A DNA stretch of 60,575 nt from Salinibacter altiplanensis (lineage in GTDB: Bacteria > Bacteroidota > Rhodothermia > Rhodothermales > Salinibacteraceae): assembly GCF_002894645.1 (NCBI RefSeq), contig NZ_NCQY01000011.1:66949-127523 (forward strand), given 5' to 3'. Positions 1 through 60,575 of the stretch are shown here, one piece after another. The notes below the pieces were generated by a model. That model ran no database searches. It saw only the letters and a list, made by a program, of their open reading frames with translations, and had not been told where the DNA came from. A program made the position numbers and the translations under genes. Numbering within the stretch: position 1 is the stretch's first letter; every line of letters begins with the position of its first letter.

Positions 1-253
1 CTGCTCAAAGATGGATCCTATACTTGACATCGGTTGACGAAACGGAACGCCCCTCTGGGCGGGCCAGCTCCTCAACCTGCTTATTTTGCTCCGGCATGCA
101 TGCCGCGCACACGCTCGACCCGAGCGGGTGCAACGACTGTAGGCCGACATTCAGTGCCCCCGGGCGCTGCGTGTCGGCCCTTTTTGTTTGTGGGGGGGCG
201 GGTGTGCGGAGCAGTCCTTGAACGACAGCGTGTGCATCGGCCGTCGACACCGC
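1..253. other. Intergenic leader region upstream of dabB
   Basis: No convincing gene is seen here; the short open frames have no recognisable protein features. The stretch contains a TTGACA-like hexamer at 24-29 without a clear -10 partner, and a strong terminator-like hairpin at 142-186 (listed separately). It may be the end of an upstream transcription unit, the dabB leader, or both. Confidence 0.5.
142..186 (+). terminator. Rho-independent terminator-like hairpin
   Basis: GGCCGACA at 142-149 pairs with TGTCGGCC at 172-179. The loop holds a second stem (AGTGCCC with GGGCGCT), and a CTTTTT run follows. It lies 68 nt before the dabB start codon, so it either ends an upstream transcript or acts as an attenuator for the dab operon. 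Confidence 0.7.
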
Positions 254-1690
254 ATGAGTCGCTCCTCTTCGTGGCTACCGCTTCTGTTCACGCGCCTCAC
301 ATGGGGCCTTTTTGCCCTCAGCCTCGGCACGCTTGTCTGGTCCCCCAATCTGGAGGGGGCCGGCGACGTGCTCCTCCGGGTGGACGGCCTGGCGCGCGTG
401 ATGGCGCTCATGACGACGTTCGTGAGTGGCATTGTGCACAGCTTTTCGCGTCGCTACATGGCGGGAGCGAAGCGCCTGAACGCGTTCTACGGTCGCCTCT
501 TCGGCCTGACGCTGATCGTGCTGGTTCTGACGGCGGCCAACCACCTCGTGCTGTTTGCCGGGGCGTGGGCGGCGATGGGGTGGGTGCTGGCCGATCTGAT
601 CGGGCACGTCCGAGGGTGGCCGCAGGCGCGGGCGGCCTCGCGGTACGCGCGGCAGCACTTCCTCGGTGGCAGCGTTCTGTTGGCGGCCGCACTCGGGCTG
701 CTGGGGGGAGGGGCGGAGGCGTGGACGATCAGCGGGGTGCTCGCGGCCGTGGGAACGCTCCCGACGTTTGTCGTGGCGGGGGCCGCCGGCCTCCTGCTCC
801 TCGCGGCGATGGTACAGTCCGCCCTGGTGCCGTTCCACCGGTGGTTGCTCTCTTCGATGACGGCCCCGACGCCGGTCTCGGCCTTCATGCACGCCGGCCT
901 GGTGAATGCAGGGGGCGTGCTCCTCGCGCGATTTGCGCCCGTCGTGTTTGAACTCCCCGTCGTGATGTCGGCCATCGTCCTCGTCGGGGGCGTCAGCGCG
1001 CTGCTGGGGCAGGCCTGGATGCTCGTACAGACCGACGTGAAGCGGCAGCTCGGCGCCTCCACGGTGGCCCAGATGGGATTTATGGTGTTGCAGTGCGGAT
1101 TGGGCTTCATCCCTGCCGCCATCGCCCACTTGATCCTGCACGGGTTTTACAAGGCCTACCTCTTCCTCGCATCCGGGTCGGCGGTGAAACACACGGCACC
1201 GGGCCGGCCCGAGGCGCCGGGAACGGGCGTGGTCGGAGGACTCGTCACGGCGGCCGCGGCGATGGGGGGCGGGGTCCTGTTCGCCGTGCTTACGGGAAAG
1301 TCGCTGACGGCCCTCAACAGCGGGACCGTGCTCACGGTCTTCGTGGTGCTGGCCGTCCTGCACGCTACCCGCACGCTCGTGCGGCGCTCGTCGCTCTCCC
1401 GGCCCGTTCGCATCGCACTCGTCCCGAGCATCCTACTGCCCACCCTCGCACTGTATGCCGGGGTCTACAAGGGAATGGGGATGCTTTTTGTGGACGTACC
1501 GTCGGCCGCGGCCCCCACGGCGCTCACGCCGCTGCACGCAGTCCTGCTGGTGGTCTTCGGTGGGGCGTACGTCGCCGTGGAGCGCGGATGGCACCGGGCC
1601 AGCACGCGCCTCTACGTGGCGCTCCGCAACACCGCCCAGCCCCTGTCGACCACGCTTCTCAACAACCGCGACCAGTACAATGCCCATTGA
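254..1690 (+). CDS. dabB: DabB: NuoL-like proton-conducting subunit of DAB inorganic carbon pump
   Basis: Polytopic membrane protein of 478 aa in the NuoL/MrpA (proton-conducting membrane transporter) family. It has about a dozen hydrophobic segments and the conserved stretch AAMVQSALVPFHRWLLSSM near residue 190, typical of antiporter-like subunits of complex I. In the DAB system (DabA-DabB, named from work in chemoautotrophs) DabB is thought to couple ion flow to CO2 hydration by DabA. Assignment rests on the family match plus the directly following dabA, whose ATG overlaps the end of this gene by 11 nt. The ATG at 254 is chosen because the protein from there begins close to the first membrane helix; an in-frame ATG at 188 would add 22 residues. 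No complex I genes surround it, which argues against a nuoL role. Confidence 0.88.
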   Translation: MSRSSSWLPLLFTRLTWGLFALSLGTLVWSPNLEGAGDVLLRVDGLARVMALMTTFVSGIVHSFSRRYMAGAKRLNAFYGRLFGLTLIVLVLTAANHLVLFAGAWAAMGWVLADLIGHVRGWPQARAASRYARQHFLGGSVLLAAALGLLGGGAEAWTISGVLAAVGTLPTFVVAGAAGLLLLAAMVQSALVPFHRWLLSSMTAPTPVSAFMHAGLVNAGGVLLARFAPVVFELPVVMSAIVLVGGVSALLGQAWMLVQTDVKRQLGASTVAQMGFMVLQCGLGFIPAAIAHLILHGFYKAYLFLASGSAVKHTAPGRPEAPGTGVVGGLVTAAAAMGGGVLFAVLTGKSLTALNSGTVLTVFVVLAVLHATRTLVRRSSLSRPVRIALVPSILLPTLALYAGVYKGMGMLFVDVPSAAAPTALTPLHAVLLVVFGGAYVAVERGWHRASTRLYVALRNTAQPLSTTLLNNRDQYNAH

Positions 1691-4148
1691 CCGATCGGTC
1701 GTGCGGGCCCGCATCGAGAATGCCGCCGAGTATGTGGGGTCGCTCTGGCCCCTGAGAACGTTTAACGCGACCAATCCGCTTTTGGGCTTCGAGGACCAGC
1801 CGTTTCACCGGGCGGTCCAGAAGGCCGGACAGCTCTTTGGGGGGCGGGGCTACCCGGGCCCACAGGTGTTCCGACAGGCGTGGGAGGACGGCGAGATCGA
1901 CGCCGACGTGCTGACCCGTTGCCTCGCCGAGCACGGCATCACGGAGCGCCCCGAGGTTCTGTTGGACCGGATGGAGGCCGATGCCCCCGGCCACGACACG
2001 GTGCCCACCGACCATCCTCTCGACCGGGTGCTGACGAAGTGGCTCGCGGCCTTTCTGGACCAGGGACAGGCCGCCTGGCCCATGCCGAACCGGGAGGATG
2101 GCTTCTACGCCGCGTGGCGGACGGTGGCCCCCTACGACGGGGCCATTCCCGGCGTCGACCGTCCGTCGGACCTGCCCGATACCGTGGCCGAGGCGTTCGA
2201 GGCCGTGCTGGAGAGCTATCCGGAGGCGCGCTGGGAGCCGATCTTCGTACACCACCTGACGGCCCTGCCGGGATGGACGGGCTTTGTCAAATGGCGGTCG
2301 CGGCGTGCCGACACGGCGTGGCAGGCGGCTCATCCCATTACGCTGGCCGAGTACCTGGCGGTGCGCCTCACCCTCGCCGACCGCATGGGAGCGGCCATCG
2401 CGCCGGACCGGACCGAGGAACTGCCCACAAACGGCACGGACCAGCCCGTTCTGCCCCGCATCTGGCTCCGCGCCTGGGAGGAGAGCTACCGCACGCGCCT
2501 GCTGGACGACCTGCGGCAGGCCCCGTCGGCGGCCCCGGACGCGGACCGGCCGGCCGGGCAACTGGTGTTCTGCATCGACACGCGGTCGGAGGTCATCCGG
2601 CGTCACATTGAGCAGCAGGGGGCCTACCAAACGCACGGATACGCGGGGTTCTTTGGGGTCCCCATGGAGCATCAGCCCTACGGCACGGAGGAATGCGTGA
2701 AGTCCTGCCCGCCGATCGTAGACCCGAAGCACCGGGTTGTGGAGCGTCCCGCTGAGCAGCATCAAGCCCAGGCCGACCGCTACGACTGGTGGGCCCAGCT
2801 GGGGAGGGCGGGCACCACGCTCCTGAAAACGCTCAAGAAAAATGTCGCGGCAGTCTTTGGCTTTGTGGAAGAGAGCGGAGGCGCCTTCGGGGCCGCCATG
2901 GCGGCCCGGACGCTTGCCCCGTCTGGTCTCTCTCGCCTGGCCCAATCCCTGGAGGAGCGCCTGCCGAGCCCGGATGCCTTTTGTGAGCCCGCTCTGGACC
3001 CACCCCCTGCCGCCGACGCGGAGGTGGAGAACAGCCTGCCTGTCGGGCTCTCCGACGAGGCGAAGGTGCTCTACGCCGAGGCCGCCTTCCGGCTGATGGG
3101 CTGGACGGACACCTTTGCGCCGATCGTCGTGTTCACCGGGCACGGCAGCGAGACGCCCAACAACCCGTACAAGGCGAGCCTCGACTGTGGGGCGTGTGCC
3201 GGCAACCCGGGCGGCCCCAACGCCCGCGTGCTGGCCACCATCTGCAACGAGAACGCCGTGCGGGACGCGCTGCGGGAGCGCGGCATCGACATTCCGGACG
3301 ACACTGTGTTCCTCGCTGGGCAGCACAACACCACGACCGATGAGATTATCCTCTTCGTGGACGACGACGATCCGCCCGTTGCCCCCGAGGCGCTCGACCG
3401 CCTGCGGCGCGATCTACAGTCGGCTCAGGCCGACGCGGCCACCGAACGGGTCCGCACCCTGAACACCGCCGTCGATGAGGGGCGCCCGGCGGCGGCCGTC
3501 CACGAGACCGAGCGCCGGGCGGCCGACTGGGCGGAAACGCGGCCGGAGTGGGGCCTGGCCGGCAACGCTGCCTTCATCGTGGGGCCCCGTGCGCTGACCC
3601 GCGGGCTCGACCTCGACGGGCGCTGCTTCCTGCACTCCTACGACTGGGCCACGGACGAGGACGGGACGGCCCTGGAGAACATCATGACGGGGCCGCTGGT
3701 GGTGGGGGAGTGGATCAACACGCAGTACTACTTCTCGACGGTCGACAATGCCGCCTACGGCAGCGGGTCGAAGGTGACCCACAACGTGGTGGGTAAGTTG
3801 GGCGTGGTGCAGGGCAACGGCGGGGACCTCATGAGCGGCCTGCCCCTGCAGTCGCTGAAGGCCGACGACGAGCACGTCTACCACCGGCCGCTTCGCCTCA
3901 CGGCCCTTGTCCAGGCGCCCACGGACCGAATCGAGGCCATCCTCGACCGCCATGCCCCCCTCGCCCAGCTCTTCGACCACGAGTGGATGCACCTTACGGT
4001 GATGGACCCGGCGCGGGACGATGCGTTTGTGCACTACCAGTCGGGCGGAGGGTGGCACCCGCACCCGTCCCCCGATGCACCGACGCCGACGGCACCGGTG
4101 TCCGCTGGAGGGGATCCTGAAGCGATGGACCGCACCCCGACCCCTTGA
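1680..4148 (+). CDS. dabA: DabA: DUF2309 carbonic anhydrase-like subunit of DAB inorganic carbon pump
   Basis: Protein of 822 aa in the DUF2309/DabA family. DabA has a beta-carbonic-anhydrase-like zinc site and, with DabB, carries out energy-coupled, effectively one-way hydration of CO2 to bicarbonate at the cytoplasmic membrane. The zinc-site residues are visible: C298 and D300 in the CIDTRSEV motif, H488 in FTGHGSETPNNPYKASLDCG, and C503. The C-x-D and H-x14-C spacings match those described for the family. Also typical is the early motif RTFNATNPLLGFE. The ATG at 1680 lies inside the dabB coding sequence (11-nt overlap), indicating translational coupling. Longer readings upstream run through dabB in another frame and are rejected. 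The C-terminus ends in a low-complexity Pro/Thr-rich tail. Confidence 0.93.
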   Translation: MPIDRSVVRARIENAAEYVGSLWPLRTFNATNPLLGFEDQPFHRAVQKAGQLFGGRGYPGPQVFRQAWEDGEIDADVLTRCLAEHGITERPEVLLDRMEADAPGHDTVPTDHPLDRVLTKWLAAFLDQGQAAWPMPNREDGFYAAWRTVAPYDGAIPGVDRPSDLPDTVAEAFEAVLESYPEARWEPIFVHHLTALPGWTGFVKWRSRRADTAWQAAHPITLAEYLAVRLTLADRMGAAIAPDRTEELPTNGTDQPVLPRIWLRAWEESYRTRLLDDLRQAPSAAPDADRPAGQLVFCIDTRSEVIRRHIEQQGAYQTHGYAGFFGVPMEHQPYGTEECVKSCPPIVDPKHRVVERPAEQHQAQADRYDWWAQLGRAGTTLLKTLKKNVAAVFGFVEESGGAFGAAMAARTLAPSGLSRLAQSLEERLPSPDAFCEPALDPPPAADAEVENSLPVGLSDEAKVLYAEAAFRLMGWTDTFAPIVVFTGHGSETPNNPYKASLDCGACAGNPGGPNARVLATICNENAVRDALRERGIDIPDDTVFLAGQHNTTTDEIILFVDDDDPPVAPEALDRLRRDLQSAQADAATERVRTLNTAVDEGRPAAAVHETERRAADWAETRPEWGLAGNAAFIVGPRALTRGLDLDGRCFLHSYDWATDEDGTALENIMTGPLVVGEWINTQYYFSTVDNAAYGSGSKVTHNVVGKLGVVQGNGGDLMSGLPLQSLKADDEHVYHRPLRLTALVQAPTDRIEAILDRHAPLAQLFDHEWMHLTVMDPARDDAFVHYQSGGGWHPHPSPDAPTPTAPVSAGGDPEAMDRTPTP

Positions 4149-4172
4149 GTTGAATTGATACCGTACATTCCC

Positions 4173-4529
4173 ATGAGCGACGACACGACCCCCAAAGACA
4201 CGCAGCACTCGCTTCACGCCCTTAAGAAAATCGAGATCATCGTGCGGGGGGAGAAAGAGCCCTTCGTGAAGGACCTCCTCGATGAGTCGACGGTGAGCGG
4301 GTACACGATTCACCACAACGTGACCGGCCGCGGGGAGCACGGCTTCCACGAAAGCCGTCTGCTCTTCAACGACCGGGACGGCCTGGTCATGTTTTTCGCC
4401 GTCGGGCAGCAGGAGGCGATTCAGACCATCGTAGACGGCCTCACGCCCCTCTTCGAAAAGAGCTCGGGCGTGATGTTTGTCTCCGATACCCAGGTCGTCC
4501 GGCTCGACAAGTTTCTGCAGGAGGACTGA
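4173..4529 (+). CDS. PII-like signalling protein of the dab operon
   Basis: Protein of 118 aa with the ferredoxin-like layout of PII-type trimeric regulators: LKKIEIIVRGE at the start, a T-loop-like region around VTGRGEHGFHESRL, and a final strand and helix ending VSDTQVVRLDKFLQ. It starts 24 nt after dabA on the same strand, so it is very likely co-transcribed. PII-like proteins are often linked to bicarbonate transporters, where they bind nucleotides and gate activity. A role in tuning DabAB is therefore inferred from context, not shown. The loop lacks the canonical uridylylated tyrosine context of GlnB, consistent with a non-nitrogen PII relative. The ATG at 4173 is preferred over a TTG at 4155. 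Confidence 0.7.
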   Translation: MSDDTTPKDTQHSLHALKKIEIIVRGEKEPFVKDLLDESTVSGYTIHHNVTGRGEHGFHESRLLFNDRDGLVMFFAVGQQEAIQTIVDGLTPLFEKSSGVMFVSDTQVVRLDKFLQED

Positions 4530-4615
4530 GCGCGCCCGGCCCCGTCGGGGGAGGGACAAACTTTGACCGATCTTTGCCCGCCTGCCCTTGATCTAGGGGG
4601 GACTGTGAGATACTC

Positions 4616-4623
4616 TACCTTTG
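4616..4623 (+). promoter_or_regulatory. Candidate Bacteroidota-type -7 promoter element
   Basis: TACCTTTG matches the TAnnTTTG -7 consensus described for Bacteroidota housekeeping promoters. It lies 93 nt before the start of the iron-transport protein gene. A TTG occurs at 4588-4590, but its spacing (25 nt) is longer than usual, so this is only a candidate. Confidence 0.35.
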
Positions 4624-4708
4624 TAATTTAGAACCGTTGTAAATTGGGTTTTTCCCTAACGGTTTGCCGACCGCATCGAGTCCACGCCATCCACCTGTTC
4701 GTTTTGCC

Positions 4709-5266
4709 ATGACGTCCCTTCGTGTCCTGCTGTCGCTCGTTGTCGCCGGCCTGCTGCTGCAGATGTCTCCCGCACAGGCCCAGGAACAGGTCTTTGGCGA
4801 AGAGGTGCTCGGCCCCGGGGTGAAGATTACCTTCCTGGTTGCGCCGGCCGGGGACGTGGAGCCGGCGGCCCAGAACCTGTCGGAGTCGCGCTCGGACCTG
4901 CACCTGGAGGTGCTGTCGGGCTGGACCGAGGAGGCGAGCGAGGAGGTAGGGGCGCCCGCGGGGGGCTTCGTGCCGTACCTCCGCCTCTTTGCGACCGTCA
5001 CGAACGAGGAGACGGGGCAGGTAAAGAAGGCGACGCTCGTGCCTCACGTCAACCAGACCGACAACTTCCACTACGCCCGCAACATTGCTCTCCCCGGCGC
5101 CCCCGACGATCCGTACACGGTAGTCTTTAAGGTGCACCCGCCCCAGTCGCTCGAGCTGGCCACCCACAGCGACTGGCGCACGGCCTACGGCTCCCAGCTC
5201 TTCGCCCCCGCGACCGTAACGTACAACAATCTCCAACTCGAAGAGATCGCGCGGGCAACGCGATAG
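4709..5266 (+). CDS. P19/Tp34-type periplasmic iron transport protein
   Basis: Protein of 185 aa with a clear signal peptide (residues 1-24, ending SPAQAQ). The rest matches the iron transport protein family of Tp34/P19/FetP. Marks are an N-terminal strand region containing DLHLEVLSGW, the family motif FVPYLRLFATVTNEETG, a PHVNQTDNFHYARNIALPG segment with the expected metal-ligand histidine, and the HPPQSLELATHSDWRTAYG segment. These periplasmic proteins bind ferrous iron or copper and usually act with an FTR1-type permease, which is not present here. The ATG at 4709 is chosen because the signal peptide starts exactly there; an upstream in-frame start at 4664 would add a non-signal sequence. 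It lies 87 nt before the VOC gene. Confidence 0.75.
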   Translation: MTSLRVLLSLVVAGLLLQMSPAQAQEQVFGEEVLGPGVKITFLVAPAGDVEPAAQNLSESRSDLHLEVLSGWTEEASEEVGAPAGGFVPYLRLFATVTNEETGQVKKATLVPHVNQTDNFHYARNIALPGAPDDPYTVVFKVHPPQSLELATHSDWRTAYGSQLFAPATVTYNNLQLEEIARATR

Positions 5267-5353
5267 GTCAGTGGGCGTTTGGGCAAGGTGGCGCATCGGA
5301 TAGAGAGCGCCGCACCTCCACGCCCACCCACAGCCCCACGCCGTAGACGAGAG

Positions 5354-6163
5354 ATGCCGACCCCGCCCCGCCTCGCCCTCGAAACGAGCCTCTACGCCGA
5401 TGACCTGGCGGCCGCCGAGCAGTTCTACGGCGACGTGGTGGGACTGGACGTGATGCTCCGCACGGAGGGCAACCACATCACCTTCCGGTGCGGTCCGGGC
5501 GTGGTCCACGTCTTTGATCCGGCCGCCAGCCGCCACCGTGAGTCGCTGCCGCCCCACGGCGCCGACGGCCCGGTGCACGTCGCGTTCGGGGTGCCGACCG
5601 ATCAGCTGGCCGCGTGGCGGCGCCACTTCAACCGGCACGACGTGACGGTGGAGCACACGACACAGTGGGACGACGGGAAGCGGTCGCTGTACGTCCGCGA
5701 CCCGGCCGGCAACAGCGTCGAGCTGGTAAGCGACTCGCTGTGGAGCACTACGACCCGGGCCGAGCGGCTGCGGCGGGTCCGGCCCGTGCTCGACCTCGAC
5801 ACCGCCGAGTCGCGGCCCGTTGAGCGATTCCAAAACGAGACGCTACGCCCCATCCTGAAGCTGCTGAACCCGACCATCCTGCGCCTCGTGGCCGAGCGGC
5901 TGGTGCGCTACGGGGTCGGCTTCGCGGCGATGGACCGGGTCGACCAGCGCGACCGTCTCCGCAACCTGATGAAGGAGGACGGCCGCCTCAAGCGCACGCT
6001 CCTGGGGCTGGCGGTGGGGCACCTCACCCAAGACGAGCTGGACACCTATCTCGCGCACAAGGACGAGGTGCGCCGCCGGACCGTGCCGATGCTCCTGGCC
6101 CGCGCACAGGATCAGATCGACACCATTGTGGACCAGGTGCACGAGCAGGCCAACGATTCGTAG
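5354..6163 (+). CDS. VOC/glyoxalase-fold protein fused to a helical C-terminal domain
   Basis: Protein of 269 aa in two parts. Residues 8-125 form a vicinal oxygen chelate (glyoxalase/dioxygenase) domain: LETSLYADDLAAAEQFYGDVVGL, a central GPVHVAFGV strand with a candidate metal histidine, and SLYVRDPAGNSVELV with the final acidic ligand. Residues 150-265 are a separate alpha-helical domain beginning RFQNETLRPILKLLNP. I recall similar stand-alone helical proteins from Bacteroidota, but cannot confirm this here. Substrate is unknown; the VOC part could be a dioxygenase, an isomerase or a resistance-type enzyme. The ATG at 5354 is preceded by a purine-rich GACGAGAG; the upstream start at 5279 adds a low-complexity Pro/Arg stretch and is less likely. 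Confidence 0.65.
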   Translation: MPTPPRLALETSLYADDLAAAEQFYGDVVGLDVMLRTEGNHITFRCGPGVVHVFDPAASRHRESLPPHGADGPVHVAFGVPTDQLAAWRRHFNRHDVTVEHTTQWDDGKRSLYVRDPAGNSVELVSDSLWSTTTRAERLRRVRPVLDLDTAESRPVERFQNETLRPILKLLNPTILRLVAERLVRYGVGFAAMDRVDQRDRLRNLMKEDGRLKRTLLGLAVGHLTQDELDTYLAHKDEVRRRTVPMLLARAQDQIDTIVDQVHEQANDS

Positions 6164-6210
6164 GATCTCAGCTGACTCCTGCCGATCGGGAAGGTCCGTT
6201 CCGACGTTCC

Positions 6211-6861
6211 CTACGGGAGGGAGGACGGGTCCGGCGCGATGGGGCCGGTGAGTTGGGCGTCGATGCGAATCGTGTCGCCGACGGTAAAGCCCATGAAGCC
6301 GGGCCGCTCGACGTCGAACCGGGTGAGAGACACGTCGAATTCGGCCCGTGCCCGCACCGTGTCGCCGTCCACGTCTACCAATACGGTGTCGGCCAGGGAA
6401 TGGGTGCGGCCATGAAAGGTGAGCTTCCCGGCGATGGCCCACCCCCCGCGATAGCCTGAGGCGCCGCGCCCCCAGGTGGCCGGCGAAAAGTCCGTTCCCC
6501 GGAAGGTGACGAACGGGTACTCCTCCGCCTCGGTGACGTCACGCATGCCGCGGTCCCGCCGGCTGTTGCCGCTGTCGAAGCTGGCCACGGGGATGCGGAC
6601 GACGGCGCGGCTGCTGTCGGGACGGGTGGGCCGCAGGACGAACTCTCCCTCGACGCTCCGGCTCGTGCCCCGCCAGCTGTGGAGCGGGGCCGTGCCGGTG
6701 TAATGAACGACGCTCGTGGCCGAGTCGACCGTCGCGGTGACCTGTTGGGCGTGGGCCGGGGGACTGCCCAGCCCGAGAAGGAGACCGGCTAGCATCAGGG
6801 AGAACGCGGAGACGCGCAGTGCAGAGCACACGGAATGAACAGGGACAGTCTGTAGGAACAT
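6211..6861 (-). CDS. YceI-family periplasmic lipid-binding-like protein
   Basis: Protein of 216 aa with an N-terminal signal peptide (about residues 1-38, ending PPAHAQ). It is followed by a YceI-type lipocalin-like domain with the family features: VDSATSVVHYTGTAPLHSWRGTS, DSSRAVVRIPVASFDSGNSRRDRGMRDV, EYPFVTFRGTDF, and GKLTFHGRTHSLADTVLVDVDG. YceI proteins bind isoprenoid-type lipids in the periplasm; the ligand here is not known. A longer in-frame reading starting at 7002 is rejected because the signal peptide begins at the ATG at 6861. It is convergent with the VOC gene (48 nt apart). Confidence 0.85.
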   Translation of the reverse strand: MFLQTVPVHSVCSALRVSAFSLMLAGLLLGLGSPPAHAQQVTATVDSATSVVHYTGTAPLHSWRGTSRSVEGEFVLRPTRPDSSRAVVRIPVASFDSGNSRRDRGMRDVTEAEEYPFVTFRGTDFSPATWGRGASGYRGGWAIAGKLTFHGRTHSLADTVLVDVDGDTVRARAEFDVSLTRFDVERPGFMGFTVGDTIRIDAQLTGPIAPDPSSLP

Positions 6862-7201
6862 GGCAATCCATCCACGGTGGAGCACGAAAGACGGTTCGGG
6901 GCTGAGGCTGATGCGAAAAGGGGTAACCCGCTTTTCACCTCCGACGCTGGCGGGTGGGGGCCTTTCCGACGGGCGTGCCGGCCCAGCCGTGAGAGGATCC
7001 AACTGCGTGTGCGGCGGACAGTCGTTGGGCTGAAGAGGACACCGGCCTCAGGGCGCGAGAACGAGTAGGGACCTTGCCCGGCGGGCTTCAATGCGCCCGT
7101 TGCTCTCTCGGACCTCATGGGGAGAACGTGTCTTGGTGATTTTGCATATCACGTGAACACACCGATCGGCCTCAAGGCCACACTCGCAGTTCCTGCACGA
7201 T
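6862..7201. other. Divergent intergenic region
   Basis: About 340 nt separates the minus-strand yceI-like gene from the plus-strand duplicated-domain gene. It must carry promoters for both. I see no repeat, tRNA or recognisable ORF in it. Confidence 0.5.
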
Positions 7202-7999
7202 GTGTCCCAGCTCCACTCCATGGGCGACGAGACTCAGCGCGATGCCGAGTATCACGATACGGTCTACCGGACCGTTAGTGGGCTCGATGGCAAGAGCATG
7301 ATCCACGAGCACAACATTCAGAAGGTCACCTCCACGAAGGTGTACGTGCACCAGAAGCCCCGAAGTGGAGACGTGATGGGGTTTTACAAAACCCGGCAGG
7401 GGGGCACCTATGTGCTGGATCGACGGATGCTGGAGGAGGAGGGCCGGTACCAGACGGAATACGGGGCCACGCAGACGGCCTTTTATCTGGACCGATCGGA
7501 CGTGGAGGAGGAAGTAGAAACGCCCGGTACCGGCAAGGAGCGCCGCTCGTCGGAGCCGGAGCTGCGCCCCGTGCCCGTGGACGCACTGGAGAGCACGGTC
7601 GTGGACTATTTCAGGCAGATTGCCACGGACCTCAATGACAACTACGACGGGGAGCTGTCCCACAGGCTTCTTCTCGAAACTGCGCTGCGGCAGTCGCTGG
7701 TGGACTTTCAGATGCACGGCAAAGACAGTCCCCTCATGCAGCAGCTCGATTCCATTTCGATGGCGAGGGACGCGGCCCCGATGGATCCGGATCTTCAGCC
7801 CCTCCCGGTCGACCGGATCCACGCCGATCTGGTTGGGTATCTGAACAAGGCCGTTGCGGCCTTGGATGCGCGCTACGAACAGGGGTTTCCCAAGCGGCGC
7901 CTCATTGAGGTTTCCCTGCGACAGGTGTTTGCCGACCTCCGGACCTACCAGCGGGAGGCGGTCACGGTCCGGTGGCTCGACGCACTCCTGCTGGAGTGA
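7202..7999 (+). CDS. Unknown protein with internal tandem duplication
   Basis: Acidic protein of 265 aa, not recognised. The first 115 residues contain a possible small beta domain (SMIHEHNIQKVTSTKVYVHQKPRSGDVMGF cut into short strands). The C-terminal part consists of two ungapped 65-residue repeats, residues 121-185 and 198-262, about 28% identical by direct count. Each begins with L-x-P-x-P-V-D and contains a helix pattern L-x3-L-R-Q plus a final W/L-L-D. No signal peptide or membrane segment. The GTG at 7202 gives the longest reading; an ATG at 7220 (259 aa) is equally possible. It stands alone between divergent and downstream genes. Confidence 0.6.
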   Translation: MSQLHSMGDETQRDAEYHDTVYRTVSGLDGKSMIHEHNIQKVTSTKVYVHQKPRSGDVMGFYKTRQGGTYVLDRRMLEEEGRYQTEYGATQTAFYLDRSDVEEEVETPGTGKERRSSEPELRPVPVDALESTVVDYFRQIATDLNDNYDGELSHRLLLETALRQSLVDFQMHGKDSPLMQQLDSISMARDAAPMDPDLQPLPVDRIHADLVGYLNKAVAALDARYEQGFPKRRLIEVSLRQVFADLRTYQREAVTVRWLDALLLE

Positions 8000-8256
8000 G
8001 CCACCGCCGAGTGAGGGCAGAGAGCGGCGAGGCGGCACGCATGCTCTCCGCACGGCGGCAGTCAACGGAGAGCGGCCGGACTTGGACGTGTGCGTGCGGG
8101 CGGTCGGGTCGGAGAATCAACATGAACGATTTTTGCGTGGACGATACGCACCGGAATGGTGTGGACCGACACACGCCTCGGTCTTCCGTTGCGTGCGTTG
8201 CCTGGGACGATCCTTGATTGAAGTCCCGACCCGATCGTGCAGAATCGTTATCCCCC

Positions 8257-11085
8257 ATGGCGTCCTCCGCATTTGGCCTACTCTCTCGCCTCCGCCCCCA
8301 AGACGATCAACTCCCCAAAGAAACGCGGTCCCAGGTACAGGTGCACCGCCTGCTGAGCCTGCTCGGCGCGGGGCTCGTGGTGGCCTTTGCGCCGCTGTAC
8401 GCCGTTGCCACGCCCGAGGCCGTGGATCCGCTGTGGATGCGCCTGAGCATCGCCGGGCTTTTCCTGGTGGTTCTCGCGGCGTCGTACGGATCAGCCCGTG
8501 TCCGGGCCGCCTACGTGTCGTGTGTGTGGGGCATGCTGTACATCCTCATGGGATGGTTCGCCGCCATTGCCGCGCTGAACCAGTTTGCCGGGGAGTACGC
8601 GGTGGGCTTGCTGCTCGTCTACGCGGTGCTGGCGGCCATCGTCGCGTTCGGGGCGGAGTCGGTACGGGCCGTCCTCGTATTTTTGGGATATGGCGGGGCA
8701 CTGACCACGCTGGGGGCCCTCGTGGGAGGGCGCCCGCAGACCAGTCCGCTCATCCTGATTGCGAGCATGGGCACCATCGCCGTCGTAGAGATCGTCCTCA
8801 CGCAGGGGTGGTTGTGGATCCGGGAGACCGTCCGCGAGCACGAGGCCCGGCTCCGAGGCCTCACCAATAGCCTCCCCGGTGTGGTCTTCCAATTCTTCGT
8901 GCGCGAGGACGGCACCGTCGGGCACTACTTCATCAGTGAGCACGCCGAGGACGTGCTGGGGGTGGAGGCGGACCCGGCCACCTTCCACGAGCGGTGCATG
9001 AACTGCATCCCCGAGCCGCACCGGCGAGAGATCGAGCAGTCCATCGAGGTCGCCATCGACGAACAGTCGGACTGGGAATTCGAGACCCCGTTCGAGCGCC
9101 CGGACGGAGAGCGCATCTGGGCGCTCGGGGCGTCGACCCCGGAGCAGCGGGACGGGGAAACCGTATTTAACGGGGTCATCCTCGACATCACGGAGCGGAA
9201 AGAGGCCGAGCGGCGCCGGACGACCTACGAGGAGCTGAAGGAGAGTGCGGAGGATGGGATCGTCATCGCTGACGCGGACGGCGACATTATCGACTGGAAT
9301 CCGGGGGCCGAATCGATGTTTGGGTATGAGAAGGAGGCCATCGTCGGGCGTCCCATCGAGACGATTATGCCGGACCGCCACCGGGAGCCGCACCGTCGCG
9401 GAATGGAACGGGTCCGAGAGACGGGCCGCGGAAATTTTCTCGGTGAAACGGTGGAGCTGGAGGGACTTCACCAAGAGGGCCACGAGGTGCCGGTGGAGCT
9501 GGCACTCTCCAGTTGGGAGGCCGACCGGGAACGGTTCTTCGGGGCCATTATCCGGGACATCACCGAGCGGAAGAACACCGAGCAGGCCCTGCGCGAAGAG
9601 CGCGACCGCTTTGAGACGCTGTTTGAGTCGCTACCCACGCCAGTGGTACGCTGTGTGGCCCAGGACGATGGGGTCTTCGTCACGGACGCCAATCCCGCGT
9701 TCGAGGATGCCTTCGGCCTGGCGGCCACGGAGGCGGCAGGGGCGGAGATCAACCACATGCTCGTCCCGGAAAAAGAGCACGACCGGGCGCGAGAATTTGA
9801 CCGTCGCGTCCTGGAGAACGGAGATGTCCGGGCCGAGGTGCAGCGGTCGACCGCGGAGGGGATGCGCGCGTTTCAGGTTCAGGCGATCTCCCGCCGTCCC
9901 GACGAGGGACCGCCGGAGATCTACGCCACCTACACCGACATCACGGAGCGCAAGCAGCGGGAGCGTCGCCTCGACGCCATCTTCAATCACACCTACCAGT
10001 TTACCGGTCTGATGGAGCCGGATGGGACGATGATCGAGGCCAACGATACGGCCCTTCGGTTCGGGGGGCTCGACCGGGCGGACGTCGTCGGCACTCCGAT
10101 CTGGGAGACCCACTGGGCCCAGACCGGCGAGGCCTCAAGGCAAAGGCTCCAAGCGGCCGTGGAACGGGCGGCCGAGGGCGAATTTGTGCGGTACGAGCGC
10201 CCGATTCAGGGGGGGGACGAAGAGCGCACCATCGACTTCTCCATTCGCCCCGTGACCGACGAAGACGGAGACGTGAAACTGCTGGTGCCGGAGGCCCGAG
10301 ACATTACGGAACGTAAGCGTCGGGAGGAGAATCTTCGGGCGGCCAAGGCGGAGGCCGAAGAGGCAAGTCGGCTCAAGTCGGCGGTCCTAGCGAACATGAG
10401 CCATGAGCTACGAACTCCGCTCACGTCCATCCTCGGGTTCGCCGAGGCGATCGGCGAGGAGACGGGCGGGGACGGAGGGGCCGTCTCCCGGTTCGCGTCG
10501 CTCATCATGAAGAGTGGAAACCGGTTGCTCCGGACGTTCGACAACATGCTCCACCTTTCGCGGCTGGAGGCAGAGCAGCAGGCCGAACCGGCCGAGCCGG
10601 TAGACGTGACGGCGGCGGCCCACTCGGTCGTTGACGAATTTCGGGAGCAGGCCGACGAAAACGATGTCGCCCTCCGGACGAACGAGATGGACGCGACTGC
10701 TTGGGCCCGCGCGTCCTCGGAGCAGGTGGAGATCGTGGTGCGCCACCTCCTCTCGAACGCGATCACGTACACCGAGGTGGGCGGTACCGTGGAGCTGCGC
10801 GTCGACCGGGCCGGCGACGACCTCCTGGTGGAGATCGAGGACACCGGCATCGGCATGGACCCGGACGCGGTGCCGGCGTTGTTCGAGCCGTTCCGGCAGG
10901 CATCGGAGGGACGGGACCGCGAGTACGAGGGCACCGGGCTGGGGTTGGCCGTCGTGCAGCGCGCTGTTGACCGGATGGGCGGGGCCGTGGAGGTAGAGAC
11001 GGAACTGGGGGAGGGGACCTGCGTGACGGTGGTGCTGCCGGAGGCGGAAACGGCGACTGGAGGGGGGCCCTCGGCGCAGGCGTAG
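8257..11085 (+). CDS. Membrane-bound PAS-domain hybridless sensor histidine kinase
   Basis: Protein of 942 aa. The first 190 residues contain about six hydrophobic helices, with no obvious extracellular ligand domain. Four PAS domains follow (roughly 200-315, 325-445, 455-570 and 575-690), most ending in the D-I-T-E-R-K PAC signature. Next is a HisKA domain with phospho-acceptor H716 in the motif MSHELRTPLTSILGF, then an HATPase_c domain (about 820-930) with N-box LLSNAITYTE, G1 DTGIGMD and G2 GTGLGLAVV. There is no receiver domain and no response regulator gene nearby, so the partner is elsewhere. The ATG at 8257 is preferred to the TTG at 8218. Confidence 0.9.
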   Translation: MASSAFGLLSRLRPQDDQLPKETRSQVQVHRLLSLLGAGLVVAFAPLYAVATPEAVDPLWMRLSIAGLFLVVLAASYGSARVRAAYVSCVWGMLYILMGWFAAIAALNQFAGEYAVGLLLVYAVLAAIVAFGAESVRAVLVFLGYGGALTTLGALVGGRPQTSPLILIASMGTIAVVEIVLTQGWLWIRETVREHEARLRGLTNSLPGVVFQFFVREDGTVGHYFISEHAEDVLGVEADPATFHERCMNCIPEPHRREIEQSIEVAIDEQSDWEFETPFERPDGERIWALGASTPEQRDGETVFNGVILDITERKEAERRRTTYEELKESAEDGIVIADADGDIIDWNPGAESMFGYEKEAIVGRPIETIMPDRHREPHRRGMERVRETGRGNFLGETVELEGLHQEGHEVPVELALSSWEADRERFFGAIIRDITERKNTEQALREERDRFETLFESLPTPVVRCVAQDDGVFVTDANPAFEDAFGLAATEAAGAEINHMLVPEKEHDRAREFDRRVLENGDVRAEVQRSTAEGMRAFQVQAISRRPDEGPPEIYATYTDITERKQRERRLDAIFNHTYQFTGLMEPDGTMIEANDTALRFGGLDRADVVGTPIWETHWAQTGEASRQRLQAAVERAAEGEFVRYERPIQGGDEERTIDFSIRPVTDEDGDVKLLVPEARDITERKRREENLRAAKAEAEEASRLKSAVLANMSHELRTPLTSILGFAEAIGEETGGDGGAVSRFASLIMKSGNRLLRTFDNMLHLSRLEAEQQAEPAEPVDVTAAAHSVVDEFREQADENDVALRTNEMDATAWARASSEQVEIVVRHLLSNAITYTEVGGTVELRVDRAGDDLLVEIEDTGIGMDPDAVPALFEPFRQASEGRDREYEGTGLGLAVVQRAVDRMGGAVEVETELGEGTCVTVVLPEAETATGGGPSAQA

Positions 11086-11220
11086 CGTGTTTGCAGGGAT
11101 CATCCCGGCCACGCGTCTGTGGAGGGGCTGCCAGGGGCAAATGTGCCCGCAACGAGGCTCCTTGCGAGGCGGCCCTGGACCCGGCATGCCATACGCTTCC
11201 AAATTCCTCGTGACTTGGCC

Positions 11221-11538
11221 GTGGACATCCCGCCGCCCGAACGCGTCTCGCTCGACGTCAGGATGCAGCGGCTCAACATCGAGTGGGCCGACGGGCATGC
11301 CTCTGTCTTTCCGCTCGACGGGCTGCGCCAGGCCTGCCCGTGTGCCGAGTGCGAAGGGCAGAAGGTCGAGCGGATTCCCAAGCCGGGCTTCTTTCAGATC
11401 TTCCGCCAGACCAATCGGTGGACGCACGTCGATATCGAGAAGGCAGGAAGCGTGGGGCTGCGCATCACCTGGGACGATGGCCACAGCGGCGGCATCTACC
11501 GGTGGGACCGGCTCCGTGAACTGCAGCCGTCGGAATAA
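11221..11538 (+). CDS. DUF971 (GBBH-like N-terminal domain) protein
   Basis: Protein of about 105 aa matching the DUF971 family (N-terminal domain of gamma-butyrobetaine hydroxylase-like proteins). It has the strand-turn-strand LNIEWADGHASVFPLDGLRQACPCAEC and the family ending VGLRITWDDGHSGGIYRWDRLREL. Stand-alone members often sit with Mrp/ApbC iron-sulfur carrier genes, but none is seen here. The two cysteines in CPCAEC could bind metal. Start uncertain: the GTG at 11221 places the conserved domain at the N-terminus; a GTG at 11119 would add 34 non-conserved residues. It follows the kinase gene by 135 nt. Confidence 0.75.
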   Translation: MDIPPPERVSLDVRMQRLNIEWADGHASVFPLDGLRQACPCAECEGQKVERIPKPGFFQIFRQTNRWTHVDIEKAGSVGLRITWDDGHSGGIYRWDRLRELQPSE

Positions 11539-11553
11539 GGCGGCAGGGGCGCT

Positions 11554-12930
11554 CTACCCAAGCACGCCGAAGCCGAAGCGGGCAAACGGCCAGAGATAAT
11601 ACACGAGGGCCCCGACGACCACTGCCGGGATGGTCGTGTAGATGGTGGCGACGAGCGCCGCCTTCGGGTCGATGGCCATGAGTGGAAACAGTGCGTCTCC
11701 GTCTTGACTGACGGCGTTGGCCGCCAGGGCGGAAAACGGGATGACCTCCTCGACGGCGTAGAGCTGCGCGAAGATGATCTGAGGGGTGCAGCCGGGCACG
11801 AGGCCGAGGGCCGCCCCTGCGAGGGGAGCGCCCACGCCGGCGGCTGCGGACAGGGCCTTGAGGTCAAGGGCGAAGACGCCCATCGTGTATTCGTAGAGGA
11901 GGTAGCCCGCGAGCACCCACACCGTGACCATGGACGTCTCCATGGCGGCGTGCTGGAATGTCTCGTACGCACTCCCGAAACGAGTGTGGATGCGGCCGCC
12001 CCCGGCCTCGTCCATGTGGTGGCGACCGACGAAGTAAAGGTGGAACGAGAGCACCGTGCCCGTCACCCCGGCGACGGTAAAGAGCCCAAAGAAGGTCGGG
12101 GCGACCTCGACGGCCACTTCCGGGGCCCCTCGGACTAGGTACATCACGCCCGCCACGAGCCCCGCGATCGCTACCCCCCACCAGAGGAGGTGCACGATGT
12201 GACTGACGGTGCTCAGAACGCCGGTCGACCCGTCCGCCGTGGGGGCGGCGTGGGTCGAATCGTGGGGGGGCGGGGCGTCGGACGGGGACGGGCACGAGGG
12301 GGCCGTGCCGGCGGGAGCGGCCTCGGCGGTGAGGGGCGAGAGAGCGCCGTCGAGGCGGGCCGGATGGGACTGGGCAATCGATGCCGCCGAGCCGGGGGCA
12401 TCGGGGCGGGGCTCCTGCGAAGGACCGGTCGCCGTGCCGTGCCCGCCGGCGACCGCGCTGGAGGGAGCGACGCTTCCCGGGCTCATCGCGGCCGCAACGC
12501 GCTCGACGGCGGCGTCGATGCGGCGGACGCCCAGTCCCCAGTAGTCGATGGCGTAGCCAAACGCCACGCTCGCGGCAAAGGCCAATCCGTAGGCGTAGAC
12601 CCCGGCCCCGGGCGCAATCGCGAGAATTACGAAGGCCGAGTCGCCGGCGGTGGCGCCGAGGGTGGCCACGACGGACCCGAAGCTGATGGTGCCCCGAATG
12701 TACAGTGGCATGGCCACGATGGCACCCCCGCAGCCGGGCGTCAGGCCGAGTAGGGCCCCGGCGATGGGCTGCATGGGGCGGTGGTTCCGGAGGAAAGTGA
12801 CGATCCGCCCGTCGGTTTGGTACTGGAGGTAGCTGAACAGCAGAACTGTGACCGCAACAAACGCGCTCACCTGCACAAACCCGTCCCGAATCGAGACGAT
12901 CAGGATGTCGAAAGCGTTCTGGAGAGACAT
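11554..12930 (-). CDS. Putative manganese transporter (ArsP_2/DUF2899-like, two-repeat permease)
   Basis: Membrane protein of 458 aa with two homologous hydrophobic halves. Each carries a Pro-Gly-Cys re-entrant-type motif: PGCGGAIVAMPLYIRG near residue 65 and PGCTPQIIFAQLYAVEE near residue 375. This fits the putative manganese transporter (DUF2899) family. The halves are joined by a long linker (about residues 145-245) rich in Ala, Pro, Ser and His that is probably disordered. Context supports a metal role: a perfect palindrome lies 91 nt upstream of the start and a DtxR/MntR-type regulator gene is upstream on the same strand. Whether it imports or exports manganese cannot be told from sequence. 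It converges on the DUF971 gene with a 15-nt gap. Confidence 0.75.
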   Translation of the reverse strand: MSLQNAFDILIVSIRDGFVQVSAFVAVTVLLFSYLQYQTDGRIVTFLRNHRPMQPIAGALLGLTPGCGGAIVAMPLYIRGTISFGSVVATLGATAGDSAFVILAIAPGAGVYAYGLAFAASVAFGYAIDYWGLGVRRIDAAVERVAAAMSPGSVAPSSAVAGGHGTATGPSQEPRPDAPGSAASIAQSHPARLDGALSPLTAEAAPAGTAPSCPSPSDAPPPHDSTHAAPTADGSTGVLSTVSHIVHLLWWGVAIAGLVAGVMYLVRGAPEVAVEVAPTFFGLFTVAGVTGTVLSFHLYFVGRHHMDEAGGGRIHTRFGSAYETFQHAAMETSMVTVWVLAGYLLYEYTMGVFALDLKALSAAAGVGAPLAGAALGLVPGCTPQIIFAQLYAVEEVIPFSALAANAVSQDGDALFPLMAIDPKAALVATIYTTIPAVVVGALVYYLWPFARFGFGVLG

Positions 12931-13345
12931 GAGGCGGGGAGGGAGGCCAAATCAAAAGAGGTGGGGCACGCCTGTCCGGGCGCCCCGGGCCGTCTCTTTA
13001 TTACCAACGACAACAAAACAATTTAGTCTACACTAAATCGTTCCGCGCACCGCTGGGCTCGTCCAGTTTCTATTGCGGTGTCGATCGTTGCATGGCCCCG
13101 TCCCTTCGAGCGTCCTCGAATATTCCCCAACCCTTCGGGGGCGGTGCCCCTCTCACGAAAGAAAATCAGAACCTGTTTGGTGGATGGATGAGAAGCCCAG
13201 ACACAGTGGGCGAAGCTGCAAAATGGCGCTCAAGTGAGCTCCTGCAGTGGAGCTACCGGGCGAATGCAAAAGTCATTTCGCACGAGATCCACGAAGTCGC
13301 AGGCCTTAAACAATCCGCCAAACAGGTTCTCAACGCCTCATCTTC
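12931..13345. other. Intergenic region with metal-regulator operator candidate
   Basis: About 415 nt between the regulator stop and the transporter start. Apart from the palindrome at 13021-13038 and an AT-rich promoter-like run around 13005-13030, no gene-like ORF is supported. Confidence 0.5.
13021..13038 (-). promoter_or_regulatory. Perfect palindrome, candidate DtxR/MntR operator
   Basis: ATTTAGT-CTAC-ACTAAAT has two perfect 7-nt arms around a 4-nt spacer. It sits 91 nt upstream of the putative manganese transporter start and beside an AT-rich stretch likely to hold its promoter. AT-rich interrupted palindromes of this size are typical binding sites of DtxR/MntR dimers, and such a regulator is encoded 307 nt away. 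Binding is inferred. Confidence 0.65.
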
Positions 13346-13999
13346 TTACGCCTCCACCACCACCTTCTGCGCGACCGGTCGACCAATGAGCTGCTCGGTC
13401 TCATCGACGGCCACGACGAGCAGGCCATCGATCGGGCGCGTGTCGGCGACCTCGACGGTGGCGCCGGGGAGGAGGCCGCGCTGTTCGAGCAGGTCCAGCA
13501 GCTCGCCGTCTTCGTCGGCGACGTGGTCGATCGAGGCCGTGTCGCCCTCGTGGAGGTCGGCCAGCGACCGGGTGGGGAGGGCGTCCACGGAGCCGTCCCG
13601 GGCCGGAATGGGGTGCCCGTGGGGGTCCCGCTTGGGGTGATCCAGCATTTCCTCGATGCGATCCTCGAACCGTTCGGAGATGTGATGCTCCAGAATTTCG
13701 GCCTCCGCGTGGATCTCATCCCACGAGAAGCCCATCACCTCCTTCAGGTACAGCTCCAGCAGGCGGTGGTGACGGAGAACCTCAAGTGCCACGGTGCGCC
13801 CCGGGTCGGTGAGGGTGGCTCCCTCGTAGGCCTCGTACGTCAGAAAATCGAGGTCGTCGAGACGCTTGATCATGTTCGACGCCGACGCCGACGACACGTC
13901 CATGGCCTCCGCGAGGGCGCCGGTCGATACGGGGGCGCCCCCTGTGTCTTCAAGCTTGTAAAGCGCTTTGAGATAGTCCTCGGTGGAAGGGCTCCGCAT
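13346..13999 (-). CDS. DtxR/MntR-family metal-dependent transcriptional regulator
   Basis: Protein of 217 aa with the full DtxR layout. Residues 1-65 form a winged helix (STEDYLKALYKLED, then the recognition region VSSASASNMIKRLDDLDFL). Residues 65-140 are the metal-binding dimerisation domain, with HHRLLELYLKEVMGF and an E-x2-x-LEHHISERFEDRIEEMLDHP segment containing the usual His/Glu ligands. The C-terminal 70 residues form an FeoA/SH3-like domain ending GRPVAQKVVVEA. The nearby putative manganese transporter and palindrome suggest manganese rather than iron sensing. The start at 13999 is the first ATG and fits the family's N-terminus. Confidence 0.88.
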   Translation of the reverse strand: MRSPSTEDYLKALYKLEDTGGAPVSTGALAEAMDVSSASASNMIKRLDDLDFLTYEAYEGATLTDPGRTVALEVLRHHRLLELYLKEVMGFSWDEIHAEAEILEHHISERFEDRIEEMLDHPKRDPHGHPIPARDGSVDALPTRSLADLHEGDTASIDHVADEDGELLDLLEQRGLLPGATVEVADTRPIDGLLVVAVDETEQLIGRPVAQKVVVEA

Positions 14000-14271
14000 G
14001 GGACGGAAAGGGGATCAAGACAGACGGCAGAAGACAAAAGCAGGTACGCTTAAAGGAGAGAGATGTTACCGAGCGGACGGGACGGCCGGCGGAGATCCAG
14101 TGGGATGGATCCGACGGTTCTCTCCCAAATTCAATGAAATACCCGACAGGTGTCCGGCATCCCTCAATCCGCCCCCCTACGTTGTGCAATCGTAGTGGGC
14201 CAACCGCCGACGATGGCCCGGCTTCAACGCCGCAGCCTGGCGGTTGGCCGGTCCCGCGAGTTTGCTGATTC

Positions 14272-16983
14272 ATGTGTTCGTACTCCACCATGCCCGACGA
14301 TGCTCCGTCCCTGGCTTCGATGAGCAAAGCCTACGACCCGTCCGACATCGAAGACAAGTGGTACGACTACTGGGAAGAGCGTGGCTTCTTCGAGGCCGAC
14401 GCCGACAGTGACGCCGAGTCGCACGTCATCATGATGCCGCCGCCCAACGTCACCGGGCGGCTCCACATCGGCCACGCGCTGCAGGACGCCATCCAGGATG
14501 CCCTCGTACGCATCCACCGCATGAAGGGGGACGAGACCCTCTGGATGCCGGGCCTCGACCACGCGGGCATCGCCACGCAGAACGCGGTGGAGAAGGACCT
14601 CCGCGAGGAGGCGGGCAAGACGCGCCACGACCTCGGCCGCGAGGCCTTCGTGGAGCGGGTGCGGGCCTGGAAGGAGGAGTACGGCGACCTCATCCTGGAC
14701 CAGAAGCGCACGCTTGGCGACTCCTGCGACTGGAGCCGCCAGCGCTTCACGATGGACGAGGGCTTTACGCGGGCCGTGCAGGAGGTCTTCGTGCAGCTCC
14801 ACGAGGAGGGACTCATCTACCGCGGCGACTACTTGGTGAACTGGGACCCCGAGAACGAAACGGCCCTCTCCGACGAAGAGGTCGAGAACGAGGAGCGGGA
14901 GGGGCACCTGTGGTCCGTCCAGTACCCGCTCGCGGACGCCGAAGACGAGTCCCTGACGATCGCTACGACCCGCCCCGAGACGATGCTCGGCGACACCGCC
15001 ATTGCCGTGCACCCCGACGACGACCGCTACGACGACCTCGTGGGCGAGACGGCCCTCCTGCCGCTCCTGGGGCGCGAGATTCCCATCATCGCCGACGAGC
15101 GGATCGACAGTGACTTTGGCACCGGGGCGCTTAAGGTGACCCCGGCCCACGACGAGACGGACTTCGAGATCGGGGAGGACCACGACCTCGACAAGATCAC
15201 CATCATGAGCCCGACGGGGACCATCAACGAGAACGGCGGGCCCTACGAGGGCATGGACCGGTTCGACGCCCGCGACCAGATCGTGGAGGACCTGGAGGAG
15301 CAGGGCCTGCTGGTGGACGTGGAAGACTACATGATGAACGTGCCCCTCTCCGAGCGGTCCGAGGCGGTGATCGAGCCGCTCATCTCGCGGCAGTGGTTCG
15401 TGGAGATGGAGCCGCTGGCCGAGCCGGCGATCGAGGCGGTGCGCGAGGGCGAGATCGAGTTCTTCCCCGACCGCTGGGCGAACGAGTACTTCCGTTGGAT
15501 GGAAAACATCCGCGACTGGTGCATCAGCCGTCAGCTGTGGTGGGGCCACCGCATTCCGGTCTGGTACCACACCGACCAGGACGGGGAGCCGGACCCCGAA
15601 CAGGGCTACGTGGTGAGCATCGACCAGCCCGAGGAGGGCATGGTGCAGGAGACCGACGTGCTCGACACCTGGTTCTCGTCCTGGCTCTGGCCGTTCGCCA
15701 CGCTCGGCTGGCCGGAGGAGACCGACGCCCTGGAGAAGTTTTATCCGACCGACGTCCTCGTCAGCGGCTACGACATCCTCTTCTTCTGGATCGCCCGCAT
15801 GATCATGGCGGGCTACGAGTTTACCGGGGAGCCGCCCTTTAAGAACGTCTTCATCACCGGCATGGTGAAGGATGCGCAGGGCCGCTGGATGTCCAAGAGC
15901 CTCGGCAACGGCATCGACCCGCTGGAGATGGTGGATCAGTATGGGGCCGACGCCACGCGCTTCACGCTCACGCTGCTCTGCGCGCAGGGGCAGGACATCA
16001 AGCTCGCCCCGTCGAAGTTCGAGATGGGCCGCAACTTCGCCAACAAGATCTGGAACGCCTTCAACGTCTTCGGCCAGTTCATGGACCGGGACGACGACGG
16101 CGTGCCCACCCGCGACTACCGGCGCGAACGCTCGTTCGACGAGCTGGAGCTGGTGGAGCAGTGGATGCTGCACCGCCTCCACACGGCCATCGCGGACGTG
16201 GAGGACTCGCTCGACCGCTACCGCCTCAACGAGATTGCCGAGCGCGTCTACGATGTCTTTTGGCGCGACTACTGCGACTGGTACCTGGAGCTCATCAAGC
16301 CGCCGCACGGGGAGGAGATGGCGGAGGACAAGATTGCCCTCGCGGCCGAGATCTACGAGACGCTCCTGCAGCTCCTGCACCCGCTGATGCCGTTTATCAC
16401 CGAGGAGCTGTGGTGGAAGGTGCGGCCGCGCGGGGAGGGCGAGGCCTGCATCGCCGCCGACTGGCCGACGCCCGACGCCGACCTGATGGACGCGGCCGCG
16501 GCCGAACCCTTCGAGCTGATTCAGGAGATGATCTCCGGCGTGCGTGGCATCAAGAGCGACTATGGCGTGGGCCTGGGGCAGGACATTGAGGCGACGGTGA
16601 GCGTGCCGGAGGATGCCGACGCCCTCGCCCAGACCGTGCGCCGCTACGCCGACTACTTCGACAAGCTGGCGAGCGTCACGGACCTAACGGTGCAACCGGG
16701 CGCCGAGAAGCCAACGGCGAGTGCGTCGGTCGTGGTGGGACGGTGTGAGGTATTCGTGCCGCTGGCCGGCATGATCGACCTGGAGCAGGAGCGTGCGCGG
16801 CTCCGTGGTGAGATTGAGGAGAAGGAAGACTTTCTGGCGAGCGTCGAGCAGAAGCTCAAGAACAAACAGTTTGTGACCAAGGCCCCCGACGAGGTCGTGG
16901 AGCGCGAGCGGCAGAAGAAGAAAGACGCCACCGCGGAGCTGGAGCGGCTCCGGGACAACCTCGCCGACCTGGAGGCCGTGTAG
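14272..16983 (+). CDS. valS: Valyl-tRNA synthetase
   Basis: Class I aminoacyl-tRNA synthetase of 903 aa that charges tRNA-Val in the cytoplasm. The N-terminal Rossmann part has PPPNVTGRLHIGHAL (HIGH motif near residue 62). The CP1 editing domain contains TTRPETMLGDTAIAVHP and GTGALKVTPAHDETDFE. The second signature near residue 542 reads GRWMSKSLGNGIDP, so the first position of KMSKS is Trp. The anticodon-binding domain follows, and the last 70 residues are the ValS-specific coiled coil (ARLRGEIEEKEDFLASVEQKL). Very acidic overall, as expected in a salt-in halophile. The start could also be the ATG at 14290 or 14320; the last places YDPSDIEDKWYDYW as in typical ValS proteins. Confidence 0.97.
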   Translation: MCSYSTMPDDAPSLASMSKAYDPSDIEDKWYDYWEERGFFEADADSDAESHVIMMPPPNVTGRLHIGHALQDAIQDALVRIHRMKGDETLWMPGLDHAGIATQNAVEKDLREEAGKTRHDLGREAFVERVRAWKEEYGDLILDQKRTLGDSCDWSRQRFTMDEGFTRAVQEVFVQLHEEGLIYRGDYLVNWDPENETALSDEEVENEEREGHLWSVQYPLADAEDESLTIATTRPETMLGDTAIAVHPDDDRYDDLVGETALLPLLGREIPIIADERIDSDFGTGALKVTPAHDETDFEIGEDHDLDKITIMSPTGTINENGGPYEGMDRFDARDQIVEDLEEQGLLVDVEDYMMNVPLSERSEAVIEPLISRQWFVEMEPLAEPAIEAVREGEIEFFPDRWANEYFRWMENIRDWCISRQLWWGHRIPVWYHTDQDGEPDPEQGYVVSIDQPEEGMVQETDVLDTWFSSWLWPFATLGWPEETDALEKFYPTDVLVSGYDILFFWIARMIMAGYEFTGEPPFKNVFITGMVKDAQGRWMSKSLGNGIDPLEMVDQYGADATRFTLTLLCAQGQDIKLAPSKFEMGRNFANKIWNAFNVFGQFMDRDDDGVPTRDYRRERSFDELELVEQWMLHRLHTAIADVEDSLDRYRLNEIAERVYDVFWRDYCDWYLELIKPPHGEEMAEDKIALAAEIYETLLQLLHPLMPFITEELWWKVRPRGEGEACIAADWPTPDADLMDAAAAEPFELIQEMISGVRGIKSDYGVGLGQDIEATVSVPEDADALAQTVRRYADYFDKLASVTDLTVQPGAEKPTASASVVVGRCEVFVPLAGMIDLEQERARLRGEIEEKEDFLASVEQKLKNKQFVTKAPDEVVERERQKKKDATAELERLRDNLADLEAV

Positions 16984-17124
16984 CGGTTGCGTGCGTGTTC
17001 TGCACTCCCCGCGGCCGACGAACGGGGGCGGGGATCTGGGGAGCGCTGTATGGTTTTCCCCTACGGTCACAATGACTCCCCAACCGTGTCTCTTCGCTGC
17101 ATCTTTCGACCGGTCCGTTGCCCC

Positions 17125-17490
17125 ATGTCCGTCGCCCCGCCTGTGCGTTCGCTGATGCTGTTTGCTGTTGCCGCTGGGGTGGGGGCCCTCGTGGGAGCGT
17201 GCGGCGGGAACGGAGGAGAGAGCGCCGACGCGACCGTGGTGGAGCCCCGTCTCCTGCAGACCGAAACGGGCGAGCGGATCTTTGCGGGCACGCTCGTCAA
17301 CCAGGGCAGTGCCCCCATCGGCATCGCGGAGGTAGAGGTGGCGCTGTACGACGATCAGGGCTCCCGCATCGAGACGATGCGGATTCAGGTGCAGGACGTG
17401 TCCCCCGGCGACTCGGCCACGTTCAACCAGACCGTTGACTCGAACCGACCCATCCAGCAGGCGCAGGTCCAAAACATCCTCAGCCCGTAG
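17125..17490 (+). CDS. FxLYD-domain lipoprotein
   Basis: Protein of 121 aa with a lipoprotein signal peptide (hydrophobic run and lipobox ALVGAC, lipidated Cys near residue 27). A single FxLYD-type beta domain follows: IFAGTLVNQGSAPIGIAEVEVALYD, then a DVSPGDSATFNQTV strand. FxLYD domains occur in exported proteins and have no known catalytic role. The ATG at 17125 is chosen because the signal peptide begins there; an upstream in-frame start at 16987 reads through the intergenic region. Confidence 0.75.
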   Translation: MSVAPPVRSLMLFAVAAGVGALVGACGGNGGESADATVVEPRLLQTETGERIFAGTLVNQGSAPIGIAEVEVALYDDQGSRIETMRIQVQDVSPGDSATFNQTVDSNRPIQQAQVQNILSP

Positions 17491-18686
17491 TTCCTGAAGG
17501 TCATGTGCCCCATGAGACAAGCGCTTTCGTCTCGGGAAACACCAAACGTTGCCGCTGACGAAGACGTGCACATCGATTCGAAGTGCCGAAAAGAAGAAGT
17601 GCCCAGTCCATTCTATGGGCACCGGTCTCTTTGAAAAAAGGACGTTCCTCGGTTGTCCCCGCAGCACACAGATCCGGGCAGCTCCGATGACGTGGAGTAG
17701 CATTTGTTGTGTATACGGGCTGCTCGTTGAAGTCACGAACGTTGCCCGTATGGTCGCCTTTGGCCGTCCAGACGTTGGAGGGACGTTTCGTGTCTTTGCC
17801 CCCGAAGATGCGCACCTCAGACATTGAAGCAGGCCTCGGAGGCACGGGCACTTCACCCCACATCATGTCTATCCAGTGCGGACAGATCTACGTCAAAGGA
17901 ATCCATTTCTACACGACTGATTTCGGTTGCCCTCTTGGCTGGGGGCGGCGGCCGTCATGGTGAGCGCCCGTGACCCGGTGAGTGTCCAGTCCGGATTGGA
18001 TCTGTCAAAAATGTGGAGAGCGTGAGTCCTAAGAGCGGTGGCCACGGGGTTGTCGTCCGTGAGGGGCTCGGGAACGGACGGAGCACCGGGGGTGATCGGC
18101 TCACGGGGGCCAGCGTTTCTGACCGTGGCGGAAATCCGATAGAAAAGAGAGTCGGAGGTCCGGATGCCAACCGCAACGACGATAGGCAGCATCTTGCCCT
18201 CTGGCCCCTCCATTTCGTGTGCAGTCCTTCCGTGCGCGAGATGGGCCCCGGAGAAGGCAGTTCGCGAATTAGAGGGTCGTTGAACGGCGGACGCCAAAAA
18301 CCCCACGGGGGGAATTCGGGCCTACCCGCGAGCAGGGTCGGCACTCAGTGCCGAAATACGCCTTTTCTCCCGCCCCGTTCTGCGCGATCATGCCGCCTCG
18401 ACGCAAGGGGGGCGAGAGAGACCTTCATGAGAGCACGAGGGGCTAGAATGCCCCGCTATCCGGAAGCAGATCGATGATACAAGAGTATCCTAGAAAAAAA
18501 GAAGGTTTTAACCAGCTTATACTTCGACGAGTAAAAAGTCCCTGCCGAAAATATTTCCCGGCTCTAGCGTCGGTTGTTCCGGACGGGTCCGGTGTCTTCG
18601 GCGGGCTCCCTTTCGCCAAATACTTATATATAGGGCTTGAAATAGAGCAGTAAGATTTATCCCTTACTCGTGCACGAAGATAAATG

Positions 18687-18694
18687 TATCTTTG
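18687..18694 (+). promoter_or_regulatory. Candidate Bacteroidota-type -7 promoter element
   Basis: TATCTTTG matches TAnnTTTG exactly and sits in an AT-rich pocket. If used, the following lipoprotein mRNA would carry a leader of about 200 nt. No good -33 TTG is present at the standard distance. Confidence 0.35.
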
Positions 18695-18731
18695 TGGAAA
18701 CACTGTGAAAGCAGAAAATCACCTCTAACTC

Positions 18732-18760
18732 CTCCTGTCAGGGGCACAATCGTACAGGAG
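18732..18760 (+). other. Hairpin in the leader of the large lipoprotein gene
   Basis: CTCCTGT (18732-18738) pairs perfectly with ACAGGAG (18754-18760) around a 15-nt loop. A further hairpin GCCTCA-TTTCG-TGAGGC lies about 60 nt downstream. No uridine run follows, so these are not terminators. They may structure the 5' leader. Confidence 0.4.
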
Positions 18761-18902
18761 AAAGCAAGAATGCGGTCGCTGTTGTGCCGAAGAAGAGAGT
18801 AGGCACGTGTTTTGTTGCCTCATTTCGTGAGGCGGGCGAAGATGTCCCGCAGGCGACCCTTCCCTCAGTACCACTCAATTCCTTAATGAAAACACTGCAA
18901 GT

Positions 18903-20987
18903 ATGAGCAAGCTACGAACTTGGCTAAATACATCAGTAATTCTTATTGCAACTTTGGGACTTGGGCTCGTCGCGAGCGGGTGTGACTCCAACGACCCTTC
19001 TCCCGACACGTCCGAGATTGGTGACGTGACTGGGGCCATTACCGGCCAGGTCATCGACAACGCGACCAACGAGCCCATTGAGGGCGCCACGGTGGTTGCG
19101 GCCGTCGGGTCCCTGGACACCGACGCTGAATCCTTCAGCGCCACGACGGGCTCGGAAGGCCGGTTCGCCATCACCGACCTGCCCGCGACGACCGCGGACG
19201 ATGGCTCCAACACGGGCGAAGACCCGTCTGCCCGCTACGGAATTCGTGTAGAGACACCCGAGGGCAGCGCGTACCGCTCCGCCTACCGCGGAGAGGTCGA
19301 GCTGGCCTTCGGCAACAACGAGACCGGGGCGATCGAGCTGGGCGCGAACATTACGTTCCCGCTCTCGAAGACCAACGGCTCGCTGTCCGGGCAGCTCGGT
19401 GTGAGTAATTCTAATTCCGACGCGCCGCTCCGCAACACGGAGCTGCGCCTGTCTCAGGACGTGAACGTCGAATTTGACGCCGACGGCGACGCAACAACTG
19501 GCAACAGCAGCCTCAGCGTGGTCACGACCACCACGACCGATGAGCAAGGCGCCTTCTCGGTCGAGAACCTCGTGGTAGGTGAAGATGTCGACGTGGACGC
19601 GCTATTCGATGATGGGACTGAACAAAACGTCGGTAGTCAATCTATCCCGGACGAAGGCGATGCCGCTCCGCTGGAGGAGTCCGTGAGTGCTCCAGCCCTC
19701 GAGATCGTCGACGTCACGCCGGACCCGGAGACAGACATTGACGTCGAAGACGCCCGGCCGTCGTTCGTCTTCACGTTCAACCGCCCGGTGGCGGACAACC
19801 GCACGGTCAACAGCCTCGCTGAGAACGAGGAGCTTCTCATCACGACGCAGAGTCCGGCGCAGAAAAGTCTCACCTCGAACGGTGACATTAAGGTCGAAAC
19901 CTCGTTCAACGAGGACCGGACGGAGCTGACCGTGACGCCGACGCAGGACCTGTCGGACGGCTTTCGGTACGAACACACAGCTAACGTCTCGGCGTCCGAC
20001 TTCACGGATGCCCAGTACGGAGAGAGCTTGAGCAGTACCTCTGACCTGGACATCGAATTCACGGTCGGGCTCGACAACAGCGCGCCGGCCGCGCCGTCGA
20101 TCTCGGTTCAGCCCTCTGCACTGAACGACGACGGTGAGATTGCTGCCGGTACGTATGGCTACACCGACGGACAGGTCGCTTCGTCGCCGCTGCACAGAAA
20201 CAAACGGGCCATTGTGCCGCTGCAGGTCGACGAGGTGGACAACAGCCAGGCCGAGGTGAAGGGCTACGAGGTCTTCTACTCGAGCCAGGACATTCGGGAA
20301 AACCGTGGCGCGAATTCGGCCAGCGAGTTTCAGCAGGTCGGTGAGTACGAGCGCAGTGCCGTAGGCAGCCAACTGCCGTCTGGAGACTTTGAGGTCTCCG
20401 AAAACATTGTCGACGCCAGCGAGGCCGAGTTTAACAACGGCCGACTGACCTTCTCTGCATCCACGAACGACAATAATCCGTTCGCGGCCCAGGACGGCTC
20501 GTACGGGGACATTGAGGTCAAGGTGCGCGCCGTGAGCATCAACAACGAGCGGAGCGCGTTCTCCGAGACGCTCACGATCGCGGACACCGACTCGCTCAGC
20601 CTGGTGGAAAACTCCACCCGCTTCGAGGACACCAACGGCGATGGCGACGACAATGCGCTCGTGGTCGAGTTCGACGAGCCGGTCTCGGGAATCAGTGTCG
20701 GTGACGATGGGACCAACTACTTCGCCATCAACGACGGGTCTGGTACGGCAACCTCCCTCGGCAATGTTGAGGAGGTTGAAAATCGTGGCGTCAACACAGG
20801 TCCGGGTGCAACGGTTACGGTTGCCCTCGATGACGATGGCAGCAACACCGGCAACGACGAGTTGACGGTCAAAAGAAAGGAGTCGAACGACGACTTCGTA
20901 ACCGACCTCGCCGGCAATCCGATTGAGGTTGGCGACGGAGACGAAGACGTCGATGACCCCGATGACAACCAAGACTTCACCCTGTAA
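18903..20987 (+). CDS. Large acidic cell-surface lipoprotein with carboxypeptidase-regulatory and Ig-like domains
   Basis: Protein of 694 aa. The N-terminus is a lipoprotein signal with lipobox LVASGC (Cys about residue 27). Next comes a carboxypeptidase-regulatory-like domain (about 40-130: GAITGQVIDNATNEPIEGA, then TGSEGRFAITDLPA), and a second similar beta region with TDEQGAFSVENLV. A Big_5-type Ig-like domain follows at about 265-385 (DVEDARPSFVFTFNRPV). The remainder is Asp/Asn/Ser-rich and ends DDPDDNQDF. Probably outer-surface anchored; function unknown, possibly adhesion or matrix. The high acidity suits a hypersaline exterior. The ATG at 18903 directly precedes the signal peptide. 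A terminator follows at 21039-21076. Confidence 0.8.
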   Translation: MSKLRTWLNTSVILIATLGLGLVASGCDSNDPSPDTSEIGDVTGAITGQVIDNATNEPIEGATVVAAVGSLDTDAESFSATTGSEGRFAITDLPATTADDGSNTGEDPSARYGIRVETPEGSAYRSAYRGEVELAFGNNETGAIELGANITFPLSKTNGSLSGQLGVSNSNSDAPLRNTELRLSQDVNVEFDADGDATTGNSSLSVVTTTTTDEQGAFSVENLVVGEDVDVDALFDDGTEQNVGSQSIPDEGDAAPLEESVSAPALEIVDVTPDPETDIDVEDARPSFVFTFNRPVADNRTVNSLAENEELLITTQSPAQKSLTSNGDIKVETSFNEDRTELTVTPTQDLSDGFRYEHTANVSASDFTDAQYGESLSSTSDLDIEFTVGLDNSAPAAPSISVQPSALNDDGEIAAGTYGYTDGQVASSPLHRNKRAIVPLQVDEVDNSQAEVKGYEVFYSSQDIRENRGANSASEFQQVGEYERSAVGSQLPSGDFEVSENIVDASEAEFNNGRLTFSASTNDNNPFAAQDGSYGDIEVKVRAVSINNERSAFSETLTIADTDSLSLVENSTRFEDTNGDGDDNALVVEFDEPVSGISVGDDGTNYFAINDGSGTATSLGNVEEVENRGVNTGPGATVTVALDDDGSNTGNDELTVKRKESNDDFVTDLAGNPIEVGDGDEDVDDPDDNQDFTL

Positions 20988-21038
20988 CGGAAGAAGTCTG
21001 AACGTCTGAGTAGGCACTCCACTCAGCGACGCACAACG

Positions 21039-21076
21039 AGAAAGGGTCCGGGCCGGCGACGGCTCGGGCCCTTTCT
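21039..21076 (+). terminator. Rho-independent terminator after the large lipoprotein gene
   Basis: AGAAAGGGTCCGGGCC pairs with GGCTCGGGCCCTTTCT (two G-U or mismatch positions) around a 6-nt loop. It begins 51 nt after the stop codon. Confidence 0.75.
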
Positions 21077-21307
21077 GTATGTAGGGGGAACGGCTGCGGG
21101 CACGGGGGCCACAGGAGGCAAGGTTTCGTCTGGCGAATGACCTACGGCCTCCAGCCTGGGATCAGACAGCTCTCGGGCGATTGAGGCGGTGGCCTGTTCC
21201 GTACAGCCTGAGGAAAATGAAGAGGTCGGTACTCAGCCTGTTCGAGAAGGGGAACGGGGGGAGGCGCCGTCGCATCCGGGTTTAGAAACAGTCCCGGCAA
21301 ACAAAAA

Positions 21308-21336
21308 TTCCCCGCCGGAGCACATCCGGCGAGGGA
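21308..21336 (-). terminator. Rho-independent terminator of the cysM-mec-cysO-moeZ operon
   Basis: On the minus strand CGCCGGA pairs with TCCGGCG, extended by TCCC/GGGA, and is followed by a T5 run (complement of AAAAA at 21303-21307). It lies about 65 nt after the moeZ stop. Confidence 0.75.
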
Positions 21337-21400
21337 AGAGACATCGGCGGCCCATCGGCCCGGGGGGCCGAGCGGCCCTGAGTCTGAGACGTGCCGATGC

Positions 21401-22606
21401 CTAGTACTGCGGCACGCTGTCGTCAATCTCGTCGCTCCAGGCGAGCACGCCGCCCGCCAGGTTGGACGCGTCGTAGCCCTGTTCGCGCAGAAACTCGGTG
21501 GCTTTCGCAGAACGGCCGCCCGAGCGGCAGTGCACGACGATCTCCTCATCCGGGTCGGCGTCCAGCTCGTCGAGGCGGTCTTTCAGCTCGTCGACTGGGA
21601 TGAGCTGGTCGGCCCCAATGCTTGCAATCTCGGCCTCGTAGGGCTCACGCACGTCGAGCACGAACGGGGCGTCGCCGTCGTCGCGGCGGGTTTTGAGGTC
21701 GTGGACGGAGGTTTCGGCGTTGGCGTCGTCGGCCACGTCGGTCTCGGTGGTTCCGTTGGGGGAGGACTCGTTGTCTTGCGGAATGCCGCAAAAGGCCTCG
21801 TAGTCGATCAGTTCCGTCACCGTCGGGTCGTCGCCGCAGACCGGGCAGTCGGGATTCTTGGGCACGTTGACCGTGCGGAAGTCCATGTTGAGGGCATCCA
21901 CCATCAGCAAGCGCCCAATGAGCGGCTCGCCGATATCGGCCAGCAGCTTGATGACCTCGGTGGCCTGCAGCGTGCCGATGAAGCCGGGCAGGATGCCAAG
22001 CACGCCGCCCTCGGCGCAGGAGGGGACGAGGCCCGGCGGGGGCGGCTCCTCGTAGAGGCAGCGGTAGCAGGGGCCGTCCTCGGTGGCGAAGACGGACACC
22101 TGCCCCTCGAAGCGGAAGATGGACGCGTACACGTTGGGCGTCCCCGTCATCACGCAGGCGTCGTTGACGAGGTAGCGGGTTGGGAAGTTGTCGGTCCCGT
22201 CGGCCACCACGTCGTACTCGTCGATGATGCCGAGCGCGTTGTCGCTCGTGAGGCGCACCTCGTGGTGCTCAATGTCGACGTGCGGGTTGAGGTCTTCGAG
22301 GCGCTCGGACGCGGCGTCCAGTTTGGAGCGGCCCACGTCGCTGGTGCCGTAGAGGATCTGGCGCTGCAGGTTGGAGGCCTCCACGGTATCGAAGTCGACG
22401 AGGCCGATGCGCCCAACGCCCGCGGCGGCGAGGTAGGTGGCCGCGGGGGAGCCGAGGCCGCCGGCCCCTATGAGGAGGACGGACGAGTTCTTGAGCGTCT
22501 CCTGCCCCTCGCGCCCAAACTCGGGGAGCGTGAGGTGACGGCTGTAGCGTTGTAGTTCCTCCGAGGAGAGTGGGGCGCTGTTGGTACGCGAAGCAGTTGC
22601 TTCCAT
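21401..22606 (-). CDS. moeZ: MoeB/ThiF-type adenylyltransferase with C-terminal rhodanese domain (MoeZ/MoeBR)
   Basis: Protein of 401 aa that would activate the C-terminal glycine of a ubiquitin-like sulfur carrier by adenylation and then load sulfur. Residues 15-285 are the E1-like ThiF/MoeB domain: RYSRHLTLPEFGREGQ, nucleotide loop LLIGAGGLGSPAATYLAAAGVG, DNFPTRYLVNDAC, and paired zinc motifs CYRCLY and CPVCG. Residues 310-400 are a rhodanese domain with active-site loop VHCRSGGR and ending GGVLAWSDEID. Domain order equals that of MoeZ in actinobacteria. It is the last gene of an operon with cysM, mec and cysO, so the likely client is the CysO-like protein encoded just upstream; it may also serve molybdopterin or thiamine synthesis. 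The ATG at 22606 is chosen; the longer frame to 22714 is non-conserved. Confidence 0.88.
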   Translation of the reverse strand: MEATASRTNSAPLSSEELQRYSRHLTLPEFGREGQETLKNSSVLLIGAGGLGSPAATYLAAAGVGRIGLVDFDTVEASNLQRQILYGTSDVGRSKLDAASERLEDLNPHVDIEHHEVRLTSDNALGIIDEYDVVADGTDNFPTRYLVNDACVMTGTPNVYASIFRFEGQVSVFATEDGPCYRCLYEEPPPPGLVPSCAEGGVLGILPGFIGTLQATEVIKLLADIGEPLIGRLLMVDALNMDFRTVNVPKNPDCPVCGDDPTVTELIDYEAFCGIPQDNESSPNGTTETDVADDANAETSVHDLKTRRDDGDAPFVLDVREPYEAEIASIGADQLIPVDELKDRLDELDADPDEEIVVHCRSGGRSAKATEFLREQGYDASNLAGGVLAWSDEIDDSVPQY

Positions 22607-22714
22607 GAGGATCAGTTTTGTGCTGGAAAGACTTGTGTTGGAGTGTTTGAGTGCTCGGGTGCTTGAAGGTAGACCGAAGCACCAAAACACCAGAACACTA
22701 CACGACCAGAACAT

Positions 22715-23008
22715 TCAGCCGCCAGCAATCGAGGGCACGATGGAGACCTCGTCGCCCGGCTCCAGCGGGGTGTCCACGCCGTCGCCGAACCGCACGTCGT
22801 CGTCGTCGACGTAGATGTTCACGAACTGGCGCAGCTCGTCGTCCGCGTCGTAGAGGTTGTCGGCGAGGTCGGGGTAGCGGTCCACGAGGGTACGGAGGGC
22901 CGCGTCGACCGTCTCCGCCTTCACCTCGACGGTCGCTTGCCCGTCGGTGGCAGAGCGGAGGGGGGTTGGGATGCGGAGCGTGACGGTAGTCGTGTCGGTG
23001 GTAGGCAT
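22715..23008 (-). CDS. cysO: CysO/MoaD/ThiS-like ubiquitin-fold sulfur carrier
   Basis: Protein of 97 aa with the beta-grasp pattern of small sulfur carriers: an N-terminal strand VTLRIPTPLRSAT, the helix VDAALRTLVDRYPDLADNLYD, the segment VNIYVDDDDVRF, and a C-terminus of PSIAGG. The terminal Gly-Gly is the thiocarboxylate-bearing end and is mature as encoded. The neighbouring Mec-type JAMM protease, CysM and MoeZ support the CysO role (sulfur donor for cysteine) over MoaD (molybdopterin). It is 108 nt upstream of moeZ on the same strand. Confidence 0.85.
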   Translation of the reverse strand: MPTTDTTTVTLRIPTPLRSATDGQATVEVKAETVDAALRTLVDRYPDLADNLYDADDELRQFVNIYVDDDDVRFGDGVDTPLEPGDEVSIVPSIAGG

Positions 23009-23063
23009 GTGTTGAGAGGAGGGTTGGGAGGTTGAAAGGAGAGGGGCTCGTGGGGCACCGCCG

Positions 23064-23501
23064 TCAGGTGACTTCGGGGGTACGAAGAGAAATCTCCTCG
23101 CGGTGGAATTCGGAGCGGTCGGGGGCGAGGGCCCAGGCGGTCAGGGCCTCCGGGGCGCCGTCGTGGACGGAGACGATGACGTAGGTGTAGCCGGGGAAGG
23201 GGGCCTCTTGCAGGTCCGTCTCCGAAGGGCGGGCCGGGTGGTCGGGGTGGGAGTGGTACACGCCCACCACGTCGAGGCCCTGTTCCTGGGCCGCCGCGTC
23301 CGCTTCGCGGTAGTCGTCGGCCGTCAGCTCGTAGCGCCGCTCGCGGTTCTCAGAGCGACGGTTCGTGGCCCGGTGGAGGGCCGTGACGCGATTGTTGCCG
23401 TCGTCCATCATGGTGCCGAGCAGGAAGCCGCACCCCTCCTCGGGGTAGGTGTCGGTGCCGTGCTGACGGATGGCGTCGAGGATCGATTCGGTCGTTTCCA
23501 T
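23064..23501 (-). CDS. mec: Mec-type JAMM/M67 metalloprotease
   Basis: Protein of 145 aa of the MPN/JAMM family. The zinc site is complete: the glutamate in YPEEGCGFLLG (about residue 20) and the motif HSHPDHPARPSETD (H-x-H-x7-S-x2-D, about residues 82-95). In Mycobacterium the homologue Mec+ cuts the CysO-cysteine adduct to release cysteine and regenerate CysO. The gene is placed between cysM and cysO, which predicts that job here. It lies 82 nt downstream of cysM. Confidence 0.85.
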   Translation of the reverse strand: METTESILDAIRQHGTDTYPEEGCGFLLGTMMDDGNNRVTALHRATNRRSENRERRYELTADDYREADAAAQEQGLDVVGVYHSHPDHPARPSETDLQEAPFPGYTYVIVSVHDGAPEALTAWALAPDRSEFHREEISLRTPEVT

Positions 23502-23582
23502 TCAGGGTCTGCGTCGGTGAAAGGGGAGATTGACGTGTGAGACGTGATGTGTGAGGATGTCCCATCGCACCTTTCTCCCGCG

Positions 23583-24530
23583 TCACGCCTCGGTCCAGAA
23601 ATCGTCGCTCAGGTAGCGCGTGCCGGTGTCGCAGAGGATCGTGACGACGGTGCCGGCGTCGAGCGACCGGGCCGCGTCGAGGGCCGCGGTCACGTTTGCA
23701 CCCGCCGACGGGCCGACCAGCAGTCCGGCCTCCTGGGCCAGCCGACGCGTCATGTCGACGGCCGCTTCGGTGGTGCAGGTGCGACGGGCGTCGGCAAGGT
23801 CCGGGGCGTAGATGCCGGGCACGATCGCCGTCTCCATATGCTTCAGGCCCTCCAAGCCGTGCAGGGCCGTCGCCGGTTCCACGGCGACGCACTGAATCGA
23901 TGGGTCGTGTGCCTTCAGGCGGCGGGTGACGCCCGTGAAGGTGCCGGTGGTGCCGAGGCCCGTCACGAAGTGGGACACCTGCCCGTCCGTCTGCTCCAGA
24001 ATTTCCGTGCCGGTGCCGTCGTAGTGCGCCCGCCAGTTGGCGTCGTTGTTGTACTGGTCGGGGTAGAAGTAGCGGTCCGGGTGGGCCTCGACAATCTCCT
24101 TCACGCGCCGCTGTGCGCCGTCCGTGCCCGCCATCGGGTCCGTCAGGACCAGTTCGGCCCCGTAGGCGCGCAGCACCTTCTTGCGCTCCGCGGAGGCGTT
24201 CTCGGGCAGGGCGAGGGCCACGTCCAGCCCCTTCGCAGCGCCGATCATCGCGTAGGCGATGCCCGTGTTGCCGCTCGTGGCGTCGATGAGCGTCTGGTTG
24301 GGGTGGAACGCGCCGGCGTCGAGCCCCGCCTCGATCATCCGGAGGGCGGGACGGTCCTTGACCGAGCCGCCGGGGTTGAGGTGCTCCGCCTTGCCGTAGA
24401 CAGCCACGGACTCCGGCAGGTCGGCGGCCATGTGGTCGAGCCGCAGGAGGGGGGTCTGGCCAATGTCGTCGACCAGCGACGACGCGGGGGCGGCCGCCGA
24501 CGTTGATGAGAGAGTAGGGGCTGTGCTCAT
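23583..24530 (-). CDS. cysM: CysM-like PLP-dependent cysteine synthase
   Basis: Protein of 315 aa of fold-type II. The PLP lysine is in HLNPGGSVKDRPALRMI (near residue 56). Phosphate and substrate loops are visible: DATSGNTGIAYAMIG and VTGLGTTGTFTGVTRRL. Because it heads an operon with mec, cysO and moeZ, it is likely to use CysO thiocarboxylate as sulfur donor, with O-phosphoserine or O-acetylserine as the acceptor. The choice between these is not decided by what I can see. The ATG at 24528-24530 fits the family's N-terminus; the much longer reading to 25766 is the photolyase shadow frame. The start overlaps the stop of a candidate leader ORF by ATGA. Confidence 0.88.
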   Translation of the reverse strand: MSTAPTLSSTSAAAPASSLVDDIGQTPLLRLDHMAADLPESVAVYGKAEHLNPGGSVKDRPALRMIEAGLDAGAFHPNQTLIDATSGNTGIAYAMIGAAKGLDVALALPENASAERKKVLRAYGAELVLTDPMAGTDGAQRRVKEIVEAHPDRYFYPDQYNNDANWRAHYDGTGTEILEQTDGQVSHFVTGLGTTGTFTGVTRRLKAHDPSIQCVAVEPATALHGLEGLKHMETAIVPGIYAPDLADARRTCTTEAAVDMTRRLAQEAGLLVGPSAGANVTAALDAARSLDAGTVVTILCDTGTRYLSDDFWTEA

Positions 24531-24685
24531 CGGTGTGGGGAGGGGGACAAATAGAAAACGCCTCTCGCGGCGGGGCCGGAGAGGCGATGGGCGTCGATAA
24601 AATGTCGGGCGCGGGCTACCGTCCGGACGCAGGGACAGGGAGCGGGGCGCCGACAGAACGCGGCCTCTCCGGGGGAGAACAACAT
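24527..24685 (-). promoter_or_regulatory. Candidate Cys-rich leader ORF with embedded terminator, upstream of cysM
   Basis: An open frame of 52 codons starts with ATG at 24685. Its stop TGA overlaps the cysM ATG by the sequence ATGA. It contains three Cys in ten residues (FCRRPAPCPCV). On the minus strand CGCCTCTC and GAGAGGCG (24559-24566 and 24579-24586) form an 8-bp stem followed by TTTTC, 28 nt before cysM. The arrangement resembles a transcription attenuator driven by cysteinyl-tRNA supply. In GC-rich DNA chance frames are common, so this is tentative. Confidence 0.35.
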
Positions 24686-24907
24686 CGACACCAACAACGA
24701 CACCGGACGGCCTCGGGGGCCATCGCTGCGCACGCCGTAATGGGACGACTGCGTCGGTGCATGGTCGGTACGTTCCTGGAGAGGAGCGAGTCCAAAATCT
24801 GTGACCTAGTACTTGACGAAACACACGAGCGTTCCGGATTGGAGGCCGCTCGGCCCGCATCGTCACATTTTTGGGCGGGTCCGTGGCCTTGACCGAGGGC
24901 CCTGGGG
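24531..24907. other. Region between photolyase and cysM genes
   Basis: About 375 nt between two minus-strand genes. Apart from the candidate leader ORF and hairpin listed separately, I see no supported feature. The cysM operon promoter should be here. Confidence 0.5.
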
Positions 24908-26452
24908 TTAAATTTCGCCGGCCTTGGTGAGGGCCCGCACCTCCGCCACCCGCTCGGCGATGTCTTGCAGCTCCGCGTCGGATTTCCGCCGGACGTTGGC
25001 GAGCTGAAAGTTCATGCGGCGGTTGCCCGAGAAGGTCTCCTGATGCCGATCCAGGAAGTTCCAGTAGAGCGACGTGAAGGGGCAGGCATCCTCCCCGACG
25101 GCCTCGTCCGGGTCGTAGCGGCAGTGCGAGCAGTAGTTGCTCATCCGGTTGATGTACTTCCCGGAGGCCGTGTACGGCTTGGTGCCGACGGTGCCCCCGT
25201 CGGCGTACAGGGCCATCCCGACCATGTTGGGGGTGGAGACCCACTCCCAGGCGTCGATGTACATCGCCTCGTGCCACTCGTTCATCTGTTGCGGGTCGAC
25301 GCCGTAGAGCAGCCCGAAGAGCCCCATCACCATGAGGCGGGGGATGTGGTGGGCGTACGCGTGATCGCGGACCTGCCCGGTGCACTCGCTCAGGCACCGC
25401 ATGTCTGTGTCGCCGGTCCAGTAGAGCTCGGGCAGGTCCTCGGTCGCCTTCAGCGCATTGCGGTCGACGTACTCGGGGGCATGCAGCCAGTAGACGCCCC
25501 GCACGAACTCGCGCCAGCCGAGGATCTGGCGCACGAAGCCCTCCACGGCGTTGAGGGGCGCGTGGCCGTCGTAGTATGCCTCCTCGGCGGCCCGGACCGC
25601 GGTCATGGGGTCGAGCAGCTTGAGGTTCAGAGCGCACGAGAGGCGCGAGTGATAGAGAAAGGCCCGGCCGGTCCACATTGCGTCCTGGTACGTGCCGAAG
25701 TTCGGCAGCCGGTGCTCCACGAAGTCCGCGAGGGCAGTGCGGGCCTGCGCGGGGGTCACCGGCCATCGGAATTCGTTGAGCGCCCCGGGCGCGTCGGCAA
25801 ACTGGGTGCGGACCAGGTCGAGCACCTTTTCGGTGATGGCGTCACGCTCGAACGCAGGGCCCTCCGGCACCATGCCCGGTCCGTCCCCCCCAAAGCTCTC
25901 CTGGTTGTCGTCGTCGAAGTTCCAGTCGCCCCCCACAGGATCGCCGTCGTCGGTGACGAGGACGTCGTACTCGCGGCGCCGCTCGCGGTAGAAGTATTCC
26001 AGCGTGAGTTCTTTGCGCCCGTCGGCCCACTGCTCGAAGGTCTCGTGGGTCGCCAGAAAGTGGTCGTCGGCATGCACACGGAGCGCGACGCCCATCTCCT
26101 CGCACACGGCCTCGATGGCCTCCAGAAGCTCGTGCCGCCCCGGCTCGGTTACGGCGACGCGCTCGGGCTGGTGCTCAGCAAGTTGTTGCCGGAGAAAGGC
26201 GGGGGCGTCCTTGGCCCTCGATGGGGCGTCGGCCGACTGGTAGTGGACGGTCCAGCCATCGCCGCGCAGGTCGTCCCGGTAGTGACGCATCGCCGCGAAG
26301 CCGAGGGCGAGGCGCTGCTTGTGCTCCGCGTACCGGTCCCGATGCACGTCCGCCTCCGTCATCGCCACGGCGTCGCGGTCGGGGGCGCCCTCGTGCAGGA
26401 CGGTGGCGTCACGGTCAAGTTGGTCGCGGAGAACGAAAATCAGCGTACGCAT
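24908..26452 (-). CDS. FeS-type bacterial cryptochrome/photolyase (PhrB-like, predicted (6-4) repair)
   Basis: Protein of 514 aa in the cryptochrome/photolyase-related family with a [4Fe-4S] cluster. The four cluster cysteines fit the known PhrB spacing: C353, C441, C444 and C457 (CLSECTGQV, then YCSHCRYDP and EDACPFTSLYWNF). The N-terminus has the Rossmann-type LIFVLRDQLDRDATVLHE. FAD-domain segments include YQDAMWTGRAFLYHSRLSCALN and NMVGMALYADGGTVGTKPY. Members characterised so far repair (6-4) photoproducts with light. It suits an organism of sunlit brine. It is the last of a possible minus-strand run with the SDR and fasciclin genes (gaps 112-117 nt). Confidence 0.92.
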   Translation of the reverse strand: MRTLIFVLRDQLDRDATVLHEGAPDRDAVAMTEADVHRDRYAEHKQRLALGFAAMRHYRDDLRGDGWTVHYQSADAPSRAKDAPAFLRQQLAEHQPERVAVTEPGRHELLEAIEAVCEEMGVALRVHADDHFLATHETFEQWADGRKELTLEYFYRERRREYDVLVTDDGDPVGGDWNFDDDNQESFGGDGPGMVPEGPAFERDAITEKVLDLVRTQFADAPGALNEFRWPVTPAQARTALADFVEHRLPNFGTYQDAMWTGRAFLYHSRLSCALNLKLLDPMTAVRAAEEAYYDGHAPLNAVEGFVRQILGWREFVRGVYWLHAPEYVDRNALKATEDLPELYWTGDTDMRCLSECTGQVRDHAYAHHIPRLMVMGLFGLLYGVDPQQMNEWHEAMYIDAWEWVSTPNMVGMALYADGGTVGTKPYTASGKYINRMSNYCSHCRYDPDEAVGEDACPFTSLYWNFLDRHQETFSGNRRMNFQLANVRRKSDAELQDIAERVAEVRALTKAGEI

Positions 26453-26569
26453 GAGGGCGCTGGGGAGCTGGGGAGAAGCACAGGAGGCCGGCCGGACCGG
26501 TCAAATTTGCAAGGCGACACCCGCTCGCGGGGCGAGACTGCGTGCAACCGGGGGGAGCGTGCCGTCCTC

Positions 26570-27328
26570 CTACCCGGGCCGCACGGTGCCGAGCCCTCCG
26601 TCCACGCCGATGACCTGCCCAGTGACCCAGTCGGTTTTGGGATCGAGGAGCCACGTGACCGCCGGGGCGACGTCCTCGGGGGTGCCGACGCGGCCGAGGG
26701 CGTGCATCTTCTCGGACTGCTTCCGGCCCGCCTCGGAGCTGAGGATCTGCTCCGACATTTGGCTCGTCGACCGCTCCCCGCTCCCGATGAGCCCTGGGGC
26801 CACGGCATTTACGCGGATGCCCCGGCCGGAGTAGGTGGCGGCCGCGGCCCGCATGAGGCCCGTCACGCCGCCTTTCGCCGCGGCAATCGCCTCGTGATTC
26901 TTGAGGCCGGTGCGCGAGACGGCCGATGCCATGAGCACGATCGACCCGCCGCCGCGCATCATGGGACGCCCGGCGGCCTTCACGGTGTTGAAGGCCGTGT
27001 CGAGGTTCTTTTCGATCTGGGTGCGGTACTCGTCAATGCTGGTAAGGTGGGCGGGCTTCAGCAGGACCGAGCCGACGAAGTTGACGACCCCGTCGAGGCC
27101 GCCGTAGGTGTCGATGGCGTGGGATACAGCGGCCTGCACCTGTTCGAACTCGGTAGCGTCGAGGGGCACTGCGTCGCCGCCAGTGGCCGCCGCGAGGTCG
27201 TCAAGGTCGCTTTCCGTGCGGGATCCAAGGACGAGCTGTGCGCCATCGTCGGCGAGGCGGTGGGCCACCTCGGTCCCGATGCCGCCGGTTGCGCCAAGAA
27301 GGAGGTAGACGGGAGAATCAGAAGCCAT
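26570..27328 (-). CDS. SDR-family oxidoreductase lacking the usual catalytic Tyr
   Basis: Protein of 252 aa with a classical short-chain dehydrogenase fold. It has GATGGIGTEVAHRLA for cofactor binding, the helix-4 region containing VNFVGSV in place of NNAG, and the C-terminal GVDGGLGTV. The active-site stretch reads SAVSRTGLKNHEAIAAAKGGV: Ser and Lys are present, but the position four before Lys is Ile rather than Tyr. It may be a non-classical reductase or a non-catalytic member. Substrate unknown. Confidence 0.8.
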   Translation of the reverse strand: MASDSPVYLLLGATGGIGTEVAHRLADDGAQLVLGSRTESDLDDLAAATGGDAVPLDATEFEQVQAAVSHAIDTYGGLDGVVNFVGSVLLKPAHLTSIDEYRTQIEKNLDTAFNTVKAAGRPMMRGGGSIVLMASAVSRTGLKNHEAIAAAKGGVTGLMRAAAATYSGRGIRVNAVAPGLIGSGERSTSQMSEQILSSEAGRKQSEKMHALGRVGTPEDVAPAVTWLLDPKTDWVTGQVIGVDGGLGTVRPG

Positions 27329-27440
27329 GAGGATGGGAGGAGCTTTGAAGAGACGAACACTCTTCCAAGTCTGCCTTCACGCCCAGGTTCGACGGCACAG
27401 ACACATATTCGCGGATCGTTACGGCCCCGAACAAGAAGGC

Positions 27441-28025
27441 TCATTCCTGTGAGTTGTCGGTCTGGAGCACCGCGTCGACGACGTGGAGGAGCCCATTCCC
27501 CGCTTCGATGTCGCCGTCGAGGATGTGGGCGCTGTCAACCGATACGCCACTCGGGGCGGCGTGAAGGGAGAGGGTATCGCCGCCCATCGTGATCACCGGG
27601 CGAGATTCTGAGGGTCCGTCTACTGAGACGCGGCGCTCCACAATGTGGCGGGCCAGAAGGGTGCGAAGCCGGCCCCGATCCTGCGAGAGCATGGTCTCAA
27701 TCGTGCCAGATGGACGCTCGGCGAACGCATAGTTCGGCGGTGCAAAGACGGTGTAGGGACCCCTGGTGGCCAGCACAGAATCAAGGCCGGTGGAGTCGAG
27801 GGCGGCGCGCAGGGCCGAGAACCGATCGTCGGTTGCCAGCATCCGGGGGACGGTCGTGCTGTCCGCGACGAGAGAACGAGACGAGCGGGAGGACGGGCGC
27901 TCCGACGTCCGGGGCGCGTCTGGGCCACAGGCCGCAAGTCCGATGGCAAGCGCGACGACCAGGACGCCTCCGAGCAGTATCCGACGGCGGGACCAGCGAG
28001 GCATCCACTTCGGCACGGTGTGCAT
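27441..28025 (-). CDS. Fasciclin (FAS1)-domain lipoprotein
   Basis: Protein of 194 aa. A basic N-terminus and hydrophobic segment end in the lipobox IGLAAC (Cys about residue 32). A Ser/Arg-rich linker and one FAS1 domain follow (about 60-190): GPYTVFAPPNYAFAERP, LRTLLARHIVERRV, and the closing DGDIEAGNGLLHVVDAVL. FAS1 domains mediate adhesion. The ATG at 28025 gives a normal signal peptide; the frame continues to 28211 but the extra part is non-conserved. Confidence 0.82.
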   Translation of the reverse strand: MHTVPKWMPRWSRRRILLGGVLVVALAIGLAACGPDAPRTSERPSSRSSRSLVADSTTVPRMLATDDRFSALRAALDSTGLDSVLATRGPYTVFAPPNYAFAERPSGTIETMLSQDRGRLRTLLARHIVERRVSVDGPSESRPVITMGGDTLSLHAAPSGVSVDSAHILDGDIEAGNGLLHVVDAVLQTDNSQE

Positions 28026-28248
28026 CGCGGAGATGGGGAAAGATTTGAAACGAGTGGTCCCCATCGCCCCAGGACCGGCCCTTCGAGCCGGCACGACCCT
28101 GCATGCTGCCGCCCGACACGACGCCCGCGGGCGATCCTCGGCAATCGGAGTGTGGGCAGAGACGCACGCCGCCTCTTGAGAGACCGACTGGGCACTCTCG
28201 GTGGAGTGCACTTCGCGGAGAGAACGACTCGCCCCGACAAAGAAAACG

Positions 28249-28273
28249 CCTGATCGGAGACCCCGATCAGGCG
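28249..28273 (-). terminator. Rho-independent terminator of tRNA-Asn
   Basis: CGCCTGATCGG (28249-28259) pairs with CCGATCAGGCG (28263-28273). On the minus strand it is followed by TTTTC. It begins 2 nt beyond the tRNA 3' end. Confidence 0.8.
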
Positions 28274-28275
28274 GT

Positions 28276-28350
28276 TGGCTCCCCGGGCTGGACTCGAACC
28301 AGCAGCCCTGCGGTTAACAGCCGCATGCTCTACCGTTGAGCTACCGAGGA
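28276..28350 (-). tRNA. tRNA-Asn(GTT)
   Basis: Cloverleaf of 75 nt on the minus strand including an encoded CCA. The acceptor TCCTCGG pairs with CCGGGGA, and the D-arm is GCTC...GAGC. The anticodon arm is TGCGG-CTGTTAA-CCGCA with anticodon GTT, and the T-arm is GCTGG-TTCGAGT-CCAGC. A terminator follows directly. Confidence 0.96.
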
Positions 28351-28556
28351 ATCGGACACGAAGTAGGAGGCGAAAGGAGTTCTGCGCCTCAAAATGTGCA
28401 CACGGCAAAACGACGCGGAGGGGGGTGGGTTCCGACGAGTCCGGGCGACCCGCCCGCGGTTCTCCCCGATGCGGCCCTGCTGTGCAAGGGATTGATTTTC
28501 TTTTCACGGGGGGCGGTCCAGGGGGGCGAGCGCGTGTCGCCTCTCGGGCCTCGCGT

Positions 28557-30635
28557 TCATTCTACTCGCTGAGTGTGCCCCCCCCCGTGGCGACGAAACC
28601 ATTCCAGCACGTGGGCCGCTTTGGCGGCCAGGCGGCTCGGACGGGCGGCGATGCCGTGGGACGCGCCCGGAACGCGGACGAGCGCCGTCTCCACCTCTTG
28701 CAGCTTCAGGGCCTGGTAGAACTGCTCCGATTCGGACATTGGGGTGCGGTAGTCCTCGGTGCCCGTCATCAGCATGGTGGGGGTTGTCACGTCGTCGACG
28801 TACGAGAGGGGCGAGCGGTCCATGTAGTGCTCTTCGTGGTTCCACGGCAGGCCGGGGAACCAGTACTTGACGCCGTAGGGGTACATGTCCGCCGTGAGCG
28901 CCCAGCTGTACCAGTTGATGACCGGCTTGGCGGCCACGGCGGCCCGGAAGCGATCGGTGTGGCCCACGATCCAGGACGTGAGGACCCCGCCCCCGCTTCC
29001 GCCCGTCACGTAGAGGCGATCCTCATCCACGTAGCCGCGCTCCAGCACGGCGTCCACGCCGGACATCAGGTCGTCGTAGTCGTGTCCGGGATAGTCGTGG
29101 TGGATGGCGTTGCCGAAGTTCTGGCCGTAGCTGGTCGAGCCCCGGGGATTGGTGTAGAGCACCACGTAGCCGGCGGCGGCGTACAGCTGCACCTCCGCGG
29201 AAAAGTACGGGCCGTACGAGGCAAAGGGCCCGCCGTGAATCTCCAGGATGAGCGGGTACTCCTGCGACGCATCGAAGCCCGGCGGGGTCACGATCCAGCC
29301 CTCGATCGTGCGCCCGTCATGGGACGACTCGTACGTGATCTGTTTGACGGAGCCAAGGTCGACCTGCCCAAACAGATCGTCGTTCAGGGCCGTGAGGACC
29401 CGCGCCTCGCGTCCGGCCTGGGCCACCGCCACGTCGGCCGGGCGCTGGGGCGTGGCGTGCGTGAAGGCCACCCGGCCGTTCGACGCGAGACTGAAGGAGC
29501 CGCTTGTGTAGGGGCGGCCGACGGACGTGCCGCCCACGTTCTCTGCCACGACGCGCCGTCCCCCGTCGAGCGCCACGCTGCCGATTTTGGTCGATCCCTC
29601 GTCCACGTACTGAAAGACGACGCGCTCCCCGTCGGCGGTAAACGTCGGGTTCTGGACGTCCCGGCCGAGGTTCTCGGTCAAGAGGCGGGCATTGGTGCCG
29701 TCGCGGTTCATTGCGTACAGCTTGGTCACCTGGTAGCCCTGCTCACGGTCGTCAAAGCCGGTATAGGCGACCGTGGAGCCGTCCGGCGAGAGGGCCACGT
29801 CGCCGTCCGGGCCCTGCCGGGTGGTAAGGGCCGTGACCGCGCCGCTTGCCACGTTCACGGCGTACACCTCGGTGTTGAGCGGATCGAGGCGTCGGTCCTC
29901 GTGGCGGTTGGCACTGATCAAAAGCGACTCGCCGTCGGGCGTCCAGGTGGGAGCGCCGCCGTGGTCGTAGGGACCGGTCGTGACCTGTCGCGGCGTGCCG
30001 CCCGACGCCGACACCGTGAAGAGCTGCGTGTGGCCCTTCTTGGTGTACCCGCCCCCGTCGGAGCGGTAGTAGGTCTGGTCGAAGACGTCGGGCCGTTCGG
30101 CCCAGTCGGCCCCCTCCGGCGGGCTCGGTAGGCGGGCGAACGGCTCCGGCTCCGCCGGGACGAACATCGAAAAGGCCAGCCGATCCCCCTCCGGCCCCCA
30201 CGAGAGGCCACTCGGAGACGCGTCGAGCTGCGTGATTCGGGCGGTTTGGCCGGTGTCCATCCACCGGACGAAGATCTCGGCCCCGTCGCCCTCCGTGGAC
30301 GCCACGTAGGCGACTCGATCGCCGCTTGGGGACCACCGCGGCTGCGACGCGTCTGTCTCGGGGGCAGTAATCGGACGGTGGCCCGAACCGTCCGCGCGCA
30401 CCACCCAGAGCCGGGCGGCGCGGCGGTCCTCCATCTTGTCCATGATGGTGCGGGCGTACACCACCCGGTTGCCGCTTGGCGAAATCTGTGGGTCCGACGC
30501 GTACTCCAGGTCGAACACGTGCCCCAGGTCGAAGGCGAGGGAGTCCTGGGCGTACTGCGCCTGAGCCGGGGGGGCGGCCCCCGCGAGGCCGACGAGGACG
30601 AGACCGAGAACTACGAGAAGGCGCACACTACGCAT
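28557..30635 (-). CDS. Secreted S9-family prolyl oligopeptidase/acylaminoacyl-peptidase
   Basis: Protein of 692 aa with a signal peptide (residues 1-26, ending PPAQAQ). Residues 30-420 form a WD40-like/beta-propeller with repeated SPSGNRVVYAR, SPSGDRVAYVAS and TPDGESLLISAN units. Residues 430-685 form the alpha/beta-hydrolase domain. The catalytic triad is visible: S547 in GGSGGG, D628 in TGTEDYRTP, and H660 in PGASHGI. The oxyanion-side motif EIHGGPFASYGP is present. It likely degrades peptides in the periplasm or outside the cell. It is 120 nt and divergent from the tRNA-Leu region. Confidence 0.93.
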   Translation of the reverse strand: MRSVRLLVVLGLVLVGLAGAAPPAQAQYAQDSLAFDLGHVFDLEYASDPQISPSGNRVVYARTIMDKMEDRRAARLWVVRADGSGHRPITAPETDASQPRWSPSGDRVAYVASTEGDGAEIFVRWMDTGQTARITQLDASPSGLSWGPEGDRLAFSMFVPAEPEPFARLPSPPEGADWAERPDVFDQTYYRSDGGGYTKKGHTQLFTVSASGGTPRQVTTGPYDHGGAPTWTPDGESLLISANRHEDRRLDPLNTEVYAVNVASGAVTALTTRQGPDGDVALSPDGSTVAYTGFDDREQGYQVTKLYAMNRDGTNARLLTENLGRDVQNPTFTADGERVVFQYVDEGSTKIGSVALDGGRRVVAENVGGTSVGRPYTSGSFSLASNGRVAFTHATPQRPADVAVAQAGREARVLTALNDDLFGQVDLGSVKQITYESSHDGRTIEGWIVTPPGFDASQEYPLILEIHGGPFASYGPYFSAEVQLYAAAGYVVLYTNPRGSTSYGQNFGNAIHHDYPGHDYDDLMSGVDAVLERGYVDEDRLYVTGGSGGGVLTSWIVGHTDRFRAAVAAKPVINWYSWALTADMYPYGVKYWFPGLPWNHEEHYMDRSPLSYVDDVTTPTMLMTGTEDYRTPMSESEQFYQALKLQEVETALVRVPGASHGIAARPSRLAAKAAHVLEWFRRHGGGHTQRVE

Positions 30636-30788
30636 GAGGGGGCCGGGACGGTTTGGAAATAAGAGCGCGGTCGCAAAGTATGAACTGGGGACGGAGAGTG
30701 CGAGTCTCCGCTCCAGGTGAGCGGGTGTGTGGTAATTTCAAGGAACATTTCAGGAGGCCATAGGCGTTGGGTGAGTCCACATTTTGAT

Positions 30789-30873
30789 GCCCGAGTGGCG
30801 GAATTGGTAGACGCGCGTGATTCAGGGTCACGTGGCCTTTACGGCCGTGGAGGTTCGAGTCCTCTCTCGGGCA
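30789..30873 (+). tRNA. tRNA-Leu(CAG), intact copy at the left end of the integrated element
   Basis: Cloverleaf of 85 nt. The acceptor GCCCGAG pairs with CTCGGGC, the D-stem is GCG/CGC, and the anticodon arm is CGTGA-TTCAGGG-TCACG with anticodon CAG. The long class-II variable arm is TGGCCTTTACGGCCG, the T-arm is GGAGG-TTCGAGT-CCTCT, and the discriminator is A. CCA is not encoded. A strong terminator follows at 30890-30923. The 3' 68 nt recur at 40173-40240 with two differences, marking this gene as the integration site. Confidence 0.95.
30806..30873 (+). repeat. attL-like repeat (tRNA-Leu 3' part)
   Basis: 68 nt from GGTAGAC through the discriminator base. It is identical to 40173-40240 except for A/G in the anticodon stem and T/C in the variable arm. 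Tyrosine integrases commonly use such tRNA 3' ends as attachment cores. Confidence 0.8.
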
Positions 30874-30889
30874 CCCCTTCGGGCCGTTG

Positions 30890-30923
30890 GCCCCGTTCAG
30901 TTCGATCTGAGCGGGGCTTTTTT
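30890..30923 (+). terminator. Rho-independent terminator of tRNA-Leu
   Basis: GCCCCGTTCAG pairs with CTGAGCGGGGC (one G-U) around TTCGAT, followed by six T. Confidence 0.85.
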
Positions 30924-30940
30924 ATTGCCGGTACCTGCGG

Positions 30941-30986
30941 CTGCACACAGCACTGTACACACCTCTGCTCACACTGCACACAGCGG
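30941..30986. repeat. Candidate integrase arm-type sites, left end
   Basis: CTGCACACAGC occurs twice, with ACTGTACACA between. The same words appear just inside the right end (40069-40104). Short repeated words near both ends and beside the integrase gene are what arm-binding sites look like; binding is inferred. Confidence 0.45.
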
Positions 30987-31383
30987 ACGGCTCGACGCCG
31001 TTGTGAATCAGAGAACGAACGTGCTCTCCGTCACGTCCGCCCGTCTGTGGTCGTTCCGTCTCTCACTGACGAGAGGGGGAGAGTCGCCCCCATGCTCTCG
31101 CGTCATCATGAAGGGGAGGGGGGTTCGTGAGGGTGTGCCCCTCCGTACTCACTGCAGGTACTTCAGCGCCGTTCGGTGTTCGGCCACCATCCGTTCCGTG
31201 AGTCGCCCCACCGGTTTCGAGTTCTGCAGGGTCTTCCATCCTGAGATGTGGTGCAGCCAATCAATAGACGGAGTTGTCTGTTGGCACAATTGTAGCCCAA
31301 TGCATGTTGTCAAGTCTCGCTGCGACTGATCATTAGGTCAGATCGGAGTTTGCTACCCTATCACGGACGTATTTACTTAAGAT

Positions 31384-32232
31384 ATGATGCTGTTTTCTGA
31401 AAGACAGGGATATACCCCTCTACGTGATTCAGTTCAAATTGAAGAGTTAGATAAGGAATCAAGAGTAAAAATATGGAATTATTGGGTAACGAACTTCGTA
31501 AGAGAGACAGCGTCAGGAAGAGTTATAGGTGAACTGACTGATATAAAAGAGGAAATATGGAGAATATACTTTCGAAAACCTTTAGACGAAATACCTTACA
31601 ATGAAAAATTCGTATACAATATAAAGGAACAAATCATTACAGAATTGTGGTATGAAGTTATGGACTTGGTAGAGTTATTGTGTAACTGCGAAAATAAACA
31701 TGTAGGATTGAAAGGTGCATCGGAAACACACAATAGAATATTCGAAGAAGAAAAAATAGGATATAAAATAATAGACGGAAAGGTGACTCCAATAACTGAC
31801 GAGGTGGAAGTTGAGTCAGTAGATGAAGCCATAGAAAGATCCAAAAATTTTAGTGGTGTGAGAGAGCATATTAGAAAAGCAATAGCGAATCTCTCTGACA
31901 GGAAAGATCCTGACTATGCAAACTCGATAAAGGAATCTATAAGTGCAGTGGAGTCAATATCTCAAAAAATAACGGGCGACGAATCGGCTACCTTGGGAGA
32001 AGCATTAAATAACTTGGAGGATGAAATAGAGATACATGGTGCTCTTAAGAGCGGTTGGTTGAAACTTTATGGTTATACAAGCGATGCTGATGGAATCCGT
32101 CATGCAATGAGTGAAAAGTCGAATCTATCGATGACGGACGCAAAATATATGCTTGTTACATGTGCGGCATTTATTAACTACTTGATAAGTAAGTTGGAAG
32201 AGCGGGAAGTCGGAGTGGTCGCTGAAAACTAA
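31384..32232 (+). CDS. AbiJ-like abortive-infection protein (AbiJ N-terminal domain 4)
   Basis: Protein of 282 aa. The first 110 residues resemble the AbiJ_NTD4 domain, with the signature FSERQGYTPLRDSVQIEELD and then WNYWVTNFV. The C-terminal half (about 150-275) is helical and resembles the HEPN-like region found in AbiJ proteins, ending DAKYMLVTCAAFINYLISKL. AbiJ-type proteins protect bacterial populations from phage by abortive infection. Strongly AT-rich with codon use unlike the chromosome, a sign of recent transfer. Two adjacent ATG codons make the start M1 or M2. First gene inside the left end of the element. Confidence 0.7.
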   Translation: MMLFSERQGYTPLRDSVQIEELDKESRVKIWNYWVTNFVRETASGRVIGELTDIKEEIWRIYFRKPLDEIPYNEKFVYNIKEQIITELWYEVMDLVELLCNCENKHVGLKGASETHNRIFEEEKIGYKIIDGKVTPITDEVEVESVDEAIERSKNFSGVREHIRKAIANLSDRKDPDYANSIKESISAVESISQKITGDESATLGEALNNLEDEIEIHGALKSGWLKLYGYTSDADGIRHAMSEKSNLSMTDAKYMLVTCAAFINYLISKLEEREVGVVAEN

Positions 32233-32559
32233 ATCTTGGAGTTGTGAGGCTGCACCTTTTAAGATCAGTGTCGGATCGGACCCCATGCCATAGAACCGTC
32301 CGGTCTGCAAGACACAGCATTAAATTCAGATGCCGGTCGTGCGTCCCGAGAATTCTCCGTTCACCTCGGTAAACTTTCTTCGCCCAAATGGCGCGCCTTG
32401 TCGAATCTGAGCCGGTAGAGGGTACTGTTTAGATCAGTCATATCGTCGAGAACTGTGGGCGACTCTCCCGGCGGGGATCGTTTCCCTGCAGTCCCTGCGC
32501 CCGTCCTGCAAGGTTGCGGTCAGGGGCGCTTCCGTCTCCGAAGTGCTCAGACTCTTCCT
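32233..32559. other. Intergenic region between convergent element genes
   Basis: About 330 nt between the AbiJ-like stop and the end of the minus-strand operon. I see no gene, repeat or clear terminator. Confidence 0.45.
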
Positions 32560-33120
32560 TCAGTGTCCGAAGACCGATCTGCTCGACCTGCTGACCGACG
32601 CTCCATATTTTTCATCCGTCGTCGGAATGGTCGAGATCTGCTTAGTGGAGCTGTCTATGTCCTCACGATTCAGCAGGAAGGACATTTCCTGCGCGTCCAA
32701 TTGCGCCCCATTGTCGATCTTCTGCAGCAACTGTCCGAGCCGCCCGTTTACCGAAGCCTTTTCGGACTTCAGGCGCTCTATTCTGCACCTTTTCCGACAC
32801 TGAGCGAGGGGGTTCGTCTCGTCCGAAAGCTCCCCCCTGCACTCCCGAATCTCCTTCTCTATAGACAGCACAGCCGGGTGCTTGAAGTCCTCGACGAGTT
32901 CATCAGCCGCGTCAACGGCGGGCGTCGTGGCCGTCTTTTTGGGATGCAGGGTTCGGATCGTTTCGGCCCTTGTCTTCGGCCCTGAAACGCCCCGCACATC
33001 AGCGAACTCTCGGACGGACGGGAGTTCGTCGCTGTTGTAGTGATCTTCGAGATAGGTTTGAGCCTCCCGAGCATCGACGAGGAAGGTGTCCTGTCTGCCG
33101 AGCTTCAACTGTAAGTTCAT
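32560..33120 (-). CDS. Element protein of unknown function
   Basis: Protein of 186 aa, not recognised. The N-terminal third contains FLVDAREAQTYLEDHYNSDELPSVREFADVRG in short pieces, which could be a small DNA-binding fold. Residues 80-150 are charged and helical with coiled-coil character. The ATG at 33118-33120 is chosen over an upstream start at 33165. Last gene of a minus-strand series with the two small genes upstream (189 nt gap). Confidence 0.5.
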   Translation of the reverse strand: MNLQLKLGRQDTFLVDAREAQTYLEDHYNSDELPSVREFADVRGVSGPKTRAETIRTLHPKKTATTPAVDAADELVEDFKHPAVLSIEKEIRECRGELSDETNPLAQCRKRCRIERLKSEKASVNGRLGQLLQKIDNGAQLDAQEMSFLLNREDIDSSTKQISTIPTTDEKYGASVSRSSRSVFGH

Positions 33121-33308
33121 CGTATCGGGGAAGGTTTGGGGTTGAAAAGAGCAGATCGTGAACACCGAACCGAGCGGCCCCTCTGCAAGCCTCTCTTCGG
33201 GGACCTGTAGGGGGCCGGGTTCGGCGTTCTGAAGAGTGGGTCAGTATTGGCCGCCCTGACCCTTGGCGGGAAAGTTCAGCCGGAGCGTGACCGTGGTTGT
33301 TTGGTCTT

Positions 33309-33554
33309 TCATCTGTTGAGCTGCGAGTCAATTTGTTCGACGAGACGAGAAAGAGCCTTTCCGGAGATTTCGACGGGGGAGAAGTTGCCCGCGCCAAAAT
33401 CGGAAACTTCCGCGCCCTTCGTTGCCTGCAGTGCTCCTTTCATGCGGCTTTCGCCAATTCCAAATGCAAAGGCAAGCGCCTCCACGTCCGAAGAGTAGCC
33501 GCCGTGCGGTGCGTCATCGAGCACGTCTTCAAGTTCGGTGTCGGTGTCAAGCAT
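33309..33554 (-). CDS. Small element protein of unknown function
   Basis: Protein of 81 aa, acidic N-terminus (LDTDTELEDVLDDAP), then a helix with FAFGIGESRMKGALQ. Not recognised. Its start overlaps the stop of the upstream 77-aa gene by 8 nt, which supports both being translated as one operon. Confidence 0.5.
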   Translation of the reverse strand: MLDTDTELEDVLDDAPHGGYSSDVEALAFAFGIGESRMKGALQATKGAEVSDFGAGNFSPVEISGKALSRLVEQIDSQLNR

Positions 33555-33780
33555 GGGTGTAGGAGTAGTTGATTGCTGAGAGAAGTTGCGAGAGTGAGTT
33601 AAAGTTTTCCGCTTCGTCCGCCACCCGTAGGGCGAAGTCTCGGGGCACGAGAACCTCTCCCTTCTCCGATTTTCGATGCGGGATGAGTTCCGTGTCCGTC
33701 AGGTGGTACCGCAGTGCTTGGTAAGAGTACGGCAGCGCGTCGCTGAGTGTAGAGAGCCGGACGTAATCGAAGCGGTCCAT
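33547..33780 (-). CDS. Small probable DNA-binding protein of the element
   Basis: Protein of 77 aa. The pattern YVRLSTLSDALPYSYQALRYHL followed by PRDFALRVADEAENF suggests a helix-turn-helix or MerR-like fold, as in excisionases and element regulators; this is an inference from pattern only. It is divergently placed from the polymerase-like gene, with CGCTGAGT repeats in and beside the shared control region. First gene of the minus-strand operon. Confidence 0.5.
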   Translation of the reverse strand: MDRFDYVRLSTLSDALPYSYQALRYHLTDTELIPHRKSEKGEVLVPRDFALRVADEAENFNSLSQLLSAINYSYTHA

Positions 33781-33908
33781 AGCACTTTACTGCTTAGGGT
33801 GTTGGATATCGCATGCATCAAGTTGTACGGCTCTCGACCTCAATTGCTCCAAAATAAAAAACAATAATAACGCTGAGTAAACTGTGTTGTTTCATTAGGG
33901 CGCTGAGT
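33741..33908. repeat. Three direct copies of CGCTGAGT around the divergent promoter
   Basis: The 8-mer occurs at 33741-33748, 33871-33878 and 33901-33908, all on the plus strand. The last two are exactly 30 nt apart in an AT-rich divergent region before the polymerase-like gene. They could be operator sites or iterons of a replication origin. Confidence 0.4.
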
Positions 33909-33912
33909 TTTC

Positions 33913-35661
33913 ATGCGAATTGAAACAATCACCCCCCTCTCCGCATATAAAACACTGAACCAATGCTTTGACTACCGAACCGTGAAGCAGATGGCAACAA
34001 CCACCGCACGACGGCAGCGCGACGGCGAAAAGACCACCATCACGATCCCTGCTAACCGGGAAGTAGGACCCTCAGCACCCGACACGGCCCCCGCAACCGA
34101 GGACGGGCACCATGTTGCACGAGGGGTTGTAGGCAGGTCGGCAGTTGCAGGCGCTGCGGGCCGTTCTGAGAGCGAATGGCGCAGGAACGCAGAAAAACTT
34201 GCAAATGAGGACCCTCTCAGCGCCACTGAAGCCGGGTCGGTCATCCCGAGTACCCGCCGAATTGGAAGCTCCGATGAACTGAGGTCGAGGCTATTTGAAG
34301 AGTATCCGACACTGAAGGGGCACATTGGGCACCGGACGTTCATGGCGTACCTGCTCTTCACTGCGCAGCGTGACGATCGGGGACGCCCTCTCCTGCACTG
34401 CGAGACCGTCGTGCGCTGTTACGGCGTCAAGGATCGGCGCGGAGCACGAGTGTCGGCAGAGCGGCTGTTGGAGCTATTCAAACGGGACGTGCTCTCCGGT
34501 TTTCAGTGGAGCGGCTACCACCCCAAGAAAGAGCGGTGCCGAATCGCTCTCTCCGTGCCCGTCAAGTCGGAGATCAAGTCACGGCTGAACAGAGAGCTTA
34601 AGATGCGCCCCTCGTCAATCGGCAACTACGTGAACCTCATCACGGGCCGGAAGATCGATGCGAAGTACATCACGAACGTCCGGAAAGAGGCGCAGGCAGA
34701 GGTGCAGGGCATGGACGAACCGTGCTCCGAGTCGAAGCGGTGGGCGGAGTACATGAACAGCCGTCCCGCCGATCTCTACACCCGCGATGCGCAGCGCAAT
34801 CTTGCTGATGCCTGGGAGAAGGTTGAGGAACTTCCGGAGGGATCGCAGGACGGGGCACGCCGCCACTTGCAGGCGTTAGAAACGCAGCCGAAGCCAATCT
34901 ACAAGTACAACGATACCACGTGTCGGATCACCGCTACAACCTCCCTGCAAACGATCAACTCTACCCTGCGGGTTGCTCTCGTGGGCGACGTGTGGGTAAC
35001 GTACGACCTTTCGAGCGCCCAACTTGCTATCGCATCCGTCGATTGGGGGGCAGACGGGATTGCAGAGTTCCTCCTCGACGGTGGCGACGTGTGGGACCTT
35101 TTCGCGGAGGAGACCGGACTCCCATTAAAGTACAAACCCGTCTTCAAAAAAGGGCTGTACTCGACGTGCTACGGAGCGAACCCCGAGAACATCCGATTCA
35201 AGCACATGGCCGACCGTGCCGAAGAGAAAGGTTTGGAGTACGATCCGGACGAAGAGGGCGAGCGGATTCTGAGTGTCCCGTTCTTGGAGGAGTTAATCGA
35301 CGCTCGAAAGCGGAAATGGTGTGAGATTGAAGCGGAAGGTGGAGCGGTCGATTGCTTCGGGCGGCACATGGATCTCGGAGAATTGCAACGGGAGCACGGG
35401 AAGACGGAAAACGGAGCGATTCGGACCGTACTTGCCAACCTGAATCAGTCGAAGGAGATGGATCTACTGTCTCCGGCCCTTGATCTCGCAATCGAGGAGG
35501 AGGAAAACAGCCGTGCCGCATTTCAGATTGCCCTCTACGAATACGACGGCTTCTCCGTCAAGTATCACTACGCGAAGGAGCACCACCACAAACGGATCAT
35601 GCGGGCGGTCAACCGGAAGTGCCGACGGGAAGGGTATCCTACGGAGTTGGAAGTGGAGTGA
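33913..35661 (+). CDS. Divergent family A DNA polymerase-like protein (element replicase candidate)
   Basis: Protein of 582 aa. The C-terminal 230 residues carry the ordered palm and fingers motifs of family A polymerases. Motif A is YDLSSAQLAIASV with D365. Motif B is KKGLYSTCYG (K412 to Y420-G421, same spacing as K-x7-YG). An R504-x-V-L-A-N-L-N-Q512-S-x3-D517 stretch parallels the R...N...QGxAAD region. Motif C is YEYDGF with D545. The protein ends YPTELEVE, like the PolA terminus. There is no 3'-5' or 5'-3' exonuclease domain. Residues 1-110 are low-complexity and probably disordered; residues 115-330 are an unrecognised helical region. The ATG at 33991 (556 aa) is an alternative start. 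T7-type RNA polymerase is the main rival assignment. Confidence 0.65.
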   Translation: MRIETITPLSAYKTLNQCFDYRTVKQMATTTARRQRDGEKTTITIPANREVGPSAPDTAPATEDGHHVARGVVGRSAVAGAAGRSESEWRRNAEKLANEDPLSATEAGSVIPSTRRIGSSDELRSRLFEEYPTLKGHIGHRTFMAYLLFTAQRDDRGRPLLHCETVVRCYGVKDRRGARVSAERLLELFKRDVLSGFQWSGYHPKKERCRIALSVPVKSEIKSRLNRELKMRPSSIGNYVNLITGRKIDAKYITNVRKEAQAEVQGMDEPCSESKRWAEYMNSRPADLYTRDAQRNLADAWEKVEELPEGSQDGARRHLQALETQPKPIYKYNDTTCRITATTSLQTINSTLRVALVGDVWVTYDLSSAQLAIASVDWGADGIAEFLLDGGDVWDLFAEETGLPLKYKPVFKKGLYSTCYGANPENIRFKHMADRAEEKGLEYDPDEEGERILSVPFLEELIDARKRKWCEIEAEGGAVDCFGRHMDLGELQREHGKTENGAIRTVLANLNQSKEMDLLSPALDLAIEEEENSRAAFQIALYEYDGFSVKYHYAKEHHHKRIMRAVNRKCRREGYPTELEVE

Positions 35662-35918
35662 GCTGATACAATGATATCATTTGCGTCGGACAACATATCT
35701 GATGATGCAAATACGTGAATTCCGAAGACCAAAGAAAATATGTATCGGCTCATTACCTAAGAACAAAGATCAAATTGTAATCCCGATGAGAGTCGGGATA
35801 GGAAGAGGGGTTGCTCTCGTCCCAATGTAGGTGTGTAGAGCAAATTATCTCGATGAATCCCGAAGGTGCTTGAAGAATAAAACTAAATCGACTTTGATAT
35901 CATTCACTTGCAACGAGA
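35662..35918. other. AT-rich intergenic region
   Basis: Contains a hairpin ATCCCGA-TGAGAG-TCGGGAT near 35780-35800 without a T run on the plus strand. Likely promoter region of the DUF2806 gene. No gene seen. Confidence 0.4.
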
Positions 35919-36839
35919 ATGTCTATGACTGCGAACTCCGCTTCGGAATCCAACGGTATGAAGGATAGCGAGGGAGGTCTTGTTGATTTGAATTTTGAAG
36001 TTTCAGATGTACTTGGTTTGAAGGGTCCTGCTGAAGCCCTCGTTGAGAAGATCGCAGATGGCATTGGTCACCTCTATGAGCCTATACATCGAGAGCGTAT
36101 GGCAGTGGCTCGCGTTGAAGAAAAGAAATTAGAAGCTCGGGGAATAGATGAGATTGCACAACTCGCAGAAAAGGAAATTGGAATTAGCAAGAGAAGAGCC
36201 AAGAAGCTAGCAGGATCTATGTTGGCTGAGAGGAAGATAAAAAAGGAAAATAGGGATGATGTAATTGAGAGATCTCTTGAGATGCTCGAAGATAATTCAA
36301 GCCCTGAAGAAATTGACGACAGTTGGCTTTTTGAGTTCTTTGACCACGTGGGTAGTGTGACAAGCGATGAAATGAAGCATGCTTGGTCAAGGGTGTTGTC
36401 CGGAGAGGCAAATAGACCCGGTTCATTTTCGAAACGTACGCTCCATACCCTTTCCACGATGTCCAAGGGTGATGCAGAAATATTTAGGAGGGCGTGCAAA
36501 TATGTTGCGTCGGTAGGCGAAGACTATCAACCTATAATAACAGATATAACATTAGATATATACACTAATCTTTCGTACGACATGTTGTCACATATAGACT
36601 CTATAGGGTTAGTAAATTACGACAGAGGTGGATTTAGATCATTTTACATTATAGGGGAAGACGGAAAAGTAGTTTTCGAATACGACGGAAGAGCGAAAGT
36701 TTACGAAGAAGAAAAATTACCTGTAGGAAATGCACTATTCACGAAGACGGGTACTGAGCTGTTTGAGATAGTAGAAAGAAATCACGTAGAAGGGTTCTAT
36801 AAGCATGCTACAGAGTATATAGATAAAAAGGTAGAATAG
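35919..36839 (+). CDS. DUF2806-domain protein
   Basis: Protein of 306 aa. The first 110 residues are helical and charged, with a coiled-coil-like EEKKLEARGIDEIAQLAEKE segment. The centre matches DUF2806: SSPEEIDDSWLFEFFDHVGSV, then MKHAWSRVLSGEANRPGSFS and TMSKGDAEIFRRACKYV. The C-terminal third is an alpha/beta region with FYIIGEDGKVVFEYDG. Function unknown; members are often found in accessory or defence-rich regions. AT-rich, like the AbiJ-like gene, and foreign in base composition to the chromosome. Confidence 0.72.
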   Translation: MSMTANSASESNGMKDSEGGLVDLNFEVSDVLGLKGPAEALVEKIADGIGHLYEPIHRERMAVARVEEKKLEARGIDEIAQLAEKEIGISKRRAKKLAGSMLAERKIKKENRDDVIERSLEMLEDNSSPEEIDDSWLFEFFDHVGSVTSDEMKHAWSRVLSGEANRPGSFSKRTLHTLSTMSKGDAEIFRRACKYVASVGEDYQPIITDITLDIYTNLSYDMLSHIDSIGLVNYDRGGFRSFYIIGEDGKVVFEYDGRAKVYEEEKLPVGNALFTKTGTELFEIVERNHVEGFYKHATEYIDKKVE

Positions 36840-37308
36840 AAGTTCACAAGGGTGGTTGAATGTTAGGGATATGGCCCAAGTGATATTAATGTTTTCCAAG
36901 GCTCAGATCTGTTTGGTTCGTGTTTGGAGTAGCCGTAGCCGCTCCGAGAAGTATTTGATATGCTGCGAAGCAGACATGCCGGGAACCCCGTCTTGAAGCC
37001 GTTTAGCTTACCTTCGATATACGGGTGAACGGCAGGGGGGTGAGAAAAACGGTATCTTTCGATTTGATACTGAAGAGCAGCGCGGAAGTGTCAAGGTTGA
37101 CGGCACTGAGTCAACGTCTGCAGGGATGGAGCCACTTTACTTGCCCGGTTTCTACCGCTTAGAAATGAGAGTCAGGGGGTCTCCGTTGTGAATGCCGTGG
37201 CTCCGCTATATAATGGCACAACGACAGATCGCGATGCGGAGGCTTTCTCCGTTATATTCAACCCTCTGCTTGAAAGTCAAGGGACTATCCGGTTCGGAGT
37301 CTTCCACA
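36840..37308. other. Intergenic region with repeat copy 1
   Basis: 470 nt between two element genes. The open frame from 37192 is not supported before the ATG at 37309. It holds the first copy of a degenerate direct repeat (36997-37080). Confidence 0.5.
36997..37080 (+). repeat. Degenerate direct repeat, copy 1
   Basis: About 84 nt starting AGCCGTTTAGCTTACC and containing GTGAACGGCA and AACGGTATC. By eye it is roughly three-quarters identical to 38197-38276, about 1.2 kb away in the same direction. Confidence 0.65.
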
Positions 37309-37905
37309 ATGGCTGACGAAACCGATTCACCACAAAGAAGGCTACTCATGGACCGTATCATGGATTGGGCCGGAGGCGCTTTCTTCACCCTTCTTGCAAG
37401 TCTCCCGTTCTTCTACTTCACGAATGAGTCACCCGATCTGACCTATGAAGTTTTCCCGCCGTCTTCCTTTGTAAGTGAGCAGACGGAACGAACGATCTAC
37501 ACAGTGCGCGCTGCAAATCAAGGGGATGCGGAAGCAGAAGATGTGCGAATGGTGGTCGATTTCCCAAACGGAGTGAAGGTGCAGGACAGTAAGGTTAGCA
37601 CTTCATCCGGGGCGATGACCTACACCTTCGAAGATACGTCTGCTCTGAGCATCCGTGAGTACGCCTTTCCACTGCTGAACCCCGGTGAGAGCGCCAAATT
37701 CTCGTTCCTGCTTTCAGGCTCCCCTTCTCCGCAAGCTGTGGAAGTGGACGTTCGGGGTCGTGGTGTTGTCGGTCAAGAGAGAGGGGATGAAAAAGAATCT
37801 GACGCGTGGGGAAACGTAATAGCGAGTGTGTTAGGGACATTGGTCACCGTGTTGGCAACGTTGAGGATCATTTCGCACTTACGGAAAAGAGATTCGAAAG
37901 CGTAG
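37309..37905 (+). CDS. Membrane-anchored beta-domain protein of the element
   Basis: Protein of 198 aa, not recognised by name. Residues 20-42 form a first membrane helix (FFTLLASLPFFYF). An extracytoplasmic domain of about 110 residues follows, with CARDB-like beta strands: TVRAANQGDAEAEDVRMVV, then PLLNPGESAKFSFLLSG. A second helix near the C-terminus (NVIASVLGTLVTVLATLRII) is followed by a basic tail. The ATG at 37309 is chosen; the upstream frame contains no signal. It is flanked by the two copies of a direct repeat. Confidence 0.55.
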   Translation: MADETDSPQRRLLMDRIMDWAGGAFFTLLASLPFFYFTNESPDLTYEVFPPSSFVSEQTERTIYTVRAANQGDAEAEDVRMVVDFPNGVKVQDSKVSTSSGAMTYTFEDTSALSIREYAFPLLNPGESAKFSFLLSGSPSPQAVEVDVRGRGVVGQERGDEKESDAWGNVIASVLGTLVTVLATLRIISHLRKRDSKA

Positions 37906-38488
37906 CATGATTCAGCCGACGCGGAAGAGGTGCCTGATGAACGGAGAAGTGCCCTGCTCACCCCTGCAGATTAATCTTTTTGCATACCTATGTGGATATC
38001 GGCGTGCGTCAAGAGTTAAAGACATCGCCGTGCAGTTCCGAACCGCCTTCTCATCACTGTTGCGGGGTTGAGACGCTCCCCAAATCCTTCTTGACACTTG
38101 CTGTCGCCCCGAGAGAGTTGGACAATAGAATCTTCTGACATACTCTGCCTCACTGCAGTGTATAGGCCTACGGACAGCCCCGGATCTACCGTTTCGCAAC
38201 CGTTCAGTTTATTTCCAATAAACGGTGAACGGCAAGGGTCGAAGTGAACGGTATCGTTCGATTCATGACCGCAGAGCACCGTAAAAGACCCGTCACAGCG
38301 GGAATATTCGGGTATATCGCACGGTTCGCTCTCACGCTAACGTCACCGAGACCGATTTTCCCGTTCGTTTCGCTACTGTCTCGGTGATCGGCAATTCCCG
38401 GACCGGTAGGGGGTGTGGGGTGCCATTTCTGCCCCTGTGGACGGTGGGGTGGGGGGCGCGTGTGCCTCAACTCTCCGGCATAACCCCT
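37906..38488. other. Intergenic region with repeat copy 2
   Basis: No supported gene. It holds the second repeat copy (38197-38276). The word GAACGGTATC occurs in that copy and again at about 38498-38507, just outside. Confidence 0.45.
38197..38276 (+). repeat. Degenerate direct repeat, copy 2
   Basis: About 80 nt beginning AACCGTTCAGTTTATT and containing GTGAACGGCA and AACGGTATC; partner of 36997-37080. Confidence 0.65.
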
Positions 38489-38845
38489 TCAAAACGGCTC
38501 GAACGGTATCTCTATGAGGGTGAGTTGAATCTCTGTAGGCACGTTGAGGTTGGCGGCTCCAATCTCGGTGTCCTGCAGGTCAACGGCTCTCGGATCGGAC
38601 GCCCAACACCCTTCAGAATTCCAAATCCATCGGTGCAGAGTACGGAGAGTGCCGTTCGTGGTAGCGGCAACGTGTTGCCCCCGTTGCCCCCTCTGCGAGC
38701 CCGAACCGCTGTGCGGGGCGCTGTGAGACCTGCCCGCTGTCCGCAGGGGACCGGAGAGGATCGCCCCTTCATCGCCCTGCAGAAGCGATAGCGCGTTGAG
38801 CGGTGTGGAGCTACCGCACGGAGTTGAGTCGAGCAGATCAGACAA
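38489..38845 (-). CDS. Possible small protein downstream of the integrase
   Basis: Open frame of 118 aa beginning 80 nt after the integrase stop on the same strand. The C-terminal part (DTEIGAANLNVPTEIQLTLIEIPFEPF in pieces) looks like beta strands, but the middle is Ser/Gly/Arg-rich. No family recognised. An overlapping plus-strand frame (38384-38791) is no better supported. Confidence 0.3.
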   Translation of the reverse strand: MSDLLDSTPCGSSTPLNALSLLQGDEGAILSGPLRTAGRSHSAPHSGSGSQRGQRGQHVAATTNGTLRTLHRWIWNSEGCWASDPRAVDLQDTEIGAANLNVPTEIQLTLIEIPFEPF

Positions 38846-38925
38846 CGTCTGTGAGGGGACTTATGGGCTTGCCCATGGCACTCCCTACCGGAACGAACTG
38901 GCAGAGAGCGGTCGTATGTGGCTCG

Positions 38926-40035
38926 TCAAGCGAACGCGGCCTCTACCTCCGATTGCAGCCGTTTGCCCGCCATGTGCACGTATTTCATCGAGGTGCTGAT
39001 GTCCGAATGGCGCATCGCTGATTTGATCGCTACGGTAGAAACTCCGTTCTCCGCAAGGCGCGTAGCGAAGCCGTGCCGGGTCGAGTGCAGAGTCAGTTCC
39101 GGGCGGACCTCTGCTTCGTCTCTCCACTCGGCGAACTTGCGGCTCACGTGCTCCCTGAACCGCCGTGCAGACCTCTCTTCGGGATCACAACCGGGCGAAC
39201 GGAAAACGAAGGTGTCCCCGTTCTCTCCGTCGTAGAGACGCCGCAGCATCTCCTGTGCAGGTTTGATAAGGGGGACAGTGCTCTCGTCTCCGTTCTTCTG
39301 CCGGTAGATCGTCAGTTGCTCTCGTTCGAGATCGACGTGTGACCAACGGAGACGTGCAAGTTCGCTTCCACGGAGACCCGTGAAGTAAGCGAACCGGAGC
39401 GCAGGAACGATCCACACGATCTCTCGGGAACGGCAACCGCCATTCAGCCGCTTCTCTCGATAGTCCTTAACGGCTGCACGGCAGATTGAGCGGAGTTCGT
39501 CCGGGCGGAGCGCCTTCGGTAGCTTATCGCCTGTCTTTGGCTTCTCTACGGCGTCTATAACGCTCTCATGCCCGCACCAACGGAGGACGGCCCCGACGTG
39601 CCGGTAACGGTTCGCGCCGGTTGTGGCCTTCACGTCGCTGTCGTAGACGAACGAGCGAACGTCACTCGATTGGAGATCGTCGAGCGGCGTTTCCTCGCCG
39701 ACGCGACGCCGGAAGAGCCGCCACTGTTTGCGGTAGTTGCGGATTGTGGATTCGGTGCGTCCCTGCTCCTTCTTCGCCTCACAGAACGCCTCAATCGCTT
39801 CACCGACCGTAGACGGTCCCGTCTTCTCTTCGTCGCTGTCGGAGTCCTCTGCGAACGGGTCATCGGTCCACGGGTCGAACTGCCCGTTATCGTAGTCCCG
39901 CTCGAAGTCTGTGAGCCGTCTCCGCGCTTCCTTGCGGTTCGATGTGCGGAGGGAGAACCGTTTCCGCTTCGGAGATCGGTTGGAGTCGTAGAACTGAGCG
40001 TAATAGTTGCCGGAGCGGTCGAAGATGCTTGCCAT
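38926..40035 (-). CDS. int: Tyrosine recombinase (phage/ICE-type integrase)
   Basis: Protein of 369 aa. An N-terminal strand-rich region (SIFDRSGNYYAQFYD) resembles integrase arm-binding domains. A SAM-like core-binding domain covers about residues 90-170 (VGEAIEAFCEAKKEQGRTESTIRNYRKQW). The catalytic domain follows, with the first Arg in TGLRGSELARLRW, HSTRHGFATRL (H-x-x-R-H), the histidine in MRHSDISTS, and the nucleophile Tyr in MKYVH. It would integrate and excise the element at tRNA-Leu. The ATG at 40035 is chosen because the upstream frame to 40104 only translates the repeated attachment-region DNA. Confidence 0.93.
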   Translation of the reverse strand: MASIFDRSGNYYAQFYDSNRSPKRKRFSLRTSNRKEARRRLTDFERDYDNGQFDPWTDDPFAEDSDSDEEKTGPSTVGEAIEAFCEAKKEQGRTESTIRNYRKQWRLFRRRVGEETPLDDLQSSDVRSFVYDSDVKATTGANRYRHVGAVLRWCGHESVIDAVEKPKTGDKLPKALRPDELRSICRAAVKDYREKRLNGGCRSREIVWIVPALRFAYFTGLRGSELARLRWSHVDLEREQLTIYRQKNGDESTVPLIKPAQEMLRRLYDGENGDTFVFRSPGCDPEERSARRFREHVSRKFAEWRDEAEVRPELTLHSTRHGFATRLAENGVSTVAIKSAMRHSDISTSMKYVHMAGKRLQSEVEAAFA

Positions 40036-40068
40036 AACCAAATCGGGGGTTATGGCGTCGAAAAGCCC

Positions 40069-40106
40069 ACTGCACACAGCAACTGCACACGCGACTGTAC
40101 ACAATG
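40069..40106. repeat. Candidate integrase arm-type sites, right end
   Basis: ACTGCACACAGC (40069-40080), ACTGCACAC (40082-40090) and ACTGTACACA (40094-40103) lie between the integrase start and the tRNA-like copy. They mirror the words at 30941-30986. Confidence 0.45.
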
Positions 40107-40240
40107 CCCGAGTGGCGGAGGCCGGAAGGTCCGTTAATCCGCCGCTCAGCGGCGCTGAGCAAGGATTCGGACGGTAGACGCGCGTGGTTCAGGGTCACGT
40201 GGCCTCTACGGCCGTGGAGGTTCGAGTCCTCTCTCGGGCA
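40106..40240 (+). tRNA. tRNA-Leu(CAG)-like sequence interrupted in the D-loop by a 50-nt hairpin
   Basis: The first 14 nt (GCCCGAGTGGCGGA) and last 68 nt match the intact tRNA-Leu at 30789-30873, but 53 nt (40120-40172) replace the 3-nt D-loop piece ATT. The insert folds on itself: GCTCAGC-GGC-GCTGAGC inside, with AATCC/GGATT and TCCG/CGGA outside. All other tRNA arms are preserved: acceptor GCCCGAG/CTCGGGC, anticodon loop TTCAGGG, variable arm and T-arm. A terminator follows at 40249-40279. It may be a dead remnant, or a transcribed tRNA with an extended D-arm. Confidence 0.6.
40173..40240 (+). repeat. attR-like repeat (tRNA-Leu 3' part)
   Basis: Second copy of the 68-nt block, 138 nt beyond the integrase start codon. 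See the left copy at 30806-30873. Confidence 0.8.
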
Positions 40241-40248
40241 CTGCACGC

Positions 40249-40279
40249 AGCCCGCTTGAGATTAGCCCTCAGGCGGGCT
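40249..40279 (+). terminator. Rho-independent terminator after the right tRNA-Leu-like copy
   Basis: AGCCCGCTTGAG pairs with CTCAGGCGGGCT (one G-U) around ATTAGCC, followed by TTTC. It probably marks the original chromosomal end of the tRNA-Leu unit. Confidence 0.7.
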
Positions 40280-40661
40280 TTCATACGTCTGTGGTGTGTG
40301 AGCCCTATCGTTTTGCACCTTTGTCAAGCGCTCCGCGCAGCAATTCCTCGCCCCCCTCTTTGAGATCGGCAGGGCAGTTCACCGTCGAGCACCTTGTTCG
40401 GGGCAGACTGAGAACCATCGTGCATCGGGCAGGCACCCCCACACGACGTCTGTCATTGGCGAGTGGCGAAGGACCTGTGCGGGGCGAGCACCGCGGGAGA
40501 CAGCGCAGGCGAACCGGGACTCGCCACGGAAAGAGAGGCCTCCGTTTGCGGCTCAACGCGCCGCCCCGACGACCCGTCCCCGTGGCACGCTCGGCTCTGC
40601 TCTCGGCGGCTGGTCTTGTGCATTTAGCGGCGGGGGCTTCCCGCCTCGGCCCAGGCCCAGG
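40280..40661. other. Intergenic region beyond the element
   Basis: About 380 nt up to the end of the large kinase gene. No recognisable gene or RNA; an overlapping open frame (40291-40716) has no support. Confidence 0.45.
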
Positions 40662-43600
40662 TCACGATTCGGGGGGGACTAACTGGTTCGCGCCCTCGGG
40701 CCCGGTCTGGCCCTGATCCGTCCGGTCGGCTTGTGGCAGCCGCACAGTAAATCGGCTTCCCTCGCCCGCCTCGGTCTCCACCGCAATCGAGCCCTCCATT
40801 TCGCCCAGGACCTCCTTGACGACGGTCAGGCCCAGCCCTGTGCCTTCGTACTCTCGCCCGATGCCTTCTGAGGCCTGCTTGAACGCCTCAAACAGCCCGT
40901 CTGTTGCCTCGGGGTCCATCCCAATTCCGGTGTCCTCCACCTCCAATACGGCCGCTGTTGCCTGCTCGCTGCGGACGCGGACGCACACTTCTCCCCCCTC
41001 CTCCGTGTACTTGATCGCGTTGGACAGCAGGTTGCGGAGCACGATTTGCACCCCGCCCGCGTCGGCCCAGGCCCAGACCGTCCGTTCGTCCCCCTGCACG
41101 GTCAGGTCCACGCCAGCGTCTTCCGCCTGGGGGGTAAACTCATCGGCCGCCGCCCCGGCCTCCGCCGCTAGATTGACCGGACCGAAGCTGAGGTTCATCT
41201 CCCCAGTCTGTAGCTTTGAAAGGTTCAGCACACCAGTCAGGGTGTCCATCAGACGCTGTCCGCTCCGTTCGATCAGCGACGAAAACTGTGCGAGCGATGA
41301 AAGATCAAGCTCCTGGACGTCCAGCGCGCCCTCAACCTCCTCGCCGATCACTTCCGCAAAGCCGAGAATGGAGGTTAGCGGCGTGCGGATTTCGTGGCTG
41401 ATGTTGGCGAGGAAGGCCGACTTGAGGCGGCTCATCTCCTCGGCCGTCTCCTTCGCCTCTACCAACTCCTGCTCGCGCTCAATGCGACGGAGAACGCCCT
41501 CAACGTTCTGGGCCAGGAGGTTGAGCAGGCGGACATCGAAGGCGGGAAGCGAGCCGGAGCCGGTCAGGCCAACGGACAGAACCCCATAGGGCCCGAGGGG
41601 GACGTAGGCGGCGCCCTCCACTGGACCCGGCGCATCGATCACGTCTGCCTCCGCGGCGGCGTCGTGGTGCAGCAGGGTGCCGGTGCGAAAGGCCTCGGCC
41701 GCAGCCTGTGGGCCGTCGACGGGGCAGTCCGTGTGCGGACCCAGGACGTCCCGACCGGTGGGCGAGACGACCGCTGGGACGAGCCGGCCGCCCTCGGCGT
41801 ACCGCACTGCGCAGATGGAATAGCCCAGCGTGTCGGCGATGAGGTCGAGGAGCACCTCCGCCAGCTCGTTTGGCGTGTCGGACTGCGCCAGGGTGCTCAT
41901 GGCGTCGTAGAGCTTCTCCACGCGCTGTTCCCGGGTACGCAGTGTTTCTGCGGTGCGGTGGCGCTCGATGGCGATGCCGGCCAGTGAACACGCCTGGTCG
42001 ATGAGCGTCCGGTCCTTCTCGGTTGGAGCGGTGGGCTGCTCGTGGTAGAGCGCAAACGTCCCGAGTACGTCGTCGTGGGAATCAAAAATGGGAACCGACC
42101 AGCAGGCCTGGAGCCCGTGCGAACGGGCAAGGTCGCGGTGGTCGGACCAGCGCGGGTCGCGTTCGATGTCTTCGGTGATGACGGGGGCGCGTTCGTGCAT
42201 CGCCGTGCCGCAGGACCCGGCGGCCGGACCGATTTCCATGCCGTCTATGGCCGCGTTGTAGGAATCGGGCACGTTGGGGGCCACGCCGTGCTGGATGCGA
42301 CCCTGTGCGCGGTCGTGGAACAGAATCGACCCGATCATGTCTGGACGCTGCGCTTCGATGGCCGTGATGAGGCCTCGTAGGGTGGTCTGGAGGGGGGGGC
42401 CTGTCGCCACCTGCCGGAGCGTATCCAGTTGGAGGCGGAGCTTTTGCTCGGCGTCCTTCCGCTCAGTGATGTCCGTCGCCACGCCAGTGATTCGTGACAG
42501 CCCCCCATTGGTCTCAATGATGTCGAGTCGCGAGTTCACCCAGCGGCGCCCCCGGTCGGGGTGCTGGATGCGAAACTCTTGCTGCACGGGCCAGTCGACC
42601 GATTCGTGTTGCTGGCGGGTCATGTCTGCCAGCAGTTCATCCTTGTCGTCGGGGTGCACGTGCCGGAGCCAGGCCATTGGGGCCTCGTTGAGCGTCTCCA
42701 ACGATACACCATAGATCCGTTCGACCGCGGAGTTTGCGTACTCGAGGTCCGAGTAGTCCGTGGGCAAGAGGAAAAACGCGTCCTGGACGTTTTCTGCAAA
42801 CTGCTCGAACCGGCGACGGACCGTGCGGAGCTCCTGCTCCCGCTCTTTGCGATCGGTGATGTCCACGTGCGTTCCCACCATGCGAAGCGGGGTCCCGTCC
42901 TCGGCCCGCTCTACGATTCGGCCTCGGTTGAGGACCCACCGCCACGAGCCGTCCTTGTGGCGCATCCGGATCTCCTGGTCGAGGTAGGGAGTCTCGCCGC
43001 GGGCATGGCGCTCGATGTCGTCGTAGACCCGCTCAAGGTCATTGGGGTGGACGTGGCGCTCGAAGAATGTATTGTCACACTCGACCTCGTCGAGCGTGTA
43101 GCCGAGAATGGCCGCCCAGCGCTCGTTGTAGACGGCCTCTCCCGTCTGCATGTCCCAGTCCCACATCCCCGCGTCTCCCCCAAGCAGGGCCATCTCTAGA
43201 CGTTCGCGTTGCTCCTCGAGTGCGGCCCGCCGCTCATACTCATCGGTTACGTCACGGAAGACCAGAACCACACCCAACAGGTCGTCTTCATCGGTGCGAA
43301 TGGGGGCTGCGCTGTCGGCAATCTGGTACTCGGTGCCGTCGCGGGCGGTGAGAACCGTGTGGTTGGCAAGCCCGACCGTGCGGCCCTTGCGGAGCACTTC
43401 GTTGCTCGGGCTCTCCACCGGGGCGCCCGTCTTGGCATTTTTGATCTGGAAGATCTCTTCCAGGAGACGCCCCTGGGCCTCCTCTTGGGCCCAGCCGGTG
43501 AGACGCTCGGCGACGCCGTTCATCTCGGTCACGCGACCGCTCGTGTCGGTGGCGATGACGGCATCACCGATGGAGGAAAGCGTGACCGACAGATACTCCT

Positions 43601-44450
43601 CCCGCTCCCGCAGGGCCTGCTCGCGCTCCTTGCGCTCCGTGATGTTGTTGAAGCAGACCGACAGTCCGCCCCTAAACGGGGAGGCCGTAACGCTAAACCA
43701 TGCCTCGAACCGGGACGAATACGTCTCGAACTGAGTGGGGTCGCCGGTCGCTACGGCGCGGTGGTATTTTTCGTGGGTCGGAAGGTCCTTCGTTTCGGGA
43801 AACTGCTCCCAGATCGTTTCGCCCAGTATCTCTTCTCTAGAACACTCAAGAAGTGCCTCGGCTCGCTGGTTGACATAGGTGAAGCGCCATTCGTCGTCCA
43901 GCGTGTAAAACGCGTCGGTAATGCTTTCGAGAATCTCTTCGCGGGGAGGCGGCTGGGCGCGGTGCGTCAGCTCGTCCATGACGACACCGGCAAGCTCACG
44001 GAGCGTCCCCCGATTGTGCTCGGAGAGGCCCTCCAATCGCGGCGCCGTATCGAGCACGCAGAGCCGCCCCAGCGCATGCCCCTCGGGCGTGGTGATGGCA
44101 GCACCGGCGTAGAAACGGACGCCCGGCTCGCCGGCCACGAGCGGATGGTCTTGAAACCGCGGGTCCTCGGCCGCGTCCTCAACGACGAGCACCTCTTCGG
44201 TCCCGAGTCCACGGGCAGAGAACGACACGTCAAGGTCCACCGTCTGGGCCTCGTGGCCCACGTGGGCTTCGGCCCATCGGCACCGGTCGTCGACAAAGTG
44301 GACGCCGGCGATGGGGGCGTCAAAAACGCGCGCTGCTAGAGCGGCCACGCGCTCGAATGCCTCTTTGGAGAAGCCGCCAGAAACGCCGTAACGACGCAGG
44401 GCGGCCAGCCTACTGGGGGCGGAAAGGAAAACAGAGTCAAGTTCGCCCAT
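40662..44450 (-). CDS. Soluble GAF/PAS multi-sensor histidine kinase
   Basis: Protein of 1262 aa without membrane helices. It starts with a GAF domain (about 25-160: VAALAARVFDAPIAGVHFVDD). Four PAS domains follow (about 170-275, 290-410, 420-545 and 550-675), several ending in D-I-T-E-R-K-type PAC motifs. Two more GAF domains lie at about 690-830 and 850-1000. HisKA has H1019 in NISHEIRTPLTSILGF. The HATPase domain (about 1125-1245) has NLLSNAIKYTEEGG, DTGIGMD and GTGLGLTVV. There is no receiver domain and no regulator gene adjacent. The HisKA-HATPase core closely resembles that of the kinase at 8257-11085, suggesting a lineage-specific kinase family. Confidence 0.9.
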   Translation of the reverse strand: MGELDSVFLSAPSRLAALRRYGVSGGFSKEAFERVAALAARVFDAPIAGVHFVDDRCRWAEAHVGHEAQTVDLDVSFSARGLGTEEVLVVEDAAEDPRFQDHPLVAGEPGVRFYAGAAITTPEGHALGRLCVLDTAPRLEGLSEHNRGTLRELAGVVMDELTHRAQPPPREEILESITDAFYTLDDEWRFTYVNQRAEALLECSREEILGETIWEQFPETKDLPTHEKYHRAVATGDPTQFETYSSRFEAWFSVTASPFRGGLSVCFNNITERKEREQALREREEYLSVTLSSIGDAVIATDTSGRVTEMNGVAERLTGWAQEEAQGRLLEEIFQIKNAKTGAPVESPSNEVLRKGRTVGLANHTVLTARDGTEYQIADSAAPIRTDEDDLLGVVLVFRDVTDEYERRAALEEQRERLEMALLGGDAGMWDWDMQTGEAVYNERWAAILGYTLDEVECDNTFFERHVHPNDLERVYDDIERHARGETPYLDQEIRMRHKDGSWRWVLNRGRIVERAEDGTPLRMVGTHVDITDRKEREQELRTVRRRFEQFAENVQDAFFLLPTDYSDLEYANSAVERIYGVSLETLNEAPMAWLRHVHPDDKDELLADMTRQQHESVDWPVQQEFRIQHPDRGRRWVNSRLDIIETNGGLSRITGVATDITERKDAEQKLRLQLDTLRQVATGPPLQTTLRGLITAIEAQRPDMIGSILFHDRAQGRIQHGVAPNVPDSYNAAIDGMEIGPAAGSCGTAMHERAPVITEDIERDPRWSDHRDLARSHGLQACWSVPIFDSHDDVLGTFALYHEQPTAPTEKDRTLIDQACSLAGIAIERHRTAETLRTREQRVEKLYDAMSTLAQSDTPNELAEVLLDLIADTLGYSICAVRYAEGGRLVPAVVSPTGRDVLGPHTDCPVDGPQAAAEAFRTGTLLHHDAAAEADVIDAPGPVEGAAYVPLGPYGVLSVGLTGSGSLPAFDVRLLNLLAQNVEGVLRRIEREQELVEAKETAEEMSRLKSAFLANISHEIRTPLTSILGFAEVIGEEVEGALDVQELDLSSLAQFSSLIERSGQRLMDTLTGVLNLSKLQTGEMNLSFGPVNLAAEAGAAADEFTPQAEDAGVDLTVQGDERTVWAWADAGGVQIVLRNLLSNAIKYTEEGGEVCVRVRSEQATAAVLEVEDTGIGMDPEATDGLFEAFKQASEGIGREYEGTGLGLTVVKEVLGEMEGSIAVETEAGEGSRFTVRLPQADRTDQGQTGPEGANQLVPPES

Positions 44451-45496
44451 CGTACAGGGAGGGGAGTATGGATTGAAGGCAGCACCCAGCCAAATGCCCC
44501 GACGGGAGGCGACGAAAAGCGGTCACAAAAACGATGAGTTGGTAGAAAGAGAACCAACCAGAGCAAGAATATACATCATACAAATCTTACCTCTCCCTAA
44601 AAAGCCTCGACGTCCAACAAAGAGGTACCGTTTGTTCCATGAGTGAAGTTTATGTAAACGATTGCAGGGCAGTACTCAGTGCGTGCAGGAGGACCAGCCC
44701 CGGACGGGTCTCTCACTGGCCCCGGCCCTGTGCAAATTGAATGTGTGCTGGTCCCAGGGGCTGGGCGGTAGACTGATCGCGAGCCGAGATGCCCACGGGC
44801 GACGGGCACGAATGGACCCCGAATGGTCTCTGTAGCGGCGCTGATGGGCGAGTGCAGATCCCATTCTGCCCGAGATCCGCTCGGGGCGTCCGGAGAACAA
44901 CGAACTCAGCCCCGGATGTCCCCGAGGCTATCGACGCTGTACACGTTGGGGCGGGGCGACGTCTCGAGCAACGGCTTCTCGAGAACCGTCAAGGGGCGGA
45001 GACGAACGCCCCGGTGGTCCTCAGAATGCCCTCTGAGGCCTGACACCGGCGATGTGGGGGGCCTCTTGGATTCGAGGAGCCGATGCAGCGGAGTCCTTCG
45101 CTGGAGAAGAGGGGAAACAGGTCGGGGACGAATGCCCGAAGTGGACGCCGACCATCTGGGGGGGCGGAATGCACCGGAGGACACCCCAAGGGCCGGCCGG
45201 CTGGCATGCAAAAAGCCCCACGCCGGATTGGTCTCTGGAAGGGACTCCCGACGTGGGGCGCCCACAGCTCCGTGGGCAAGACCCGAACAACGGTTTGGGG
45301 CTAGCTTCGTCCCAGGTACACTCAGGTCGCCACCAATGCACAGTCGAGTCGTTCTGAGGACGACGACCGTTACGATGCGCGTGGGCGGGTTGGGGACGGG
45401 CGCAGGTTTTCTTACGTTGGAGATCCCTCATTATTATCCTGGGCAAGTTCACGGGATAAGCGTGCCGCTCTCGTCTTCACAACTCTGTACGTCCGC
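44451..45496. other. 1-kb stretch without a recognisable gene
   Basis: The start is AT-rich around 44520-44650 and should contain the kinase promoter. The rest is GC-rich; its open frames (for example 44823-45656 plus) show no conserved features. A strong minus-strand terminator at 45209-45259, with no minus-strand gene upstream of it, hints at a small RNA. Confidence 0.5.
45209..45277 (-). ncRNA. Candidate small RNA 3' end with terminator, minus strand
   Basis: On the minus strand a first hairpin GCCCAC/GTGGGC (45260-45277) is followed by a second with 8-bp stem GCCCCACG/CGTGGGGC (45215-45222 with 45252-45259) and a T5 run (45210-45214). No minus-strand protein gene lies upstream before the yhaO-like gene, which reads the other way. 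So this looks like the end of a short non-coding transcript. The 5' end is unknown. Confidence 0.4.
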
Positions 45497-46801
45497 GTGG
45501 CCGACGCACCGTGTCGGATTCTGTGCACTGGGGACCTTCATCTCGGGCGCTACCCGTCCCGCACCCACTCGCGCGACCGGGCCTGGGCGGTCGACCACGT
45601 GTGGGAGGACACGGTGTCGTACGCCGTGCAGCAGGCGGTGGACGTGGTGGTGCTGACCGGAGATGTGGTGGACGCCCAGAACAAGCGGTACGAGGCCTTG
45701 GGGCCGCTCCAGCGGGGACTCCGCCGGCTCGGAGAGGCCGGCATTCCCGTCGTGGCGGTGGCCGGGAACCACGATTTCGATGCGCTGCCCCGCCTGGCCG
45801 GGATGATCGAGGCCGACCACTTTCACCTACTGGGGCGCGGCGGGAAGTGGGGCACCCTGACCGTAGCGCCGGAGGGGCGCGCGCCTCTTCAGTTTGTCGG
45901 GTGGTCGTTTCGAGAGGCGCACACGCAGCGGTCTCCGGTCGAGTCGTTTCCGGACGGGCGCCTCCGTGACGACGTCCCGACGGTGGGGCTGCTGCACGCC
46001 GACCTGAACGCCCCGGAGAGCGTCTACGCCCCAGTGTCGCTCGACGCCCTGCGCCGACGTCCCGTATCGGCGTGGCTCCTGGGCCACATCCATGCGCCCT
46101 CGCTTCGAGACGACCGGTCGCCCCTCGTGCTGTACCCCGGCTCGCTCCAGCCGCTGGACCCGTCGGAGACGGGCACCCACGGTCCCTGGCGCGTAGAGGT
46201 GGCCCCGGACGGAGACAGCACGGCGACCCATCTGCCCCGCGCTCCCCTCCGCTATGAGCACCTCGACGTGGACGTGGATGCGATGGAGGAGGGGGCCGTC
46301 GAGGCCGCGGTGACGGATGCGATGCGTGACCGGCTCCGAGCGGCCCGCGAGAAAGGCCCCACGCCGCAGCGGCTCGTTTGTCGCCTCACGCTCACGGGCC
46401 GTACGTCCGTTCACCGTGCGGTGTGCGACCTGGTGGAGACGTGGCCGGGCGCGCTTGAGGTGCCGGTGGAGGGGTCGACCGCCATCGTGGAGTCGGCCGC
46501 CGCCCGGACGCGCCCGGCTCTCGATTTGAAACGCATCGCGGAGGGCACCGATCCGCCGGCCGTGCTCGCTCAGCTTCTTCTAGCGGTGCGGCACGGGGAG
46601 GAGGACGAGCCTGCCCAGGACGCCTGGGTCGCGATCAAAGAGGCATGCTCTGCGGTACAGGACTCGCCCGCCTACGGCCCGCTCTCCGACGCGGACGACC
46701 TGTCGCCGGATCGGGAGGCGCTTGCCGACATGGTCCAGCGTCAGGGACTCCTGCTCCTCGACGAACTGCGCTCTCAGACCGACGCTGCGCCCCACAAATG
46801 A
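45497..46801 (+). CDS. YhaO/SbcD-like metallophosphoesterase
   Basis: Protein of 434 aa. The calcineurin-like phosphoesterase core is clear: ILCTGDLHLGRYP (D-x-H), VVLTGDVVD, VAVAGNHDFDALP (GNHD), GLLHADLNAPES, and LLGHIHAPSL (GHxH). The C-terminal 200 residues are a less conserved capping domain. SbcD/YhaO proteins act as DNA exonucleases or endonucleases in complex with an SbcC-like ATPase. The next gene starts inside its stop codon (ATGA), so the two are coupled. The GTG at 45497 is the natural start just before the core. Confidence 0.85.
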   Translation: MADAPCRILCTGDLHLGRYPSRTHSRDRAWAVDHVWEDTVSYAVQQAVDVVVLTGDVVDAQNKRYEALGPLQRGLRRLGEAGIPVVAVAGNHDFDALPRLAGMIEADHFHLLGRGGKWGTLTVAPEGRAPLQFVGWSFREAHTQRSPVESFPDGRLRDDVPTVGLLHADLNAPESVYAPVSLDALRRRPVSAWLLGHIHAPSLRDDRSPLVLYPGSLQPLDPSETGTHGPWRVEVAPDGDSTATHLPRAPLRYEHLDVDVDAMEEGAVEAAVTDAMRDRLRAAREKGPTPQRLVCRLTLTGRTSVHRAVCDLVETWPGALEVPVEGSTAIVESAAARTRPALDLKRIAEGTDPPAVLAQLLLAVRHGEEDEPAQDAWVAIKEACSAVQDSPAYGPLSDADDLSPDREALADMVQRQGLLLLDELRSQTDAAPHK

Positions 46802-49800
46802 CGGATGCTTCCTCCGACACGCCGACGGCAACGGCCGACGCTGCCCTCCACCTCCGCCGCCTTGCGGTGCAGCGGATGTACGGCCGGTCGTTTGGGCTTG
46901 AGGCAGAGGGGCTCGTCCCGGGCGTCAACGTCATCGCGGGGCCGAACGGCTCCGGCAAGACCACGCTCGCCCGGGCCGTGACGGTGCTCCTATGGCCGGA
47001 GGCCCACGGGTGGGGGCGGCCTCTCGTTGAGGGAACGTTTCGCCTGAGGGACGAGCCGTGGCGGGGCGATGTGGAGGGCAGCCGGGTGCAGTACCAGAAG
47101 GGCGGCGCCCCGGCAGGCCCGCCGTCGATGCCGCCGCCTAGCCACCGGGATCGCTACCACATGTCCCTGCGCGACCTGCTCGCCGCCACCGAAGATTCGG
47201 AACGGGCCCTGGCCGACGCCATCCTGCAGGAGGCCCAGGGCGGGTACGACGTGCCGGGGGCCGCCGGGGCGCTTGGCTTCGGCGAGTACGCAAAGGGAAC
47301 GCTGAAGGAGACGCGCGAGGTCGAAGAGGCGCGGGGGCGTGTGGAGGAGGCCCGGTCGCTGCACCGGACCCTGGAGCGCAAAGAGCGGTCGCTGCGGCGG
47401 CTCCGCCGCGAGCGGGACGAGGCGCAGGCGGCGGCCCGTCGACGCGACGCCCTTGCGCAGGCCCTGGCGGTGGCGCGGGCGGAGCAGGAGCGCCAGGAGG
47501 CCGAACGGGCGGTCAACGCGTTTCCCGAGGGCATGCACGCCCTTCAGGGAGACGAGGCCGAGCGCCTCGAACACCTTCGGGCCGACCGGGAGGACGCCGT
47601 CGAGAAACAAGGGGATGCCACCGCGCAGCGGGCGGCGGCGGAGACACGCATCGCCGAAAGCCGGCTGCCGGCGGAGGGGCTGCCGGACGGCACCCTCGAC
47701 ACGCTCCGGACGGCCCTACAGGAATGGGAGCAGGCGCGGACGACCGTCGACCAGGCGGAGCGCGAGCGAGCCCGGGCGGCAAAGACGGAGGCGACGGAGT
47801 GGGAGCGTCTGTCGGGGGACGACAGGGAGGCGGCCGCCCAGATCGACGCGCCGGCGGTCGACGCGGTCCGGTCGCTGGCGGAGTCACGCCTGGAGGTGCA
47901 GGGGCGAGAGGAGGCGCTCCGCGCCCTGGAGCGGCGGCTTGGCGAGGCCGACCCCGAGCCCCCTCCGGAGCAGATTCGTCGCGGGGTCGAGCAGCTTGCG
48001 GAGTGGCTGCGCGAGCCGGCGTCGGCTCCTGCTGAGGCAGGACGGGGACAGATCCGTCGCTATGTGGTCCTCGCGGGGACGGTCGCCATCGTTGCGTTGG
48101 GCACCGTACTGGGACTTGACGGGGCGCTCCTGGGCTGGGTCGTGGCTGGGGGGGGCGTCGTCGTGGCCGTCGCTGCGTACGTCGCCCCCCGCTCGACCGG
48201 CGTCCCGACGGGGACGCGTCGGCCGGATCTAGAACAGCGCTTCGAGCGGCTCGACCTTCCCACGCCCCCAGCCTGGTCGCGCGACGCGGTCCACGCCCAC
48301 CTCGACTCGCTCCTTCACGACTGGACGGACGCGCGGCTGGAGGCGGCAAAGGCACAGGAGTGGGCCCGCCACGCCGACGAGGCGGGGGCCATCGAGGACG
48401 AACGGGCAGCGTTGGGGGAACGCGAGGCCGAGCTTGCGGATCGGCTCCAGGTAGACCCTGGGCTCGGGGCCCACTCGCTACTCTGGTTCGTGCAGCGGCT
48501 GGGGGCCTGGCAGGCGGCGTGGACGGAGGTCCGGGGGGCGGAGGAGAAGATCCGCGCGGCCGAGCGCCAGGCAGAGGCGTGGTGGGACAAGGTGCAAGCG
48601 CTCGTCGAGCCGTACGGAAAGGACGTGGAGGACATCAGCGACGGCCAGGCGGCCCTGGAGCAACTCCGGGACGACCAGCGCGTCCTCGAGGCGGCCCATG
48701 CCGACCGGGAAACCGCACAGCAGCGTCTCGATCAGGCGACGGAACAGGTTGAACGGATCGACGACAAGATCGAGCAGCTGTTTGATCGGCTCGGGCTGGA
48801 CGAGGGAAGCGACGAGACGGTTGCGGAGTGGTGCGCTCAGTTCGACGCGTACGAGGCCGCCGAGGAGGCGTTGAACCGGGCCGAGCGGTCCGTCGAGCTC
48901 GAACGCGAGCGCCTCCAGGAACGGGAGGGGGGCGAGGACTCGATGCTCGCAGCGACGGCCGAAGAGCTGGAGCGGCGGAAGGAGGAGGCGACCCGGCAGG
49001 CCGAGCAGGCCGACGACCTCTCCGACCGGATCAGCCGCATTCAGCAGCAGGTCGAAGACGCGAAGGCGGACCACGGCCTTGAAGAGGCACTCGCGGAGCA
49101 CCAATCGGCCCGCCGGGCGCTGCGGCGTCGAGGCCGTCGCGACCTGCGGCGGGTCGTCGGGCAGGCCCTGGCGGACGTCGTCCACGAGCGGACCCGAAAT
49201 CAGGATCTGCCGGCCGTCTTTTCCCGTGCCGACGCACTCTTCCGGCAAGTCACGAGTGACCGCTACCGCCTGGACCTTGACCGGGCGGAAAGCACGTTCC
49301 GCGTGGTGACGGACGCCGGACGCGGGCTCGCGCTTCGAGAACTGTCGGGCGGCACCAAGGTCCAGCTCCTGCTTGCCGTTCGGATGGCCTTTGTTGAGAC
49401 CCAGGAGCAAGGCGTCCAGCTGCCCCTGGTGTTGGACGAGGCCCTGGCCAACAGTGACGACGAGAAGGCGGCGGCCCTCATCGAAGCGATCCACACGATC
49501 GCCGCCGAGGGACGCCAGGTGTTCTATCTGACGGCGCAGTCCGATGAAGTTGCGAAGTGGCGGCGGCAGCTCGACGAAACCGACACGGCACTTGCGATCC
49601 ACACGCTGTCCGGGGCCGATGGGGGGAGCGTTGCGGTTGAGAACATGAGTGGGGACGGTGCCCTCCGGTCGGGACGGCCCGCGTCGCCGGCACTCCCGCC
49701 CCCCGACGAGCGCAGCCACGAGGCCCTTGCGCGTCACCTCGACATCCCGGTCTGGACGCCCCGAAATGACGTTGCGGCGCTGCATCTGTGGCACCTGACC

Positions 49801-50364
49801 GACGACGGGAACCTGCTGTGTCGTGCCGTGGAGGCCTCCTATCGGCGGTGGGGACAGCTCGCCGGCCTGGCGGAGCGGGACGCCCTTTCGCTCATCGACC
49901 TGGATCCGTCGAGCTACCGGCGTTTGGAGGCGCTGGCCCGCGCGGTGGAGCATTGGGCCGCCGCGTGGCGCGTGGGACGCGGGAGCCCGGTGGGGCGGGC
50001 GGCCCTGGAGGCGACGGACGCCGTGTCCGACACCTTCATCGACGAGGTGGCCGCCCTGGCGGAGCGCGTCGACGGGGAGGCCGCCCGCATTCTCGACGGA
50101 CTGAGAAAGGGGGCCGTCAAGCGCTTCCGCTCCGATAAGGTGGACGAGCTGGATGCTTATTTCCAGGCGGAAGGACACCTGACGTCGGAGACGAAGTTTC
50201 CCCCTGAGGCGTGGTGGCGCCGGGCCCTGGAGGCAGTAAGCGAGGACCTTGAAGCGGGGCGCATCCGGCGGGACGAGGTCGAGGCCGTGCTGGACCGAAT
50301 CTGTGACCGTGCTCCGGGAATCGAAGACAGTCCCTCTGCCGGAACGAACGCGAATTCGACCTGA
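46798..50364 (+). CDS. YhaN/SbcC-like AAA ATPase with coiled coils, central membrane hairpin and long C-terminal extension
   Basis: Protein of 1188 aa. Walker A is GPNGSGKTT at about 48-56. Long Glu/Arg-rich coiled coils span about 170-410 and 480-830. Between them two hydrophobic helices (about 420-464: YVVLAGTVAIVALGTVLGL, then GWVVAGGGVVVAVAAYV) match the YhaN layout rather than soluble SbcC. The ABC signature is LRELSGGTKVQLLLAVR near 850, Walker B LPLVLDEALANSDDEKA near 875, and the H-loop region YLTAQSDEV. After about residue 935 a further 250 residues of unrecognised helical sequence follow. With the upstream phosphoesterase it likely forms a membrane-associated DNA-processing complex. 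Confidence 0.82.
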   Translation: MTDASSDTPTATADAALHLRRLAVQRMYGRSFGLEAEGLVPGVNVIAGPNGSGKTTLARAVTVLLWPEAHGWGRPLVEGTFRLRDEPWRGDVEGSRVQYQKGGAPAGPPSMPPPSHRDRYHMSLRDLLAATEDSERALADAILQEAQGGYDVPGAAGALGFGEYAKGTLKETREVEEARGRVEEARSLHRTLERKERSLRRLRRERDEAQAAARRRDALAQALAVARAEQERQEAERAVNAFPEGMHALQGDEAERLEHLRADREDAVEKQGDATAQRAAAETRIAESRLPAEGLPDGTLDTLRTALQEWEQARTTVDQAERERARAAKTEATEWERLSGDDREAAAQIDAPAVDAVRSLAESRLEVQGREEALRALERRLGEADPEPPPEQIRRGVEQLAEWLREPASAPAEAGRGQIRRYVVLAGTVAIVALGTVLGLDGALLGWVVAGGGVVVAVAAYVAPRSTGVPTGTRRPDLEQRFERLDLPTPPAWSRDAVHAHLDSLLHDWTDARLEAAKAQEWARHADEAGAIEDERAALGEREAELADRLQVDPGLGAHSLLWFVQRLGAWQAAWTEVRGAEEKIRAAERQAEAWWDKVQALVEPYGKDVEDISDGQAALEQLRDDQRVLEAAHADRETAQQRLDQATEQVERIDDKIEQLFDRLGLDEGSDETVAEWCAQFDAYEAAEEALNRAERSVELERERLQEREGGEDSMLAATAEELERRKEEATRQAEQADDLSDRISRIQQQVEDAKADHGLEEALAEHQSARRALRRRGRRDLRRVVGQALADVVHERTRNQDLPAVFSRADALFRQVTSDRYRLDLDRAESTFRVVTDAGRGLALRELSGGTKVQLLLAVRMAFVETQEQGVQLPLVLDEALANSDDEKAAALIEAIHTIAAEGRQVFYLTAQSDEVAKWRRQLDETDTALAIHTLSGADGGSVAVENMSGDGALRSGRPASPALPPPDERSHEALARHLDIPVWTPRNDVAALHLWHLTDDGNLLCRAVEASYRRWGQLAGLAERDALSLIDLDPSSYRRLEALARAVEHWAAAWRVGRGSPVGRAALEATDAVSDTFIDEVAALAERVDGEAARILDGLRKGAVKRFRSDKVDELDAYFQAEGHLTSETKFPPEAWWRRALEAVSEDLEAGRIRRDEVEAVLDRICDRAPGIEDSPSAGTNANST

Positions 50365-50683
50365 CGAGGTCTTCCACGTTCTCTCCCGTCAACGGTGTGC
50401 GCGTCTCGGCGAACAGCTTCACGTCTCGTGTCTCCTCACTCCGAAGAACGGTGGTGTCTCCCACGTTTGCTCGGTTGGGGCCGTCTGACGAGAACCGTCC
50501 TGTCCCCGTCGAGCATTGCGCAGGTCACCCGGCGGCCCGTGCGTTCACCGGAGGGATCCACTCGGCCCGTCCCTCACGGGGGGATGTCGTTGTGCATCGG
50601 GAACGAAAAGGGAGCCGCGTTGGCATCGTGTTTGTGGTTCAAAAGGCACCCTCGCCGTTCTGATGTGTGGTGCCGTCGTCCCG
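50365..50683. other. Intergenic region
   Basis: About 320 nt between the ATPase and the HsdR-N-like gene. The frame of the next gene stays open upstream to 50516 but shows no conserved sequence. No terminator or repeat stands out. Confidence 0.4.
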
Positions 50684-51388
50684 ATGAATCTCGCCGACCG
50701 ACTCTCGACGCTTCAAGCCCGGGCCGACAGACAGCATGCCGTCCTCGATTGTCAGAAGAAGACCGAAACCGCGCTTGTTCTTCCGTTCTTCGACGCGCTG
50801 GGCTACGACCCTTTCGATGTTCGGGCTGTGGAGCCGGAAGCGAGCACTGACGATAAAGAAAACGGGAGGGCAGACTACGTCCTGAGACGAGATGGCACGC
50901 CGCTGGTCCTCGTCGAGTGCACGGAGGCGACGAGGCCCCTGGACGTTCCGGAGAATCATGTTCTGTTCCGGCGTGCCGCACCGACGGGAGGGCCGCTCGT
51001 CCTGTTCACGAATGGCCTTCGGTTCCAGTTTTACGCGGGCGGCGGGACCGAGGCGGAAGGGCTTGAAGGGCCGGTCCTGGACTTTGACCTTCTCGACTAC
51101 ACGTCCGAAGACGTAGCGGCGCTTCGACAGCTCGCCCGGCCGGTGCTCGACATGGACACTGTTCGAGCGGCCCTGCAGAGGCCCATTTGCCGCCGCCAGG
51201 TCCGAGAGTACCTGACGCGGCAGCGGAACGCCCCCGATGACGCGACGAAGTCCCCCGCGGCCCAAGAAGAGGCGCCGGGGTCGCCGAGCAAAGGAGAAGC
51301 AGGAGAGGGGACAACGACCGGCGTCTTTGGGAAGGACATTGTGAAACACGCCCTCGAAGACCTCCAGGAGCGGTTGTACGGTCCGTGA
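50684..51388 (+). CDS. Stand-alone HsdR N-terminal-like (HSDR_N) domain protein
   Basis: Protein of 234 aa. Residues 1-160 resemble the type I restriction enzyme R protein N-terminal domain: CQKKTETALVLPFFDALGYDPFD, GRADYVLRRDGTPLVLVECTEA, and PLVLFTNGLRFQFYA. This is the PD-(D/E)xK nuclease fold with Asp and Glu present, but the position expected to be Lys after Glu-x is Thr (E-C-T). The last 60 residues are a disordered linker plus a short helix. No hsdM or hsdS is nearby. It may be a nuclease with an altered centre or a DNA-binding relic. The ATG at 50684 is chosen; an ATG at 50663 would add seven residues. Confidence 0.65.
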   Translation: MNLADRLSTLQARADRQHAVLDCQKKTETALVLPFFDALGYDPFDVRAVEPEASTDDKENGRADYVLRRDGTPLVLVECTEATRPLDVPENHVLFRRAAPTGGPLVLFTNGLRFQFYAGGGTEAEGLEGPVLDFDLLDYTSEDVAALRQLARPVLDMDTVRAALQRPICRRQVREYLTRQRNAPDDATKSPAAQEEAPGSPSKGEAGEGTTTGVFGKDIVKHALEDLQERLYGP

Positions 51389-51509
51389 CGGAGGGGGACG
51401 CAGGCGTCGAGGAAACAGCCCGCCGCCTTCCCTGTGTGGTCGTCCGACGGTTCTGCCTTGAGCAGAATCAGGGACAAGCACTGCTCAGACGAATCGGATT
51501 CTGTCCTGC

Positions 51510-52361
51510 ATGATCGACGCGGACATCAGTATTCTCGGCTGCGGCTGGCTCGGTCGGCCGCTGGGCCGGCACCTCGTGGCGCACGGCGTTCACGTGCGCG
51601 GTTCCACCACCACTCCGGAGAAGGTCGATCCCCTACGTGGAGAGGGCCTCGAGCCGTACCTGCTGACCCTTGCCCCGGCGCTCGCCGGCGAGAACGCATC
51701 GGCATTCTTCGAGTCGCCCATCCTCGTCCTGAACGTCCCCCCGTCCCGGAGCGCCGACGACGCGGAGGCGTACTATTGTCGCCAAATCGATGCGGTCCGC
51801 GAGGCCGCCTCCGATGGGGCAGTCGAGTGGATTTTGTTTGCGAGCTCCACCGGGGTGTATCCGAACGTGGAGCGGACGGTGACGGAGGCCGATCAGCCGC
51901 CGGGCCGCCCCGGTGCCCTGCCGGGAACACGCCGCTCAACGGGGCGGGCCGTACTGGCCGCCGAGGAGAGGCTGATGAGCGACCCGTCGTTTGCCACCAC
52001 GGTCGTGCGGCTTGGTGGGCTCTACGGGGGCGATCGTCACCCTGGGCGCTTCCTCGCGGGACGATCCGGCATCGGGCGGCCGGAGGCCCCGGTCAATCTG
52101 ATTCATCGGGAGGACTGTGTGGCTCTGCTCACCACTCTCCTCGAACAAGACGTTCGAGACGAGGTCTTCAACGCTTGTGCAGACGCCCACCCGACCCGAC
52201 AAGCCCTCTACACCCGCGCGGCGGAGGTGCTCGGCCTGGACCCGCCGGCCTTCGACGCATCGGACTCCACCACCGGAAAACGCGTCGACAGCCAGAAGGT
52301 CAAGGACCGGTGCGGGTATCAATTTCGTCGGCCCGATCCTCTGGCGGACCTGGAGGGGTAG
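51510..52361 (+). CDS. YeeZ-like NAD(P)-binding epimerase/dehydratase-family protein
   Basis: Protein of 283 aa with an N-terminal Rossmann motif ILGCGWLGRPLGRHL (G-x-G-x2-G). It also has the atypical-SDR segments ILVLNVPPSR, WILFASSTGVYPN and TVVRLGGLYGGDRHPGRFLAG, and ends with VKDRCGYQFRRPDPLADLEG. This pattern fits the YeeZ group, whose substrate is unknown. The catalytic Tyr of extended SDRs may be the Y in TGVYPN. It is 175 nt upstream of egtD on the same strand; a functional link is not evident. Confidence 0.75.
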   Translation: MIDADISILGCGWLGRPLGRHLVAHGVHVRGSTTTPEKVDPLRGEGLEPYLLTLAPALAGENASAFFESPILVLNVPPSRSADDAEAYYCRQIDAVREAASDGAVEWILFASSTGVYPNVERTVTEADQPPGRPGALPGTRRSTGRAVLAAEERLMSDPSFATTVVRLGGLYGGDRHPGRFLAGRSGIGRPEAPVNLIHREDCVALLTTLLEQDVRDEVFNACADAHPTRQALYTRAAEVLGLDPPAFDASDSTTGKRVDSQKVKDRCGYQFRRPDPLADLEG

Positions 52362-52536
52362 GGCAGCGTCCCGGGCACGGCCTGTAACGATTCCCCCATG
52401 CTTCGGGGCACGCCCGCGTGCAGTTGATTTCCCGGCGGGCCCCCCATTGTTTAAGGCCAATCTCGAGTCTCCGACACACGTGCGGGTCCGAATCGGGGCC
52501 CCTGCGATCTCTTCTTGCCACCAACACCCCAGGTGT

Positions 52537-53523
52537 ATGCCCACCTCCACAAGCATTCACCCCGTCCTTGATCAGGCGCCTACCACGGAATCCTTCCGGA
52601 AGGCGACGCTGCGCGGTCTCCGCAAGAATCAGAAACGTGTTCCCTCCAAGTTCCTCTACGACGAGCGCGGGTCGAAGCTCTTCGACGCGATCTGCGAGCT
52701 CGACGAATACTACCCCACCCGCACTGAGATTGGAATCATGCGGGAGAACGTGTCCGCCATGGCCGAGGCCATCGGGCCGGCGGCCCGCCTCGTCGAGTAC
52801 GGCAGTGGCAGCAGCCTGAAGACACGCATCCTGCTGGAGCGGATGGGGGAGGACCTGGCGACCTACGTGCCGGTCGACATCTCGAAGCGTCATCTCCTCG
52901 AAAGTGCCGAGGCACTCGCCGAGGACCATCCGGCGGTGCCCATTCAGCCGGTGTGTGCGGACTACACGGCCTCCTTTGAGCTGCCCGAGTCGCCGCGCCC
53001 GGCACGCCGCACGGTGGGATACTATCCGGGCTCTACGATTGGAAACTTTCCGCGAGCCCAGGCCCGCGCGTTTCTGTCACAGATTGCCGACACGACAGGG
53101 CCCGACGGCGGGCTGCTCATCGGTGTGGATCTGAAGAAGGACGTGGACGTGATGACGACCGCCTACGACGACGCCGAGGGAGTGACGGCGGCCTTTAGCA
53201 AGAATCTGCTCCGTCGCATGAACCAAGAGCTGAACGCGACCTTCGACCTCGACGCCTTCGAGCACCAGGTGCGCTGGAACGAAGCGCGTGGCTGTGTGGA
53301 GAGCCATCTCCGAAGCACAATCGCACAGTCTGTGACTGTGGCCGGCGAGTCGTTTGCCTTTGAGGAGGGCGAGACAATCCACACCGAAGACTCCCACAAG
53401 TATACGCTCGAGGGGTTTGCGAGCCTCGCGGCCGAAACCGGGTTCGAGGTGGAGTCGGTATGGACGGATGATCGTTCGTACTTCAGCGTGCAGTACTGCA
53501 CCACCAGCCCTGACTCGGCGTGA
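52537..53523 (+). CDS. egtD: EgtD: L-histidine N-alpha-methyltransferase
   Basis: Protein of 328 aa that trimethylates histidine to hercynine with S-adenosylmethionine, the first step of ergothioneine synthesis. Family marks: PSKFLYDERGSKLFDAICELDEYYPTRTE in pieces, the SAM motif LVEYGSGSSLKTR, VPVDISKRHL, FYPGST-type motif VGYYPGSTIGNF, GVDLKKD, and the C-terminal histidine-binding E-x-S region HTEDSHKYT. The ATG at 52537 fits the family length of about 320 aa. No egtB is next to it, so the sulfur-inserting step must be encoded elsewhere if the pathway is complete. Ergothioneine would suit a brightly lit, oxidising habitat. Confidence 0.92.
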   Translation: MPTSTSIHPVLDQAPTTESFRKATLRGLRKNQKRVPSKFLYDERGSKLFDAICELDEYYPTRTEIGIMRENVSAMAEAIGPAARLVEYGSGSSLKTRILLERMGEDLATYVPVDISKRHLLESAEALAEDHPAVPIQPVCADYTASFELPESPRPARRTVGYYPGSTIGNFPRAQARAFLSQIADTTGPDGGLLIGVDLKKDVDVMTTAYDDAEGVTAAFSKNLLRRMNQELNATFDLDAFEHQVRWNEARGCVESHLRSTIAQSVTVAGESFAFEEGETIHTEDSHKYTLEGFASLAAETGFEVESVWTDDRSYFSVQYCTTSPDSA

Positions 53524-53635
53524 ATTCATGCGGCACCGGGAGGGCGCTGTTCCTCGAAAGGGAACGAGTGGGTGGAGAGGTCCATCCGTATGGTCCCCGC
53601 TTATCACACTTCAACCGTCCATCTCTCCGCCCGAT

Positions 53636-54316
53636 ATGGCCCACGCATTCTTTCTGGGCGTCGATGTCACCCCGGCCGACGGGGACGGCGCCCCGGACGT
53701 CACCCATGCGCTGTTCGAAAAGTCGAAGGAGAACTCCGACGAGCCGGCGACCTACCGGCTCACCCGCATCCGACACCACACGGATGGGGAGTCGGCCGAC
53801 GACCTCGCCGACCGTCTTCAGGAGCTCGTGGCCGACCAGCCCTATATCGGCCGCACGAGCCTCATCGTCAACCGGGGGCCCGACATCGGCGCGGCGCTCG
53901 TGGAGGCCCTCGAGGACCGGGGCCTCGATCCTGTCGCGGCAACCGTCACGAACGGAGGCGGAGCGGCGGCCGGTGATCCCGAAGAGATGGGCGTCCACCT
54001 TGAGGGGAGAAATGTCCTGCATCGGTTTGTCAACCTGCACCGCGACGAGCGACTCCGTCTCGAGAACCATGCCACCGAGGCAGCGTCCCAGCTTGCCCGA
54101 GACGTGCAGGTCCTCTCCGAGCGGCTCGACGAGATCGACGGGGACATGGAGGGACTGGGCGAGACGCAGACCGAGGGCCTCTCCTTCGACCCCGGGGCCA
54201 CGCACATCACAAGTGCCGCCATTGCGGTATGGCTCGGGGCGGAGCGATCGTTCGATCCGTCCCAGCGCCTGAAGGGGGCGCCCCAAACGGATGCCGCGTC
54301 GGATGCCGGGGCCTAG
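53636..54316 (+). CDS. Unknown acidic protein
   Basis: Protein of 226 aa, not recognised. It starts with a hydrophobic strand followed by an acidic residue (FFLGVDVTPADGDG). A second strand (RTSLIVNRGPDIGAALVEAL) and a strand-turn segment DPVAATVTNGGGAA follow. This order is compatible with an RNase H-like fold, but that is a guess from pattern alone. The C-terminal half is helical and acidic, ending with an Ala/Asp tail. It lies between egtD and ppa on the same strand, with gaps of about 110 nt on each side. Confidence 0.55.
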   Translation: MAHAFFLGVDVTPADGDGAPDVTHALFEKSKENSDEPATYRLTRIRHHTDGESADDLADRLQELVADQPYIGRTSLIVNRGPDIGAALVEALEDRGLDPVAATVTNGGGAAAGDPEEMGVHLEGRNVLHRFVNLHRDERLRLENHATEAASQLARDVQVLSERLDEIDGDMEGLGETQTEGLSFDPGATHITSAAIAVWLGAERSFDPSQRLKGAPQTDAASDAGA

Positions 54317-54421
54317 GCCCGAGCCCCGCCCAGATGCTCAATCCCGGGGGCTGTATCTGTCCGTCCGGCCTTCCTGCGGTCCCCTGTGCTTTCTGTTTTG
54401 CCCACTGCCCGTAGACCCATC

Positions 54422-54967
54422 ATGAGCCATCCCTGGCACGACATTGCTGTGGGGGCGGAGGCCCCCGACATGTTCAGCTGCATCATCGAAATCCCCCAGG
54501 GCTGCAAGGTCAAGTACGAGCTGGACAAGGAGAGCGGGTTGCTCCGGGTGGACCGGATGCTCCACTCTTCGGTCGTCTACCCGGCCAACTACGGCTTCAT
54601 CCCGCGCACCTACGCGGACGACGGGGACCCCCTCGACATGCTCGTGCTGGCGCAGGAAAGTGTCGACCCGCTGAGCATCCTGCGCGCCCGTCCCATTGGG
54701 CTCATGAACATGCTCGACGACGACGAGGAGGACGCGAAAATCATCTGCATTCATCTCGACGACCCGGCCTTCAACGATTACTGGCACATCAAAGAGCTTC
54801 CCGACCATCGCCTTCGGGAATTGCGCCGGTTTTTCCAGGACTACAAGGCCCTGGAGGACAAGACCGTTCAGGTGAAAGACTTTTTCGGGCCGGATCGGGC
54901 GAAGGGGATCGTCGATGGGGCCCTCAAACGCTACGAGAACGAAATTACCGCGAAGCACGAGGAGTGA
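54422..54967 (+). CDS. ppa: Inorganic pyrophosphatase (family I)
   Basis: Protein of 181 aa that hydrolyses pyrophosphate in the cytoplasm. Characteristic segments: [48 protein letters not shown] (signature D-x-D-P-x-D), and [24 protein letters not shown]. All metal-binding acidic residues of the signature are present. The length and the ATG at 54422 fit the soluble family I enzyme. Confidence 0.95.
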
Positions 54968-55107
54968 TCTCTGAGCGCTTCGATGAGTCCCACGTCGACC
55001 TTCATCCGCACAAGACGGCGTGGGAGCGACGGCCTCCCGACGAGCGGGGACTGCCGCGCGGACGCCTCTCTGCCGTCGGAGACGACCGCTCGCATGGAGG
55101 GCAGTAT

Positions 55108-56103
55108 CTAAAGCGCGATGCCCACCCCCGCGCTCACGGTGTTGTTGCTGGCCAGGGCGTAGTCGACGTTGAGCTGAACGACGGCGAGGGTGACGGACAC
55201 GCCGGCGAGGGCCCGGACGCTGTTCGAGGCGTCTTGATCGAGCGAGACGGTTGAGGTGCTGCCGTCCGGCGTCTGGAACGTGTACCCCACGTCCACGCCA
55301 AACTGCTCGTACTGCAGGCCGCCGTAGAACGTGATGGGGGCGACGGGGATGCTCTTGCTCACCTGCGCGTTGAGGGCCCAGCCGGAGGCGTCGACGATCT
55401 CGCCGGGATTGGGGCCGTCGTCACTGCCGGAGAGCGACAGGCTCTGCCACGTTCCCTGCACGGCGAGCTCCACGGGCGAGAGGGGAATGTACTGGCTGAT
55501 GCTGTGCCGCACGGAGAGGCCGAAGAGCGAGACGGACCCGTAGTCGCTGATGCTCGTCTCCGGGAGGAAGCGAACCTGCGCGTCGGTGCCGAAGACGGTC
55601 CCGGCGCCAATCTGTGGGACGGCCAGGGGGGCAATGGGGGTGTCGATTAACGAGGCGGGAAGGGGAACCTCGTCGACCGGAACGCCGGTCTGCTCGTCAA
55701 TAACGTCGGCCGAGCCGGGGGATTCGTTCTCGCCGAAGGCCGTCGGGAGGTCCGTATTCGGATACTCGATGCGCAGTCGACGGCCGCTTTCGGTCTCGAT
55801 CACCTCGTCGCTCAGACGGAACGACTCCGCTGATCCAGACGTGAGGGCGCCCATTCCAGCGACGCCTATGTACACGTCGATTCCGGGAATGATGCCCTCG
55901 CCCCCGACCTCCGCGGTGCGGAAGAGCCCGGCGTTCAGGTCGGCTCCGAGGGCGTCGGTTACCGGCTGCGTGTAGCCGTCGGCGTACTGCTGGCCGATGC
56001 TGTTTAGGGCGTCGCCAAGCTCGTCCTGGGCCTGGGCCGGTGGGACAATGAGAACGGTGAGGGCGATTAGGGACGAAAGGAGGCGGAATCGGAGAGTGTG
56101 CAT
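55108..56103 (-). CDS. DUF6588-like outer membrane/exported protein
   Basis: Protein of 331 aa with a signal peptide (residues 1-26, ending PPAQAQ). The mature part begins with a helix (IGQQYADGYTQPVTDALGADL) and then has many alternating strands in the style of Bacteroidota DUF6588 proteins: GIDVYIGVAGMGAL, SLFGLSVRHSISQYIP, ITFYGGLQYEQFGVDVGYTF, ending NTVSAGVGIAL. Probably beta-barrel-like in the outer membrane; function unknown. The ATG at 56101-56103 is chosen, six residues after an upstream start. Confidence 0.6.
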   Translation of the reverse strand: MHTLRFRLLSSLIALTVLIVPPAQAQDELGDALNSIGQQYADGYTQPVTDALGADLNAGLFRTAEVGGEGIIPGIDVYIGVAGMGALTSGSAESFRLSDEVIETESGRRLRIEYPNTDLPTAFGENESPGSADVIDEQTGVPVDEVPLPASLIDTPIAPLAVPQIGAGTVFGTDAQVRFLPETSISDYGSVSLFGLSVRHSISQYIPLSPVELAVQGTWQSLSLSGSDDGPNPGEIVDASGWALNAQVSKSIPVAPITFYGGLQYEQFGVDVGYTFQTPDGSTSTVSLDQDASNSVRALAGVSVTLAVVQLNVDYALASNNTVSAGVGIAL

Positions 56104-56173
56104 GAGAAGAGGGGGAGTCAAGAACAGCGTGCGAGTTGGGGAGACAAAAACGAAGCAAGCTCTGTGCCGTGGG

Positions 56174-57676
56174 CTACGGCGTGGCCGTCTCGTCGGCGGA
56201 GAGACGGTGGGGGTGGGTATAGGCCCGGAGGCGGTCTCGCGCGTGCGGCGCAGTGAGGAGGCTCACCACGACAAACACGGCTACGTTCGCCCCGAGTCCG
56301 TAGAGGCCCTCGTGCAGGGGGAAGGGGTGGAGGTGCGATGCCACGAGGAAGAAGGTGTTGACCCCGATGCCTGCCAGCAGGCCCGCCAGCGCGCCGGGGC
56401 CGGTGGCGCGGGGCCAGTAGAAGGCGGCAAAGATGAGGGGGAAGATCTGCGCCACCCCGCCATAGGCCCCGAGCAGGAGCGCCACGATGCCGACCTCCGA
56501 GAAGACCGCGAAGTAGTAGGCTACTGCGCTCGTGGCAACGACGAGGCCGCGAATCCATTGTCGTTGCTGGGCATCGCTGATGGGATCGGAGAGCAGCGGC
56601 TTGATGCCGTCGCGCAGCCCGATGGAGGCCGCGGCGTGCAGGATGGCGTCGCCCGACGACATCGAGGCGGCCAGCGCCCCCGCGCACACCAGCCCCACCA
56701 GGACGGGCGACAGCTCGATCTGGGTGAGCAGGTGAGGGACGATCGTGTCGGGCGGCGAAACCTCCGGAAACGCCAGGACGCCCGCGAAGCCGATCAGCAG
56801 GATGGGCACCAGGAACAGCTGGAAGGTGGGGTACAGGACCACCGTCAGCTTGAGGGTGCGGTCGCTCTTCGCCGTGAAGGCGCGCATGAAGAGGTGGGGC
56901 CACATTGAGAAGCCGACGGCCGAGACGACGACGGCGGAGCTGTAGCCTGCCCAGCTCCAGGGCGCCCCGTCCGCCGCGAGGCCCGGCACGTCGAGCAGGG
57001 CCGCCTTGTCGCTCGCCGCAATTGCCTCGAACATAGGCTGGATGCCCCCGTGCAGCGTCTCCGGCAGGTAGAGCCCCAGGAACCAAGCGACGGCCATCAT
57101 GAAGAGGCCCTGGACCGTGTTCGTCCACCCGATCGCCATCATGCCGCTGGCGAAGACGTACACCAGGACCACGCCGTAGGCCAGGAGCGCCCCGAGCCAC
57201 TGCGGCACGAGCCCTTCGGAGATGGTCGACAACAGCAGGCCTGCCCCCTTCATTTGCAGCGTGAGGTAGGGCACGAACGCGACGACGCTGAGCACGGCCA
57301 GCACCACCGAGAGCGTGCGGCTGTCGTACCGGTGGGCCAGCATTTCCGCCTGGGTGACGAAGCCGAACGCCTCGCCGACCTGTCGGGCGCGCGGCCCGAG
57401 AAAATAGAAGGGCACCATTCCCACCGTGCCGTAGGCAATAATGTAAAAGGCCGCCGCCCCCCGGGAGTAGGCCCAGCCGGGGGCGCCGAGGAACGCGAAC
57501 GACGAGAAGACCGATGCCCCGAGCACAAAGTAGAGCACGACCACGCCCAGCGTCCGGTCGCCCGCCACGTACCCGTCCACGCTTGCGGTTGCGGTGCGCC
57601 CCGACCAGACGCCGATCCCCAGCACCAGGACAAGATAGAGACCGCAGATGACCAGAATGACGGCCCGCTCGGGCAT
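56174..57676 (-). CDS. Sodium:solute symporter family (SSS) transporter
   Basis: Membrane protein of 500 aa with about 13 helices. SSS family features include the first-helix region YLVLVLGIGVWSGRTATASVDGYVAGDR, ASVFSSFAFLGAPGWAYSRGAAAFYI, and GALAASMSSGDAILHAAASIG in the sodium-binding helix 8 region. It takes up an organic solute with sodium; the substrate (for example acetate, proline or a sugar) cannot be told. A small DUF3311-like gene lies 44 nt upstream, a pairing common for this transporter group. The ATG at 57676 is preferred to a longer in-frame reading from 57790, which overlaps the small gene. Confidence 0.88.
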   Translation of the reverse strand: MPERAVILVICGLYLVLVLGIGVWSGRTATASVDGYVAGDRTLGVVVLYFVLGASVFSSFAFLGAPGWAYSRGAAAFYIIAYGTVGMVPFYFLGPRARQVGEAFGFVTQAEMLAHRYDSRTLSVVLAVLSVVAFVPYLTLQMKGAGLLLSTISEGLVPQWLGALLAYGVVLVYVFASGMMAIGWTNTVQGLFMMAVAWFLGLYLPETLHGGIQPMFEAIAASDKAALLDVPGLAADGAPWSWAGYSSAVVVSAVGFSMWPHLFMRAFTAKSDRTLKLTVVLYPTFQLFLVPILLIGFAGVLAFPEVSPPDTIVPHLLTQIELSPVLVGLVCAGALAASMSSGDAILHAAASIGLRDGIKPLLSDPISDAQQRQWIRGLVVATSAVAYYFAVFSEVGIVALLLGAYGGVAQIFPLIFAAFYWPRATGPGALAGLLAGIGVNTFFLVASHLHPFPLHEGLYGLGANVAVFVVVSLLTAPHARDRLRAYTHPHRLSADETATP

Positions 57677-57720
57677 GGGGACAGTGACGAGAGCCAGAGA
57701 GACGCGCGAGAGAATGGGGA

Positions 57721-57987
57721 TCAGTCCGCCGGGTCGGGCTCGTCGGCGCGGTACAACAGCACCAGGGCGATGAACACAACGATGAGCCAACCCACCGTCC
57801 AGGCGAACGAGAAGGGCAGGCCGAGGACGTAGGGCGTCAGGTCCACCGCCCAGGGATAGACGGGCCAGATGAGGGCAAGGCCCGAGAGTATGCTCACGAC
57901 CAGGAATGCCAGTAGTGCCGGGCGTCGGGAGTCCCCAAGGCCCGGGACGACGAGGCCCCTGGGAATATCGTCGGGGGGATCCTCCAT
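57721..57987 (-). CDS. DUF3311-like small membrane protein
   Basis: Protein of 88 aa with two membrane helices (about 23-42 and 54-75) and the motif LGLPFSFAWTVGWLIVVFIALVLLY, similar to DUF3311 proteins encoded with sodium:solute symporters. It precedes the symporter on the same strand and probably acts as an accessory subunit. The ATG at 57985-57987 is chosen. Confidence 0.7.
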   Translation of the reverse strand: MEDPPDDIPRGLVVPGLGDSRRPALLAFLVVSILSGLALIWPVYPWAVDLTPYVLGLPFSFAWTVGWLIVVFIALVLLYRADEPDPAD

Positions 57988-58025
57988 GGATCTAGGTCGG
58001 ATGCCGCGGGGGGAGCGACAGGGAG

Positions 58026-58259
58026 CTAGCACTGGTCAAGGGCAACGGCCGGCCCGTCGACAGAGCGCCGGGCAGAGGCCTGGTGCACAGGAGAAGCGAC
58101 CCGTGCATCCTGCACAGGCGGAGCGTCGAAGGTGGCATCGGACCGCTCGTGGTGAGGGTCGCCTCCCCCTCGACAGGAGTAGACGACGGACGCGAGGAGC
58201 AGGAGGGAGACGGCACCGATGGCGAGGCTGAAGCCCCCGGCGGCAAGCATGCGCTTCAT
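58026..58259 (-). CDS. Small single-helix membrane protein
   Basis: Protein of 77 aa with one N-terminal hydrophobic helix (about 8-26, GAVSLLLLASVVYS) followed by Cys and a polar tail with several His, Asp and Arg. The Cys after VYS could be a weak lipobox. It lies 38 nt upstream of the DUF3311-like gene and may be part of the same operon. Not recognised. Confidence 0.45.
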   Translation of the reverse strand: MKRMLAAGGFSLAIGAVSLLLLASVVYSCRGGGDPHHERSDATFDAPPVQDARVASPVHQASARRSVDGPAVALDQC

Positions 58260-58308
58260 GGGCGAACGAGGCAGTGAAAGAGAACGAAGGCGACGAACAC
58301 GAGGCTGA

Positions 58309-60438
58309 TCAGAAGGGCACCTCATCTTGATTTTCCTCATACTCAGACTCGTGCCTAGTGGTCTGGATGTCAATCTCTGTCGCTGAAAAGCCGAAGAGGT
58401 CTTCCGGGGAGAAGACGAGCCGGAAGTCGTCCTCGGTGAAGAAGGGCTCAAACTTCGTGGCAAACTCGTCGAGCCGCCGTAGGTAGTACGCCGTATTCTC
58501 GTCGGGATCCGTCGGGACCCACTCCGCCGCCAGCTTGCAGTTCTTGAAGGCGGTGACGTTGGCGCTGTCGCCGGTGATGTAGTAGCTGATGCGGTCTCCT
58601 TTCTTGATTGGCTTTCCGGTGCGCTCCTGTTTTTTCTTGGCCAGTTCGTAGGTGGCGGCGCGAGGCCGGCTTCCCGCTTCGACGTCGGCCTCGTAGTCCT
58701 CCAGGGTGTCCTTTAACGTCTCGGTGCGGGCGAAGCTGTCGATGCTCTCCCAGTCGTGCTCGATGATTTTGTCGCGGGTGTTCACGTAGAGCGCGTGCAG
58801 TCCCTCCACGTCGTGGTCGAGGAGGCGCCGGATGGCCCGGCGCACGAAGTCGCGCCCGAACGGCTCGTTGGAGCGAGAGATGAGCGAGGAGCCCTTGAAC
58901 TTTAACTCGTCATCGTAGGTGAGGAGGGCGTAGTTCTTCTTCTTGTACGAGAGCATCTTCTGAAACCGTCCGTCGAAGCCCACGCGAATGCCTTCGGGCA
59001 TCGCCTCCGTGAGGCCCACCGTGAAGTCGGTCTCGGCCTGCTCCCCCCGCACCCCGTCCGGCGGCACGAAGAGGACTCCGTCTGTGTCGACCTCGATCAC
59101 AGTGCCGCCCCGCCCCCGAATCTCGTCGATGAGGTCGCGGAGGATCTGTTGGCCCGTGCGCGCCACCCGGTCGGCCTCCGCAAAGTCGTTGAAGGCAGAG
59201 AGGGAGAAGCCGAGCATGCCGTAGAAGCTGTTGATGAGCACCTTGTAGGAGGACTGCCGCGCATCGAGTTCGCTGCGCACCTCCTCGTCCTCGGCGTTGC
59301 GCATGTCCTCTTTTGTCTCCAGGCGCAGGTCCGTGAGCCGTTCCAGGAGCTGGGGGAAGAGGTCCAGCGTGTCGCCGGACGGCTGCACGTTGTAGTTCAG
59401 CATGATGGACGGGTACAGGCTCTCCACGTCGGCGTAGACGATGGGGCCCATGACGCCGCTGAGGAAGATGTCCGTGTAGCCGCCCATCGACTGGCTGCCC
59501 CATTTGCTGCGGGGCAGGGCGTGGCGCCGCCGGAGGTACTCCCGTACGAAGAGGCTCTCGATCTTGGTCGCCGGGCCGCGCCGCGCCGACGAGCCGTAGG
59601 TCATCGGGAGCATTTGAGCGAGGTAGAAGGTGGAGCCGGAGAGGTGCCCTGCGAGGCGCTTGGTCTCCGTGACGTCGTCGAGTGCGTAGTCGAGCAGTTC
59701 CTCGCGGTCCTCCCGCCAGGCGCGCGAGATGTCAGTGCCCTCGATGTAGGTGCGCTCCTCGGGGGCGAGGCCAAAGTAGCGGGCGGCCGTCTTGAGGCTG
59801 TAGTCCGGCAGGTCGCGGCTGAAGACGTCGAACGACATCACCTGGAAGTAGGTGTCGATCACGTGTCGCCCCACAATGTCGACGGCGGGATAGTCCACCG
59901 TCCGCTCCGCGAAGCGCATGCTGGAGTCGTACGTGCGGGGCACCGACCCGTCGCGGCCGATGGCGAAGTCGACGTCGTGCAGGGCGCAGCGGTCGAGGAG
60001 GTACGAGAGGTCAAACTCGAAGACGTTGTGCCCCTCGATCACGTCCGGGTCGCGCTCCCGGAGCACGTGTACGAGCTCCTTGAGGAGCGTGGCCTCGTTG
60101 ATGCCATTGCGGAGGTGAAGGACCTCGTCCCAGCCGCGGTTGTCGGAGAGGGCGACGATAATCACCTTGTCCTCGGGGCGGTCGGCATTTGGGAAGCCGC
60201 CCTCGGTGTAGACCTCGATGTCGAGCTGCAGGCGGTGCAGGTCGTCGAGGGTCATGTCGAGCAGGCACGACCGCCCGGTCTGCATGAGGTACTGCTGGAC
60301 GGGAGAGCCCACGCGGTAGAGCTCGTCGGGCCAGCCCTCGTCGCTGTCCGTGCGATCCTCGACCTGCCGGATGGCGTTCCAGTAGTCGCTCCACGTCTCG
60401 AAGGTGAGCAGGTACCGGTAAAAATTGTCGCCGGCCAA
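58309..60438 (-). CDS. Family B DNA polymerase with 3'-5' exonuclease, N-terminus uncertain
   Basis: At least 709 aa. Exonuclease motifs: LQLDIEVYTEGG (Exo I), IEGHNVFEFDLSYL (Exo II) and LLDYALDDVTE (Exo III). Polymerase motifs: YADVESLYPSIM (A), KVLINSFYGMLGF (B) and EVDTDGVLF (C, DTD). A KKKNYALLTYD segment and a C-terminal thumb follow, so both activities look intact. The frame begins with TTG at 60438, but protein-like sequence (YIGFTPDTFFPFFFLSDF) continues upstream in frame to a stop at 60562-60564, with no ATG, GTG or TTG. The true start may be non-canonical (for example AUC at 60540) or a frameshift may be present. The gene stands alone and is not next to the chromosomal replication genes. 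Confidence 0.88.
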   Translation of the reverse strand: MAGDNFYRYLLTFETWSDYWNAIRQVEDRTDSDEGWPDELYRVGSPVQQYLMQTGRSCLLDMTLDDLHRLQLDIEVYTEGGFPNADRPEDKVIIVALSDNRGWDEVLHLRNGINEATLLKELVHVLRERDPDVIEGHNVFEFDLSYLLDRCALHDVDFAIGRDGSVPRTYDSSMRFAERTVDYPAVDIVGRHVIDTYFQVMSFDVFSRDLPDYSLKTAARYFGLAPEERTYIEGTDISRAWREDREELLDYALDDVTETKRLAGHLSGSTFYLAQMLPMTYGSSARRGPATKIESLFVREYLRRRHALPRSKWGSQSMGGYTDIFLSGVMGPIVYADVESLYPSIMLNYNVQPSGDTLDLFPQLLERLTDLRLETKEDMRNAEDEEVRSELDARQSSYKVLINSFYGMLGFSLSAFNDFAEADRVARTGQQILRDLIDEIRGRGGTVIEVDTDGVLFVPPDGVRGEQAETDFTVGLTEAMPEGIRVGFDGRFQKMLSYKKKNYALLTYDDELKFKGSSLISRSNEPFGRDFVRRAIRRLLDHDVEGLHALYVNTRDKIIEHDWESIDSFARTETLKDTLEDYEADVEAGSRPRAATYELAKKKQERTGKPIKKGDRISYYITGDSANVTAFKNCKLAAEWVPTDPDENTAYYLRRLDEFATKFEPFFTEDDFRLVFSPEDLFGFSATEIDIQTTRHESEYEENQDEVPF

Positions 60439-60575
60439 CTCGGTGGCCGTGTGGACGGTCCCGCTCCGATACCGATCCGCGAGCAGCGAAAAGTCGGAGA
60501 GAAAGAAGAACGGGAAGAAGGTGTCTGGAGTGAACCCGATATAACGGACAGGTGACCGCTTTCACACTGCGGCAA

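Follow-up and report, generated by a model that had tools for sequence, protein, structure and literature searches.

A predicted, highly divergent family A DNA polymerase on a tRNA-integrated element of Salinibacter altiplanensis, with relatives on plasmids and in phages

Introduction

The stretch of Salinibacter altiplanensis DNA analysed here (60,575 nucleotides, referred to as the window) contains a gene whose product was described in an initial annotation as a divergent family A polymerase-like protein carried by a small tRNA-integrated element. The locus raises the question of whether this protein is a DNA polymerase and, if so, which DNA it serves. No published description of the polymerase family was found in the literature searched, which largely excludes subscription papers and bioRxiv preprints. 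The genome paper of Salinibacter ruber describes islands flanked by tRNA genes as well as recombinases encoded on plasmids; its main text does not contain the words 'DNA polymerase' (PMC6060240).

Results

Boundaries and contents of the window element

The proposed tRNA-integrated element of about 9 kb was confirmed by a pair of 69-nt direct repeats, 97% identical and 9,367 bp apart, which bound it and belong to two copies of tRNA-Leu(CAG). The features of the element are as follows.

30788-30876, + strand: native tRNA-Leu(CAG), of which 30806-30874 is attL (ARAGORN; 69-nt repeat)
30941-30973, no strand: two copies of a 21-nt repeat at the left inner end, possible integrase arm sites (repeat family D4)
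31384-32232, + strand: cargo, AbiJ N-terminal domain 4 protein, candidate defence system PDC-S32 (PF18863 E 2.8e-26; PADLOC E 1.9e-103)
32560-33165, - strand: ORF of 201 aa, no significant family (Pfam, PHROGs, NCBIfam, PADLOC)
33913-35661, + strand: predicted divergent family A DNA polymerase gene, 582 aa (ORF plus stop; full-length relatives exist)
35919-36839, + strand: cargo, DUF2806/TIGR03899-like protein (PF10987 E 5.1e-25; TIGR03899 E 1.5e-21, below cut-off)
37192-37905, + strand: ORF of 237 aa, weak DUF11 match (PF01345 E 7.7e-4, below cut-off)
38926-40104, - strand: tyrosine integrase, 392 aa (PF00589 E 2.5e-29; phrog_1 integrase E 2e-55)
40083-40103, no strand: third copy of the arm-like 21-nt repeat, right inner end (repeat family D4)
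40173-40241, + strand: attR, 3' part of tRNA-Leu (69-nt direct repeat)

The 21-nt copies were 76-86% identical to their reference. GC content per kilobase was 43-61% inside the element compared with 60-75% in nearly all flanking kilobases (one had 55%). Judged by its upstream DNA, the left tRNA-Leu copy is the native one: of 13 genomes of the genus, its own included, 11 contain a match to the 411 bp upstream of it, nearly full length in four. In the right copy (window 40106-40241), 53 nt of the D-loop region stand in place of the 3 found in the native tRNA; ARAGORN nonetheless calls a tRNA at 40153-40241.

No clean empty site was found, the flanks of the window element being unlike the 3 kb past the tRNA at six other sites. 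In those six genomes the 3 kb had only short hairpin or displaced stretches in common. As the sequence past the tRNA varies between genomes, the tRNA-Leu(CAG) site is likely to be an insertion hotspot. No iterons were found around the polymerase gene, and a promoter and terminator scan gave one promoter-like and three terminator-like sites, fewer than in shuffled sequences.

PICI, PICMI and other tRNA islands are small integrated elements with an integrase and accessory cargo. The window element differs from PICI/PICMI-type satellites in that no terminase, capsid or packaging family was detected in the window ORFs scanned. Capsid and transfer families, which the initial annotation had reported as absent, were indeed missing from the six larger element ORFs scanned besides the polymerase, as were terminase and relaxase families. 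The element may be a satellite, as was also suggested, with nothing specific found in support.

A family A polymerase core

By sequence the protein was almost invisible to curated libraries. Searches of Pfam, PHROGs and NCBIfam at E<=1 were empty, and at E<=10 Pfam likewise returned nothing, PF00476 (DNA_pol_A; gathering cut-off 34.3 bits) included. Among 15 family members the best PF00476 E value was 0.0023, reached by one of the 15, and in all ten family proteins of a second scan the Pfam DNA_pol_A match was below cut-off; the phage homologue L089 scored 22.9 bits, IITB6 12.7 and UTEX 3055 11. A match to a different family was looked for in the three libraries and none was found, relaxase families included. 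Matches to SpoIIE-type phosphatases in a phmmer search of the PDB (E >= 0.89) were dismissed as chance.

A polymerase palm was looked for in the predicted structure, and a family A core was found there. The AlphaFold model, built from 14 family sequences, had a mean pLDDT of 77.5 and a pTM of 0.71, residues to ~110 being mostly of low confidence. Residues 255-582 of the model aligned with Bst Pol I (4dsj) at Z 20.6 over 300 residues (rmsd 3.9, 13% identity); the Z scores obtained with Pol theta, Klenow and Pol nu were about 18-20. Foldseek searches with the core gave best E values of 9.9e-10 in the PDB and 1.3e-8 among viral models; the 50 matches listed in the Z-scored fold search were all family A DNA polymerases, more distant families, such as the T7-like RNA polymerases or relaxases named as alternatives in the initial annotation, being possible beyond them. 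The core and its motifs are located as follows.

34675-35658, + strand: polymerase core (thumb, palm, fingers), residues 255-582 (Z 20.6 to 4dsj)
35005-35028, + strand: motif A, D365-A372 (DLSSAQLA), with catalytic Asp D365 and steric-gate position Q370 (family alignment)
35146-35175, + strand: motif B, K412...Y416...Y420-G421, O-helix (family alignment, PolA register)
35545-35550, + strand: motif C, D545-G546, H-D-G in most family members (family alignment)

Comparison of profiles was consistent with the fold. A 24-member core profile aligned near end-to-end with a profile of 21 PolA proteins from related genomes (E 1.2e-6, probability 82%), while controls gave E values of 0.85 (reversed) and 0.75-0.98 (five column-shuffled profiles). 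A narrower 15-member core profile reached E 2.3e-5, and with the whole-protein family profile, uncut to the core, nothing aligned to PolA.

The motifs originally proposed, A (D365), B (K412, Y420-G421) and C (D545), all fell in register with host PolA: D365 corresponds to the motif A Asp, K412/Y416/Y420-G421 to motif B of the O-helix and D545 to the motif C Asp, with R338 as the Arg ahead of motif A and Q512 as the Gln ahead of motif C. We take the equivalents in E. coli Pol I to be D705, K758/F762/Y766-G767, D882, R668 and Q849 respectively. Y330, R338, D365 and E515 were invariant in 24/24 aligned members, and the D545 position was D in all 23 rows that reach that column. K412 was K in 23/24, position 420 Y or F in 24/24, G421 conserved in 23/24, and a Gly followed the motif C Asp in 21/23 rows. 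A further stretch, proposed as R504...N...Q512...D517, survived in part: Q512 was Q in 22/24, but R504 was variable and neither the N (about 508-509) nor D517 was conserved. The invariant residue of this stretch is E515, a Glu three residues past Q512, which had been absent from the proposed motifs. The steric-gate position, Glu in E. coli Pol I (E710), was Q or H in 24/24 members, never E, and Q in the window polymerase; such a substitution might relax sugar selection.

The window protein therefore carries a family A DNA polymerase core, the predicted fold of which is well supported, and from the conservation of the motifs we infer that it has polymerase activity.

The N-terminal domain

The region ahead of the core includes one globular domain.

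34222-34710, + strand: N-terminal globular domain, residues 104-266 (model mean pLDDT 81)

Modelled alone, this domain had a mean pLDDT of 81, and residues about 138-214 were predicted to run helix-strand-helix-helix-strand, which is the winged-helix order. Foldseek returned no match for the model at E<=0.001. With VIA-align the top Z was only 6.6, to a proteasome subunit, and many of the weak matches were winged-helix proteins, with Z 4-5.3 for RepE and MarR-type proteins; RepE 2z9o aligned weakly at Z 5.3 (rmsd 3.8, 94 residues aligned). Because the fold matches are weak, a DNA-binding role of the winged-helix-like part is only suspected. The domain could be aligned in full-length relatives, including phage homologue L089, and the N-terminal family profile gave no match to PolA. 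The statement that the N-terminus matches nothing thus holds for the sequence libraries, PDB sequences and PolA profile searched, and the reported lack of an exonuclease domain was borne out, no such family being detected in the protein.

Distribution of the family

At E<=1e-3 the window polymerase matched 13 of 148 related genomes, its own included and several with two rows; one of these, G103 (E 9e-4), was discarded afterwards and kept out of the alignments, as the match covered residues 14-112 only and contained an internal TAG. L015 and L017, being further fragments of the L010 and L011 genes, were counted together with them. A scan of 394 genomes of the phylum, with three candidates scored per genome, returned seven genomes, none of them new, and one new locus, G010:C2, while a single scan of genome contigs yielded only two loci of one MAG, both already found. 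Outside these genomes, tblastn matched a protein encoded on a plasmid of Deinococcus peraridilitoris (E 5e-26) and Synechococcus elongatus plasmids (E about 0.1). The family HMM (Z=1000) scored two phage contigs at 8.6e-88 (L089) and 8.7e-72 (L088), Polaromonas pW9NP1 at 4.5e-16, the Synechococcus proteins at 4.2e-16 (3055), 1e-15 (IITB6) and 3.5e-13 (IITB7), and an Erwinia phage at 7.2e-4. Several candidates were rejected: Synechocystis B12 (H15), which the family profile did not score, Stenotrophomonas plasmid pSM76 (E 0.3), a chance match on the opposite strand from its rep gene, and phage tblastn matches to the window polymerase, also chance (E >= 6). On this evidence the family is unannotated and occurs in Salinibacter and its order, on plasmids and in two environmental phage contigs.

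G010:C2 is a contig of 39,810 bp. It was taken to be circular, and so a free form, because the polymerase ORF continues across its ends. Its first 20 kb showed partial likeness to Salinibacter ruber plasmids (nine records, all Salinibacter). Four family queries matched no Salinibacter plasmid in PLSDB, which includes such records and possibly omits near ones. Besides ParA and an initiator of RPA type, the plasmid-like contig G007:C173 encodes two members of the family. Two of its proteins (L040:4390-5118 and L048:1824-2513) matched the PolB-type 3'-5' exonuclease PF10108 at E 6.3e-5, just below cut-off, and 8.2e-19; these are possibly a separate proofreader.

On the 24-kb plasmids of Synechococcus UTEX 3055 and IITB6 the polymerase adjoins ParA/ParB, CRISPR-Cas genes are also present, and the PLSDB gene table, itself incomplete, contains no Rep. 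The IITB7 plasmid pIITB7_1 carries the polymerase together with CyRepA1 and DISARM. In Polaromonas, pW9NP1 (RepA_C) and pH8NP1 (RepA as annotated) have the polymerase with RepA and ParA, and on pH8NP1 the gene lies about 5 kb from repA.

In both IMG/VR phage contigs the polymerase stands beside structural-type genes, the structural reading being made from translations. A related protein is encoded directly past the polymerase in both (L089:7942-8628, L088:1251-1961), and that of L089 matched DUF3223 at E 6.7e-16. The window polymerase and the L089 protein, as single queries against viral contigs, found no further relative. A hypothetical protein of Erwinia jumbo phage pEa_SNUABM_32 (L094:2182-3759) has the R, D, K, HDG pattern on a very long branch and may be a distant family member.

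Related tRNA-delimited elements

Nine loci with a tRNA or tmRNA near the polymerase, the window included, were searched for a direct repeat that duplicates a portion of the tRNA, and six gave one. The element sizes below are start-to-start distances from the repeat coordinates.

Window element: 9,367 bp, tRNA-Leu(CAG), repeat of 69 nt, 97%
G010:C1 element: 14,727 bp, tRNA-Leu(CAA), repeat of 56 nt, 87.5%
G016 element: 6,509 bp, tRNA-Lys, repeat of 53 nt, 100%
G038 element: 6,071 bp, tRNA-Leu(TAA), repeat of 43 nt, 95%
G047 element: 19,687 bp, tRNA-Arg, repeat of 52 nt, 100%
G075 element: 19,044 bp, tRNA-Cys, repeat of 45 nt, 100%

At the G003 tmRNA locus a search of 80 kb gave only a 17-nt match (E 0.009), and no att repeats were found at G006 and G032 (L039, L042), both at contig ends. 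In a six-frame profile search each of the six spans contained one polymerase and one full-length tyrosine integrase; the G010:C1 element has an additional integrase-like fragment of 140 aa. The remaining content differs between elements and, as read from family matches, mostly belongs to anti-phage defence families: PDC-S32 in the window, an Mrr-type restriction enzyme in G016, PARIS AriAB in G038 (E 3.8e-118) and, for G047 and G075, whose 25 scanned ORFs were pooled, type I restriction-modification and pAgo/SIR2 proteins. The G010:C1 element carries a C5 cytosine methylase, a lone methylase being weak evidence of defence. A protein of 1146 aa in the same element (L037:4487-7927) has the domains of DNA polymerase III alpha, split by an intein that contains a LAGLIDADG endonuclease.

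Gene neighbourhoods, host PolA and phylogeny

ORFs within 9 kb of the polymerase were clustered by BLAST across 22 loci. The polymerase cluster was represented in all 22, tyrosine recombinase in 10, ParA in seven and every other cluster in at most three. The prediction that homologues would lie beside tyrosine integrases was thus realised in 10 of 22 loci with recombinases of one cluster, eight of them in the order to which the window host belongs (window included) and two on cyanobacterial plasmids. Recombinases are also present at G007:C173 and G010:C2 (in the latter, 25 of 40 families were listed, and a known Rep may be among the others), outside that cluster or distance. ParA lay near the polymerase in seven of nine plasmid or plasmid-like loci, pDEIPE01 and G015:C3 being the exceptions, and the two groups overlap, both genes occurring on two cyanobacterial plasmids. 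This co-occurrence suggests that genes for integration or partition accompany the polymerase as it moves.

All 10 polymerase-family host genomes among the 41 searched for PolA have their own PolA elsewhere (39/41 overall); G047, G075 and G103 were left out of this search. In the family tree, members from one genus appeared in several places, which fits horizontal movement; 10 of its 21 inner branches were drawn open.

Discussion

The observations are probably best explained by an active, very divergent family A polymerase with a winged-helix-like N-terminus, dedicated to replicating a mobile element that integrates in tRNA genes. It was taken as a replicase because polymerase and integrase are constant, the cargo is variable and ParA lies near most of the plasmid copies; the polymerase is probably the element's private copying enzyme. 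Which DNA is copied, and how synthesis starts, we infer as follows. The tyrosine integrase would cut the 9.37-kb element out of tRNA-Leu in circular form, and the polymerase would copy this circle, perhaps guided by its N-terminal domain and perhaps assisted by host helicase, SSB and primase. The copied circle could then stay as a plasmid or re-integrate. Relatives beside ParA would serve free plasmids, and those of the two phage contigs would serve the phage genome.

If so, a new clade of family A polymerases, missed by the curated libraries searched here, would provide a common replication module for integrative elements, plasmids and phages, its genes mostly annotated 'hypothetical protein'. 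The polymerase would also be a marker with which to search for small mobile defence islands, the copying and spread of which are little known, and the system allows a direct test of whether a family A polymerase can be an element's own replicase or initiator.

A combined initiator, primer-maker and replicase, its N-terminus binding the origin and synthesis proceeding with little or no primer, perhaps from ribonucleotides admitted by the Gln/His gate, is a lesser possibility that deserves consideration. It would agree with the conservation of the N-terminal domain into phage L089, with the weak winged-helix matches, which include RepE and a Rep-DNA complex, with the Q/H gate throughout the alignment, with the two Synechococcus 24-kb plasmids lacking a Rep in PLSDB's incomplete gene table, and with the analogy to the primer-independent PolB of pipolins (PMC7385651). 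Against it, the N-terminal fold matches are below significance, no iterons accompany the window gene, and other polymerase-bearing plasmids have their own Rep. The replicase reading, too, has evidence against it. Known initiator types accompany the polymerase on pW9NP1 (RepA_C), pH8NP1 (RepA), G007:C173 (RPA) and pIITB7_1 (CyRepA1), and when the REP regions predicted on the 13 Polaromonas plasmids were cloned, all of them replicated (PMC6015842). The polymerase is therefore more likely a dedicated elongating enzyme than the sole initiator, though it may be the latter on the Synechococcus 24-kb plasmids. The replication of the cloned regions, with repA of pH8NP1 about 5 kb from the polymerase gene, also means that the polymerase may be non-essential on Polaromonas plasmids. 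Further points against are the lack of iterons around the window gene, the absence of Salinibacter plasmids from the PLSDB matches and the failure of the whole-protein profile to align with PolA. Somewhat more doubtful is the wider proposal of an undescribed class of self-replicating, defence-carrying elements, in which the new family A clade would recognise the origin and also initiate synthesis unaided, its selection of sugars relaxed by the Q/H gate, as a family A counterpart of the pipolins' primer-independent PolB common to integrative elements, plasmids and phages.

The initial annotation had also considered a polymerase used for defence or repair. A cargo polymerase for repair, lesion bypass or defence, dispensable for replication of the element, would suit the frequency of defence genes among the neighbours, the lack of a proofreading domain, the presence of Y-family polymerase genes on plasmids of the same genus and the replication of the cloned Polaromonas REP regions. 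We consider it unlikely, because cargo changes between the elements while polymerase and integrase stay: apart from the integrase, no gene but the polymerase was detected in all six delimited elements. Moreover, PADLOC gave no match for the polymerase itself, which occurs in phage contigs as well. Very improbable is a relic of a phage polymerase that is now inactive or domesticated. Similarity of sequence to PolA is very low and phages carry relatives, but the catalytic Asp residues are retained throughout the deep family and the open frames in matched genomes are long.

The window polymerase shares with Pol I Klenow, Pol theta and Pol nu the predicted palm, fingers and thumb fold, and with family A polymerases the motif A and C Asp, the motif B Lys and Tyr/Phe-Gly, and the flanking Arg and Gln in register. 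Identity to family A in structural alignments is 12-16%, and the family departs from it in having Q/H for the steric-gate Glu, a Gly past the motif C Asp and the invariant E515. Unlike cellular Pol I, the window polymerase has no exonuclease-like domain, and a separate N-terminal domain is present instead.

The polymerase of pipolins, piPolB, can initiate synthesis independently of a primer. Pipolins encode their own polymerase and a tyrosine recombinase, integrate at tRNA att sites (tRNA-Leu in E. coli), carry variable cargo and are occasionally plasmids (PMC7385651). Tyrosine recombinase and tRNA att repeats are features they have in common with the window element and its five relatives. The window element is nevertheless not a pipolin, since piPolB belongs to family B, whereas the present family belongs to family A and uses several different tRNA targets. 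In their mode of working pipolins come closest, and the window family is most likely their functional family A counterpart.

CyRepA and CyRepX are cyanobacterial plasmid replication proteins with DUF3854/helicase-type domains (PMC10079941, PMC10899382). They are of helicase type, unlike the family A core described here, and pIITB7_1 encodes both a CyRepA1-family protein and a member of the window family. Among the Synechococcus elongatus plasmids L019, L050 and L049, two are similar and differ in CRISPR type (I-MYXAN versus I-E) and the third carries DISARM; the defence cargo of these plasmids is apparently interchangeable.
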